Source: Xiphophorus maculatus
Taxonomy: Eukaryota > Chordata > Actinopteri > Cyprinodontiformes > Poeciliidae
Reading direction: 5' to 3'
Assembly (NCBI RefSeq): GCF_002775205.1
Contig: NC_036447.1
Location: 26,704,501-26,768,500 of the forward strand
DNA: 64,000 nucleotides
The position numbers and the translations under genes are program-made. Within the stretch, counting starts at the first letter, position 1. Each line of letters opens with the position of its first letter. Of the stretch, positions 1 through 64,000 are shown one piece after another. The notes under the pieces are model-generated. The model ran no database searches and had not been told where the DNA came from. It worked only from the letters and a program-made list of their open reading frames with translations.

Positions 1-156
1 AAGACTTTGGATAGCTGTGAACAGAAGGTGGACGCGCGCTCTTCTCTCGGCTGCTGTTACCTTTACACCTACTGCCGGGTTCAACCCTCTGCAGAGGTCC
101 GACTCCATACCCAAGCCGACACAACAAGCGGCTCGCTCTCCTCTGCCGGACCCACC

Positions 157-3100
157 ATGGCGCTTCAAGCTCGAGCGCTGGTCAGCACTAAATGGCTCGC
201 GGACGCGATAACGACTCGGGGGAAAATGCGCGTCTTGGACAGCTCGTGGTATTTGCCCAAAATGGGGAGAAACGCCAAAAGGGAGTTCAAGGAGAGGCAC
301 ATCCCCGGCGCCGCGTTCTTCGACATAGACCAGTGTAGCGACAAAACCTCCCCCCTGGACCACATGCTGCCGTCGGAGAAAGTTTTCGCAGATTACGTTG
401 GGAATTTGGGAATAGAAAACGACACGCACGTCGTGATATACGACCGCAGCGACTTCGGTGCGTTCTCGGCGCCCCGCGTTTGGTGGATGTTCCGGGTGTT
501 CGGGCATAACGCGGTGTCTCTGCTGAATGGGGGGTTCAGGAACTGGGAACTGGAGGGTCGACCGGTTAGCCATAAGTATGTCAGACCCTCTCCCACCGAG
601 TTCAGGGCGTCCATAAGGCGCTCCTGGATTAAAACCTATGACGACCTGCTGAATAACCTGGACACCAAACAGTTCCAGGTGGTGGATGCCAGGTCCGCGG
701 GAAGATTCCGAGGAGTGGACCCTGAACCCAGAGACAGTGAGTATAAGATAATCCCCCAAATGACTTTCAACTCTGAGCTGTAAGGTGACCGTGACCTTCA
801 CAGTCACCTTGGCAACTCAAGACTGAAAGTCATCTCCAAGCAACACTTCATTAAGGTTTACAGCTACAGAATTCCACTTTTAGGATGTTATTGTCACAAA
901 ATCACTTCCTCCCAATAACCAGCCAATGCTACAAATCAGACACTTGTTTTGTTTTGTGCAGTTTTCCTAAACAGAAAAGTGCAGAACAAGGTTGTTGTTT
1001 TTTCTTTCTTTTTGGGGTAAAAATCTCATAATGTGAACTAAAGACTTGGGCATTTGCTCAACTCTCTGCATGATGGCACAAAAGTGGCACTGCATACTAG
1101 CTTGAACATTTCAAATGGTGAAGTAAGGCAAGGTGGAGGCAGCAGCATCCTGTGGAGATGCCTTTCTTCACCACAAAGTTGCAATGACCAGCGTTAAAGA
1201 TGCAGTATGTAACTTTTATAAAAATAAAAACTGTTTTACATATTGATTTAGACTGTCACCATGTTGTGACATATTATACCGTCATGTCGTGACGGTATAA
1301 TACGAGGTGGATAATCTGTGAAAAGGTCAATCTCCTCCCTGATTATTACTTTTACGCAAAAAATCAATGACATAAACGCTGATAGAGACGTGTTGTTGTT
1401 GCAGAAGGTGCTTCTGTCGACTCGCAGGGGTCGAACATAAATTCTCACTGTGCTTTTCAAATGTTTGTTCTGTAAAACATTTAGCAATAATTTTAAACTG
1501 TGCATCATTTCACAACTCTGTGTTACTTCATGTTGGTGTAACCACACACAATCAAAATAAAGTAGATGGAAAGTTGCATTAATAAATCGAGAAACATGAG
1601 AAAAGTTTAAGAACTTTGAGCTAGCATTTCTAAAAAAAAAAAATTTTTGTGCTGAAATTCAACATTTTTAGTGTTTTCTTCACATGAATGAAAGCGTTTT
1701 GGAAGAATTAGCCATCATAAGAGGATAAAAGTATTGTGTTACCTTTTTTTTACGTGTGGCTTGTCAGACAGCTTCTGTGTTTAGGGAGATGTGTTGGTTT
1801 TCAGTCCTCTGGGTGGAAGTCGAGTGACCACTCTAAAGGTTTTTGTTTCACACAGGAACACCAGGGACTGGATAACGTTTTGAGTTTTTGCACACATCAC
1901 TTAAAATGCTTTCTACTGCAAAAAGACCTTAAATTACACCATCAGATGGAATGCTTTGCAAGGTCAAAATTAGGAAACCCCTAAAAATCTACGTCAAACA
2001 ATAATAGACATGTAAACAATTGAGTCCAACGGGTATCGGAATCAACATAAAAAATATTAGACCAGTGCATTTCTTTGAGATAAAGGAAGGAAAGAAATAA
2101 AACACTAACATGGAGGTGGAGAACTGGGTTGCAGATTGGTAACGTGGAGTATTGACCAAGGGCCTTCTGCGTATCCGGTGTGACCTCGTATGAACTAGGA
2201 AAGGCTTGAGTCACTTAAATGTCATTGGGAAAGTGGAAGAAACTTTAAGTTAAAAAAAAGAGGAAGTGACTCAGTCAGATGTGTCCTCTTTCTAGTTAAC
2301 TTTTTACTAAAATGTGCTTAATATGACGTTCATGTCAAAACTTACACCACTTTAACTACCATGATACTTAAACAATTAGTGGGGCTTTCCACAAACTGTT
2401 TTTAGAAACGGACAAGAATGAACTCAGAGGACTGCTGCAGCTTTACTTAATGTATGAACTGTCTAGTGTGTTCATTAAAATGACTGGTTATTATTATTCA
2501 GTTGCCTGTTCATAATTAAACCTTCACAATTGAGCTGCACAGTCACACTAATAATTGTAACATCATTGTGTTTGATAGGAAAATCACAAAGGGCTGCAGT
2601 ATTTTAAAGGCTGTTATATATCAAGTGCTAAAGGTTCTCACTCTGCATGCTACTCACATAATTGGCTAATTGGATGGACTCTAAGCACTTGATGTCCACA
2701 CCTGGTGCAGATTATTGCGTCTGAGGTGCTGAAGTTCAACAACAGCGGTAGAAAAGAAAGCAAAGAGGAAGACGAATGTGTGATGGTTTACAGTAATAGT
2801 CATGTGAAAAAAAATGCATAAACTCCTAAATAATGATCATATATTGATGTATAATCGTCCTTTAGATGTTTTTGGGAAATAATCTGATAGAAATAGGACT
2901 GAAACGATTCCTCGAGTGATTCGAGTACCTCGATTGTTAAAATTCCTCGAGGAAAATTGATCTGCCTCGAAGCTTTGTTATATGCAGACGGTGCATTATT
3001 TAAGGCACCGAGTTCCGGCCGGGTTATTACTTGCGTTGCGCAGCGCTCTCACTTCCTCCTGAGTTGTTGACGACAGCTACGTGTTAGCAGCATAAGGTCC

Positions 3101-3851
3101 AGTTTTCAAGTTCGGCCTGGGAGGCTTTTATTGATTGATGATAATGTCTGGGTTTTTGTCGTTTTTCGGGGGACCAATGAGGATCCTTAAAATGACTGGC
3201 GCGATGTCACTTCACGTATCAACCACGGACTATAACTTGACCTTTCTTGTTGTAAAAGAAAAGTCAACACTGAAAGTAGTGTTGTAGAAGTTAGAAATAC
3301 TGCCACCTACAGGTGGTAGTTAGCAGGCACTTAAACCCAATGCTATTGACCATCTTTATGGAAAAAAATCTCACAATTATGTATTAGCACAAAAAAATGC
3401 AGGGATCTGTTGATTTTGTGTAATTGCTGTGTTACAATACTGTGTTTTCTGTCTTTTTAAATGTCATAAAACGCCTCTTACTTTTAGCTCTTAGGAACTA
3501 TCTCTAATCAAGAAACAATTCCATAATTATCTCTCTCCTTTCCGTCTCACAGACACTGAGCCCGGCCACATCCCTGGTTCCGCCAGCATTCCCTTTCAGT
3601 CCTGCCTGTCCGAGTCCGGACACTTCCTGCCCAAGGAGAACCTCCGGGAGCTCTTCGTCCGAGCCGGAGTGGACCTCAGCCGCCCCGTGTGCGTGTCGTG
3701 TGGCTCCGGCGTGACGGCGTGCGTCCTGGCGCTGGCGGCCCACGAGTGCGGACACTCTGAGGTGTCCTTGTACGACGGGGCGTGGTCGGAGTGGTACACC
3801 CGTGCCGTTCCCGAGCACGTCATATCCGAAGGCCGGGGGAAGCACTTGTGA
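157..3851 (+). CDS. mpst: 3-mercaptopyruvate sulfurtransferase, two exons
   Basis: Coding exons are 157-736 and 3553-3851 (splice GTGAGT / CAG), giving 292 residues; human MPST has 297. The enzyme moves sulfur from 3-mercaptopyruvate to a thiol acceptor, through a cysteine persulfide, in cytosol and mitochondria. Two rhodanese domains are visible. The inactive first contains [15 protein letters not shown] and [10 protein letters not shown]. The second has the loop CGSGVTA, whose Cys is catalytic. CGSGVTA marks MPST, whereas thiosulfate sulfurtransferase has CRKGVTA. Splicing joins PEPRD to EPGHIPG as in other MPSTs. The C-terminus is SEGRGKHL. I chose ATG 157 because it sits in CCCACCATGG and begins [10 protein letters not shown], matching the family start. 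An in-frame ATG at 7 with no intervening stop would add 50 residues; an out-of-frame ATG lies at 17. The window begins inside or just upstream of the 5' UTR, so the promoter is not seen. Confidence 0.95.
1197..1330 (+). mobile_element. MITE family B terminal remnant with 11-bp hairpin
   Basis: The start GATGCAGTATGTAACTTTTA resembles, in reverse complement, the ends of related copies near 18345 and 36680, so I treat these as one non-autonomous DNA element family. Inside it, TTATACCGTCA (1274-1284) and TGACGGTATAA (1290-1300) form a perfect 11-bp stem with a 5-nt loop. Family assignment to a transposon superfamily is not made. Confidence 0.5.
2897..3130. mobile_element. hAT-like repeat fragment (CTCGAG-rich terminus)
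   Basis: The stretch has repeated TCGAGTGATTCGAGTACCTC-type motifs followed by CCTCGAGG. From memory this is the terminal region of a hAT-type element common in fish genomes. Boundaries are approximate and no open reading frame remains. Confidence 0.4.
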
Positions 3852-4254
3852 TCGGCCGAGAAGACGTAGCGTGGGACTAGATGACGAGAACCTCGTTCAG
3901 CACATAAAGTTACAAAGTTACAGCCAGCCGGGAATCTGGCATGGAAAGAATCAGCCTTCAATTTCTAGTTTAACGTTACAAAGAAGGTTTTTCATCGGCT
4001 CTTAAATGGACACTACGCCACCTTTATTTAATCCATGAGTACACAGAAGTATTTACACATGGATGATTCAGCTCAGATAACTACATCCTGTTTTTGTTCA
4101 TCTTGTGCAAATATATCACAAGTTTTATTGTAACTTATATCCAAAAGTGGGACAGATACTTTTCATCCAATGTGTATACTATTAAAGACAAAGCACCATA
4201 TGAACACTAAAAGTTTTTACTCAGTGTGTTTACAGTTGGAACGGTCATTTTTTA

Positions 4255-4260
4255 AATAAA
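4255..4260 (+). promoter_or_regulatory. mpst: mpst polyadenylation signal AATAAA
   Basis: Canonical hexamer about 400 bases after the mpst stop codon, followed by a T/G-rich stretch. It fits a 3' UTR of about 3852-4280. Confidence 0.7.
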
Positions 4261-4654
4261 GTTTGGGTTTGCTTTCAGCCGTCTCTGTGTGTTCAACACT
4301 GAATGTGTGTTTGGATGTTAAGCAACCTTTCAAGCAACTTTTGGCCCCGTAGAAAACACACAGCACTGATCCGGAGTCTAGATTGCATCGTTTGCTAAAA
4401 CGATGAGCTGAGTCGATGAACTTCTGACCTATGACCTGTACTTTCTAAATGCTGTTTTGTGCACATGATCGCATTCTGATCGTGGAGCATATTTTCCAGT
4501 AAGACATATGCTCATTGCACAACAAAGAAGAAAATAAACAGCATCAAACCGACTTTTAAACAGCAAATCCAGAACTTTCCTGGATTTGCTATAATATGCT
4601 GTTTTTATCAAATTTCATTGAAATCAGAATATCAAAATCAAAAGCTCGAGCAAC

Positions 4655-4970
4655 TGTCCCTGCCGCCTGTTTGACGCTGTGAAGCTCACAGGAAATTAAC
4701 AGCATCCATCGCTATGACGAGAGAAGCGCCGAGCCGTTAATACTGATCCGATATTTGGAAGTGTGGCCAACATGGACTGAATGACTTCATCCACTTCCTC
4801 CGCTGCCAGGGCCACGAAACTACAGACTACAGTTCTAAAACTGCACAGAAAATCAACATCATCGTTCACAACATGTCCTTCTGTTCGCTGACTGACCCGC
4901 TTGAAATTCGGCTGGAGAAATCCACTCCAGTGGGAGTTGGATGAACAACTCCCACTGTTTATTCACTGGA
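4655..4970. mobile_element. Interspersed repeat family D, copy 1
   Basis: Similar to 13580-13960 and, in opposite orientation, to about 32985-33200. Shared pieces are a CACTTCCTCC run, a CTCCTTCTGTTYGC-like piece and the CCAATGGGAGAAATCCC / CCAGTGGGAGTTGG-like end. No coding capacity. I infer a non-autonomous DNA element but did not find clear target duplications. Confidence 0.5.
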
Positions 4971-7900
4971 GGGAGATGAGAATCCACAGGAAATGCTTTG
5001 GAAGGCTGGAAGTGGAAGGAAGCAGTAGAAAGTCTGAACGACTGGAGTTAAGGTAATCATGCACTACAATGAAGAACAATGCTGTGAATTTCTGTGGACT
5101 TTTGGGAAAAATATTCTGGATTTAATTAGCGACACACTATCATCTGTTCTCTCTTTTCGCCTCAAAGGTAACTTCCTTCACAGATTTGATTGTAGTCACA
5201 TGAGAGGAGGCTCCTTACAGCCCAGCGCTGTAGTCATAAGTTTAAGATGTAGGTTTAGATCTGCACCATTTATTTTAATGGGAAACAAACATTAAAATTT
5301 GCCTCAATCATTCTTTCCCTGCATCATACTCCTAAAGCACTAAGGTTATAATTTTCCACATTAGAAAACTCGAGTTGCTTAGAAACTGAGTCAACATAGA
5401 CGATAAAACTTCACACTGCTTCAGAGAAAAACTCACTTCATTAAATAGTCATAAGGAAGCGTGTGTGTGTTTCTCTTCCTTTTTTGGTTTTTCCTGTCCA
5501 GTTAAGGGACAGCAGTCTACGCTTCGAACGTCAGTCTGATGGAGCTACAGATACCAGCAGGGCCATGGGAGAGCAGGTGTTCCCTCTGTAACTGGTGAGT
5601 ATCTCTTTCTGATTAACATACATTTATCTTGGCTTGAACACTTGCACTGGGTTGATCGGGATGGGACTCAGAATGCCTCCGTTTCGTCCACTTTGTCCGA
5701 CACAAACCGACGTATTCTCACACAAGGTGGGCAAAATGATCGAAAGGTCTTTAAACAACTGGAAGAACGTTCGAGACGTGAAACAGGACCAGAGAGATGG
5801 CGCGTTGTTGGGTCGATGACCTGCTGGGTGCTCTCTGACACGCAGCGTGTTGGTGCTGAAACATTATTTGTAGCATTGTGCTACAGGTAGGTATCGAGTT
5901 ACAAATATTGATTCACAACTTTTGCACAATGCATAGGACTAGCCATAAGTTTAGGGATTACAAAACCTACTTGGAGAAATATGACAGGAAGAATGAGATT
6001 TACTCAAAAAGGGGATGTAAGAAAAAAAGTGTTATTGGGAAATGTTAAAAAAAGAGTGATGGTCAGCTGTGACACCGAACTTTCCCTTGACTTCCATTTT
6101 CTGTGGGTAGAATAGTTCCTCTTGCGTTTTCTGACCGTTTTTATTGTCACTTAGCTTAACTACAGCATTTTGTGTGTTTACTTATTATTTTGATAATAAA
6201 TCCCCCAGGAAATCATATATTTTTAGATTGACATTATTTTTGATTAAAATGATTGAGTTCTTTGGATATCTGTGGTGTAATTGCAACACTACCCACATGG
6301 GAGCAGCAATGTTTGAATCACACAGAGACGGATCCAGACTGTTTCATTACACATATTTACTATTGGCGTCTCGTCGAGGTGTGTAAGGTTGTTTTAATCT
6401 TTTAAAACATCACAGTATCCCCCTGTTTTGTCAAAGGCAAACAAAACAGTTGCGACTGGGCCAACAGGGAACTGTCACTAAGTAAAAGACAACATGCAGG
6501 AACTAGAGATGTGAAAGTTCGGCAGAGTTTGTCTGTGGCTCACCAGGAAGCTGAAGTTGAACCCATTGTGGTACTTCAGAAACAGAAGCATCATGTGATC
6601 CAAGTTTTGCTTACAACCACTGACTCGTACCAAACTCTGCGACCTTTAGGTTGGTTTTATGCAGCGCAGTCAGAAGTTTGACTTGGTATTTTTCACCTTT
6701 TCAAAAGAATAAGCAAACAATATTAAGGAAGTCGTCATGACATCATGGCTGAGCAGCGTTTAGCGAATGGGTTGACATTTGGTGACCTACCAGTTTTTCT
6801 AGAGATACATTCCTATGTTGTTGTTTTTTGTTGGTCTGCTTTATCGTTGGATGAACAGCTGAAACCAAATGTTTTACACAAATCTTTTTCTTTTCTTTTT
6901 CTCTGATGTTAGTTTTGGTCAATTGGTTTTTGTCCTTGGACTGGTCGCCAGTCCACTTTTGAAAATGTTTTAAAATGACTTCTAACACGTTAAAAGCTAG
7001 ATTAAAGTTTTAAAATGCACTCATAGATGTCACATTTCGGAGCAATGCATTGTGGGCTGATAAAAGTAAGACTGAGGTGTTTGGCCATTATTAACATTAT
7101 TACATCTGGAAGAATAAGAGGGAAAATTCACCAGTCTTCTCTGTGACTTATGGGAATTCCAGCATCATGTTTTTGGGAGTTTTGCACCAGGAGGGACTGG
7201 TGCACTTCTTAAAACTGTTGATATCATGATGAGGAAAAACACTGTTTCAAAGCCAGTGAAGCCAGTCAGTCCAGGTCAAACAACATTTGACCCAAGTCGT
7301 ACAATTTAAAATGAACTTCTACCAAATGTTAAAATATATTTGTACATCTCTGAATTCAAAGAGTTTTAAGAAAATGAATCATAATTATATCAACCTTCAC
7401 CGTATGTCAACAGGAAGACTTTAGTCTCATTTAATATTTGGGAGATAAAAAAAAAACAGGTTATGCATCTTTTTTATAGTGTAAGAAATCATCTGAGCAC
7501 TGATATATAGATCTAAATATTCTAGGAGTCAACAGCTTGACCCATGAAAAAACGCATAATCCTGCGTTAGTCATTCTAGAAAAACAAAGCCTGCCTGAGC
7601 AAAACAAAAAAAGGAGGGAAAAAAAAGAAGAATCCAAAAAGAGCTGAGGCAAAGGTCAGGTCCATTATACCAGCAGGACTGATTGAGTCTCCATCTGTAA
7701 AAAAAAACAGATCAAAACAAACCCACTCTCCCAGGAAATAGAGATAAAATGCTAAAAGCAACAATCCTCTGTGGTTTTCAGCCTCCTCCATGTTCCTCAG
7801 GCCAGGTGGAGGAGCGAATGTTCAACAGTTTCATTAAGACTGGGTGACATGTTGCTGCTACGTTTTATTATGTTGTACATACGAAGGCTTTGCAACTTTA

Positions 7901-8169
7901 TAAATTTGCTTTGCTGACGCCTTAAAATTAATTATGGGACAGATGAACACGATGCAACTTCTGCGGTCCATTAAAGTCTTTGAGATGTTCTAATGTAAAC
8001 AGTGTGTCTTAGTTATTTCTCTATTTAAATTCTGAATTTAGACATATTCACTGACATATTTAAAACGAACAAAAAAGCAAATTTGTCAGATCTTTTAAAT
8101 TCTGCAGAAGTTGTTTTATTTTTAAAAAACAATTATACTTTTCATTTAAAGCTGAAAGTCTTAAAGCAT

Positions 8170-8985
8170 TTTGTTGACGATTTAGCATCAGCGCCTCTTC
8201 TTCATGAGGACCCTGAGGAAGAACCACCTGTCCTCAGAGATCCTCACGAACTTCTACCGCTGCACCATTGACAGCATCCTCACCAACTGTATTACAGCTT
8301 GATACGGGAACTGCTCTGTCTCCGACCGGCAGGCGCTGCAGAGGGTGGTGAAAACTGCCCAGTATATCGCCGGGGCACCGCTCCCTGCCATCAAGGACAT
8401 CTACAGGAAGCAGTGTTTGAAAAGGGCCGGGAAAATCACAAAGGACTCCACTCACCCAGCACACACACTCTTTTCCCTCCTGCCCTCTGGGAGGCGCTAC
8501 AGAAGCCTACGGACCAGAACCACCAGGCACCAGAACAGCTTGTTTCCCACAGCTGTCACGCTTTTGAACGCCTCCTGACATAAAACATAAACTATAAGGA
8601 CTGTACTCCCCTATCCTCTCATACAACAATAACACATGGACTATCCTCACACATCACGGACTGTTTTCTTCACACACACACACACACACAACCTGTAAAT
8701 TTTATCTGCCATTATTTATCTATAATCCATTCCCTAACATTCTTGTATATTCTGTATATTCTGTATAATCTGTGCATACAGCTCCCATATTTATATTTAT
8801 ACACAATATCTATATCTCTTTGCTATAACCCCTTATAGTCCATACATACATAGTCTTGTACATCCGTAAATAAATATTTATATCTCGTAGAGCACTTCTG
8901 GATAGATGCAAACTACATCTCGTTGCTTGTACTTGTGACAGTGGAATGACAATAAAGTTCAATTCTATTCTATTCTATTCTAAAA
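8170..8985 (+). pseudogene. 5'-truncated non-LTR retrotransposon (LINE) 3' end
   Basis: Conceptual translation gives the C-terminal end of a fish LINE reverse-transcriptase ORF: NFYRCTIDSILTNCITA, then a stop at 8300-8302 (TGA where family members have Trp), then YGNCSVSDRQALQRVVKTAQ and on to [14 protein letters not shown] and ending near 8578. The 3' UTR ends with a TATTC pentamer tail at about 8961-8982 after AATAAAGTTC. Truncation and the stop mark a dead copy. I would place it in the CR1/L2-like group, but the clade is from memory. Confidence 0.8.
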
Positions 8986-9184
8986 ACACTTTGGTGGATG
9001 ACCTGTCTGTAATCATCACAGGTCGCTCGTCTCCAGGTCACCAGGTTTGCCCTGTTTTCTTTGCCTCTCCTGAACATTTAAACCAAGTGTTTTAAAACTC
9101 TTTAAAATTCTACAACAATTAAGAAATCAGTCTCTGAGAGCTGAAAATGTCACCATCGCTGCATTAAATTGTCATAAGGTAAGC

Positions 9185-9251
9185 AATTTTTGAATTTCGT
9201 TGTCCTTGTGACAATGACAATAAAGATTTATCTTATTTTATTTTATCTTAT
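9185..9251 (+). mobile_element. LINE 3' tail fragment
   Basis: TTCGTTGTCCTTGTGACAAT, then GACAATAAAG and a TTTATCTTAT-type low-complexity tail, the usual ending of CR1/L2-like elements in fish. Only the tail is present. Confidence 0.55.
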
Positions 9252-11214
9252 CAAAACGCAGCAGTTTCCAGAAAGGCAGGCTCGCCTTCCTTCAGCTTGG
9301 AGATAAAGTGCTGCGTAAAAAAGGAAGCGGAAAAAAAAAACAACAAAAAAGAAAAACACCATGGGGTTTTCACCCTGCCGTTTCGTATTGCAGATCACAC
9401 AGTTACTATCAACGAAACCACACGCCGCAGTCCAGCCGCAGCTTTGTTGTCAGAGCTTTACGTACGTTTCCCCCAACGTCACTTTAGAGAGGGAGAGCGA
9501 GAAACATGAAGACTACAGATTAGTCACTTTGAGTTCAGGAGGTAAGAAGCGATCAGAAAAGCTGAGAACTCTCTACTGAACAGCGCTGGGAAGGTAGGCT
9601 GCTTTTCTGGCTGATTTTGGTGAACAGGTATTGATTTTAAGCCATCGGTTTTTGATTGACTCTGGCGGGAAGTCATGTCGCCTCGGTCTCGATATCCTGA
9701 TGCAGACGCCGATAAAATCGAGTGTCTGGAGAAAAAAACAGCAGCGCGGGTTCCACTCGTGTCTTTTTCTGATAAGTGAGATAAAACTGTCGTATCGCGA
9801 TAACAGCTTGGCAACATTAAGCAATCGTGAAAGCCTTTTTCTTTAGCTTTTGTTGTGGGACTCTCCTAAAGTTGTTAAATAAAATGATTTAAAAAAAGAA
9901 AGAAAGTATTTTAATGAACTGATGAAACGTCTCCATTTAAGCCACACATGGGGTAAACGTGGAACCATGTGAGGTTTTTAAAACAAACATTTCAGTCGTG
10001 GTAAACGCTCGCAAACATTTAATTCTGTACCTTTTGACTGTATTTTTTTTTTTTTATAGTGAAATGAAAAATCTAAAGAGAAAAGGGAAAGTTTTTGCCT
10101 ATTTGAAATGTGTGGTAAATGCAGGAAACGTGTAGAAAGTGCAACAAGACAGAGAAATGACGCCAACAGTTGAGGAGGTGGGCAGCGACGGAGTCAAACG
10201 TCTCAGAGCATCCAAAGGTCGTAAAGGTGGTAACGTGACCACGTGTTGTTGTTTTTGTATTATTCCAACGTAAACAAACATTTAACCCACTGGCACAGTC
10301 AGGGGATTCAAATTTTCATTGGACGAGAACCGATGAGGGAACGATTTACATCCAGCCACAAGCCCACGCCTTTCTTCCACTGAGCCGTGGCACGCTGTCT
10401 GCTGCCGGGGTTCACATCGCTCACTCCCACATGTCACATCCTGCCGTCGCGCCAGCTTCTCCTTCCATCCACCCACTTTCGCTCAGTTATGAAAAAAAAG
10501 CCATAAATCGTCATCCACAACCAGAAACGGAGGAAACAGAGTCACCTTTGCTTTGTAAATTCTTGGCTGAGGAAACTAGATAAGACGTGACTGATTTAAA
10601 AGTGAACTCAGCTCGGTTGAAATGCCAGATGTTTGATGAGACCAGGGCCGGATTTGCAACGATGTGGGGATCTGGGCTGGATCTAGTTTTGGTGCCCCGT
10701 CCTCTAAAAAAATACATATATATTTTTCTACTAATTCAAATTACAGTTCATTAATAGGTAATCATATACACCAACGTATATGAACTGATGTATGGTAGGT
10801 TTAATATGTTCCCTGTCCAACAGCTCCATGTTGTTCCCAAAGAAATTGACTAAAACTTCAGAATTTTCAAATATCCTGAAATTCTTTTTCTTTATAAAAT
10901 CCCAAAATATTGAGACAACTCACCGGAAAAGTTCAGTTTCAGTAATCGTACTGTTTCTATATTTTCTATAAATATTGGATAACTGTATTAACTCCACCGT
11001 AGTGTAAATATAATCTTGTGGCCTTATTTTATACCCTTCTCCTGATTGATACCTTATTCAATGTGATCACATTACCCATTGTAACTTGTCTGTGGACCGG
11101 AGCAAAAGTTAAACGATGCAAATGGCAAGATAATTATAGGACAACTGGAGCTAACTGTAGGATTATCAGGTTGCCTGTAAGCAATGTGAGACTGAAGGCT
11201 GGAACTAAACCTAC

Positions 11215-11807
11215 GGCTGTTTTCACACCTGACAGGCCGGTAGGATCAGTTGGATTGAGGACCAAAATAGCAACATTTGTTACATTTTCAGCTGGTGTAA
11301 TTCGCATTTGCACAGTACTTTGTCAAATGAACCAAACCTTTGACAAACCTGTTCCCCCCCTCTTGCCTGTGGTGGAGCTGCACCAAGAACCATTGATGAA
11401 GATGATATGAAAGACACGGAGCGCAGCCTCCTCCTTCGCGAAATGTGAACAAAAATGGAGCAGTTGTAAGATTTCTCCTTTGTCTTTGCTAAAAGACTGT
11501 GAGCCATTTTACCTGCTAGCGTTAGACTCTCACATTTGTTTTGGTTGTATTTACCCAGAATCCCCTGCGCTTTAGTCCGCTTCCTCCTTTTGGAGCGGTC
11601 TCCGGTCTGCTTGCGTCGCCACCGGAGTTCACGTCAACCGAACGGAGAGCTAGGCTGTTAGGAGGACCAGAGTTCGATTGCGTATTCACACCTCCACAAA
11701 CGAGGGCTGGTGTGACACCCTGGGGGTGTGAACGCACCCCGATGGGTTCATTCACACCAGTCCCACTTAGTCCGCTTTAATCAAACTATCAGGTGTGAAA
11801 ACACCCT
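11215..11807. mobile_element. MITE family A, copy 1 (both ends present)
   Basis: Begins GGCTGTTTTCACACCTGA and ends TCAGGTGTGAAAACACCC, giving imperfect terminal inverted repeats about 593 bp apart. Related copies are at about 30390-31063, 39242-39780 and 52415-52790, sharing the piece around TTCAGCTGGTG and the ACCCAGAATSCCCTGC motif. It encodes nothing credible; predicted short frames inside are chance. Confidence 0.75.
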
Positions 11808-12399
11808 AAGTGTGCTTCAACTAAGTCCCATATGAAGACCGTGTACAGTTTCACACCGTTTTACTGCTAAACTGACCAGTTATTAGAGGAGGAGAGTTTG
11901 GGAGTGATTTCTAATGTTCTCTAGTTTTTTAGACTTGGAGTTTCATCAAAGGTATGTTCACTTTTTGAGCCACTGCGTTTCATAAGAGGTGCACTCACTG
12001 GTTCTCTATTTTTTTTGCAATGCCACCAAAATAGGCCACTCACTTGGCCTATTTTGTGCTCAAACTCTCCACCTTTCTTCTACTGCACAACTTTAGTGCA
12101 AAACACCAATCACCTTTATGGAATCTACTTTTCCAAGAATACAAAAGCAGCGACATTTATCAGTAAAGAAATGGACAGGCCTCCACCTTTAGTTCAGTCA
12201 GATGAAAGATTTGCACAACTACAATATTCCTTCTTTAAATGCCTCACTTGAAAATAAAAAACAAAAAACCCTGCACTTTCTCTGCTAGATTTCAGCATTA
12301 TTACAAGGTACCAGTCAATAAAAAATTATAGATCAGGACATGACCAAAAGAGTTTTTCTTTTCTTCTTCTTTTATTTCTCGTCAGAAACAAAAGTAGAT

Positions 12400-12520
12400 T
12401 TCCGGGAAGAAAAAGAGGTTAGGAAGTGGTTTTTTTTTCTCTACTTTCTGTAGTTTGTGGTTGTTTTCTTGCTTGGGTCTCTATAAAAACAGAGTGGAAA
12501 AAAAAAGAGAGTCTGCATTT
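12400..12520 (+). promoter_or_regulatory. Candidate immune-type promoter: GAS, ETS, RUNX, TATA
   Basis: In order: TTCCGGGAA (12400-12408, perfect STAT GAS palindrome), AGGAAGTG (12421-12428, ETS), TGTGGTT (12456-12462, RUNX), CTATAAAAA (12481-12489, TATA). A splice-donor-like CAA/GTGAGATAAG follows at 12639. It lies 6 kb upstream of the first il2rb-like ATG and could drive a 5' non-coding exon. This is motif reading only; a chance cluster or a retroelement promoter is possible. Confidence 0.3.
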
Positions 12521-13579
12521 TCAGTTTTTCTGTTGGACCTGATCAGGGGAAGTCCAAATGTCAGAGGAAGACAGAACCAGAAAATGAATGTAGATTATTT
12601 TTTAAAGCTGTAGGCACAGTTTAAGTGGAGCCCTAACAAGTGAGATAAGACAGTTTTAATCTGATTATTCTATTAAAATTGTTGTGTTTCCAAACATGCT
12701 GCTGCTGTTTTGTACATGTGTTTTAAGGTTAGATGAAGTGAGTCACTCAAATTTCCAAATATGACTCATTGCACAAAAGTAGGCTCTTAATCTCACTCTG
12801 TGGCTTTTGTGCAGAAGCATAACTTTGATCTGGACGCGACGCTTCGGGCATGGTGTGTTCAGCATGAGATGAAAGGCTGAAAATGTTTGCAGATTTTCAA
12901 TCTCAGTCGAGCCATGCATCCATTCAGGCCTGAGTTCAAAGAAGACTCGGTGACTCGGCAGCAGAGTTATGTTGCAACATTACTTCAGCAACTTTAGAAA
13001 TACTCGATTTCTACAATGCTGTACTTTTTTTCTTTTCCTCGAGTCATTTTATCATGAATTATTGCTACTCTGACTTGAGAGTAACATTCCTGGATACTCT
13101 GTCCATGTTGACTAACTTCACAGAATGAAGAACAAAGTTGTTTTAACCAGAAATCCACACATTTTTCTTAAAGTTTCATGCTGAAAAGAAAATTGACTTG
13201 GAAAAATGTTCACGTTTGCCTGATTTTGTTATTTTGTAATCATCTTACCTATAAGAATTATTTTCCTTTTGGTCTTTGGAATACCTAAAGTTCCAAAAAG
13301 CTTTACATTTTTGTCCATCTGATGATGTAATTTTACTTTCTTTTTTTTTTTTTAAAGTCACCTGTTTTACCAAATCTTTTCTATACTCTCACTTGAGTAA
13401 TTTCTTAGATGGTTACTTTTTACTTTACCTCATCAGTAAATGGTTGATAATTTATCTGCATTCTGACACTAATATAAATCAAAGGAAATCCCATTATTCA
13501 GCTGTGGCCTGCTATGTTGTTGTCTAGTAATGCAAACAGGTTAGGTGACATCAAACCAAACCGACTGGGTCATTATTAG

Positions 13580-13960
13580 CCTGGTAAACACCAGCTCCTT
13601 GTTCTAAGCTCCACTTCATGCGAAGGCTGTCGGCCATTGATAAACATTTGCTTCCTGGTGGCTTGGACTGAAGTTTTAAACTTTACCCAGTCGCCAGCAT
13701 TTGCAGACGCTAATGCTAACTCAATATTTGTAAGAGTGACCAACACGGACTGAACGGCTTCGTTCACTTCCTCCACTGGCGTTGCTAAAACTACGATTCT
13801 GAAACGGTGCGGAAAATGGGCGGCGTCGTTCACAAGCTCTCCTTCTGTTTGCCGATAGAAATTCTACTGGAGGAATCCAGGCCAATGGGAGAAATCCCAG
13901 ACACAGAAGTTAAGGGAGATGAGAGTCGAGCAGAACTGCTGGTTCATTAAACTGTCAGTG
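13580..13960. mobile_element. Interspersed repeat family D, copy 2
   Basis: Matches the repeat at 4655-4970 across the CTTCGTTCACTTCCTCC piece, the CTACGATTCTGAAACGG piece and the CCAATGGGAGAAATCCC end. No coding sequence. Confidence 0.5.
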
Positions 13961-15138
13961 TTTCAAATGATCGTTCTGTTCCAAAGTGGGGGAAAAAAAT
14001 TGGTCTGAAAGAAGCAAAGTAAATCATAAAGAGTCATTTTGACTTGGGATATTTTTGTGTAAAAGCAAAGAGCTGTTAGTTAAGGTGAAGGTTATAGGTG
14101 GTAGCTGAAGGTCACCAACCTGATCGGAAAATCTGACTAAACGAGAAGAGTGCAATTTCTTTTCACAGTAACCATGAAATATTACTAAAATATCTGCTTC
14201 TTCTTTTCTTGTTACTGATAACACGCCCAAGCAAAAAATACACACTACACTTTATTTTTCTTTTTTGCCTCTCTTTTCGGTAAACTATACGACTTCTAAA
14301 AAAGTCCCGCCGTCTAATCAGATTAGAATTGTTTACAGGGGTGGAGGTGCCGTTGAGCAGGATGTGCACCTGACAGAAATAGTGGAGCACTTTCTGGTTT
14401 TTACAAAAACACTCTGACCTTTTATTAAACCGCACAAACAGGTGACCAGAGAAGGTGAGAACCCCTGCGCACAGAAATGAAAGAACACGCCCAGCGCTTT
14501 GCAGAAATAATTCAAATAACAACACGAATAATAAAAAAAGAGGCAGTCATTAATTGTTCCATTTATTAGTTCAGGAGAAAAAAAAACTAACATTGAACCA
14601 AAGACTTTCATGTTCTATTGGGATTGCGTTGTGACTGGTTAAAAAGAAAAAGAAAGAGTTTTTAAAAATGTCTGCATTAGCACAATTGACTGAGAATCCG
14701 CTCCAGCTGTTGCTCCTGTTGCTGTTGTTGTGCAGAGACGTTTGCGGGTGGTGGGGAGTGGTGGGGGGGCTCTGGTGTGCTTCCTGGTCGCTTTGCATTA
14801 GACTGCAACAGCCGCAGACCACAAATCCTACGTGAACCCACACATGCTTTTCTTTTCGTCCTGTTTGTGACTCACTTCGAATGCTCCTGTGATTCTGATG
14901 CAGAAGCTTGAGAGCGACCGGGTTCAGTTGGATTGTTTGAAACCGTCGACTGTTGCTCGGCAATCAAGTAAAAGTGCGTAGCAGGATGCGAGGGAGTCGG
15001 GGGCTAGGGGGCAGCGTGCCATAATCTGATGCATATTTTTGCAATTTGAAATTTTACATCAAGAATTTCACACACTGACCATGTTCACAGCTTGTTTCTT
15101 CCTGTGTTGCCAGGTTCAGGTGCTACAGAGCCCTGCAG

Positions 15139-15270
15139 GGTACCACGGAGTACCTTAGCGAGGTACCACGGAGTACCTTAGCGAGGTACCACGGAGTACC
15201 TTAGCGAGGTACCACGGAGTACCTTAGCGAGGTACCACGGAGTACCTTAGCGAGGTACCACGGAGTACCT
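15139..15270. repeat. 23-bp minisatellite, about 5.7 units
   Basis: Near-identical 23-bp units, each with GGTAC, a 6-base spacer and GTACC, then TTAGCGA. The GGTAC/GTACC arms are an inverted repeat, so each unit can form a 5-bp hairpin. The units look perfect, suggesting recent expansion. Confidence 0.95.
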
Positions 15271-15599
15271 CTCTCTTTAACTGCAATATTTGCCTTTCGT
15301 GGGGGAACGCAAAAGACATTTTTAACCTCCATTTCCCCTAGGGGGCTCTGTAAGGTCCACAGCAGGTGTTGTTATAGAAAATCCCTGCTCATCACAGGAA
15401 GAGACGAAGAGCAAAACATTACTGTAGAAACTAGATTTCTTACCATCAGAGGACGTTATTTGAAACGCAGAAAGAATTGACTTAAACTGAGAAAACACGT
15501 CCTTTGTTAATGAGGCAGCACTTCTCAGTAGTGATCTGCCACTAGTTCTGTGTTATCAGTTTATCTGCGATTCTGAGTGAGATTCATACTGAGAAAAAA

Positions 15600-15688
15600 A
15601 AAAAAACCTTGTCTGACGCTGTTTCGCAGCAGGTGGGAGGACATAAATTGAGGAACTTGAAGAAGACACCGAGCTGCTTCGCAGACAG
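15600..15688 (+). other. Candidate 5' non-coding exon of first il2rb-like gene
   Basis: The segment ends with GCAGACAG/GTAAGA, a strong donor at 15689. A partner acceptor CTACAG ends at 18602, 115 bases before the receptor ATG. A diverged copy of the segment lies at about 16825-16950, sharing AGGTGGGAGGA and CTCGTCTCC. The spliced exon is inferred, with no coding evidence. Confidence 0.3.
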
Positions 15689-16030
15689 GTAAGATGCTAA
15701 AGGTTTCTCGTCTCCGCTCATGTTTATGTTCTTCTAAAAAAAGATGATGTATGACTTATTGTTCTCAGTTTTGAAAGAGGTATTACTTTCTATCATCAGA
15801 GAAACACAAGTACAACTAAACACTGATACTCCTGTGGCCTGTCACAACAAGTGGTTGAGGCAGGAGAGACTTTTTATTTTTTATTAAAGCAAAGTTATTA
15901 TTGATAAATTTAAGTTTTCTACAATGGAAAATATTAAGCATAACACAAAGTATTGGACTTTTAGCAACCGTGTTTTCTCCTTTCTCTTAAATTTTGTGGT
16001 AAATATCAACGGACTGAGAGCACAAATCTG

Positions 16031-16106
16031 CTTTTAATGATTAAACCTGGCTTTTAATGATTAAACCTGGCTTTTAATGATTAAACCTGGCTTTTAATGA
16101 TTAAAC
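16031..16106. repeat. 20-bp tandem repeat, about 3.8 units, HNF1-like dyads
   Basis: The unit is CTTTTAATGATTAAACCTGG. Each contains TTTAATGATTAAA, a perfect dyad about a central G that resembles the HNF1 consensus GTTAATNATTAAC and contains two ATTA homeodomain cores. The last unit is cut by the hairpin that follows. Confidence 0.95.
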
Positions 16107-16134
16107 ATGCCTGCTGGCTTGAACCAGCAGGCAT
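16107..16134. repeat. Perfect 11-bp hairpin, 6-nt loop
   Basis: ATGCCTGCTGG (16107-16117), loop CTTGAA, CCAGCAGGCAT (16124-16134), then a run of T. It abuts the 20-bp dyad array. Confidence 0.9.
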
Positions 16135-16446
16135 TTTTAAAGAGACAGCGACACAAATCCTGAGAATAGGCAGAATCTTTTTCTTTATTTTTGGGTTCAA
16201 ACTCTTTTGAACCCAAAGGAATTAATTTGCAAACTCTTTATTTGATTAATTTGAAAAATGTGTTATGTTTCGCATCTACAGTGATTTAAGCTCCCATTTT
16301 ATACGAAAACTGAGTTATTTCATTGTTTGATTTGAGTCACTGTATGCTTAGCTTATTGTTGAGCAGTGTAAAAACAAATGCTGGAATTTTTTTTTTTGTA
16401 GTTTAAAAAAATAAAATAAAATTCTGACTTCTCCATTTTGGCCCAA

Positions 16447-16635
<189 letters not shown>

Positions 16636-18014
16636 GAACGCCGCTGAGTTAGAGGACGTTTGAAGTTCACAAGTAAATTCAGACAGAGGAAAGATATCCA
16701 ACACCTTTTTGCCATCAAAACTATTCTCATTAGCGATCCTTCAGAAGTTTGAAAATGACTTTCTGTCTTGTTAATCTTATCTGCGGTTGGTGTGTGTGAG
16801 AGATATGAACCGAGAAGGAGAAAAAAGTCGTGTGACGCTCTTTCGCTGCAGGTGGGAGGAAATAACTTGAGGAATTAAAAGCAGACCTTCAACTTCTCGT
16901 CTCCACTCAAGAGTTTTGCTCTTCTGAAAAGAAAAGATTTATCACATGTCGCGAGGTTAAGAGAAGAAAGAGCAGACTTTCTGAAATGTGGGAGTACTTT
17001 CTTGTAGAGGACATGTTGTGATGAGATTTGCATACGAGACATTTCTTAGGAAATGTTTTACCAAAGGTTTTTCGGTTAGAACATCTTAGCCTGTGTACCT
17101 GTACACCCACATCTCCAGACACTGTGGGAGACTGTTTTGATCATTCAGCTGTGGAACAACTCGGGCAATGATTATTAAAACAGTCTCACCTACATATGGT
17201 TTTTTACCACGTCTAGTACGTTCTAAGTACTTTTATTTAAGTTTTTACTTTGGATTTTCATCGTTCACTCTTTTCCCCTTTCACATTCGGACACAACCAA
17301 CTTTGTGCAAATGACAAGTCTTTTGTTTGGCATTTTTGCTGATTTTGAAAACATTTAGCACACTTAGCTAAATAAATATTGTCACATGAATTCTAAAGCC
17401 CTAACTTTCTTGGCTGCTTTGTAAACATTAAACTGAATAAAGTTCAACACCATTCATAGCAGTACTTCTATTTTGGAAGAGGTTTTGATGGAGCCATTCC
17501 GTTTCCTCTCCTCACATTTTCTTCTTTTTTTGTTCCCCAATGAAGTTTTTGTCAAACAAGAAACATACAGGAAAAATACAAAAACAGCAGAAAACAATAC
17601 AAAAACATAAATACAATATCTAAGGACATTATAGATCATGTAAATGATTTTAAACTTAAATTAGTAATCGAGGATTGTGATCTTATAATGGCAGATATAA
17701 TTTGAAAGGAAGTTAGCGCATTAGCTTCTGCTAAATATCGCGTTGTTCCAGTTCTTCACCGTTTGTGGCACTAATGTTTATGATTAATGCATTAAGGTTA
17801 ATGCAACTATCGTTTCAGTCTGCCACTGAATCTCCTCAGTTAGCTAGTAGACATTTAAAGCAGCATGAAGACCAAGGGAAAGGTCAGGGAGTATCTCAAC
17901 CTTGTATGTAACATTTATAATAATGTTTTGTTTTTTTTTTACATATTTGTTAAAACTGTTATGACAGTTTAGAATGAGACAGATAAGCTGTAAAGAAAAA
18001 AAACAATCAAGCTC

Positions 18015-18345
18015 CTCCACTTTCTAGTGTGGCCAACTGAAGAAATGCACCTGTCAAAAACAACCAATCAGAGGCAGGAGGAAGGTCTTAGTGCTGTCAA
18101 TCAAGCTTGTGTATGCGCTGCTAAATGTGCTAATGATGGCGAAACACTTCCCATCACAGAAAAACCGTTTATCTGCCGTCATCTCTGAGCCGTGTAGCTC
18201 TGTCGTTAGCACTGGGAGGAGGAGGAGTTGGATTGTTTTCACAGATTATCTGACTCATGCTGTACTGTCACCACATAGTGACAGCTTTAACAAATATGTG
18301 AAAGACGTATTTTTTTTAAAAGTTACCTGCTGCAGCTCTAAATCT
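18015..18345. mobile_element. MITE family B, copy
   Basis: Shares with 24765-25140 and 36270-36685 the order: CCAATCAGAG- or GATTGGTTG-type piece, TTTATCYGCC, AGATTATCT, ACTGTCACCACATAGTGACA-like piece, then AAAAGTTACCTGCTGCAGC at the end. It sits about 260 bp upstream of the il2rb-like 5' exon. No coding capacity. Confidence 0.6.
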
Positions 18346-18603
18346 ACTGGTTTACTCAAATAATGGTGTCGTGTTTGTCGAGTATAACATGTGAAGTTGT
18401 AAGACAGCGCACTGCGATGCGCCGTGAAACACGGTGAAATGATCCGAACTGCGGTTGAGTTCAGGACTCATAAGGCTGGTTTTACCTGAAGTTAGCGGGA
18501 AAACTCCTGCTCACATGCTGACCATTTCCTAACCCTTTCTTTGTATTTGTATTTGCAAAGAGTAAAACTTCTTCTTTTTTTCCTTCCATTTATCAACTAC
18601 AGG

Positions 18604-18630
18604 ATGAGAAGAACAACAGCTGGAAAGTGA
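18604..18630 (+). promoter_or_regulatory. Upstream ORF of eight codons before il2rb-like ATG
   Basis: If transcripts use the CTACAG acceptor ending at 18602, the first ATG is at 18604 and encodes MRRTTAGK then TGA. The next ATG, 18634, is in frame with the receptor and adds 28 residues before ATG 18718. A short upstream ORF this close to the 5' splice could reduce translation; this is inference. Confidence 0.35.
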
Positions 18631-18717
18631 CTGATGCCCTCAAGCCTTCTGGTCACACATGTTGGAAATCCAGCCATCCCAGCGATTCATATCTCAAAGA
18701 CAATAACTTGTGAAAAA

Positions 18718-21700
18718 ATGGCGACCACTAGGACAGGACTCTTTCTTTTCCTTGTACTTCGTATCTGCAGTGCTAGAGCTGATAAATGCTCCATCCTTCC
18801 TCCAAAGAGTGAGTCATTTAACTCGATATTTGACGAATATCTGAAATGATTCTTTTTCCGTTAATTAAATGCCCACATTCTTGTACATAGATCTCACTTG
18901 CTACAATGACTACAACGATTCTATGAGCTGTGTGTGGGACAGTTCTCATGTCCGCCATCTTACAGACGATGTGTGCACAATACATGCAGAAAATCATATT
19001 GCCAAGTAAGAGCAACAGCAGTCTTTTTCCCCCGCCACATGAAATGCTTTTAAGTAACGCTTTAGAAAAATAATTAACAAAGGTTTTTCTCTTTTAAGCA
19101 GGCCCTACAAGGCTTTCTGTGAGCTAAAGTCCAGTGATGCCTCAAACCCAGCTTTAAAAAGCTGCTCAATGAAATTCTCGAAGCCCTACATTGTGAGTAT
19201 ACAACATTGTTCTTTGGAGAAGCGGGTTCAAGTTGGCAGTTTCTGCATCTGAAAAAGCTTTATATCTTCAATATATCTCAAATAAAGCAAACGTCCTGAC
19301 TAACCCTCAGTTCTTTTCTACCGTTTCATGTTTGGTCTCAACTTCATTTTGTCAGGGATCAGCCGTTCAGTTTTACAAAAGCATAGAGGTGCCACTCAGG
19401 CTGACCAAAAACAGACGTTTCATGAAGACTGAATTAGTCTGAAGTGACATATCTTCACTGTTACTGCACCTTGTGTTGTTAAAAAGTGAGACCCAGATGA
19501 TTTAACAGATGTATTTCTATTTTTTCCCCCTATTTTTATCCATTGCTTGAACCCTTTACTCAAATGATAATGTCTGTATTTGACGAGAAAGAAAAAGGGA
19601 AAATGTTTCGTTTTCAAAATTTCAGCATTTTTCCATGATGTAGGGATGGCCAACAAAACTTATTGCTTCTGAAAATGTTTAAAGTGGTCATGAATGCGTT
19701 CTGAAAGTAAAAATAATTTTATTTATTCATTTCCAGTTCATGACATTTCATAACCTATCCCTTACTGTGAGATGCATGCCGTCTGAACATTGTGAAGCCA
19801 TTTACCAAATGCCAGCGCATAACGGTGAGTATAAACTAAGCACACTAAAACAAATAACCTAAAAAAGTGCTGGTTAGTTGTATATTTGGCTATTTTTTGT
19901 GGGGGTCAGGGGGGGGCAATTTTCAGTTGCAGGTTGAAAATCTAAAGTGACAATCATAAAAGTATAAAGTATCTGCTCACAGGAGTGCGGTTAATCCTTT
20001 TCAGAAGCCGTTTCTTCAATCGTAACCTGCTGATCGCTGGTGTGTTTTTAACACACACCAGCTGAAATCACAGCTTTGTCTCGGTCTGGTTAAAGTTGCT
20101 GCTGCCACAAGCATAACAAGTTGGGTTCTTTTTATCAAGTCAGAGCTTCAAGAGGACACATCTGTAGGTGTAACAGTAGCTAAACTGATAACCATTAACT
20201 TAAAAAAAAATACAGCTGTTCTCAAGAAGTCTCTGTTATAAATCACCAAAATTTTACAGTCAATCATTTCCATGTCTATTGGAACAAAAGGAAAAAATAT
20301 ATATATAGGTGTCCCGCATAAAAAACACAAACCACATAGTTTGCAACTAAGTAACACAAAATGACAAAAAATAAATCCAGGCACTATTCTGTAAGACATT
20401 TCATTGTAGACATTTTGTACAGAGGAACTGTTGGAGCCACCATCCTTAGGTAGCCACCGATTTCTTTTTCTAATAGCCATGTAGTAAAGAAATTAAGAAA
20501 CTCTCATAATTTAAAAACCCAATAAGACGATTTGGCCTTTTTGGTTGTAATGTGACAAATCTGAAAAAGTTCAATGAGGAGTAAAAGGATTTTTGCCAGG
20601 AACCGTGTGTTTTATCTTTGTGCATTATCTGACAGCTAACAGCTGAATGTTGGATTTTGCAGTAAAGTTGAACCCACCAGGACAACCTAATGTAAACCAG
20701 ACCATTGTGACCTGGACCTCTCAAGTTGAAGAACACTCGAAAATTACCACGTTCGACTCTCAGCTACAGTGGAAGCAAAAGGATAAGTCGTGGACTGTAA
20801 GTAAATATTTTAATATATTATATTAAAGGCTCCCACGTAGTTCACCCAAACAGTCACGCGGTTGCAGACCGTTTGTATTCGGACAAACTCTTCCTCAAAA
20901 GTATCTATGTCTGTTATGGATACAAAAACCGGACAGTGAAGCGAATAATCAGCATTGCTGTCTGGACGCATCTCCACACGAAACACGGCAATAAACCTCT
21001 GACCAACAATACAACACGTCGCTCAGAGCTCTGTGGACCCCAGCCTGGTGTCGGACGCCTCTCTGCGGACAACAGGGCTTCATTTTACTGATAAGAAAGA
21101 TGCACATCTTTGTGATGCGTCTACGGCAACAGCTGCGCCTCCATTACAAATGTGCGCAAAACATTGTCGATGTTCCACTAATGTCGAAAAAACACAACTT
21201 CACGCTTGCCGTGTTTCCATTGCGTGAGAAACGCAATTAAAATCAGACGTGACTCTGTTCACGGGATAATTCATAAAAAAGTTTTTAAAAAAACGACCGC
21301 GCCATGATCCTCAAACTACTTCATATTTCTTCCTCATGGTTTGCTCCAGGATCATGTTACCCCTGCGATGCGAAAAAAACCCCAAAACATTTCCATTGCC
21401 GTTTTGCAAAATAAACCAACGTTTGTACGGCTGAAAAACTTTCTCTTCCTACTACCAAAACTTTTTATAAAATAACAGATTTTTTTTTCTAAATTAGTGT
21501 GTTTGCATGAAGTGAATTAATTTTCGAAATGCCAAATTGCTCAATCATATGGTCAACGTAAGCGCGTCTAATGAAAAACGATTTGGCCACTTCAGATGAA
21601 GTTCGCTGGGTCTTAACGGTAGACTGTTCAAATGAGAGACCGGAAAACTACCAGCCTGCTGACCGTGTGTTCGCTGACCGTGTGTTCGCTGACCGTGTGT

Positions 21701-24490
21701 TCGCTGACCGTGTGTTCGCTGACCGTGTGTTTTTTTCTTGTCAGGATCCAAACATTCTGAGTAAAATCGTCCAGTGTTCAAGGAACTGTAAGGCTCATCT
21801 GGATCCCAGTTTGTTCACACGAGATGAGACTTACGAAGCTCGTGCTCGCGTGCTGTTCCAGGAGCCATATTTATCGGGAACCTGGAGTGACTGGGGCCCC
21901 ATGAGGTCATGGGTGTCACAAGTGGGAACATCAAAACTGACCCCAGGTAAAATGTTAGCAAACTTGAACAAAGGTTTTGTTGAACCCATTTTGATGATGA
22001 CAATAATAATGGAAAACAGGAAGGTTGAAGATCAACTTTCTCAAACTGAACATAAAAACGGCGCATCAATCCCAAACCCAATGCACTTTTCTTTACAGAA
22101 CCTCTACAGCAGACTTTGTAAGCATGTCTCTCAACTAACGCGACCTTCTGTGTTTTTCAGAGCCGGATGTGGCCGTTTCCACCAGGGGCGTTTTGACCCT
22201 GGCAGGGTTGGGTCTTTTGCTCGCCGGCGTAGGCCTTTGTATGCGCAAAAAACAACTGTGAGAAACTAAGAGTGTTTTCCAAAAACAGTTTTGTCAGATT
22301 TGCGATGTGTTATGTTAAGGGTTTGACCCCCATTTGGGCGTCAGCCATCTTTGGCTTCGGTTTATGATGGAGTTTTTAATTGTTTCAGGATCTACGTAGT
22401 GGAAAGCTTTAAAGGCGGACGAATACCGGACCCTGGGAAATCTGAAATCTTCCAGGTAATCGAGTTGATTTCTCGTAATTTCTGCTGTTTCTGCTGTTTA
22501 TTTAGTGGAATGCACTTAAAACAATATTTAATTCATGAAAAATCTTGCAAAGCAATGTTTTAAATTGTCACATTTTTATGCTAACCAGCCTTATGTTTTC
22601 GGCACAGGACTGGTTTTCTCTGAACTCGAAAGGTCAAGAAGTTATTCCTGCTTCAATGCCCGAAAAATCTGGAGTCCAAGTGAGTTTTTAGGTTTTTTTC
22701 TGGTTGTTGATCTCAATACTTTCGAGTAATTGCTGTTAAAAAGGTTCCTGAAAAGATTATATATTTGTGACACAATACTGAAATGGGAAAGCTTACAAAG
22801 TGTTTAACATTCAAGACATCAGTGAAGGAAAAGGAGCAGGAAAATGAAAAAAACAAACATCTGAGATATTACATATCCTATTTATTTTCACATAAACGTC
22901 CTAAAAAGTCTTTTTAAAGAGTTTTACAACAAAACGTTTCAAACAGAGAGTGGAGATGGTACGATAGGAAGACAGAGTGATTGTACAGCAGTGATGACTA
23001 AAAGTTTACTACATAATTTTGTCAAGTTTTACTGCATAACAGAGGTGGTTGTACCGTACAAGTAAATCTCAACAATTTATTATTGAAATATTCTTTTTTG
23101 AGTATTTCAAGAAGTGACGGTGGGTTATGTTCCAGGTGCTGTTTTAAGCAAACTTTCCCATTAAATAAAAGTGATTTCAGCCCACAGTCCTCCTTGCTCT
23201 TTATCTGCCCATATTAATGAAGAGTGGAGTGGAAGGAAAAAAGTTGTAAAAAAAATAAAATTAAAATAAAATCCACCAGATTTACTCTCACAAGTGGAGC
23301 ATTATGGCTCTTGCCTCTAGACCTGCAGAAAGAGTGAAAAGGTAAAACCACAGCAACATCATGTGTAGTGTGAGGTCCAAGTCAATACAGGACGTATTTA
23401 GTGGCAACCGTGCTCCGACGTAGCGCTTGGTGACATTTAAACTCGTATAAAACAGCTGCCTTCTTTGGTCCCATCCACTGAATTATCCCCCCATCTTCAT
23501 TTGTTTTTTCCGCAGACGTGGCTAAGCTCCCACTTCACCGGGGAATGCGTTCAGTCTTTCTTGAGCTCAGTGGATATTGTCTCCTACGAAGTAACCTCCA
23601 CTGTGGACGCCATGAAGTTCTGCAGACCAGAAGCAAAAGCGATGCCAGAAGGCAACAGCTACGACTCCAGCTGCTCCAGCTTCTCCAACCCCAGCTACTC
23701 CGAGCTCTGCTCTTCTGACTGCGTTCCCGCCAAGAAGCTGCAGCCCTGCGCGCCCGACGCCCCTTACAAGCCGGCCGGCGGCCGAGGCGAAGAACGGGAC
23801 GCCGAACGGGACAGCGAAGCCGAGGCGAAAAAAGAACTGGAAATGGTCAAGTTGCTTTTTATGGGCGATGATAAACAGAAGGCAGTGATCATTTCAGACT
23901 ACGAGAAGGTAGAAAAGCAGCAGCTGCAGCAGCAGGCCGAGAGGCTCAGGCTCCACAGTGTAGATTCGGGGATGTGCAGCTGTGAAGAAGTCAGTCAGGA
24001 GAGCATGGAAGGAGACAGCATCAATACGGCCGACGGACACGACGAAGGGACGAAGGAAGGAAAACAGGAAGACGAGAAAGGGGAGGGAGGGAACGCGACA
24101 AAACTAGATTTCCAGATGTTTGGCAGCAGTGGGAACGTTTTGGGCAAAAACTCTATCCAGATTTGTTTAGATTACAAGCAAATCCCGAGGCTCCGACCTG
24201 AAAGCCCCGCGCCTCCGTGCCAGGATTCAGGCGTTAGCATGATAGCGGAGGAGAACGAGGAACAGGAAGGCGGTGCAGAGGACGACGACAAACCCTCCGA
24301 AACAACCTGCTTCCTTTTCCCACCTCATCCTCCCAGGGCCCTGCCACAGCACCCTTTAAGCACCACTCTGAGTTCGTTTTTACCGCCTCTCCACGGTAAC
24401 GACATCCTGAAGCAGCTTGCTCTGTCAGGTAGCATGCTGAGGCAGCCCTGCAGCGACGGCTACATGCCGGCGAAGCGGAGAGAGAGCTGA
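18718..24490 (+). CDS. il2rb: Interleukin-2 receptor beta-like, copy 1
   Basis: Exons: 18718-18808, 18891-19005, 19102-19192, 19737-19824, 20663-20796, 21745-21946, 22161-22257, 22389-22455, 23516-24490. Phases join without error to give 619 residues. Class I cytokine receptor chain on the lymphocyte surface; in mammals it binds IL-2 and IL-15 with the common gamma chain and signals through JAK1 and STAT5. Visible in order: signal peptide (TTRTGLFLFLVLRICSARA), first fibronectin-III domain with paired Cys and the CVW motif (LTCYNDYNDSMSCVW), second domain, WSDWG in place of WSXWS, a transmembrane helix in exon 7 (GVLTLAGLGLLLAGVGLCM), basic stop-transfer, Box1-like IPDPGK, then a 325-residue acidic tail. 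An optional 72-bp exon lies at 22608-22679. Start choice: AAAAATGG at 18718 opens the signal peptide; ATG 18634 is in frame upstream. Identity rests on domain order, tail alignment (TWLSS against human KWLSS) and synteny. Confidence 0.9.
20036..20062. repeat. Intronic hairpin in il2rb copy 1 intron 4
   Basis: GCTGGTGTG at the left pairs with CACACCAGC at the right around a T/A-rich loop. Found in the 838-bp intron between exons 4 and 5; no function is suggested. Confidence 0.6.
21117..21430. mobile_element. MITE family C remnant in il2rb copy 1 intron 5
   Basis: Shares TCCATTACAAATGTGCG-, CACTAATGTCGAAAAAACA- and GCAATTAAAATC-like pieces with 49978-50130 and the TTTCCATT theme with the full copy at 47364-47775. 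It is diverged, and no clean ends are seen. Confidence 0.55.
21658..21730 (+). repeat. 15-bp minisatellite, five units, next to exon 6 acceptor
   Basis: The unit is GCTGACCGTGTGTTC, ending in the T run that forms the exon 6 polypyrimidine tract (acceptor CAG ends 21744). Reading in the frame of exon 6 it encodes ADRVF five times with no stop, open from 21571. It is normally intronic. Confidence 0.95.
22608..22679 (+). CDS. il2rb: Candidate extra 72-bp exon of il2rb copy 1
   Basis: Flanked by CGGCACAG and GTGAGT, 72 bases, phase 0 on both sides and open. It would insert DWFSLNSKGQEV and then IPASMPEKSGVQ between the Box1 exon and the long tail exon. The position equals the human stretch FFSQLSSEHGGDVQ before KWLSS. 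No counterpart was found in the tandem copy. It may be constitutive, alternative or a cryptic exon. Confidence 0.5.
23516..24490 (+). CDS. il2rb: Last exon of il2rb copy 1, cytoplasmic tail
   Basis: This 975-bp exon encodes nearly the whole cytoplasmic tail, beginning TWLSSHF. Blocks shared with copy 2 are CSSFSNPSYSELC, VIISDYEK, HSVDSGM then EEVSQESM, LDYKQIP, DSGV and FPPHPP-like. Tyrosines in SYSEL, SDYEK and LDYKQ contexts are candidate phosphorylation sites. In the repeat, copy 1 reads SCEEVS where copy 2 reads SYEEVS, so one candidate phosphotyrosine is a Cys. The tail is acidic with an EEKGEGG-type low-complexity stretch. Confidence 0.9.
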   Translation, partial: TWLSSHFTGECVQSFLSSVDIVSYEVTSTVDAMKFCRPEAKAMPEGNSYDSSCSSFSNPSYSELCSSDCVPAKKLQPCAPDAPYKPAGGRGEERDAERDSEAEAKKELEMVKLLFMGDDKQKAVIISDYEKVEKQQLQQQAERLRLHSVDSGMCSCEEVSQESMEGDSINTADGHDEGTKEGKQEDEKGEGGNATKLDFQMFGSSGNVLGKNSIQICLDYKQIPRLRPESPAPPCQDSGVSMIAEENEEQEGGAEDDDKPSETTCFLFPPHPPRALPQHPLSTTLSSFLPPLHGNDILKQLALSGSMLRQPCSDGYMPAKRRES

Positions 24491-24726
24491 TAACGACAGC
24501 GGGTCTTATGTCGCAGTGGGACAGCACTCATTGGTCCAGCAGAGGGCGGTGCTCTTAATGAATGTATTTTCTCCGTTTTTATACCAGCTTATTTATAAAT
24601 ATGAGCTACGAGGCTCAACATGAGACTTAATCGACATGCTATTTGTATGAGAAATGCCTTTCTTTGTAACTATGGGTACTGCTTTGTTGTGCGCCTGAAA
24701 AACCTACGTGCACAATATTTTATTAC

Positions 24727-24732
24727 ATTAAA
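24727..24732 (+). promoter_or_regulatory. il2rb: il2rb copy 1 polyadenylation signal ATTAAA
   Basis: Common variant hexamer about 240 bases after the stop codon. No AATAAA is closer to the stop. Confidence 0.5.
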
Positions 24733-24764
24733 GCCACAGAACGTCACTTTTGAAAAGCATTTTT

Positions 24765-25140
24765 TACACGTTTGCTAAAACTGCCGCTAAGTTAGGACAA
24801 CATGATATAAAACAATCGGTGGTCAAATCGAGCTCCTCTGGTAGAGACTCTTCTTCGTTGCAGAATGCTACTGGTTAGTTAGCATGACCACCGATGATGG
24901 CGGACAAACAGTTTATGTGTCACGATGAGTTGTTTCTCCGCCATTAGCACATATCACGAGATTGATTGACAACGCTAGGAACCTCCTCCTGGCTCTGATT
25001 GGTTGGTTTACACAAAGAGCAGTGCATTTTTTCTAGATAATTAAGAATTTATCTTTTTACAGATTATCTCTCATATTATACTGTCGCCACATAGTAGCAG
25101 TTTTTACAAATTTGGGAAAAAAAACTTTTTTTTTTAACTG
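24765..25140. mobile_element. MITE family B, copy in receptor 3' flank
   Basis: Similar to 18015-18345: it carries GATTGGTTGG, TTTCTCCGCCATTAGCAC, AGATTATCTCTCATATTATA and ACTGTCGCCACATAGTAGCA. Ends are eroded. Confidence 0.55.
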
Positions 25141-27234
25141 TGAAGGTAAAAAAAACCCTGAAATTGGTCCACTGGATCAATTATGGTTTCTGTGCAAACC
25201 AAATCATTAAAAGATATTCTTTTAGTACTATATCTTCAGTACAGTGGTCATAGTGGGGGGGCAGGTCCAGTTCTGCTGGGGCTCTGGTCCCTTTGTTCCC
25301 CCATCTTGAGCCGCCCATGATGAGGTCAACTTCCCTTTACACAAGTCACAAATTTATTTTTATTACAGCGACTCTATTGTGTAATTTTGAATAGCATGCG
25401 CTTATAGATTTTTTTAAATTTTTTTACAAAAGATATCGTAACTTTTTCAGGTGATCACTTTTCTTTTGTTCTTTCTTTCTTGCTTTGTTTTGTTTTTGTC
25501 AAAATGAACAGAAATGTATTTCCTGCTTACTTGTTTATCTAAACAACATTTAATAACATAATTCCTACGTGCAACAATGTCTCTGTTTCACATGTGAATG
25601 GCAGCTTCATGACGTCTGATGAGTGAAAAAATATTTTTGAACATTCATGACGGCTTTTTTAAAAAAAAATAAACTATGTACTTATTAAGATCTGAGTTTG
25701 GTAAAAGTGACGGAAATTGTTTTATCTGATAATGACACCCACACTGATCAGATGACATATTGGCAGCTGATATATTTTCCAATACTTGACCTTATTTATT
25801 TGCTATCCAGACGTAGCTGTGCTATTTTTGACATTAACGTACATTAAATGCATTTTAATATATGTATTAAAATAAAAACACAAAAGAGTTCTTCTGTGTT
25901 TTGTCTTGCTTTTTTTTTCTTTTTTTTTTACTTAAGACTTGGACGGATTTAAAGAAAAACATTTCCAGAGTAAAATATTTTAAATATAAATCTCTTTTTA
26001 GTGGAGAAAAGGCTTATTTCTCCCTGGTTGTGCTTTTTAACCATTTGACTTTTCAAACAGTGATGCCTCAGATTCACCGTGACATGCTCAGTACTAATTT
26101 TACCGGCTGAATATGATTATTTTGCTGTTATTAATGAAGCAAAAACATTTCCTGAAGACATTTTGACCGAGTCAGATGCTGGTTTTGCTTGAAGACAAGC
26201 CCAACGGAGAGTTTTGACCAAAAACCATGAAACCTACAACAATGAAAAGCACATTTTCTAATAAAAGCATAAAAATGATGTGGAAAAAGTTACATCTGCA
26301 GTCCCAGTAATATCCTAGGTATATATTTTGGAGAGATTTCCATAATGTATCTGATTTGTAACTGTGGCCGTACAACAGTGAACTTGAAGATGTGAAAATA
26401 TAAAATAAAAATTGCTCCAGGCGTGGCGGACGTCCACAATCAAATTGTTGTCGCAGTTGTGCTTATTGCACCACATCCTGCCCTTCGTGTGTAATTTTTC
26501 ACCACAAATTCAGAAAACGTGCCGGGGGAAAACGGCAGCAGAATCCAGCAGCAAGTAGAACGGCGGCAAAAGGATTCTTAACAGAAATCAAAACCAGACG
26601 ATGCTTCGAGGCCAGAAGGAAAACCAGTGAGATATGCCCCAGTTTTAGAAGAAAACAGAAAAAAAAAAAACACGCCATGCCACATTCTGAGGTGATGTTT
26701 AGTTTTCACCCATGCAAAACGCCTTCCAGAAAGTATATAAAAGTCATCAAATCGATGACTGAAAAGCCGCGTCCTGTGGCGGCGTTTCCTGGTAATGAGG
26801 CGTGAGGTAATGAGGTCTTATCTGTTGGGAAGATTAGGTGTGAAGAACATTTTTATTTTATTTTTTTTAATGATTTCACCCTATCACTAAATCAAAGAGC
26901 AAAGCTTGTAGATTTTCCGAAACAGATAAGCTAGTTAAAAAAAAAAAAAGTTTCAAATGTGTTCAAAGGATTTCCTGAATGACAACAAGGAGCTAAGCAC
27001 ACGTCAGTAGTTGATTATTCGGTCTTACAGGGTTATTCTTGCAAAAGAGGAATAATAGAGATATGGTGATATGAAAAGAGCAGCCATTTTGCAAAAAAAA
27101 AAACCAAATTATTTTAAAAATTTGTAAGAAAACAACAGAAAACCTCAGTAGGTTGTGTTACGTGCAAGCTGAAACCCAACAGCAGCACTAATACGAGGTG
27201 AAGGCAAGTCCTCAGGTTTTGCACTGGATTCCTT

Positions 27235-27931
27235 TTGAACTTTCTCATATTTTGTCACATTACAGCCACAAGTATGGATATACTGTACATATTTCATTGG
27301 AATTTAATGTGAAAGCCCGACACAAAGTGGCAGACATTTGTGAAGTTGCAAGTAAATGATGTATGATTCAAAATGAGGTTGCTTTTTTACCACTAAAAAA
27401 CTGAAAGGTGCGTTGTGCAACATCACTCAGCCCTGCCGAATATTCAACAATGTTTGTTTGTGGAGCCACTTTTTGCCGCAGGATTTGCAGCTCTCTGCAT
27501 CTAATGACCAGATGTGCAACTTTTACACATTTTGCAAATGGCAGCTGAGTACTTTTGCACACCTTTTCAGTTCGTTATTTGCAAAGATGTTTTGAATCAT
27601 GAATAATTTTCTTTTTCTCCATTTTTTTCTCCGAAGAGTTTTTGCGGTGCTAGTGGCTCGTATTTTCTTCTGACGAGGAGAGGGGGGAAGCCATGCGGCA
27701 AAGGTCGCCGGGACCGGGAGTCGAACCCGCGACATCCACGTCTAAGGACTAGGGCCTCCAAACGTGGGGCGTGCTAACCCCCTGCGCCCCAGAATCATGC
27801 ATAATTTTCTTTCTTCTTCACATTGTGTGTTGGTCTTTCACAAAGTCCAATTAAATATATTTGTGTTTGTAATGTGTCAAAATGTGGAAACGTTCAAGGT
27901 TTATGAATGCTTTTGGTACCCACTGTATTTG
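27235..27931. mobile_element. Non-autonomous DNA transposon relic with nested insertion
   Basis: The left part has TTTGTCACATTACAGCCACA and a GACACAAAGTGG piece, and the right part has GTGTGTTGGTCTTTCACAAA and ends near CCCACTGTA. These are, from memory, the two halves of a mariner/Tigger-type repeat common in fish. The tRNA-derived SINE at 27683-27790 lies inside it. Confidence 0.45.
27683..27790 (-). mobile_element. tRNA-derived SINE head
   Basis: On the minus strand it carries the RNA polymerase III B-box-type GGGTTCGACTCCCGGTCC after a GGCGCAGGGGGTTAGCACGC A-box-like piece. A related copy is at 44045-44164. It is not a functional tRNA because the cloverleaf is not complete. Confidence 0.6.
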
Positions 27932-29510
27932 GAGACAATTTTAAAGGAGAGATGCAGTAATTAAAAAAATACTCATCTAAATTTCTCTAATCTATATTGA
28001 CTAATACATGTTGAGGCATTGAATATGGAACAAATTGCATTTTTTATACTTTATTAAAAATCCAGCAAAACTCTGAATTGAAAAACCTTTTTTTTTTTTT
28101 TTTTCCCCCCCAGAAACTGAGTTTGGTTTATATCAGCATTTAACTGGTTTTCTTAATCAAACAGGATCATTTCATTTCAGCCTGGGTTCTGAAAGAACAT
28201 CAAGTTTTAGAGGAGAAAAAGAGAGAACTGCATTTAAAATGTCAAAAACAAACGATAAAAATACAAACGATTTGTGATATAAAACAAAAATAACTTCTGC
28301 TACAAGCTCCAGTCACGGGTTAGGAAAACTACCAGAACGTTGTGATGAAATATCAGCCTGTATGTGTTCGGTTACATTAACACTCATGTAAAACATGTCT
28401 AACTCAAAACATGCACCTGCAACCGTCACTAAACCCTCACCCCGGGCCTGCATGCTTTTTTGGGATTTTTTTTTGACAAGCAGTTTTCTTTGGAACTGCA
28501 CATTAGCATATCAATGTTTTGACATGACTCACTGAGAATCATATCAATACGGTTTGTGTTGGTTGTGAGCTGACAAAAGTAACAGAAACATTTCTTTTCA
28601 GGCTAGCACTTTAATCAGTGGCACAGCTAGAAAATCTTCCATGGGGCGGGGGTCTAAGGAGAGCCCCCGTCGGCCCCCCCGTGTGGAAGGACCTCGTCGA
28701 TTGAAGTATGTGAAAGTCCACCACACGCAAATCTACAAAGTATCCACAAAAACACTTAAAAACTGTTTATTGTACTACTGCTTCCTCTAAGAAAAGAGCC
28801 ATTTTTAAAGTATTTTTCTCTCGTGTGCTAAAATATATAAATAAAAAAGGACATTTACTTTCTGTGGCTCTCTCTCCCTGTTCCAGCTAAACGGCCCACT
28901 CATACTGAACAACGCTTTCACTGGTGTGTTTTGCATTTCTGCGCCACCAGGTATCAGGTTTGCTCATGAGCTCTAACATCTCATGAAATTCATCTTCTTT
29001 TCTGAGGTTTCAGTTTCAGCCTGGCTGTGTGAGAAATGTTTTGAGTGGCCGTCAAAAGCAACATTTCAGCCTGAGCGCTAATATAATTCTGCTTTTTAAG
29101 AATTGATTTAAAATTAAAATATTCCTTTTTAGTACAAATGTAATTTTTTTTATATATATCTGTACTTTGCACTCACTGTATGCTGAAACTGCAGGCAGTG
29201 AAGCCACTTCATCACTGAAATGGTGAAATGGCTTTTCTGTGCACGTTGCCGCCTGTGCAGATGTGCACAGGCAATATTGTTAATATTCAACAAATATTCA
29301 ACAATGTCTGTTGAATATTGACAAAATATTCAACAAAGTCAAGATTAAACTCAAGCTATAGCAGCCAAGAACAATACTTAAGTATTCAGAAGTACATTGT
29401 ATTGTATTTTCTAACATCAGTACATTGCTGCGTTGTTTTCTGCGTGTTTTTGTGGAACACAGTAACTATTTGAAACCACACTGTAAAAAAAAAAACAAAA
29501 AAAACCCATC

Positions 29511-29637
29511 TCTAATTTATAGTAATATACCGGCAGCAGTGGTTGCCAGAATTTTGTCGTATAAATATTTTTATCGTATTTATACGATATAATTCTGGCA
29601 ACCACAGCTGTCGGTATTTTACTGTAAATTAGGGACG
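29511..29637. mobile_element. Foldback MITE (long imperfect palindrome)
   Basis: The left arm contains ACCGGCAGCAGTGGTTGCCA and GAATTTTGTCGTATAAATA; the right arm is its near reverse complement, TTTATACGATATAATTC then TGGCAACCACAGCTGTCGGT. Almost the whole 127 bp is stem. Confidence 0.85.
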
Positions 29638-30389
29638 TCATCAATGCACCTGATGTTACATTGACGTGTACAACCACGTTGCTTCAAAAATGGAAGTGTG
29701 CATCACCTGTAAAGATGTAACCATAAAGATGTGATGCAAAACAAGGCTTCTATTTTCATAGTTTTGTTTTTTTTAAACATCCTCGCCCAAAAATCTGCCG
29801 TTTTTTCTCCCCACACGTTCACTAAGGGGTCGAAGTTTACTGTTGAGTAACCACGATCAAACTACACTGTTTTCAAGAACTCAGCCTTTTAAAACTTTTG
29901 TTTGCATTTTATTTATTTGGATGTTTTTATTTAGATAAATACACGAATATTATTACTATTATTATTAATAATAATAATAAAAGAACTCATCCTGGTGACT
30001 ATATAGCAACAACGCGCCTCAATAAAACCTGTAAAACACAATCAATGTCTGTCCTGCGGCTTTACGTGTCTGTGGGAAGTCATGGAAATTGCTAAAAGAT
30101 GATGCGCTTCTCAGTCTCGGCAGTCATACAGAGCATTGTGTATGTGTGTGAAGGTGCAGGTGTGTGTGTTGACAGCAACAACTTAACATAGGAGAGGAAA
30201 TCGGTGACGCTAATAACTGAAAGTATGTGGAAGCTAAAAAAAGACAAATGCTCTGCACCGGCAGTGTGCAAATCATAATGGCCAACAAAATATGACAATA
30301 TAAAACATATGCAGGGTTAGTCACTGGTATTGTTGTTGTTGTTGTTTTGAGGACTTAATCTTATTTCCCAGTTGAAAACGTGGTAACTT

Positions 30390-31063
30390 AGAGTGTTTTC
30401 ACACCTGATGGTTTGGTACACTAGGTTCGATGACTGCAAAGTTGCATTCGTTAGATTTTCAGCTGACGCAGTTCACTTCGACACAGCACTGAACAAACAA
30501 ACTAAATCCTATGAAAAAGCTGTCCGCCCCTCGCCTGTGGCTGAAGGACGGAAACGATACAAAAACCTCTGAAGACACTGAGCAACTTCCTTCTTGGCAA
30601 AATATAAAGAAAGATTGAGAGGTGTGAGATTTTAGAGGTTGTAGGATTTCACTTTTTGTCTTCTGCAAAAAGCCACGAGCCATTTCTCCTGCCAGCTCTA
30701 GAGTCTCGCATTTGTTTTGGTTGCACATTTACCCAGAATGCCCTGCGCTGTAGTCCACTTCCAGGTTTTGGAGACCCATCCGCTTGGCATTCACATACAC
30801 ATTAGAACTGAACTAGAGAACTGAATTAGAACTGAACTAGAGACCTGGGTTTTTAGGCGGACCAGCGTTCGCTGTTCTGGCCCATGTTGGAGTTCGATTA
30901 CGCATTCACACCTCCCTGGCCTGGCCACTGCCTTCCTACAGTGCCCTGCTCTATTCCGCTGGTTGTTACCAAGCCAACACCTTCCCAAATGAGCAGAACC
31001 TTTTAGGCAAACGAACCAGAGTCTGATGGAAGCAGACAAAACAGGTCTGACACAAATTCACCC
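30390..31063. mobile_element. MITE family A, copy 2
   Basis: Starts AGAGTGTTTTCACACCTGAT as in copy 1 and includes TTTTCAGCTGACGCAGTTCA and TTTACCCAGAATGCCCTGCG. The right terminus near 31063 is degraded. Confidence 0.65.
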
Positions 31064-31673
31064 TGAAACTAAAGGTTCAGCGTAGATTTTTGGGTCTTGC
31101 CCTCATGCAGATTCGCCTCAGATTTTAAACCAGATTTAATAAGCCAAATAAAGTGTGGAAATTATAGCGCAGTTTTTTTTAAGCCGTGCACATAAAAATT
31201 GCATGTGATGAAAGAAAAAAAGAAATTGTTGCACAAAATGTGACCATGGACCTCCCTGTGGACGCATCTGAAATGATCACAGGTTAACAATGAATTGAGT
31301 TTCATCAGGCCCTACCGATAAACATCATTTATTAATATTTATGACCTGAAGTTGCTACTTTGGCCCTAGCATCAAGACTGATCAAAATCCCAGCCAGAAT
31401 CACACCAGAGGCCCGTTGATGGCTACATGTAGTCTAACCAGCTGTTAACTGGAATACACGGAGAGATTTGATCAAACATGTGCAACAAATCCTCGTTTTT
31501 ACAAACTCTTTCACATTCATCTTAGGAAAAGGCACGGCTCCAAATTAATGACCTTCATCTCTGCTGCGAGTACATTTAAACTTCCAGGGACAGTCTATAA
31601 ACAACCGGCTTACATGTGACTGAAACGTCTTCGCACTCAATTGGCTTTCACACCTACTCCTAAAACGAGTGTC

Positions 31674-31834
31674 ATGACTCATCCCTCCGCTGACCTTTTC
31701 CTGTAGTCGATACACATTAATAACGCGGCTGTGGTTGTGGTGAGGCGTTAACGTTGTGATGAGAGAGTTCCTCCTTCCCCGTCAGTTGCATCGAATGCAG
31801 CCTCTGAAGCGGATTTATGCGCCTTCCTAAGCAG
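31674..31834 (+). promoter_or_regulatory. Candidate promoter and 5' exon of il2rb copy 2
   Basis: ATGACTCAT (31674-31682) is a perfect AP-1 dyad and TGTGGTT (31730-31736) a RUNX core. AAGCAG/GTGAGA at 31835 is a good splice donor, and acceptors ATTCAG (ends 33496) and CTACAG (ends 33536) lie just before the receptor ATG at 33565. The transcript start is not determined. Motif-level inference only. Confidence 0.3.
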
Positions 31835-32984
31835 GTGAGACGGAAAGAAACTTCGATGGTTGATTGTTAAACTCTATAGTCAAATGTTTTTGAGTGGTCG
31901 ACTGTGTTTGGAGGAGGAAAGATAGGCAAGCAGATAGATGAAATGTCTTGCTGCTGATGGGAAAGCAGTAAGAAACAGCTTCTGCTGTCTGACTGTTGAG
32001 CACATAATGGAAATTAGAGGCGGGTGATACGGACTTAAGGTTTTTAAAACAATTTTTCATTGTTCTAGTGTGATAATAAGTGACAATAACAACAATTTAT
32101 TACTTCTTTTCACATAATGTAGCATTGTGTCACTAAATTGCTCACAGTTACTGCTTTTCATCATATCTTCAAATGTGTTGATATGTAATGACATTGTCTT
32201 TGAACAAACAGTGGAAAAAAATGCTAAAACTAACAATCTGGACAGTTTTTCATTCACTGACATTTATCAGACAACAATAAATCGAAATTCTTACGATAAG
32301 AAATTTATCACACTAATGAGAATGTTTCAAAGATTATTTTTTCTTGACAGCTTGTAAGTGTTACTCTATTCAAGCTAAAAATGCTTCAATAGATTTATTT
32401 CATTTTTTTGGGAAATGAAAGAGTTTTAAAAGTAATATTCTGACATAAATGCCTCGAATCTTTTTTTCAAAACATTTCAAGCAGGTGTAACTTGTCTCAA
32501 CATACAGTTCAAGCACTGCATGTTAATTTTGGAATTTTTTTAACACAAACAATTTTTTTTTTTAGTAACCACATGCTAAACCTGACCTGAAATACACACC
32601 GGATCTATTAAGCCAAGCACTGCAGGAGCACAAAGAAATGAGCAACGATTTGGTTTCAGTTAGATGTAACAAAGTGAAAAAAACTGAATAAAATTAAAGT
32701 AATACTTAGTAGAAAACCTTGTTTTGGTAATGGCAGCCCCAGGTTGCCTCCTGTATGGAGAAACTGGTTGTGTTAATTGGTCAGGTGAGACACAACTTGG
32801 TTAATTGATGTATTTGTTTTCATTTATTTAAATGTGGGTCTTTACAGGGTTGCTATCTACAATTGGTGCAAATTTCAAAGTAAAAGCACTGTTCTTTATC
32901 TGACCTCTCCTCAGAACAGGATTTTCTTATGCTCACAATAAATTTGCTAAAAACAAAATCCTCTGCACACATTCCTGGGAAATT

Positions 32985-33200
32985 CTCATCTCCCATCAAG
33001 GCTCCATCTGGTATTTCTCCCATTGCGCTCAATTTCTCAAAATTTCAACTGGGCCAATCAGTGAGCAGAAGGAAAAGTTGTGAATGGTGATGCTGATTTT
33101 CTTTGCTGTTTTCAAACTTTTAGCAACAGCAGCGGAGGAATTGAACAAAGTCGTTCAGTCTGTGCTGGCCACGCTTCCAAATATTGAACATAAACAGTCA
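32985..33200. mobile_element. Interspersed repeat family D, copy 3 (inverted)
   Basis: Reads as the reverse complement of the family at 4655 and 13580: ATTTCTCCCATTG, GTGAGCAGAAGGA, then a GAGGAATTGAACAAAGTCG-like piece. No coding sequence. Confidence 0.45.
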
Positions 33201-33564
33201 TCTCTTTTGTCCTGACACTGCACTCTTCGCAGTGGAGAATGGCTGTTTACAGAACGGGCAATTTTCACTAACTATGCAGCTAACCATACAGTTAGCTGCA
33301 TAGTGTCATAGCTCATAACTAAATGTTAGCGGTGTAGTTTACACCATCTTCCATTTTGAAACTGCTGTCGCATTTGCAAACATGCCTTCCACAGGTAAAC
33401 ATCAAGGAAAGTTTTCCATACTTGCAGACAAACCAGCATTCACTGCCTGCAACATTTAATCCTGTTTTCCTAAATGTTCTCATGTCACATATTCAGGTCG
33501 TGGAGGCTTAAAAGCCGTACCAGAGATCTTCTACAGGAAACACTGGCAGCAAACAGAGAAAAAC

Positions 33565-36500
33565 ATGGCCGCTCCTTTTCTGTTCATCCTGCTTCATCTG
33601 CTTTCAACCTCCGCTGATGATTGCCCTGGCCATCCACATAACAGTCAGTTCTTTCTTTCACTTGAACTATGCTATGGGATTTGAATTAAAGTGTTTATGC
33701 TTTGCTTGATCTCATCTTTTTTGTCCTAGGTCTCACTTGTTACAATGATTACAGTCATAATATCAGCTGCACATGGAAAGGCTCACGTCATAAGACTGAT
33801 ACCTGCTCAATACATGCTGGAAAACTGAAGAGCAAAAAGTATTTAAATATAGATATAGAGCCATGTACAGTGAACCCTCGTTATTTCCCGGTTCACCTTT
33901 CACGGTCTCGCTGCTTCACGGATTTGCATCGTGTTCTGCGTTCTGATTGGCTAAACAGTCTCTCCGCTTCTTCTCTACCTGTGTTAACAACATTGCGGTT
34001 TAATATGTACACACACGTAAAACAGCTTGCCATTTTTAACATAATCGATGGTGGCATGTCGGTTTATCAGAATCTTTTTGCCCAGAAGAAAAAAGAGCGA
34101 CAACAACTACCAATAACTATGTTCTTCTCTCGAAAAAACACACCTGCACCTTTAGAAGAAAAAAACCGCTACAGAGTGAAGTCAGGATGCAGCGGCTCAG
34201 TCAGAAGAGCAGTGAAATACACGAGTCACTATTAGTCCTACTGTACTTTGTTTTGTTTTATTTCATAATCATTTTTTATTTTCTCCCTTTCTAATCCAAT
34301 AACTCAGGTCGCGGTGGGGCGGCGCGGATCTCCGCAATTCGGGCACGGGGATCCGCTTTCAGTTCATATTAAAATTATTATTTTACAGTACAGTTGTTAT
34401 TTGTAAAAAAAAAAAAAATGTTTATACAGTACTTTTTATTTGTTAAACAAATGTTTGGGCCTGTTAAAAGGTTTTGTTCTTTGGTTTCAATGTATTATGG
34501 AGTATTTTATTGTATAATAACTGTAAAAAAATAAAGGTTCCTACTTCGCGGATTTCGCCTGTCGCGGTTCTTTTTGGAACGTCACCCCTGCAAAAAACGA
34601 GGGTTCACTGTATATTCCACATTCTAACTAATTATAAAAACAAACAAGAAAACTTAAAGAAGCATCATGATTCTCCCTCGTATCTTATTATTTTTACTCA
34701 GACATGCTTCCTGTAAGCTGCAGCCTTTTGATAACGCCAGACCAGACTTGAAGTGCTCGTTGATTTTTAAGGGAACCGAACTGGTGAGTATTAAAGTGCT
34801 ATTTATACTACAAAATATTTAACATCTCTGCACATTACCACACTGTTGAATGTTTTTCTAATACCCAGAGAGCTAAAGACTATTTTAGTTGTTTACGACT
34901 ATTTTCTCCTAATTTCTTCAGTTCAGCTGAATGTAAAAATGCAAACATTTCTCCAAGAAGGAGCTGCCTTATTGTCTAAGACAAAGAACTTAAGAAGCTT
35001 TGCACATTTATGAAAATATATATTTAAGAATCAATATTAACAGTTGAAGTAATCTAGTAATCAGTGCTACTTACGAATTAAATAAAAAAATATAGTAATC
35101 ACACATATATACTTGCTAATGATTGATCAACCCCAAACACAAAGAACATAAACTTTATAAAAACTAATACTTAAATGAGAAAGACAATCAACAATCCTTT
35201 TAGGGATAAATGATTGTGTGTTTTTTCTCTGCACATCAGACACATACACACATCAGACACATACACACATCAGGCACATACACACGTCAGACACATACAC
35301 ACATCAGACACATACACACGTCAGACACATACTGTACACACGTATGGCTAAGAAAAGAGAGCGTTCCTTTAGAGAGAGGCTTAGAAAAGGAACCAGAATG
35401 TTGACCAGGACCATTTTCTGTGTTCCCCATAAGGAAGCATGGTGATGTACAAGCGCTGTTCCAAAACAATGTTGGCACTTATGGCTTTACTAAACTGGAC
35501 TGAAGATTTTTATGGTTATTTGAGACGGTCCCTCCCAAAACAAAAGAGTCCAGAACAATAATCTATGAGCTTATGTGTGTGTCTGGCTGTTTCTAACTTC
35601 TCCTGCCAACTGGGAGGGCTAACCTGCTTAAGGCCCATTGATGTGAATGGATGAAAACATTGCATGTTTTTTCTCTATTTGTGAGAAAAGTGTGATTATC
35701 GATTAAAATCCATAAAAAGTTCAGCTGACATTTTAAAATTAACGAGAACAAAAAAGTGGTACAAATGTAGCCTGAGGGCTTGTCGTATGTTTGTTTCTCT
35801 TTTCTTAAAATGATCTATTTTCTTTCAGTTTCAAAGCCATACTAAGGTGTCCATGAGTTTGAGCTGCGTCCCTTCAAAACAAAGTGAAATCATTATTTAC
35901 CGGCCAGCATGTCACAGTAAGTAGGAACCGTCAACGTTACCATCTTGTCGCATTACCTGGTGAGCATTTTACATTTAATGATCCTGCAGTAAAGCTGAAT
36001 CCTCCTCCAAAGCCTGAAGCCAACTTTACCAAACTTTCCTGGTTCTCCCAAGTCCCAAAGCCTACAAACATCGAATATTACCGTTACGATACGGAGCTAC
36101 AGTGGAAACAAAAGGGATACAGATGGAGCGTGAGTAAACATTTTAAAATAAAAAGAGAAAAACAAAAGATTTATCCATGATGTGTGGCAAACAAGCTTTA
36201 AAAAAAGAAAAACATGCCGTGGGCAACCTTCATAAAAAGGAATGTAGATATTTTCTTAAACTTTCAGTGTAATGTGAGACAGATGATGTATGAAAAAACT
36301 GAGCTCCCCTGCCTCCTCCCTGTGGTCCTACTGCTGCTGCAGCTGTGTCAGTACAGAAACAAATTAGCAGCAAAATCGTTTATCCGCCATCATTGGTGGC
36401 TTTGCTAACGAGACTTCGAATTCACGGCAGGCTCCACCATGTGAGTGGAGCTGTGGCGTAGCAGAGAGTAAAGGGGAGGAGCAATGCGTTCACGAGCAAA

Positions 36501-39021
36501 TTCGACACTGTCAAGTCCCTCCTCCTGACTGATTGGTTGTTTCTGACTGAGAGCAGGTGTGTTTCTGCAGGTGGCAGTAGGACCACAGGGAGGAAGCAGA
36601 CTATCTGTGTCAATCTACACTGTCAGGACATAGTGAAAGTCTTAAACATGTGAAAAACATATTTTTATAAACTACTGCATCTTTGACTGATGTGAAACGT
36701 TGTCTATTAATATCTGTCCCTATAGGATCTCCAGACCAATAAAGGTCAATGTCAGTGGGAATGTTCGGCGCAGCTGGATGAAGACTTGCTTCTAGAAAGC
36801 AAGGCATATGACGCCCGCGTTCGTGTGTTGGCCCGTTATGACTCGACTGCGGCAAGCTGGAGTGATTGGAGCCCCACTGTGTCTTGGGTGCCCAGACCAA
36901 GATCAGGTAAAAAAAAAAAAAAGAAATAAAAAAATTAGGCCACGTTAAATGAAGCCATCAGGATTAGTTGGGCAAATTCACTAGGTGTCACGGCTGTCCA
37001 AATACAGCTCTCCTTTGTTTGTCCTGTCACCATGGAGACAGGTTTTCTGAGATTGTGTTGCGTGTCAGAAAAATCTAATAATAAATCCTAAGCATAAAAC
37101 TCAAAGAGATGTCATAGAAGAACTCAACCCATCAGGACTTGTTCTTCTTCGTGTGTTTCAGGAGAGGATGTGGTTAATCTGAACTGGGCTATTTGGAGCC
37201 TAGCAGTGTTTGGTTTGTTGCTGTTGCCTGGCGTGTTCATCACAATGCGCAAGAACGCCTGGTAAGTAACAAACAAATAAATCCAAATATATCATCGTTA
37301 TCACAGAGCTATATAACTGTACTGTGTGCTTAGTTCCAGGATCTACATACTGAAGAAGATTTCAGGTCCACCTCTGCCTGATCCTTCAAAGTCAACACAA
37401 TTCCAGGCAATCTTTTGGTTTCCTTTTTTTTTTCTGCTTCGCTTTTTAGCAACAAACATGTGACAAGCTAAATTTAATGCTAACAATTACAAAAAACATT
37501 AACAAATTGAAAATGTGTAAAATCACATTTGAAAATAGTATGATTTCTAAATTTCTCATATGTGAATGTTACACATTTTAAAAACATTTTAATACAACAA
37601 TGAGAAACACAATGGAAGACTGAAAAGACTAAAGGTGATCTATTATATTATGTTATTATGAGATAGCTGTGTGGGCTATACAAAGCATGTTCATTCCCTC
37701 CTTTCAGAATGAGCCTCTTGCTACTTTAAATCCAACTAAGCCGCTGCAGGCCACGCCACCGACTCAACGTTTAGCTGAATCATGCTAACTTAAGGATTTT
37801 TCTTGGTTTTAGGTCAAAAACCTGACTGGTTTTTAACATTTTTTCCCCCCATCTTCTCTTGCTTCCCCACTCTCATATGTCTTTCCACAGACCTGGTTGG
37901 ATCCGTACTTCACCAGTGAATTCTATCAGTCCTTCTTAAAATCGGCAGACATCGTCTCTGTTGAAGAAACGTCCGCCGTGGACGGCGTCACACTCTACAC
38001 GCCGGACATAAAAGTGATGCCAGAGTTCAACGAAGACGAGTTCATTTGTTCCAGCTTCTCCAACTACAGTTACTCTGAGTTTTGTTGTCCTCCTGTGTTC
38101 CCTCTCACCGCTGGGAGTCCGAAGCCCCATGCCGTCGAAACTTCCTACAAGAACGTTCCTGGTCGAGAAGAGGAGAAAACTAAAAACCGGGACAGTGATG
38201 TCACGAGAAGAGAAGCGGAAATGGTTGAGGCACTTCTGATGGGTGGAATTAATCATGAGGCACTGGTGATTTCTGACTACAAGAGGGTTCAGAAACTCCA
38301 GATCGAACTCCACAGTTTCCATAGTGTGGACTCAGGCATGACCAGTTATGAAGAAGTCAGTCAGGAAAGCATGGAGGCAGACAGCATCAATATGGTTGAG
38401 GGGACACCATGGGCGCAAGAAAACCAGGAAATAAATAATGAAGGGAACGAGACACAATCAGATATTCAGAAGTTGTTTGAAGGCAGTGAGAGCATCTTGG
38501 GCAAAATCACCGTTGTTTCAGATTACAAACAAATTCCGACGATCCGGGTGGAGAATGCAGAGCTCCTCCGGCTCCACAGCGCAGATTCGGGCATGGACAG
38601 TTATGAGGAAGTCAGTCAGGAGAGCATGGAGGAAGACAGCATTTATATGACGGAAGGATATGATGATGGGTCACTGAGCAAGGAGAGGAAGGAGAGTGAA
38701 ATTCAGAAATTGTTTGGAGGCAGTGAAGGCATTTTCTGTCAAAATCCTCCTCGGGGTTTTTCAGATTACAAACAAGTTCCAACAATCCAGGCTGAAAGCC
38801 CTGAACTTCCCTGGGCTTCCTGCCTGGATTCAGGCGTTAACAAGGTAGACTCGGAGAGTCTGGAGGACATCATGGAGGAGGAGGATGAGGCCGCCGAAGG
38901 CACTCGCTTCTTATTTCCTCCTTTTCCTCCCCCTGCTTTGGCAAACCCCTTGATACTTTTTTCACAGCGACCCTTGGATACGTCTAAATCAAAGCTGGGT
39001 TCTGCTTTGCCACCACTGTAA
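33565..39021 (+). CDS. il2rb: Interleukin-2 receptor beta-like, copy 2 (tandem paralogue)
   Basis: Exons: 33565-33643, 33730-33838, 34702-34783, 35829-35916, 35990-36129, 36726-36906, 37162-37261, 37340-37406, 37891-39021, giving 658 residues. Every intron phase equals that of copy 1, and exons 4 and 8 have the same lengths (88 and 67). Visible features: signal peptide MAAPFLFILLHLLSTSA, LTCYNDYSHNISCTW with paired Cys, canonical WSDWS box in exon 6, transmembrane helix in exon 7 (IWSLAVFGLLLLPGVFIT), basic MRKN stop, Box1 PLPDPSK (human TPDPSK), and a 377-codon tail exon. Intron 8 must begin GC (CAG/GCAATC) if spliced as in copy 1. Intron 2 carries a Tigger-like element 29 bases past the donor. 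ATG 33565 has context AACATGG. Expected role is as for copy 1; ligand division between the copies is unknown. Order and sequence say local tandem duplication. Confidence 0.9.
33868..34610. mobile_element. Tigger/pogo-like non-autonomous transposon, TA duplication
   Basis: Starts CAGTGAACCCTCGTTA and ends AACGAGGGTTCACTG, flanked on both sides by TA: 743 bp with matching terminal inverted repeats. A reading frame through it ends in a relic (ITMFFSRKNTPAPLE) I take as transposase-derived. It lies in intron 2 of il2rb copy 2, just 29 bases after the donor. Confidence 0.85.
35234..35331. repeat. 17-bp minisatellite in il2rb copy 2 intron 3
   Basis: About six units of ACACATCAGACACATAC with ATC/GTC variation. 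Its translated frames (HTHIRHIHTS-like) are meaningless. Confidence 0.9.
36270..36685. mobile_element. MITE family B, copy in il2rb copy 2 intron 5
   Basis: Shares CCTCCTCCTGACTGATTGGT, TTTATCCGCCATCATTGG and ACTGTCAGGACATAGTGAAA with family B and ends near AAACTACTGCATCT. The element fills most of the 596-bp intron between exons 5 and 6. Confidence 0.55.
37891..39021 (+). CDS. il2rb: Last exon of il2rb copy 2, cytoplasmic tail with repeats
   Basis: This 1,131-bp exon begins TWLDPYF. It has CSSFSNYSYSEFC, then a repeated block: SDYK, about 15-25 residues, HSVDSGMTSYEEVSQESM; then SDYKQIP with HSADSGMDSYEEVSQESM; then a partial third SDYKQVP with CLDSGV. Copy 1 has one full and one partial block, so copy 2 gained a unit of about 80 residues. 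Each full unit offers two tyrosines (SDYK, SYEEV). The tail ends in FPPFPPP and LPPL. Confidence 0.9.
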   Translation, partial: TWLDPYFTSEFYQSFLKSADIVSVEETSAVDGVTLYTPDIKVMPEFNEDEFICSSFSNYSYSEFCCPPVFPLTAGSPKPHAVETSYKNVPGREEEKTKNRDSDVTRREAEMVEALLMGGINHEALVISDYKRVQKLQIELHSFHSVDSGMTSYEEVSQESMEADSINMVEGTPWAQENQEINNEGNETQSDIQKLFEGSESILGKITVVSDYKQIPTIRVENAELLRLHSADSGMDSYEEVSQESMEEDSIYMTEGYDDGSLSKERKESEIQKLFGGSEGIFCQNPPRGFSDYKQVPTIQAESPELPWASCLDSGVNKVDSESLEDIMEEEDEAAEGTRFLFPPFPPPALANPLILFSQRPLDTSKSKLGSALPPL

Positions 39022-39241
39022 ATGAAACAGATTATGTCAGGTAGCGTTGCGCACCAGTGACAAAGATTACATACCAGTAAGGCAGGGGCAAAGCAAAGAA
39101 TGGGAGGCTTATAACAACAAGCTATAATGCCCAGCAAAATATGACAATATAAAACGTATGCAGTTAGTCACTAGTATTATTATTGTTGTGAGGATTTTAT
39201 CCATTTTCTCAGTGTGGAAACTGTGAAAGTATTGATACTTC

Positions 39242-39780
39242 GGGGTGTTTTCTGATAGTCCGGTAGACTCGGTTTGATTGGGGACCAAAGTTACATTTGT
39301 TGCATTTTCAGCAGGCATGGTTCACTTTGATGCTGCGCTGTGTCAAACGAACTAAACCATTTGAAAAACCTCTTGCCCCTCCCCATCACCTATAGTGGTG
39401 CTGCACCAAGGACCACTGAAGGAAACTACACAAAAACCTCTGAAGAAGACGTGAACACAACTTCCAAAACGTACAGACAAATGAAAAGGTGCCAGATTTC
39501 AGTGGTTGTAGGATTTCTCCTTTGTCCTTGGCAAAAGACCATGAGCCATTTCTGCCACTAGTGCTGGACTCACAGGTTTGTTTTTGTTGTATTTACCCAG
39601 AATCCCCTGCGGCATAGTCCACTTGACATTCACATATGCATTTAAACCCCAAGAGTTCCAGAGTTCACGGATCAAAGTTCGCTTTTTTGGTCCGCATTAG
39701 AGTTAGCCTGCACATTCACACCTCTCCAAACAAACCAGACTTCCCAGGCTAACGAGCCACAGTTTGATGAATGCACCCTT
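39242..39780. mobile_element. MITE family A, copy 3
   Basis: CGGGGTGTTTTCTGATAGTC start, GGTTTGATTGGGGACCAAAG and TTTACCCAGAATCCCCTGCG inside, ATGCACCCTTAA-like end. It lies 220 bases after the copy 2 stop, so it may contribute to its 3' UTR. Confidence 0.7.
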
Positions 39781-39824
39781 AATTGATGGATGTTATCTGA
39801 CTTTTTTTTTTGTCTTTACAAAAA

Positions 39825-40354
39825 CCAGGAAGATAGAGCATATAACACCAGTTTTAAAGTCCCTCCACTGGCTCCCTGTAGCTCAGAGAATAGACTTTAA
39901 AATACTGTTGTTAGTTTATAAATCACTGAACGGCTTAGCACCACAATACATTAAAGATCTGCTGTTGTTGTATCAACCTTCCAGACCTCTCAGGTCTTCT
40001 GGTTCTGGTTCTGCTCTGCATCCCCAGAACCAGAACCAAACGAGGAGAAGCAGCTTTCAGCATCTATGCACCACAAATCTGGAACAAACTTCCAGAAAAC
40101 TGTAAAACAGCTGAAACACTGACTTCTTTTAAATCTCGACTGAAAACCCACCTGTTTAGGATTGTATTTGAAATGTAATTAATTACAAATTTATTGATGG
40201 AACTTGACTTAATGTTGTGTTTTGATTGTTGATTGTATGTTGCATTGTGTTTCTGTGTTTGTAATGATGTAAAGCACTTTGAAATGCCTTGCTGCTGAAA
40301 TGTGCTATACAAATAACATTTGATTGAGTGATTGATTGGTTGGTTGGTTGGTTG

Positions 40355-40412
<58 letters not shown>
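39825..40412 (+). pseudogene. 5'-truncated LINE with frameshift and TTGA tail
   Basis: Translation shows the C-terminus of a common fish [47 protein letters not shown], then after RSSGSGS a frameshift near 40020-40035, and the other frame continues RGEAAFSIYAPQIWNKLPEN to HLFRIVFEM and a stop at about 40180. The 3' UTR AAAGCACTTTGAAATGCCTT is followed by TTGA/TTGG repeats (40323-40412). Minus-strand relatives are at 16447-16635 and 54266-54455. Dead copy; clade not assigned. Confidence 0.85.
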
Positions 40413-40413
<1 letters not shown>

Positions 40414-42181
40414 TACCCCAGCTCTTTCTCATAAAAGTAAAAAAAAAAAAGAGTAAGCAGTGGCAGTTTTGGCATGTTTGCAAATATGAGGCCTCTTGCT
40501 AACAGCAAACAGAATGCCACAGGTTGGCTTGTACTCCACGTACTGTGGGCTAACTGTCATACCGCCTGAAAATTAATCAAAGCCCAGGATATCCTCTCAG
40601 ACGTGGGCTGAGCTGAACAACGTTCAGCTCAGCCAGGTAACCCGCCTCCTCTTGCGTCACCAGCAAACAGGATGCACATCACCGCAGGGGGCTGAACAGC
40701 ACACCACAAATCATGAGGAGGGAGGAGGGGGGGACTAATATGTCAAGTATTTACTGAGTAATTGTGCAGAAGATTCAGTGCAAAAGGCTATGCAATTAAT
40801 TTAGGAAGCTCTAAATTGCACAGTTTTTCATTGTTCTACTTTCCTGAGTAACTGCTAATGTTTTACCCTTATCAAAAACTGCCACTGAATATAAGTGAGC
40901 CTTGTGAGAGCTTATAATGCATTTATTATATAACAATGTACTGTCAGCACTATATCCAGTGTTATGACAAGTTGTTTATCTTTATTTCTAAGAAAATAAT
41001 GGGGCTAATGTATGCTAGATACTAAATCCAGACCACTTTTATTGAGTGGTCTCTTAAGCAACATTCCTCAAATGTTGCTTAAGAGTCGAACATTTGGCTG
41101 CTCCAGTAACACAAGTGGCACTACTGCACTCAGGAGGCGGGAACAAAAGCACACATCCCAAATTTAAAGCTAGTTGATGATAAAAGGAATATAAAGTAAT
41201 TGGAGCTGCAGACTTGGATGTAAGAAATCCCTGTCTGTCTTCTGTTGCAAGACATGTACAGTAGCATTTAATTTTATGCTTTTTTCTCAGAACAAAACAA
41301 GGACTTGTGAAGTTTAGATCTGTGGCGCTAAGGTGAACTTTGAACTTGAAAGCGGCGTGGATGGGTGATGTGTGTTGATTTGTGATGAAGGTTGGATGTT
41401 CTTAGAAAAGTAAATTACCCAGAGTGTCACGTAGCAACAAAGGTTCAACTATTAAATCATAAAGCATAACCTACAGCACAGTCAGGTGTTTAACAAATTC
41501 TTTTCTATTACTTCGTTATTATTAGTGCAGCGATGAATGTTTTTGTAGTTTGTCTTTAAATTCGATTTTATTTTTTTGTTTATATTGCCATAAATCTCTT
41601 CAGTTTCTGGGATTTTTACAATATATTAAATATATTTTATGCTTTTTATTGGTGTCCTTTGTACTGCCTATCCTATCAAGTCAAAACATAAACAAATGTA
41701 GCGCACTGTTGAGAAGCTTAATCCCAATAAAAGAAGTTTAGCATCTTCTCTAGATACGCTGTGTGTTTGGCATTGGGCTTGACATGAACTGCAGAAGCAA
41801 CCTTCACCATGCTTCGTACCCAACAGACTTACCTGTGCACGGGGGTGTTGACTGGTTACCTCACTGTTGCCAGGCGGTGCCATTAGTGCGACTGCGATGC
41901 ACCTGTTGCTGTATGTGAATTATGCCAGTCGTTGTGCGGGAATAAAGCGGAGCCTTTCTGAGCTTTGTGGATGCCAGCCCTGCCTGACATCAGCGTCCAA
42001 ATTCAACCGAGCTCTGGACACCTTTGGACTTACAAACACAGCAGGAGCTGCAGCGGAAAACAGCAGCTTTTGCTGTCTGCAAGCTGAACATTATTAATAA
42101 GAGTCTTAAGATTTGAACAACTGTGAGCCCTCCAGGAGGCTACGATGTCTACTCGGGCCACAAGTTACTTGGAGTGATTCA
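40413..42181 (+). other. Upstream region of tmprss6, no gene recognised
   Basis: No coding exon supported. The part from about 41870 is richer in GC and may include the tmprss6 promoter and 5' UTR. No clear TATA box or BMP-response palindrome was recognised. Confidence 0.5.
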
Positions 42182-42256
42182 ATGGCACTCGGGTGCGGCT
42201 CGAAGGAGTCCCTTTCTTGTGACCGGGAGGTTACACCTGCCTCTCTGAGCAATGAG
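42182..42256 (+). CDS. tmprss6: Candidate tmprss6 first coding exon
   Basis: ATG in TTCAATGG, 25 codons ([13 protein letters not shown] and on to ASLSNE), ending GAG/GTCAGT in phase 0. The next exon (46166) needs a phase 0 join and has no start codon of its own, so this fits. The residues do not align clearly with the human cytoplasmic tail, which is poorly conserved. Alternatives in the 3.9-kb gap, or further upstream, cannot be excluded. Confidence 0.5.
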
Positions 42257-45200
42257 GTCAGTATTGCTGAAACGGCGAAAAAGAAAACTTTAATGCACCG
42301 TCTAACGTGCTGTTTTTATTGCCTCATATTTCATAACGGATGTCCTTGTTTATGGAAACAGAAACTTCTGCTGCGGTTTTAAGTGTAAACTGAAATGTAA
42401 GGACATGAAAAATGGGCTTTCACCTGGCTTTAGTTTCATGCTAACTTTCAGGTTCCTGTACTCAAAACCCCTTCCTGTTATGTGTTCTTCAGCCACACTC
42501 GATTTCAGGGGTTTTAAAACCGTCTTGTACACAATTTCACAGAAGCCTAGAAAGGGGAACTCCTTCTATATGCAACAAAATATGGTTTCAACTTAATGGA
42601 AAAAAGTTGCACGTACAAAAAGGCAGGTTGACGTGTAGCTGCCACTCATGAGTCAGAGTGGGCTTTTGGTATTACTTTGAAGATGATTAAGATAAGAGAA
42701 AAAAACCTGTGCTAAACATCAGAGTAGCCACTTAAAAAGACATAAAGATGAACAGTTGGTATTAGTGCAATGCATTTTAGAGTGCATAGACATGAAAAAT
42801 GTTTATAAAATTAATATGACGACCAACAAAACCACTAGAAACTTTCAAAATACTAAGTTATACATGCAAATATTCAGTTTCTAGTTTTTCTAAGTTTTTC
42901 AAAAAAATTTGTGACACATTTTTTTTACAGTGCTTGTACCTTTAAAAAAGTAACATTCTAATTTCTGTTGAGGGGTTTTGAACACCCAACAGAAATTAGT
43001 TGGGTATTAATTTGAGCTTAATGTCATTTTTGGTGATTTTGTCAGAAATCCCTTTTTGTATAGAGAGCCAGAAAAGAAAATGCATTGCAAAAAAGTTCTT
43101 ATATATATAGCCACAGCTCCAAAACAATGGTGAAAGGTTTAGGGACATTAAAATCGAGCTTTAACTTGTGGAAAGTTGCAAAGAAGCATGGGCAAAAAAA
43201 TGAAATAAAATCAGTGCAGAGGTCTTCAAAGACATTCCTTAAAAGACTAATGAAGTAAAAATGGTTATAGTAAATATTGACTACATACTGCAATGTAGCT
43301 TCTTTTTTTTTTTTACTAAACAGTCAATATACTCTAAAAAAAGGCTGACTCTCCTCCAATAAAGTCTTCCAAAAGGGTAGAAATAGTGATGCAATCATAG
43401 AGCCAGGAGGGATTTCTGGAAAACATTTAGTCTAGTTTCATAACACAGTATCATGTTGAAAAGGCGCACTTTAGTTATAAAGATCAAATCATCAATGCTG
43501 TTATTAATAAAAGGGGGCCTAAGAATGAGCCTTGGAGGACTCAATTTAAAATCAAAATGAGCAGGTAAACCTTCTGAGTGTCTGAGAAGTAACTCATGAT
43601 CAACAAAAAATGGCTTTGGTCAACAAACAAGGAAGAACAATGTTGCTTCCTATCCAAAGCAATGATGATATTTAATTGTTTAAAATATTCCTCATATGAC
43701 CCAAACATGGAAGACATGCGACAGACTGGCGACCTGTCCAGGGTGACCCCGCCTCTCGCCCGAAACGTTTGCTGAAGATAGGCACCAGCACCTCCCGACC
43801 CACTAGGGACAAGGGTGTACAGAAAATGGATGGATGGATGGAGGAAGACAAAAGTTTGACTTTAGACATTACTGTAAGCCAAAGCTTGTTGCAGTCAAAC
43901 TCTGTTTTCAGATTCTAGGATTTTGGCAAAAAGTAGAAAGTTTGGAACATCCCACAGATTTATGATTTTTTTTTTTTACCCCTCCAGGGGTTTTTTGTGG
44001 GCTCTAGTGTCCCTTATATGACAGTAGGCTGACAGGAAACGGGGAAGGAGAAGGGGGAAGACATGCGGCAAATATCGTCAGGTCCGGAAGTCGAACCCAC
44101 GACGAGGACTCAAGGCCTCCAAATATGGGTTGCGCTAACCACTACGCCACCACGGCACGCCCGGATTTATGAAATTTACTGGGTTTCGTTCTGCACTTTT
44201 CTCAAAAAGATAAAACATCATCATTTATTAATGGTGATTTAGAAATTAACACTAGGATGATACAGTTTTCGAGTCCTTCCCATATCGGCTCAGCAGGGCC
44301 AATAGGCCGGAGTCCACCCTGACGACTCTGATGGCTCAAATTAGCATCCCTTCTTCAATTGTAAATGTGGTCGTTGACCGTCAGGCCAGAAGGTAGGAAT
44401 GTGAATAGTCCATGTTGGGGGTGGGTATCTATGATACCTGCAGGAGATCAGGTCTCCTGTAGGTAGTGCTCTTCAGTTTAGTTTTGAAGCATACATGAAG
44501 TGTTTTTGGAGAGATGTGACCTTTTGCAGCTGATCCATGATGTTGTGCTGCATTATCCAGGTCATTTTGCCAAATGTACATAGAGTTTGCAAAACATAGA
44601 ATCTGTTTCAAAAAATATGCAAAGGTTTTTCTAAAAGAAATTAGTAATGTTTCTCTTTGAAATAAAGCTAAGAGGGTATAACATGACAGTTTAGAAATAA
44701 ACTAACCAAATTAATTGTGTTGATCCACCTCAAAAAAATCATGCAAAAAGTGTAAGCAAAAGAAATCTGGGAGACTTTGCACATGCAAATTTGCATGCAG
44801 CCTTTTGTGCTGTGGAGGATAAATAGGTGACTGCTTCACCTATTTAGTTCACAAGAACTAATGGCATTTATTTCAGTCATAATCTTGCGGGGGGTGACCA
44901 AGGTTCCATCACTATGTGACAGCTGGTCAGCAAACCTGGCAAACATGATTGACATGGCAGCACTGAATGCACATGTGCTTTATCAGGCATGCATTGGGGT
45001 GCAGGAGAGACGGGTGGACTTCCTGGTTGAGCTTGCAAAAGAGTTCGGTAACTCTCATGTGAGTGAGAAGAAGGCACACAAGGAGAAACTGCTTCGGCAA
45101 CAACCTTCCACACCCAGCTCAGGCAAAAGGGCGAAGTGTCAGGTCAACCATCGATGCAGGATGCGTGTCCTGAGGCCGAAACATCATCAGTGACCCCTCA

Positions 45201-48200
45201 CACCCCCACCATGGACTGTTCTCCCTGCTGCCCTCTGGAAAGAGGTTCTGCAGCATCCGGTGCAGGCCCACCTGGTTCCGAAACAGCTTTTTCCTACTTG
45301 CCATCAGACTTTTATTTTACTCACAACATTGGAACTTCAAACATTATCCTGAGCCGTATGCAACGAAATTTCGTTCTTTATACACCCTGTGCATTGAAAA
45401 TGACAACAAAGTCAGTCTAAGTCGAAGTCGAAGTCTAAGTCTATTGTGCAACTGTGAGATGCGTTGAGGCCATTACCAGGGTACTGATAAGGTAATGGCC
45501 CTATTTACTGAACAAAAGCACCTGCTAGATAAAATCCTTCAGGCCAGTTGGACTATCGAAGCCGATATAGGTATACGTCAAAGTGGACTAACTCTAGCCA
45601 TTCTAGTGAAATTAAATGACGTTTTTATAAATGTGCCTATTTTTTTCATTTTCTGTTTTCATGAACGAGTGAGATCCAAAAATATCCGTTTATCTAGAAA
45701 AGCATTATTGTTATTACTATTTTTTACATATCTCTGTTTAAGCAAATGAGTGTTGATGAATTTAGCCAAAGAATTTAAACTGCAATAAAAAGTGTCAATT
45801 GACTGGGAAAGAGAAATATCACAAAATCCCATCTTTCCTTAACCAAGGTGTCAACCAAGGGAATTATTGAACGTGACTTCGAACTCGCAGCGTCTCGGAT
45901 TTATTTGCCTTTTGAAGTCAGATTGATATTGTTATCTCTCAAAAATTTTACCCAGAGGAATAAAATAACAGCTACCTTACTGTAAGGATTATGTATGGCA
46001 ACAATCTACTGGGAAACCACCTGAGATCTGTATTTCCCCCTGATGAACCAAGACGTAGCAAAAGCAAAACATGTTTTATATTATCTAAAATGATGTTTAG
46101 ATATCATGGTAATTTATGTTGGGGGCACACATACTGTATTTTTTTTTTGGTTTTGTTCTAAGCAGGTAGGAGCTGCTACACAAAATGTAGAGCTACAGAT
46201 AAAGACGACGCGCACCTGCAGGTTCTTGCTCGCCTCCCTCGTCGTCCTTATCGTCTTCCTTATTGCGGTCGCAGCCGCACTGGCCTGGTACTTCCTGGGT
46301 GAGCGATTCTTTCTCAGCTTCTCAGTGTGGATTCATTCATCTTTGGCCAAGCAAATACTTTCGAATGTCTGAAATCAAAATGTAAAAAAAATAAATAAAT
46401 AAAAAATCTCCTCAGTAAATCCAAAAAGTTATAAATGTTTTGGTCAGATATCTTAAATCTGGTGACGTACTGACTTCCTATGAATTCAGTGCGGGGATGA
46501 ACGGAGGAGTTAAGTGTGGCTGTGGTCAAGACAAAAGTAGCACTGTTGTTTACTTATAGACTTTGTTGCTACATTTAGTGACTGTCCAGACACCTATAGT
46601 GACTCTTTATGAAAAACAAAACAAGTGACAAATCTAGGGACTTTTTTCTGTGTTGCTGGAGACTTTTAGCTTTACTGTGTGACATAAAGTGTAAGTCTTT
46701 CAATGATGGCTTGTGAATCATTTGGTCTTTCTGCCGTTACACCAACATAAGAAAGGACGTTCCATTGAGATCGTTATCATTGTATTAATTTAAGGTGAAA
46801 AACTGTCTTCTTCTGAAGCTCTTTAGGCCACCGTCCATCTGTACTGCCTTTCCAGTCAGCTGTGAGGCAAGTGGTTGGACTATAATAAAGACCTTTTGGT
46901 AGATATTATTCAGTAAAACATTTGGGACAAGTTTTTTATTTTGTCTTCACAATGAAAGTTGGCGTTTTGACCTGATGTCACATAAGTACGAACAATTTAA
47001 AATGTGCCAACAACTTATTGTCCATATCTACGGATTAAATTCTAATGTTTGTTGTTCTTTATCTGCGACAGAATACAGTGTTTGGACGTTAGAGCCTCGT
47101 GTCCAGCACCAGTACACGGCTTACTTAACCATCGTCAACAGGAACTTCTCAGCAGATCTGGCCTGTCACAGTAACCCAGTGTTTAAGACTGAAGCAAAAT
47201 ATGTAGAGAACACGGTGAGCAGGAAACACGGTTTTCTTTCAGTACGGGTTCACACCGATACATACAGTACTGGTGATTCTGAGATACACTGACACACAAA
47301 ATGCACTTCCTGTCTTCAGAATAAAAAGCACAGCAACGTTCTCTGTTTACTTTCACTTATCAGTAGCTGCATTTCCATTAACCATAAAATTGTGCAAATT
47401 GAAATTACAAAAATAAATTTGCTTAATGGAAACACGCCGACTTAAAGAAAGTCGGTAAAAGCCTTGTTTTTTATCGAAACGAGTTTTTCGATAAAAAAGA
47501 AAAGTGCTAGGATGAGGTGTTTTATCAGCCTATCGAAATAATGTATTTTGAAAAACTGCAATGGAAACCCTTTTTTCGCATCACATGATCACATGTTACT
47601 ACTGGCGAAACGTCGAAGAAGACAACAGGAAGTAGCATTTCCAACAATAATGTTGGATAACAACAACAATAATGTTGTTATTTGATAGCAACATCGCAAT
47701 TGTGAAATTGTGCTTTTTGGACATTAGTAGAATATAGATGAAGATTTTCGCACTTCTGTGATGGAAACGCAGCTAATCACACTAAAATGTGGAAATGAAA
47801 TCACACCAATTCAAAAAACAGGATTAAATAAAGGCTGCTGAATGTTAAATTAATGTGTTTTTTGTGTCTTTTAGTTAAAGAAGATCTTAAAAGCCTCATC
47901 TCTCTCCAGATACTTTAACTACACCACTGTCTTTGCGTTTGGGTATGTGGGCCTTTGTTTTTCTTTAAGTAGTGGAGTAATTAAAGCTAAAACCAAAGTG
48001 ATTGAACTTCACTTCTTTTCACAAAGCATACACCTAAAACCCGCCTCCTAAGACAGTGGGTGATGTCTAAATCAATAGTGAAAAGTGCTTAAGAGTTACG
48101 GAGCAGTTTATTTTTATCCATGTATTTATTACTCTATTATCGGTTGTGTTCATTTAAGGCCCGTCTGTGTGCCTGCAGGCAGGGGAGTGTGGTGGCTCAC

Positions 48201-51200
48201 TTCTGGATAGTGCTGTCGGTCCCCAGCAGTCACGTTGGAAAAGTCACAGTAGAAGAAGTCACCAGAAGCCTGGAGGACGGCCTCAGGTGGTACGGAAGGT
48301 CACAGCGCGGGGAGACGGCAAACGTGGATGGCTTCCTGTTCCACCTCCCTACCCTGTGTGTTACTGGTGAGCCAAAGAGTTATGAATGAGATCATGAAAC
48401 AGATCGTATTCCTGATATATTTTCGGTTTCATTTGGTTTTTGTTCACCTCCCCACAGAAACTGACTCCAAAGTTGTAGAAGTTTTGACATCTTCGTTTGG
48501 TATCACGTCTTTCTTTTTTCCATTTCATCATTTTTTACTTTGTAATTTGTTAATTTTATTATCACTCTATGGGTTTTTTGTCCTATAGCGAGTGTCACTA
48601 AGGGTACAAGTGATGTGTTTTAGTCTTTCTAGTCATTAGGTTGGAATCAATGTGAATTTTTATTTTTAGTGTCATTTTCCCATCGTTTCTAAAATACATT
48701 TTATGTTTATCTTTCTTTCAAATCTTAAGAATAGAAATAAGATGGTAGTTCTTTTAAAATCACAACAAATTTCCAATAGTAGATATTTATCTAAAATTAT
48801 AAGTTGTCTTATTTCCTAGTCGCTTGTTGCTTTAAACAAGTTTTCTTTGGATGGCCTGAATAAAAATGGCTCTTTGGGTTGCAAATGTTGCAGACTCCTG
48901 GTTCAGTTAATAAAATCCCCCAAAAATATATACATACTGAAATTAGTATGAATACTTTCCCAAAGCAGTGAAGATGGATAAATGCGTTTATGATAGATTA
49001 AAGGAAAATGTTTTAAGTAAGACCCAAGCAGTGGGTTAATGTAATTTTAGGCTGATTTAGTGAAAAACCACAAATTAGACAGAACAGCTGGCAGATTGTC
49101 CTACCTTCCATGTTTTATTCAGCTGAATATTATCAAGGATTTATAAGTGGGCATTTAGCAAAGGCTTTTAGTCAAAGCAACTCAAAAGAAAAGGAAAAAC
49201 AAGATTTGTGGTAACGTGTGGTACCAGACTAAGACACCTTGTGAAACTAATGCAAATATCATGGAATTACATTAGTCATTCTGCAATAATTCAGTATTCA
49301 GTTTCACTAGTTTTTATCTTTTGATGAGCCCTTAAAGTGTAATTGAAAGGTTTCTTCTTCTTCTAAGTATTTATTGTAAGTTCTGACTTCTTCGTCCTCA
49401 GACTGTTACCGTTACCAGAAGGTGGTGTCCAGCAGCCCCGTGGCTCTGCGCGGCCCTGAAACACATCGGCCCTCCTGCTTGTGGCACCTCCAGACCGACC
49501 CCGGCTCCCAGCTGGAGCTCCACATGGAGTGGCTGCTCCCCGAGTGCCGAGACCGGCTGGTGGTGTATGACTCCATCACCCCCTCCGATCACCATCTAAT
49601 TACGTCGTAAGTTGGTTTTGGGTTTTTTTTTTCAACAAAAGCTACGACAAACTCGATCGCTTTAAGATCCGAGCTCTGTGAAAGTCAAAACTCAAAACCT
49701 CAGAAAAGAACAATCATGTGGCTACATTTTAGCATTGTTTCCTACTGAAGGGTGTACGGCTGCAGCAGACATGAGGACGTGGTGCGCGTGCTCTCATCCG
49801 GCGAGTGGATGACAGTGGTTTGGAAAAAAGGTCTTTACAATTACAAGGACCCATTTTCTTTGTCTGCGCAAGCTTGGCCCCAACAGGGTAAGACTGAAGC
49901 TGTCAAACGTCTGAAAGAAATATTGTTTATGAAGCCATGGTATAGAGTTTTCAATAGAAACAAATTCTGCTATTATGCTGCCGCCAAAAGCTCTGTTTCC
50001 ATTACAAACGTGCGAAAAACGTTGTTGACATTCCGCTAATGTCGAAAAAACAAAATTTCGGAATTACAGTGTTTCCACTGAATACGAAAAGCAATTAAAA
50101 TCGCATCACATGAGTTTCTTCACGCAATGTCATTAAAAAAACATGACGGTAAATTTGTTGAAGTACACAGTTTCATTAGCAAACCACATGCAGCTGAATT
50201 CCTGAGTTTCATACCGCAAGGCCAAACGGATTGATAACCTAGATTGTTTCTGCTCGGTATTCTCAGACTGCATCTCCTCCGTTCAGCTGAAGGAAGTACA
50301 GGGGGTGCAGGGGATTCTGCAGACGCCTTTCTTCCCCAGCTTCTATCCTCCGAACACCAACTGTACCTGGACTTTCATCGTCAGTGTCCCTTCCATCCGT
50401 ACCTCTACGTTGTTTCTTTTAACATGTAGTTACAGCCAATGTCGAAGACCATAAAAAACCCCTCAAACATTTCCTGTTTTCTCTCAGATGCCCGGCGCAG
50501 CGCTGGGTTTAGCTCTGGAGTTTGAAGGCTACGAGCTGAGCAGAGCCAGCTACAACCAGGCCTGCACCCAGGGTCAGTGGGTCATCCAGAACCGCAGGTA
50601 TGGTCTGTTACAATCGGTCTGGATGGCCTTCTTTTTCCAGTGTTCAACTAAACTACAGGCTTAAACCACAAACAGAAATCTAATTATAACGTAAAGACTT
50701 TTCAGAATCCTACGTGACTTAAAATAGAAAAAGTTATGTGTATTTTAATGTTAGACAGTCAGGGGAAAAAAAACCAAAAACGTCTGGCTTCATAAATATT
50801 TCCGATCCTTTATGAAAAGGTCTTTTTCAGTAAAGTTCAGGTGCTGCACCACTGAAGTAAAAAAGGCAGGTTTATGGTTAAGGCCCACTTCTCTGTTTTT
50901 CTTCCTCCATTTAGACTACGTACACATGCAGGTGGCAGCTAAAAGGCTAGCAGACCTCACAACAAAATAATCTGCTAACTGGATTTTTCACATTGTGCAT
51001 CTCAGTTTAGTTGCAATAACATTAAATCATGTCCATGTGCCAAAACAATGACTATATCACAACTTCTTTAAAGTCTGACTGAATCCCATTCCCAACTAAA
51101 ATACGTTTTTGTAACTACAACTTCAATTATTTTTTAATAATATATTTTTTTAAATCATTCACAAGACTCAAGTGAGGGGACTTTCACAGTTGTCTGAACA

Positions 51201-51425
51201 CAAGGTGGCACTATTGTCTCACTAAAGCATCCTAATACTATCTAGTGACCTTTTTATGTTGTTTTTAACCTGCAGGTTTCATATTCTCACCTTTATCTAC
51301 AGATAGTCAGAGGCAAAAATTACACCCATCTGTTTGGATAAAAATATATGATTTTTATTTTACATACAGTCTAGCTTAGGTTGTTAAAAACCGCTCAGGT
51401 ATTTGAACATTAACCGCTTGACTGG

Positions 51426-51469
<44 letters not shown>

Positions 51470-54400
51470 CAGTGGTTAAGTCTGTACATCTGTGTTTGTG
51501 TATTGTGAATAGAAAATAACTCATAGTGTTGTATTTTCTATCTTATTTTATTATTGTATGTCCATTTTTGTAACTAGTCAAGGTACTGCAGATGCAAATT
51601 AGCTTTTGCTATAATCTGGTTCAGTGCATGAAATGCCAACATTTATGTTTGAGTTCTTCATTGTCCCTTTTTTATCATTATAAAAGAAACGATGCTGGTT
51701 GAATTCTCAGGCTGTGCGGTACCAGAGGTCTGCAGCCGTACTGCGAACGCCTCTCCCTGCTCACACACTCAACCACCGTCGTTATGACCTCCGAGGTGTC
51801 GCTGACCGGGCCGGGCCTTCAGGTCCACTACAGCATCTTTAACCTTTCCGACCGTAAGTTCCGGATGCAGGAAAGATTACCGAGACGAGACCCTTTGTCC
51901 AACGTTAGTTTTGGTTGTTGTTTTCTGTGTGTGCAGCTTGTCCAGGTCAGTTCCTGTGCACTGTGAGCGGACTCTGTGTCCCCCTGTGTGACGGAATCAA
52001 GGACTGCTCCAACGGATTGGATGAGAGGAACTGTGGTATGAAGTTTAGATTTTAAATTCATAACGGCATACAGTACATCACCAAGGCTTTTCAACAAGGG
52101 AAGATGGTTACACACTGTCAAGTCTATTACTGAAATACTCAACACAGACGCGTCCGTGTTGTGTTGCCATTTCTTGGGAGCTGGTCCAAGGACCCAGGTG
52201 CCAGCAGGAGCCTTTAAAAACTTTGTAATATAGATCTCAGAATCTTTTGCTGTTTGTAGTGAAGCTTACCAAATTGTTGAATGTATTATTAATATTTAGT
52301 CTGTCATAAGATAACTAGTTCATTGATTTATAAATGTCACCAAAATACATATCTAAATAGCAAGCTAAATGTTTAGTTAACCAACTTTATATTTACCTCC
52401 ACTTTAAATATTATGGGTGTTTTCCCACATGATAACCTGGATCACTCGGTTCGATTGGGGATCAAAGTTGCAACATTTGATAAATGTTCAGCTGGTGCCA
52501 TTCACTTTCACACTGCAATGTGTGAAATGATCCAAACTCTTTCAAAAACCTGTTCCCTGTTAACCTCACCTCTGGCGGGGCTGCACCAAACACCACTGAA
52601 GGAAATGACACTGAGAGCAACTTCCTGCTTGACAAAATGTAAACAAAACACAGGGTAGGGTCAGATATTAGTGGTTGGAGCATTTCTCTTTTGTCTTTGG
52701 GAAAAGAGAAATGTACATTGTTCCCTCTAGCGCTAGCATCACCCGTTTGATTTGGTTATAGTTACCCAGAATGCCCTGCACTGTAGTCCTAAATATTTAT
52801 CTTGCTAATTAATAGTTAGCTTTAAACCAAATTTTTAGTTTGAAGCTAACTTGTTTGGAGCTAAATATTTAGATGGTGAACAAAATATTTATCTTGCTAA
52901 CTTAATAGTTAATTTCGAACCGAGTACTAAGCTTGCACTTATTTATTTTATAAAGGTAAATATTTAGCTTAGTACCTAAATATTTAGTTTGGTGCTAAGT
53001 GGTTAACTAGATGGTTAACGAAATATTTTTCTTGCTAATTAAATATTTGGCTTCAATCTAAATATTTAGTCTGTTCGCTAAAAATTTAGTTTAAAGCTAA
53101 ATAATTACCTTGCTAACTGAATATTTGTAGTTTGAAATGGTCACATTTATAAATGAATGAATAACATGATTTAAATAAGATTTTGAAAAAAAAAAAGTTA
53201 TATTATTTATTTTTTATCACTGGCTAAGTAACTCAAAATAATTGTGCAAACGGCACCAAATATATTTATTTTAAAAATCTATGTATTTAATTTTTTTAAA
53301 TCAAAAGTAAAGATTAATTACAATGTTTTATAAGACGTGCAAAGCGATACTTTATCATGTGTGTTTCAGTGTGTGTGGCACAGTACAAATGCCCCGAGGA
53401 CAGTCAGTGTGTCGACTACTATAAAGTGTGTGACCAACACCCAGACTGCCCCGAAGCCTCCGATGAGATGAACTGCACTGATGGTAACACTCTGACCTCC
53501 AACACACACCCCCACCCGCACGCACACACACATTAGAAGGTGTCACAACATGAAGAAAATCTCCCTTTCATTTACTCTTTGCAGTGAAGTATTTCAAAGC
53601 AAGCTGTTTGTGTTATTTAGATGTGGAACATTAAGTAAGAAAATCTCTCCACGTTAGCTTTCCTGAGCAGCTTTGGGTTCTCGGTGTGTGGGTCTGTTTG
53701 TGCGTCCAGGAGTAGAGTGTACGGATATGACCTACGTCTGCGCTGACGGCACGTGCCTGAAGAAGCCGAACCCAGAGTGCGACTCTGTCACAGACTGTCC
53801 CGACGCCTCGGATGAGAATCGATGCGGTGAGATCAGACGACGTTCCACTAAAACTAAGACTAATCTGGTTTTTATCAATTATTCTGTGGATGTTATCAGG
53901 GTAGCACTTTGTTTTGCATGTAGACCAATCAATCATACTCTTATAACTAAATATTATTCATTGTTTTCCTTTTAAAGGGGTAGTATTATGTAAAACTATA
54001 TATATACTTACTTTTGAGCTTTGGATCATGTTGTAATGTTATTCTTTTGTCAAAAACATGCCTGGAGTGTTGATTTGGTTCTTTCATGCAATGTTTGAGA
54101 AATCCTTTGCTCTCCCTTGGCAACCATTCAGCTGTGCAAAACGCCTGGCTGGACCTAGCTCCGCCTCTGAGACGCAGCTCCTCCTTGGAGCTGGAGTTTC
54201 CAAGCTTCCGAAAACTGAAAGTTTGTTTCAGATTTGTGGTTCATAAAAACTGAATGCTGCTTTTCTGTTTGATTCTGGTTCTGGGGATCTGGTCCCAGAT
54301 TCTGGGAGCAGACCAGAAGCAGAAGACCTGAGAGGTCTGATACTATGGCAACAGGTCCTTAATGTATGCTGGTGCTAAGCCGTACAGGGATTTATAAACT

Positions 54401-57400
54401 AACAGAAGTATTTTAAAGTCTGTTCTCTAAGCTATATGGAGCCAGGGGAAGAGCTTTAAAACCTTCCACTAGGAAAATATAAGGCTGAACTCTAAATGTT
54501 ACTGAGTTCATAGATAGACTCCAACCGTTTTAGTCGCCACCTTCTGCTCATGAAAACTTTATAGCTTGTTTGAGCAAACATTTCCAAATAAGGTTGGCTC
54601 CCTCAATGTAAATGCTTGAAAGTAGAAATAAAGGAAATGCAGTCAGAGCTTAAAAGCCCCCATGTATTAGAACAATGCAATACTTGGCCTTACCTTGCGG
54701 TTTAATAAATAAATCCATCACATTTTAAATTAGATCATTGAGATGCTTCTGTTGAGTTATCTGAGGATTTATGGGTGTGCAACGGTGCAAAAGCATTAAT
54801 GTCTCTCAAACTTGTTTACATTGTTTCGCGTTAGAACCAAACACCGATCTATTTTATTAATACATGTGGTGATAGAACCATATAAAATACACAATTGTGA
54901 AGTGGATGAAAAATACTATGTGCTTTACGTTTTTTTCTGACTAAAGATAATCTGAATAGTGTGGCGTGTACATGTATTGAGCTACTTTTAATACGATACC
55001 CCTAAATAAGACTCAGTCAGTGGCCCTGGGTTTTATAAGTGTAATTTCATTCAAGTGTAAACACAGCTGCTCTGTAAATGCCTCAGACATTTATCAAAAG
55101 GAACAAATTAGTGAAATTTAAGGGTTGTAAACAATAATCCAAGCTGTTCCGTTTATTAATAGTAAAACAATTCACGATTAATAAACTGTAAAGTGTTTTA
55201 TGATTTGTTTATCAATTTTCAATTACGCAGCCGTCATAACACAACTGCAAACGTGTCAAGATTTAGCTTTCTCCACAGACAAGCTGGACTAGGAGAGTAA
55301 GGAGGACATGGGATCTGGTGGGGGAAAAGATCCAAAAGCTCACTTAGCACAATTTGTTTTACAGAACAAATACAAATAGTTAGACACACAAATCTGCCTT
55401 TCATACACAGTGACAGGAAAAAAAGCTAATGTCAAAGCCAGACAAATTCAATGTTTCATTTAGCAACAAGCACTGTGGAACACATTAAACATGTACAGGT
55501 GTTTTGTTTCAAGTTTTTCAGTTTGGTTTGTTTCCTCTCTCTTTCTGCAGGCGTAGAAGCAGATACAGTATCTAGCCTGTTATTTTGTATTGTTTCTGTC
55601 CTTTCCCTTTAAACCAGGGGTGTCAAACTCCAGTCCTCAAGGGCCGCTGTCCTGCAGTTTTTAGATGTGCCACAGGTACAAAACACTGGCATGAAATGGC
55701 TTAATTACCTCCTTCATGTGTAGATCAGTTCTCCAGAGCCTTGCTAATGACGTAATTATTCTATTCAGGTGTGGTGCAGCAGAGGCACATCTAAAAGTTG
55801 CAGGACTGCGGCCCTCCAGGACTGGAGTTTGACACCTGTGCTTTAAACCTTTCTGCCCACTTTTTTTTTTATTTTCTTTCCCATCTCAATATCTATTACA
55901 TTTGAAATAAACCCAAAGCAATTTCTAATGAAGCTTTATATGAAGTAGACATAGTAAAAGCAGTAATGCGAAAATACTTATGAAAATAAATCTGTTGGAC
56001 TCGGTCACCTGAGAGAAAGTGACTCTCAGTGAACTAAAAGTATCGCTGACAGACCATGAAGAAGAGAGTTTTAACTGCAATTGCTATTGATAGTTATGTT
56101 TCGTATTAGTAGTTTTTATATATATGTTTTTTCGATGTCTGCCCGTGTTCAGAATGTGGCCTGAGGCAGTTCTCCACCCGCATCGTCGGGGGCAGCGACG
56201 CCTCAGAGGGGGAGTGGCCCTGGCAGACCAGCCTGCAGGTGCGAGGGACCCACATTTGCGGAGGAGCGCTGATCTCCAGTCAGTGGGTGGCGTCGGCCGC
56301 CCACTGCTTCTACGACGACAGGTGAGTGCCAACAGCAAACAGACGACCTGAAGCTCTTTGTTGTTGCAAATGTCATGTTTTCACTCCCTGCCTACACTTT
56401 GAAGGACGCTCTTTCATTTCCCTGTTTCCTAAATCAGGATCGTCTCTTTTCTTTTAAACTCCGTCTGCGTTTGGCTCAAGTGATGGATAAGGATAAGGAT
56501 GTAGGAGTTAAAACCGTCTCAGAGTGAGTGAGGGAGTGATGTGAGTGCATTTCTGGTCTTATCTGCACCTGTCTCTCAAAAACAGCTTAACCGGGATGCA
56601 GCTCAAAAGAATTGCGGCAACGTTTTGCAGGGGGATTAACACTTTTTAATTTTCTTGGGGAGGATTAAAAACTTTTTGAGTTGTACTGTTTACGATTGTT
56701 TGATTGATGTAGATCAAAAATCAGCGTTGAAGACAGTGGCACCCCTAAGGGAGATTCGATGGGGCATATGGCCCCCTGCTGAAAATCTTGCTCAATCCAC
56801 TGGACCCGGAATCATGTTCACGTCATAGAAAGGAATATAGTCATGTTCTCCAATCAAGGCATAAATGCAAAGCCTAATAAATTAATAAATAAATTTATAA
56901 AATTAAAAATGTATTAATGCTGCAGTATGCAAGTTTTATATATATATATGTATATATAAATCCTACTTGTTAAAATCATCGTAATATAATCTGTGAAAAA
57001 GTTGAGCTCATCTGCCTTCTCCCAGTGCTTATGTGTATGTCTGTAACTGGCCCTTTATTGAAGGACAATTTTGTTTACAGAGACTTAATATTTCATTTTA
57101 TTTGCCGTTTCTATTGTTTAATGTATTTATTTTGGATATATAAAACGTCTTCCGGTTCCAGTGTTAAATGTTCATTAGAAGTTACAACTACTTATCTTTG
57201 AGAATGTGCTCTTGTATTACTATCCATTATATTATTTGAAAATAGTCTCAAAACAGTAATATTACGTTTTATCGCGATAACGTCTGTGACAATTTATGGT
57301 TCTGGAATATCTGTCACCGTGACGGGCCTTTACCCTCTCGCTCTGATATTCCCGCTGCAGTGTGTACTCCCCCTCGGTGTGGACGGTGTATCTGGGTAAA

Positions 57401-60400
57401 CTGCTGCTGAACCGCAGCAGCTCCATAGAGGAGGTGGCTCGGGTTCAGCAGATCCACCTCCATCAATACTATGACAGCGAGTCCCACGACTACGACCTCG
57501 CCCTGCTGAAGCTGGACCGGCCCGCGTACGCACTGCTGACCGGACACGCTCGGCCCGCCTGCCTGCCGCCGGCCACCCACCAGCTGGAGCCGGGCCTGCT
57601 CTGCTGGGTCACCGGCTGGGGAGCACAACAGGAGGGAGGTGAGCTGGCCAACAGGTCGGAGACCTCGGGGAGAAAGCGGAGCGGCCAAGGAATAGAAACA
57701 AAACCAAAATACTATAGTGTCTGGAAAGATCACGTCACTGAATTCAAGGTGTCAGAGCACGCTTGAGGAAAATGTGAGATAATCTGGAAAAAGATTAAAG
57801 CTGACGTAAAATCGGATAGGGTGACACGACAATGATGTAAAACGTACTGCTAAATTGAATTAAGAAAAGGAGAGACTAATTCTGACATAAAGCCCAGATC
57901 CTTGATTTCACTGAGATGCTACATGGCAGGGTGTCAAATTTAATTTTATTTTGCTTGATCTCAAGATCGAGAATGTTCTCACAGGGCCGTTAGTGGCAGA
58001 ACGTATTAATAAACCCAGCTAAGCTGTTAAAATATGAATAAATAGCCGTCTCTGCATTCGATAAGAACTTAAGATTAAATAATGTTGAACATCTTTCTAA
58101 ATTAGCGCCATAAAATTAGTGATTTTGACAGCAAAAAAGTGAAAATCAAAAATTTTATTGCGCTATTTTGGAAATATTTGCAAGGAATTTTTATGATATT
58201 TTCTTTAATGCAATTATGAGTTTTTGTTACTCGCCACGTCGCTCTCAGACTTTGACTTTACTTCCAGTGAGGCTGAGGAAGACGGGAAGTAGAAATAAGA
58301 AATACTGCCGCCTGCCGACGTCAGGAGTCACAGAGGCTGAAAACTTCTGACGTCAGGAGTCACAGAGGCTGAAAACTTCTGACGTCAGGAGTCACAGAGG
58401 CTGAAAACTTCCGACGTCAGGAGTCACAGAGGCTGAAAACTTCTGTGACTCCTGACGTCACAGAGGCTGAAAACTTCTGTGATATCAGGAGTCACAGAGG
58501 CTGAAAACTTCTGTGACTCCTGACGTCACAAAGGCTAAAAACTTCTGTGACGTCAGGAGTCACAGAGGCTGAAAACTTCTGTGATATCAGGAGTCACAGA
58601 GGCTGAAAACTTCCGTGATATCAGGAGTCACAGAGGCTGAAAACTTCCGACGTCAGGGGTCACATAGGCTGAAAACTTCTGTGACGTCAGGAGTCACAGA
58701 GGCTGAAAACTTCTGTGACGTCAGGAGTCACAGAGGCTGAAAACTTCTGACGTCAGGAGTCACAGAGGCTGAAAACTTCCGACGTCAGGAGTCACGGAGG
58801 CTGAAAACTTCTGTGACTCCTGACGTCACAGAGGCTGAAAACTTCTGATGTCAGGAGTCACAGAGGCTGAAAACGTCAGTGACGTCAGGAGTCACAGAGG
58901 CTGAAAACTTCCGATGTCAGGAGTCACAGAGGCTGAAAACTTCTGTGACTCCTGACGTCACAGAGGCTGAAAACTTCTGTGATATCAGGAGTCACATAGG
59001 CTGAAAACTTCTGACGTCAGGAGTCTCAGAGGCTGAAGACTTCCGACGTCAGGAGTCACAGAGGCTGAAAACTTCTGTGACGTCAGGAGTCACAGAGGCT
59101 GAAAACTTCCGACGTCAGGAGTCACAGAGGCTGAAAACTTCTGACGTCAGGAGTCACAGAGGCTGAAGACTTCTGACGTCAGGGGTCACATAGGCTGAAA
59201 ACTTCTGTGACGTCAGGAGTCACAGAGGCTGAAAACTTCTGTGACGTCAGGAGTCACAGAGGCTGAAGACTTCTGACGTCAGGAGTCACAGAGGCTGAAA
59301 ACTTCTGTGACGTCAGGAGTCACAGAAGCTGAAGACTTCTGACGTCAGGAGTCACAGAGGCTGAAAACTTCCGACGTCAGGAGTCACAGAGGCTGAAAAC
59401 TTCTGTGACTCCTGACGTCACAGAGGCTGAAAACTTCTGATGTCAGGAGTCACAGAGGCTGAAAACGTCAGTGACGTCAGGAGTCACAGAGGCTGAAAAC
59501 GTCCGACGTCAGGAGTCACAGAGGCTGAAAACTTCTGTGACTCCTGACGTCACAGAGGCTGAAAACTTCTGTGATATCAGGAGTCACATAGGCTGAAAAC
59601 GTCTGACGTCAGGAGTCTCAGAGGCTGAAGACTTCCGACGTCAGGAGTCACAGAGGCTGAAAACTTCTGTGACGTCAGGAGTCACAGAGGCTGAAAACTT
59701 CCGACGTCAGGAGTCACAGAGGCTGTGACTCCTGCCTCTGTGACGTCAGGAGTCACAGAGGCTGAAAACGTCCGACGTCAGGAGTCACAGAGGCTGAAAA
59801 CTTCTGTGACGTCAGGAGTCACAGAGGCTGAAAACTTCTGTGACGTCAGGAGTCACAGAGGCTGAAGACTTCTGACGTCAGGAGTCACAGAGGCTGAAAA
59901 CTTCTGTGACTCCTGACGTCACAGAGGCTGAAAACTTCTGTGACGTCAGGAGTCACAGAGGCTGAAAACTTCTGTGACGTCAGGAGTCACAGAGGCTGAA
60001 AACTTCTGTGACGTCAGGAGTCACAGAGGCTGAAAACTTCTGTGATATCAGGAGTCACAGAGGCTGAAAACGTCTGACGTCAGGAGTCACAGAGGCTGAA
60101 GACTTCCGACGTCAGGAGTCAGAGGCTGAAAACCTCTGATGTCAGGAGTCACAGAGGCTGAAAACTTCCGATGTCAGGAGTCACAGAGGCTGAAAACTTC
60201 TGTGACGTCAGGAGTCACAGACGCTGAAAACTTCCGACGTCAGGAGTCACAGAGGCTGTGACTCCTGCCTCTGTGACGTCAGGAGTCACAGAGGCTGAAA
60301 ACGTCCGACGTCAGGAGTCACAGAGGCTGAAAACTTCTGACGTCAGGAGTCACAGAGGCTGAAGACTTCTGACGTCAGGGGTCACATAGGCTGAAAACTT

Positions 60401-62775
60401 CTGTGACGTCAGGAGTCACAGAGGCTGAAAACTTCTGTGACGTCAGGAGTCACAGAGGCTGAAGACTTCTGACGTCAGGAGTCACAGAAGCTGAAAACTT
60501 CTGACGTCAGGAGTCACAGAGGCTGAAAACTTCCGACGTCAGGAGTCACAGAGGCTGAAAACTTCTGTGACTCCTGACGTCACAGAGGCTGAAAACTTCT
60601 GATGTCAGGAGTCACAGAGGCTGAAAACGTCAGTGACGTCAGGAGTCACAGAGGCTGAAAACTTCCGACGTCAGGAGTCACAGAGGCTGAAAACTTCTGA
60701 GACTCCTGACGTCACAGAGGCTGAAAACTTCTGTGATATCAGGAGTCACATAGGCTGAAAACTTCCGACGTCAGGAGTCTCAGAGGCTGAAGACTTCCGA
60801 CGTCAGGAGTCACAGAGGCTGAAAACTTCTGTGACGTCAGGAGTCACAGAGGCTGAAAACTTCCGACGTCAGGAGTCACAGAGGCTGAAGACTTCTGACG
60901 TCAGGAGTCACAGAGGCTGAAGACTTCTGACGTCAGGGGTCACATAGGCTGAAAACTTCTGTGACGTCAGGAGTCACAGAGGCTGAAAACTTCTGTGACG
61001 TCAGGAGTCACAGAGGCTGAAGACTTCTGACGTCAGGAGTCACAGAGGCTGAAAACTTCTGACGTCAGGAGTCACAGAGGCTGAAAATTTCTGTGACTCC
61101 TGACGTCACAGAGGCTGAAAACTTCTGTGACGTCAGGAGTCACAGAGGCTGAAAACTTCTGTGACGTCAGGAGTCACAGAGGCTGAAAACTTCTGTGACG
61201 TCAGGAGTCACAGAGGCTGAAAACTTCTGTGATATCAGGAGTCACAGAGGCTGAAAACGTCTGACGTCAGGAGTCACAGAGGCTGAAGACTTCCGACGTC
61301 AGGAGTCAGAGGCTGAAAACCTCTGATGTCAGGAGTCACAGAGGCTGAAAACTTCCGATGTCAGGAGTCACAGAGGCTGAAAACTTCTGTGACGTCAGGA
61401 GTCACAGACGCTGAAAACTTCCGACGTCAGGAGTCACAGAGGCTGTGACTCCTGCCTCTGTGACGTCAGGAGTCACAGAGGCTGAAAACTTCTGACGTCA
61501 GGAGTCACAGAGGCTGAAGACTTCTGACGTCAGGGGTCACATAGGCTGAAAACTTCTGTGACGTCAGGAGTCACAGAGGCTGAAAACTTCTGTGACGTCA
61601 GGAGTCACAGAGGCTGAAGACTTCTGACGTCAGGAGTCACAGAAGCTGAAAACTTCTGACGTCAGGAGTCACAGAGGCTGAAAACTTCCGACGTCAGGAG
61701 TCACAGAGGCTGAAAACTTCTGTGACTCCTGACGTCACAGAGGCTGAAAACTTCTGATGTCAGGAGTCACAGAGGCTGAAAACGTCAGTGACGTCAGGAG
61801 TCACAGAGGCTGAAAACTTCCGACGTCAGGAGTCACAGAGGCTGAAAACTTCTGTGACTCCTGACGTCACAGAGGCTGAAAACTTCTGTGATATCAGGAG
61901 TCACATAGGCTGAAAACTTCCGACGTCAGGAGTCTCAGAGGCTGAAGACTTCCGACGTCAGGAGTCACAGAGGCTGAAAACTTCTGTGACGTCAGGAGTC
62001 ACAGAGGCTGAAAACTTCCGACGTCAGGAGTCACAGAGGCTGAAGACTTCTGACGTCAGGAGTCACAGAGGCTGAAGACTTCTGACGTCAGGGGTCACAT
62101 AGGCTGAAAACTTCTGTGACGTCAGGAGTCACAGAGGCTGAAAACTTCTGTGACGTCAGGAGTCACAGAGGCTGAAGACTTCTGACGTCAGGAGTCACAG
62201 AGGCTGAAAACTTCTGACGTCAGGAGTCACAGAGGCTGAAAATTTCTGTGACTCCTGACGTCACAGAGGCTGAAAACTTCTGATGTCAGGAGTCACAGAG
62301 GCTGAAAACTTCTGACGTCAGGAGTCACAGAGGCTGAAAACTTCTGTGACGTCAGGAGTCACAGAGGCTGAAAACTTCTGTGACGTCAGGAGTCACAGAG
62401 GCTGAAAACTTCTGACGTCAGGAGTCACAGAGGCTGAAAACTTCTGTGACTCCTGACGTCACAGAGGCTGAAAACTTCTGATGTCAGGAGTCACATAGGC
62501 TGAAAACTTCTGACGTCAGGAGTCACAGAGGCTGAAGGGAGCTAGCAGTGACTTTAACCCAATGTCTTTCATGCTTCTTGTGAAATAGAGGAAGTGGTAA
62601 CAGAGTGATCCTGATGTCTGACCTCTGACCCCCTGCAGGCAGAACCAACAATGTGTTGCAGAAAGTGGACGTTCGATTGGTCAGCGAGGAAGCCTGCGTT
62701 CGCTCTTACGGCTACCTAGTCACTCCCAGAATGCTTTGTGCTGGTTATCGTAGTGGAGGGAAAGACGCCTGTCAG
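42182..62775 (+). CDS. tmprss6: Transmembrane serine protease 6 (matriptase-2), 3' end beyond window
   Basis: Exons: 42182-42256 (candidate), 46166-46298, 47072-47214, 47875-47942, 48179-48366, 48458-48499, 49402-49606, 49751-49887, 50267-50379, 50488-50597, 51711-51853, 51937-52035, 53370-53483, 53710-53826, 56153-56321, 57361-57638, 62639-62775. All phases agree; 757 residues so far against 811 in human. Type II membrane protease; in mammals it acts on hepatocytes, limits BMP signalling through hemojuvelin and lowers hepcidin. Order: short cytoplasmic N-terminus, membrane helix, SEA, two CUB, three LDLRa, trypsin-like domain with activation site R/IVGG (R572), catalytic His613 (SAAHC) and Asp664 (SHDYDLALL). 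The exon with GDSGGP and catalytic Ser is absent from the window. Distinctive family matches: GCSR then [45 protein letters not shown]. LDLRa exons are symmetrical phase 1-1. Confidence 0.95.
43719..43842 (+). mobile_element. SINE/LINE 3' end with GGAT tail
   Basis: ACAGACTGGCGACCTGTCCA, GGTGACCCCGCCTCTCGCCC and GATAGGCACCAGCACC, ending AAAATGGATGGATGG. This tail is one of the commonest fish retroposon ends. It lies in tmprss6 intron 1. Confidence 0.7.
44045..44164 (-). mobile_element. tRNA-derived SINE head
   Basis: On the minus strand: GGTGGCGTAGTGGTTAGCGC (A box) and GTGGGTTCGACTTCCGGACC (B box), about 60 bases apart as in a tRNA gene. Same family as 27683-27790. It is not a complete cloverleaf. 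Confidence 0.65.
44935..45165 (+). pseudogene. piggyBac-type transposase C-terminal fragment
   Basis: Translation contains [35 protein letters not shown] and [20 protein letters not shown], the end of the catalytic region of fish piggyBac-like transposases. The following Cys-rich zinc-binding tail is missing: the sequence passes directly into a LINE 3' end. Broken relic in tmprss6 intron 1. Confidence 0.7.
45185..45445 (+). mobile_element. LINE 3' end with GTCTAA-type tail
   Basis: CTGTTCTCCCTGCTGCCCTC and GGAAAGAGGTTCTGCAGCAT are the end of a CR1/L2-like ORF. Then CAACGAAATTTCGTTCT and a tail of AAGTCGAAGTCTAAGTC repeats. Confidence 0.65.
46166..46298 (+). CDS. tmprss6: tmprss6 exon 2: membrane anchor
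   Basis: Encodes a basic cytosolic stretch (KTTRTCR) and one hydrophobic helix ([20 protein letters not shown]), then G as in human WYFLG. Positive charge before the helix fits a type II topology, catalytic domain outside. The acceptor could be at CAG 46165 or AAG 46162, differing by one codon. Confidence 0.85.
47072..48499 (+). CDS. tmprss6: tmprss6 exons 3-6: SEA-type stem
   Basis: Exons 47072-47214, 47875-47942, 48179-48366 and 48458-48499. They align with human YSGSLRVLNRHFSQDL (fish [14 protein letters not shown]), the ITSTRLGTYYNSSSVYSFG piece (fish [17 protein letters not shown]), and a small exon ending SSFG where human has STLG. NYT is a possible glycosylation site. The third intron contains a family C MITE. 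Confidence 0.85.
47364..47775. mobile_element. MITE family C, full copy
   Basis: TAGCTGCATTTCCATTA at the left and GTGATGGAAACGCAGCTA at the right are terminal inverted repeats, 412 bp apart. Inside, ATCGAAACGAGTTTTTCGAT is another dyad. It sits in tmprss6 intron 3. Confidence 0.8.
49402..49887 (+). CDS. tmprss6: tmprss6 exons 7-8: first CUB domain
   Basis: Exons 49402-49606 and 49751-49887. CYRYQK opens it; [39 protein letters not shown] and [17 protein letters not shown] align closely to human CUB1. Human ECRDRLAMYD is matched almost exactly. Confidence 0.95.
49978..50130. mobile_element. MITE family C fragment
   Basis: Has TCTGTTTCCATTACAAACG, CGCTAATGTCGAAAAAACA and ATCGCATCACATGA, shared with 21117-21430 and in part with 47364-47775. 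It lies in tmprss6 intron 8. Confidence 0.55.
50267..51853 (+). CDS. tmprss6: tmprss6 exons 9-11: second CUB domain
   Basis: Exons 50267-50379, 50488-50597 and 51711-51853. Motifs: [52 protein letters not shown] (human SQISLTGPGVRVHYGLYN). NCT is a possible glycosylation site. The donor at 51854 is GTAAGT. Confidence 0.95.
51428..51468. repeat. (GT)n microsatellite
   Basis: Uninterrupted GT dinucleotides, about 20 copies, in tmprss6 intron 10. Confidence 0.95.
51937..53826 (+). CDS. tmprss6: tmprss6 exons 12-14: three LDL-receptor class A modules
   Basis: One module per exon: 51937-52035 (CPGQFLC to [11 protein letters not shown]), 53370-53483 ([10 protein letters not shown] to [11 protein letters not shown]), 53710-53826 ([29 protein letters not shown]). 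Each ends in the Asp/Glu-rich calcium-binding signature. All three are phase 1-1, so any one could be skipped without frameshift. Confidence 0.95.
52415..52790. mobile_element. MITE family A, copy 4 (partial)
   Basis: GGGTGTTTTCCCACATGATA start, GTTCGATTGGGGATCAAAGT, and GTTACCCAGAATGCCCTGCA near its end. The right half seen in copy 1 is missing. It lies in tmprss6 intron 12. Confidence 0.7.
52790..53110. repeat. Degenerate AT-rich tandem repeat (AAATATTTAG motif)
   Basis: Repeated AAATATTTAGYTTG, TTGCTAAYTAA and TTTGAAGCTAA pieces with loose spacing of about 30-45 bases. It looks like an old minisatellite, starting where MITE A copy 4 stops. Confidence 0.7.
54266..54455 (-). pseudogene. LINE fragment, minus strand, same family as 39825
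   Basis: The reverse complement translates to [20 protein letters not shown], then KDLLP, matching the LINE at 39825. Only this internal piece is present. It is in the 2.3-kb tmprss6 intron 14. Confidence 0.75.
55615..55840. mobile_element. hAT-type MITE with 8-bp target duplication
   Basis: A 226-bp element from CAGGGGTGTCAAACTCCAGT to ACTGGAGTTTGACACCTGTG, flanked on both sides by CTTTAAAC (55607-55614 and 55841-55848). Eight-base duplications and CAGGGG ends are diagnostic of hAT elements. It is in tmprss6 intron 14. Confidence 0.95.
56153..62775 (+). CDS. tmprss6: tmprss6 exons 15-17: serine protease domain (Ser exon missing)
   Basis: Exon 15 (56153-56321) holds ECG, the stem cysteine kept linked after activation, the cleavage site STR/IVGG and the His motif SAAHC. 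Exon 16 (57361-57638) holds the Asp motif DYDLALL and CWVTGWG. Exon 17 (62639-62775) holds QKVDV, RMLCAGY and KDACQ, ending in phase 0 exactly before the expected GDSGGP. The intron between exons 16 and 17 is exactly 5,000 bp, about 84 percent of it minisatellite. Confidence 0.95.
56929..57060. mobile_element. MITE family B fragment
   Basis: ATGCTGCAGTATGCAAGTTTTATA terminal piece (compare 1197), a TATA-rich expansion, then CTCATCTGCCTTCTCCCAGT as in the copy at 36270. It is in tmprss6 intron 15. Confidence 0.45.
58315..62537. repeat. 4.2-kb minisatellite with CRE palindromes in tmprss6 intron 16
   Basis: Around 130 units of about 30-34 bp. The typical unit is TTCTGTGACGTCAGGAGTCA followed by CAGAGGCTGAAAAC. 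Variants: TTCYGACGTC without TGTG, GATATC or GATGTC for GACGTC, GAAGAC for GAAAAC, CATAGG for CAGAGG. Many units contain TGACGTCA, a full CREB/ATF palindrome. About 13 units carry the inner core inverted (TGTGACTCCTGACGTCACA). Blocks recur at a 1,155-bp period, for example 60361 and 61516, and 60919 and 62074. No reading frame is open through it. Confidence 0.97.
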
Positions 62776-64000
62776 GTATGGGCATATAAACATAACACTA
62801 AGTGTTTGCTTACCAATCTGCATTGATTTCTTTCTATTAGCAAAGAAAAAACTGCATGTCAGACTACAGGCTGTGAACCACAGAACCCCTCTGTTTTTCT
62901 GATCAAAGGAACTTTTTTTCCTTTCTGTACTTTTTGTTGTTTTGACTAAGTTTTAGTAACATTGGGTGAACAGAAACACATCATGCAGAAATTAGAAACT
63001 TGTCCACTGCCAATTGAATAAATGAAAACCCTTGATTTAAAACAATGTTCTATATAGATTGTTCATATAGATTGCACATTTAAACACCTTTTACAGATAT
63101 TTCCATGTACCCACTTCCCAAAAAGAAAATGGAAATTTGCTCCATGTCTTGCTTTTACAGTTGCTTTCTAAATTACTTACACTTCTTTACCAATTGTACA
63201 GTTTCATTGTTTCCAAAATCTGTTTGAGATAAATAAATAAATGTATTTTTGCTAAATGACAGAAAACTTAGAAAGAACATTTCGTAGAATTTCTTTAGTA
63301 ACTTTGCTCAAATTCAAACTTTCACATACATTCAGTGTCAGTCAGTATCTATATTTTAAAATGTGTGTTTTGGGTCAAATCTTCTAGGTTTTCTTCCTTC
63401 TTCTCACAACAGTTTGCTGGAGTTTGGGCTCATTCCTCCTGAAAGAACTGGTGGAGCTATTTGTAGGCCGCCAATCTCACACACGCCTTTTCAGAGATTC
63501 CAACAACTTCTCCAAACTTTTGAATTCGAGAAAAGTCACAAAAAAAAAAAAAAAAAATTCTAAACAATATTTCCGCCAAGTTTTCTGGCATTTGCCAAAT
63601 AGAAGCAATTTTAGTAATCCTAACTAAGCTAAAACACAAAAAAGTCTGGTCTGATTTCACTTCAGACACTAAGGGAAAAAAAATGTGTGTTCTTACTCAG
63701 TTTATGTTAACATCTGGTTTCAACCATACCTCAAAAACATAAAGATTATTCTAGGAAGTCTTGACTGAATTAACCTTTCTGACTTCTATTTGCAAAACCT
63801 TTTGAAAATTATGTCATGTTCTTAATTTATTATTATATAGTTATTTGTGTCATTAATAACTATAAAAATTAAAGCTTTTGTTAGTAACTTGACAAAATGT
63901 GACAAGGTTCAAGGTGTAGAAATACTTTAGTAAGGTACAACTATATAAAATACATTATTTCAGTTACGGTAATCTGTCACAAGATACAGGCTGACATGAA
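62776..64000 (+). other. tmprss6 intron 17, incomplete
   Basis: Donor CAG/GTATGG. No GDSGGP-encoding exon occurs before the end of the window. It contains poly-A at about 63540 and a DNA transposon relic; the rest is AT-rich. Confidence 0.8.
63380..63500. mobile_element. Tc1/mariner-like transposon relic
   Basis: CAGTTTGCTGGAGTTTGGGC, TCATTCCTCCTGAAAGAACT and TTGTAGGCCGCCAATCTCAC resemble, from memory, an internal stretch of Tc1-like elements in fish. Short and degraded, ends not defined. Confidence 0.4.

Follow-up and report, generated by a model that had tools for sequence, protein, structure and literature searches.

Inversion of the spacer between inverted repeats by template switching has been described in yeast genes, where the arms are longer than 9 bp (PMC8604942), and in rRNA and microRNA hairpins (PMC8794818). 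Tandem repeats housed in mobile elements have also been reported. The foldback transposon Tetris contains internal tandem repeats that seeded satellite DNA in Drosophila virilis (PMC4079207), and BrickBuilt is a minisatellite inside a MITE of Porphyromonas gingivalis (PMC4596501). Both tandem repeats within mobile elements (PMC4079207, PMC4596501) and loop inversions (PMC6824564) are already known.

The minisatellite described here lies in a 64,000-nucleotide stretch of Xiphophorus maculatus DNA (contig NC_036447.1, positions 26,704,501 to 26,768,500), hereafter the window. Like the yeast, rRNA and microRNA cases as summarized in their reports, it has a short spacer in both directions between inverted, often perfect arms; those, however, are single-copy sites compared between strains or species, whereas the fish spacers sit in the units of a tandem array and their variants are mostly one-sided (PMC8604942, PMC8794818). 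Small inversions in chloroplast DNA, as outlined in their report, likewise leave the loop of a stem-loop in two directions, with loops of 4 to 24 bp compared with 7 in the fish array, but they changed state five to seven times among 20 plastomes, while the fish types are nuclear, repeated and look old and inherited (PMC6824564). Tetris resembles the fish family in being non-autonomous mobile DNA with tandem repeats that also form longer arrays, although its repeats, of about 220 bp, lie inside the TIRs, whereas the fish unit of 32 or 34 bp lies between two TIR elements; the Tetris abstract does not mention mirror-image units (PMC4079207). According to its abstract, BrickBuilt has in common with the fish family a short tandem unit, a constant leader and tail and a small dispersed mobile element, but it is bacterial, with a 23-bp unit, and mirror-image units go unmentioned there (PMC4596501). 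Our literature search found no description of a minisatellite in which unit types that mirror each other go back to the two edges of the carrier element.

Units of the window array

The array occupies positions 58317 to 62536 of the window (forward strand, as are all features below) and was delimited by TRF (period 32, 127.7 copies, or period 66), segmentation and a stem-loop parse. Cutting after the linker gave 125 segments, of 32 bp (n = 61), 34 bp (n = 57) or other lengths (n = 7), that is, head-to-tail units in the range of roughly 10 to 100 bp expected of a minisatellite. The core is a 7-nt loop, GTCAGGA in forward (F) units or TCCTGAC in inverted (I) units, held between 8-bp inverted arms, TCTGTGAC and GTCACAGA, so that the spacer is present in both directions between inverted arms, an arrangement shared with sites of inverted-repeat spacer inversion. 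The linker, CTGAAAA, is bounded by the core's own stems, and the unit therefore reads stem-loop-stem-loop; in the dispersed family to which the array belongs, the unit is two hairpins end to end, with stem GTCACAGA(GG), linker loop CTGAAAA, stem TCTGTGAC and core loop. As single-stranded DNA, the 34-bp unit has a predicted folding energy of -7.0 kcal/mol with the F loop and -6.6 with the I loop.

An inverted core was found in 14 of the 125 segments, 13 times as the exact sequence TGTGACTCCTGACGTCACA and once as TGAGACTCCTGACGTCACA. The first-pass annotation, made from the letters of this stretch, had described such exact reverse-complement cores, together with inverted arms that bound the core, a linker of constant direction and a third, compound form that joins both orientations. 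All of these were recovered: the 11 example positions that it gave are among the 14 (60695, 61089 and 62244 were absent from its list), the arms are the 8-bp pair above, the linker runs in the same direction in 125 of 125 parsed linkers (the remaining four linker calls of the parse are three compound forms and one in flanking DNA), and the compound form is present at three sites. Its statement that most units read TGTGACGTCAGGAGTCACA proved too broad, as this exact 19-mer occurs only 33 times in the array, the shorter GTCAGGAGTC 99 times, and 32-bp units, which have a broken left arm, roughly match the 34-bp ones in number.

Most of the I units in the window are copies of one another. We segmented the array and compared 99 bp on each side of every I unit (198 bases). 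Group 1 comprises the units at 58809 to 58842, 59401 to 59434, 60563 to 60596 and 61718 to 61751, with flanks that differ by at most 7 edits, and group 2 those at 58941 to 58974, 59533 to 59566, 60695 to 60728 (its left arm, TCTGAGAC, has one change) and 61850 to 61883, with at most 3 edits, while group 3 is the pair at 59902 to 59935 and 61089 to 61122, 7 edits apart. The unit at 62244 to 62277 is near groups 3 and 1 (9 and 10 edits, respectively). Three others stand apart, at 58441 to 58474 (flanks unlike the other groups), 58509 to 58542 (with a changed linker, CTAAAAA, in the stem-loop parse) and 62442 to 62475 (at least 30 edits from all others). Since 10 of the 14 fall in groups of four, four and two with near-identical flanks, most of them must be products of duplication. 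Duplicated I units differ by 0 to 7 edits in the 198 flanking bases, and the closest match between an I unit and an F unit of the window leaves 7 edits in about 200. Exact repeats of at least 150 bp are found throughout the array at offsets of, for example, 1155, 1162, 1187 and 1196, and repeat comparison revealed a higher-order block at 60307 to 61127 that is repeated at 61462 to 62282 (offset 1155) with a single mismatch, at 60700. Descent of all the inverted units from one event by unit duplication had been named in the first-pass annotation as a finding that would overturn its idea of in-place inversion. Within the window this largely holds, in that descent by duplication accounts for the 10 grouped units; the 14 may have one origin or more, and one or a few old inversions may lie behind them.

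The compound form was located by segmentation, folding and a genome search at 59720 to 59745, 60253 to 60278 and 61440 to 61465. It reads CAGGAGTCACAG-AGG-CTGTGACTCCTG, a fold-back, and its three copies have left flanks only 0 to 3 edits of 100 apart and right flanks 10 to 12 apart. The whole-genome search found no exact copy beyond the three in the window. The compound form looks like the outcome of one fold-back (template-switch) event that was later copied, separate from the origin of the I units.

Open frames with trypsin-domain exons (Pfam PF00089) flank the array upstream (57347 to 57766, E = 9.3e-15) and downstream (62629 to 62826, E = 2.1e-8), which places it in an intron. LDL-receptor class A exons were found upstream, at 53.3 and 53.7 kb of the window, and the trypsin-domain gene around the array presumably encodes a TMPRSS6-like membrane protease. 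Other perfect tandem repeats of the window are a 23-bp repeat at 15139 to 15270 (5.7 copies), a 20-bp repeat at 16030 to 16106 (3.8 copies) and a 15-bp repeat, GCTGACCGTGTGTTC, at 21658 to 21731 (4.9 copies). The last of these is within a 235-codon open frame that gave no Pfam match and has a WSDWG motif, which we take to be reminiscent of cytokine receptors.

The dispersed family and its carrier

In the host genome (704 Mb), we counted 107 occurrences of a 31-mer from the inverted unit and 158 of one from the forward unit, with 0 for the reversed controls; with 107 matches of the inverted 31-mer against none for its control, chance is no issue. The repeat unit had 0 exact matches in a viral sequence collection. 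Ten arrays were retrieved and parsed as alternating stems and loops. Those on C4, C7, C12, C15, C16 and C19:24.97 share flanks, an X side and a Y side of about 0.7 kb, and outside X and Y there is a directly repeated element of about 0.8 kb with the ends TACCGTATTTTCCGCAC... and ...GTGCGGAAAATACGGTA. C7, C12 and C15 have both copies of this element (with 95% identity over 812 bp between those of C15). At C16 the beginnings of both are present, and at C4 and C19:24.97 the element was seen on a single side. Between loci, homology ends at the outer ends of the 0.8-kb elements; the shared flanks stop at inverted terminal repeats, as in a transposon-borne tandem repeat. The outer ends of the composite have TA, which may be a target-site duplication or may belong to the terminal repeat. 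Several arrays of the family are carried by a composite mobile unit, in which TIR elements surround X, the array and Y.

Genome-wide, nine near-full matches to X were found (at least 402 of 439 bases; C4, C7, C12, C15, C16, C17 and three on C19) and nine matches to Y of at least 499 bases (C4, C7, C12, C13, C15, C16 and three on C19). The right part of X belongs to a more common repeat, and in other copies of that repeat the sequence beyond this piece is different. Neither X nor Y was present beside the arrays of the window, C9 and C13a in the roughly 1.8 to 3 kb examined per side, and the window array is located outside the composite. At C9 (13.574 to 13.596 Mb), the array is about 22 kb long with about 62% inverted loops (385 of 620 called) and lies between direct repeats of 1.2 kb (98% identity) that have no relation to X, Y or the TIR element.

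The proportion of the two core orientations varies widely between arrays. Nine of the ten arrays (C13b set aside) contain 1402 F and 707 I core loops of seven bases. The C4 array has 50 F loops and no I, and in C12, 284 of 286 parsed cores are F. Both I calls there are the last two, one being a full core, the last before Y, while in the other the Y edge itself was misread as a core. The arrays of C5 (the window), C7, C13a and C16 are mostly F, C19:24.97 is mixed, and C9 and C15 are mostly I. C13b has both orientations of both loops; it is a degenerate array (C13:25.954-25.966 Mb) in which the direction of the whole array appears to change, and Y adjoins its right end. At the right end of C13a (C13:14.080 Mb), a few units have the linker reversed, like a short piece of inverted array. 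Because a single genome contains arrays that are forward-only, mixed or mostly inverted, the family lends itself to studies of hairpin-driven repeat evolution.

Assemblies of long tandem arrays are error-prone. However, both unit types and the array edges recur on several chromosomes, which makes it extremely improbable that the pattern is an assembly artefact.

Loop variants and the frequency of flipping

The first-pass annotation attributed the scattered inverted units to recurrent in-place inversion, by which many units would have flipped independently and would still be flipping. The exactness of the arms and of the mirror and the presence of both unit types at many loci are in line with this proposal. 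Frequent flipping of the loop, though, should carry new loop mutations into both directions. Among the derived loop variants with at least three copies in the nine arrays, 12 of 17 were found in one orientation only and 5 in both; GTCCGGA, one of the 12, is also present in forward orientation in C19:25.69, and with that locus the counts become 11 and 6. Three of the one-sided variants occur in more than 30 distinct contexts each. The occurrence of derived variants in both directions that frequent flipping predicts is therefore limited to the minority just given, which favors the proposal only in part, while most variants speak against it. These counts exclude array C13b, in which both loops vary, loops called "?" or not 7 nt long, variants with fewer than three copies, the consensus and the CpG variant ATCAGGA (87 forward, 164 inverted), the last because a C-to-T change can make it in either orientation; loci C17, C19:25.09, C19:25.69 and C19:24.43 are outside the variant table.

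The state of the arms and the comparison of neighboring sequences bear on the same question. At least 7 of the 8 arm pairs are kept in 353 I units of C9 compared with 1 of 235 F units, so that this array has almost no forward unit with intact arms, which also argues against recurrent inversion. Over the nine arrays, the same threshold is reached by 632 of 707 I units and by 414 of 1402 F units. When opposite-direction units of the same array with at most 10 flank edits were paired, the loops were exact mirrors of each other in 24 of 244 pairs (15 of 18 in the window, 7 of 34 in C19, 1 of 1 in C15 and 1 of 1 in C16), and among the mirrored pairs listed none had fewer than 7 flank edits. No exactly mirrored pair was found among the 176 close pairs of C13a or the 14 of C9, another point against recurrent flipping, and C7 yielded no pair. 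In C13a, 139 of the 176 pairs deviate from the mirror at a single CpG base, a pattern that fits an old flip with later decay. The two closest pairs there (2 and 3 edits) read TCCTGAT/GTCAGGT and TCCTGAT/GTCAGGA, and neither is an exact mirror.

Given these results and the duplication groups in the window, we regard recurrent inversion as very unlikely; the one-sided variants, the duplication groups and the half-core at the Y edge (see below) all weigh against the flipping that had been proposed for the inverted units. The two core orientations are, with high probability, inherited unit types that have not flipped repeatedly.

The main rival explanation for how these types arose assumes one or a few old loop inversions, in which a polymerase template switch between TCTGTGAC and GTCACAGA turned the 7-nt loop in an ancestral array, with duplication and dispersal afterwards. 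It invokes a documented mechanism, since the yeast report, as summarized, describes spacer inversion together with homogenization of the arms (PMC8604942), and some of the loop inversions outlined for rRNA hairpins are 7 to 8 nt long (PMC8794818). The better arms of the I units, the near-mirrored pairs of C13a and the 24 exactly mirrored close pairs are what such events might leave, but the core arms measure 8 bp here, against more than 9 in the yeast events as reported (PMC8604942). The array edges weigh further on this choice.

Array edges and a putative founder hairpin

At the X edge, the sequence ATTTCAGGAGTCA stands beside X in all six loci compared, in the full form ..CACAGAGG in C15 and C19:24.97; the X edge of C19:25.69 has the full form too. 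All six have TTTCAGGAGTCA, and four of them are without the CA of CACAGA. The X edges carry TTCAGGAGTCA, which is the mirror of an inverted half-core, TCTGTGACTCCTGAA, found at the other end of the array in six of the seven Y starts seen. There, C15, C13b and C19:25.69 have an exact TCTGTGACTCCTGAA with CTTAAAC behind it, and the half-core is altered by one change in C7 and in C19:25.09 and by two changes in C12; both edges, X and Y, are exact in C15 and C19:25.69. The Y start is lost in C16, C4 and C19:24.97. The seventh start, C19:24.43, is a Y fragment without half-core, beside other DNA and fused to X in a rearranged Y-X fusion, and as one of the seven it counts against a universal half-core edge. 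In this region (C19:24.428-24.432 Mb), the array adjoins the fusion on its X side, in the order Y fragment, X fragment, array.

Arrays in which inverted units are absent or nearly so, in the portions read, are bordered by the half-core as well. At C19:25.69, where both array ends were read, the X end has 46 cores, all F, and the Y end has 29 F cores followed by TTCTGTGACTCCTGAACTTAAAC; the half-core had been predicted beforehand for an F-only array. This presence beside arrays practically devoid of I units suggests that the two orientations most likely come from the two arms of a founder hairpin. If old inversions were responsible, the Y edge would be the left half of a turned unit. However, the half-core at Y lacks the right arm that a flip would require, it is fixed in six of the seven Y starts, and its mirror exceeds the core loop of the units by one base (T/A). 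On the other side, the final core before Y is inverted in C12 and forward in C13b, with a common odd linker, a difference that old inversions would explain. Weighing these points, we consider one or a few old inversions possible but rather less probable than not.

In the founder model, the starting point would have been one hairpin of 41 nt, TTCAGGAGTCACAGA-GGCTGAAAACT-TCTGTGACTCCTGAA, whose left arm lay at X and whose right arm lay at Y. The predicted fold of this hairpin has -15.6 kcal/mol compared with -4.3 for shuffles. Tandem duplication would have joined the start of the founder's right arm to the left arm, giving forward units. The "inverted" units would have arisen later, without any inversion, when the right arm at the Y edge, in its full length, became joined to the inner left arm, GTCACAGAGG; both unit types would retain TGACGTCA, and unequal exchange would have spread them. 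One possible path is that the Y edge exchanged with a 32-bp unit at CTGA to produce a 30-bp palindrome, which then lost the 7 nt GTCAGGA between two GTCA and so became exactly the I unit. A genome search that allowed up to 3 mismatches found no copy of the palindrome. A search within 4 errors gave 27 matches in 16 loci, but those listed are ordinary 32-bp units, and we rejected the palindrome as a surviving intermediate.

Whether the I units did originate from the Y-edge arm of the founder hairpin is, in our judgment, an evenly balanced question. We rate this origin no higher because of the C19:24.43 edge without half-core and the near-mirrored pairs of C13a, and the better arms of the I units also speak against it, as template switching would give these as well. 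Further points against it are the missing palindrome, the lack of the CA at four of the six X edges, the difference between C12 and C13b at the final core before Y, and the window array, which has neither an X nor a Y edge. Of the five C15 units whose loop is the edge-like TCCTGAA, two have AGAGACTGAAA(A/G)CTTCTGTGACTCCTGAA in common with the Y edge but continue into GTCA; five TCCTGAA units of C9 and two of C7 are without the edge marks of C15. I cores are somewhat commoner towards Y (P = 0.03 in C15, 0.12 in C7, 0.11 in C16 and 0.01 in C19), a weak gradient whose P values treat units as independent and count the Y edge where present.

An unlikely but broader reading is that the minisatellite consists of two hairpins in alternation, whose stems can all serve as sites of strand switching. 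Template switching would then have turned the core loop as the arrays grew, and also the linker loop in C13b and in the right end of C13a, and this nuclear tandem array would evolve by loop inversion in addition to gain and loss of units. With a founder hairpin, by comparison, mirror-image units can look like flips though none need have occurred, as unequal exchange can draw both "orientations" from hairpin arms that sit at either edge of a tandem array. Where loop inversions have been inferred from repeats, the edges of the array should thus be checked as well. One copy of the element, at C19:25.09 (C19:25.094 Mb), is very short, with two full cores, both F, and might be close to an ancestral or collapsed form.
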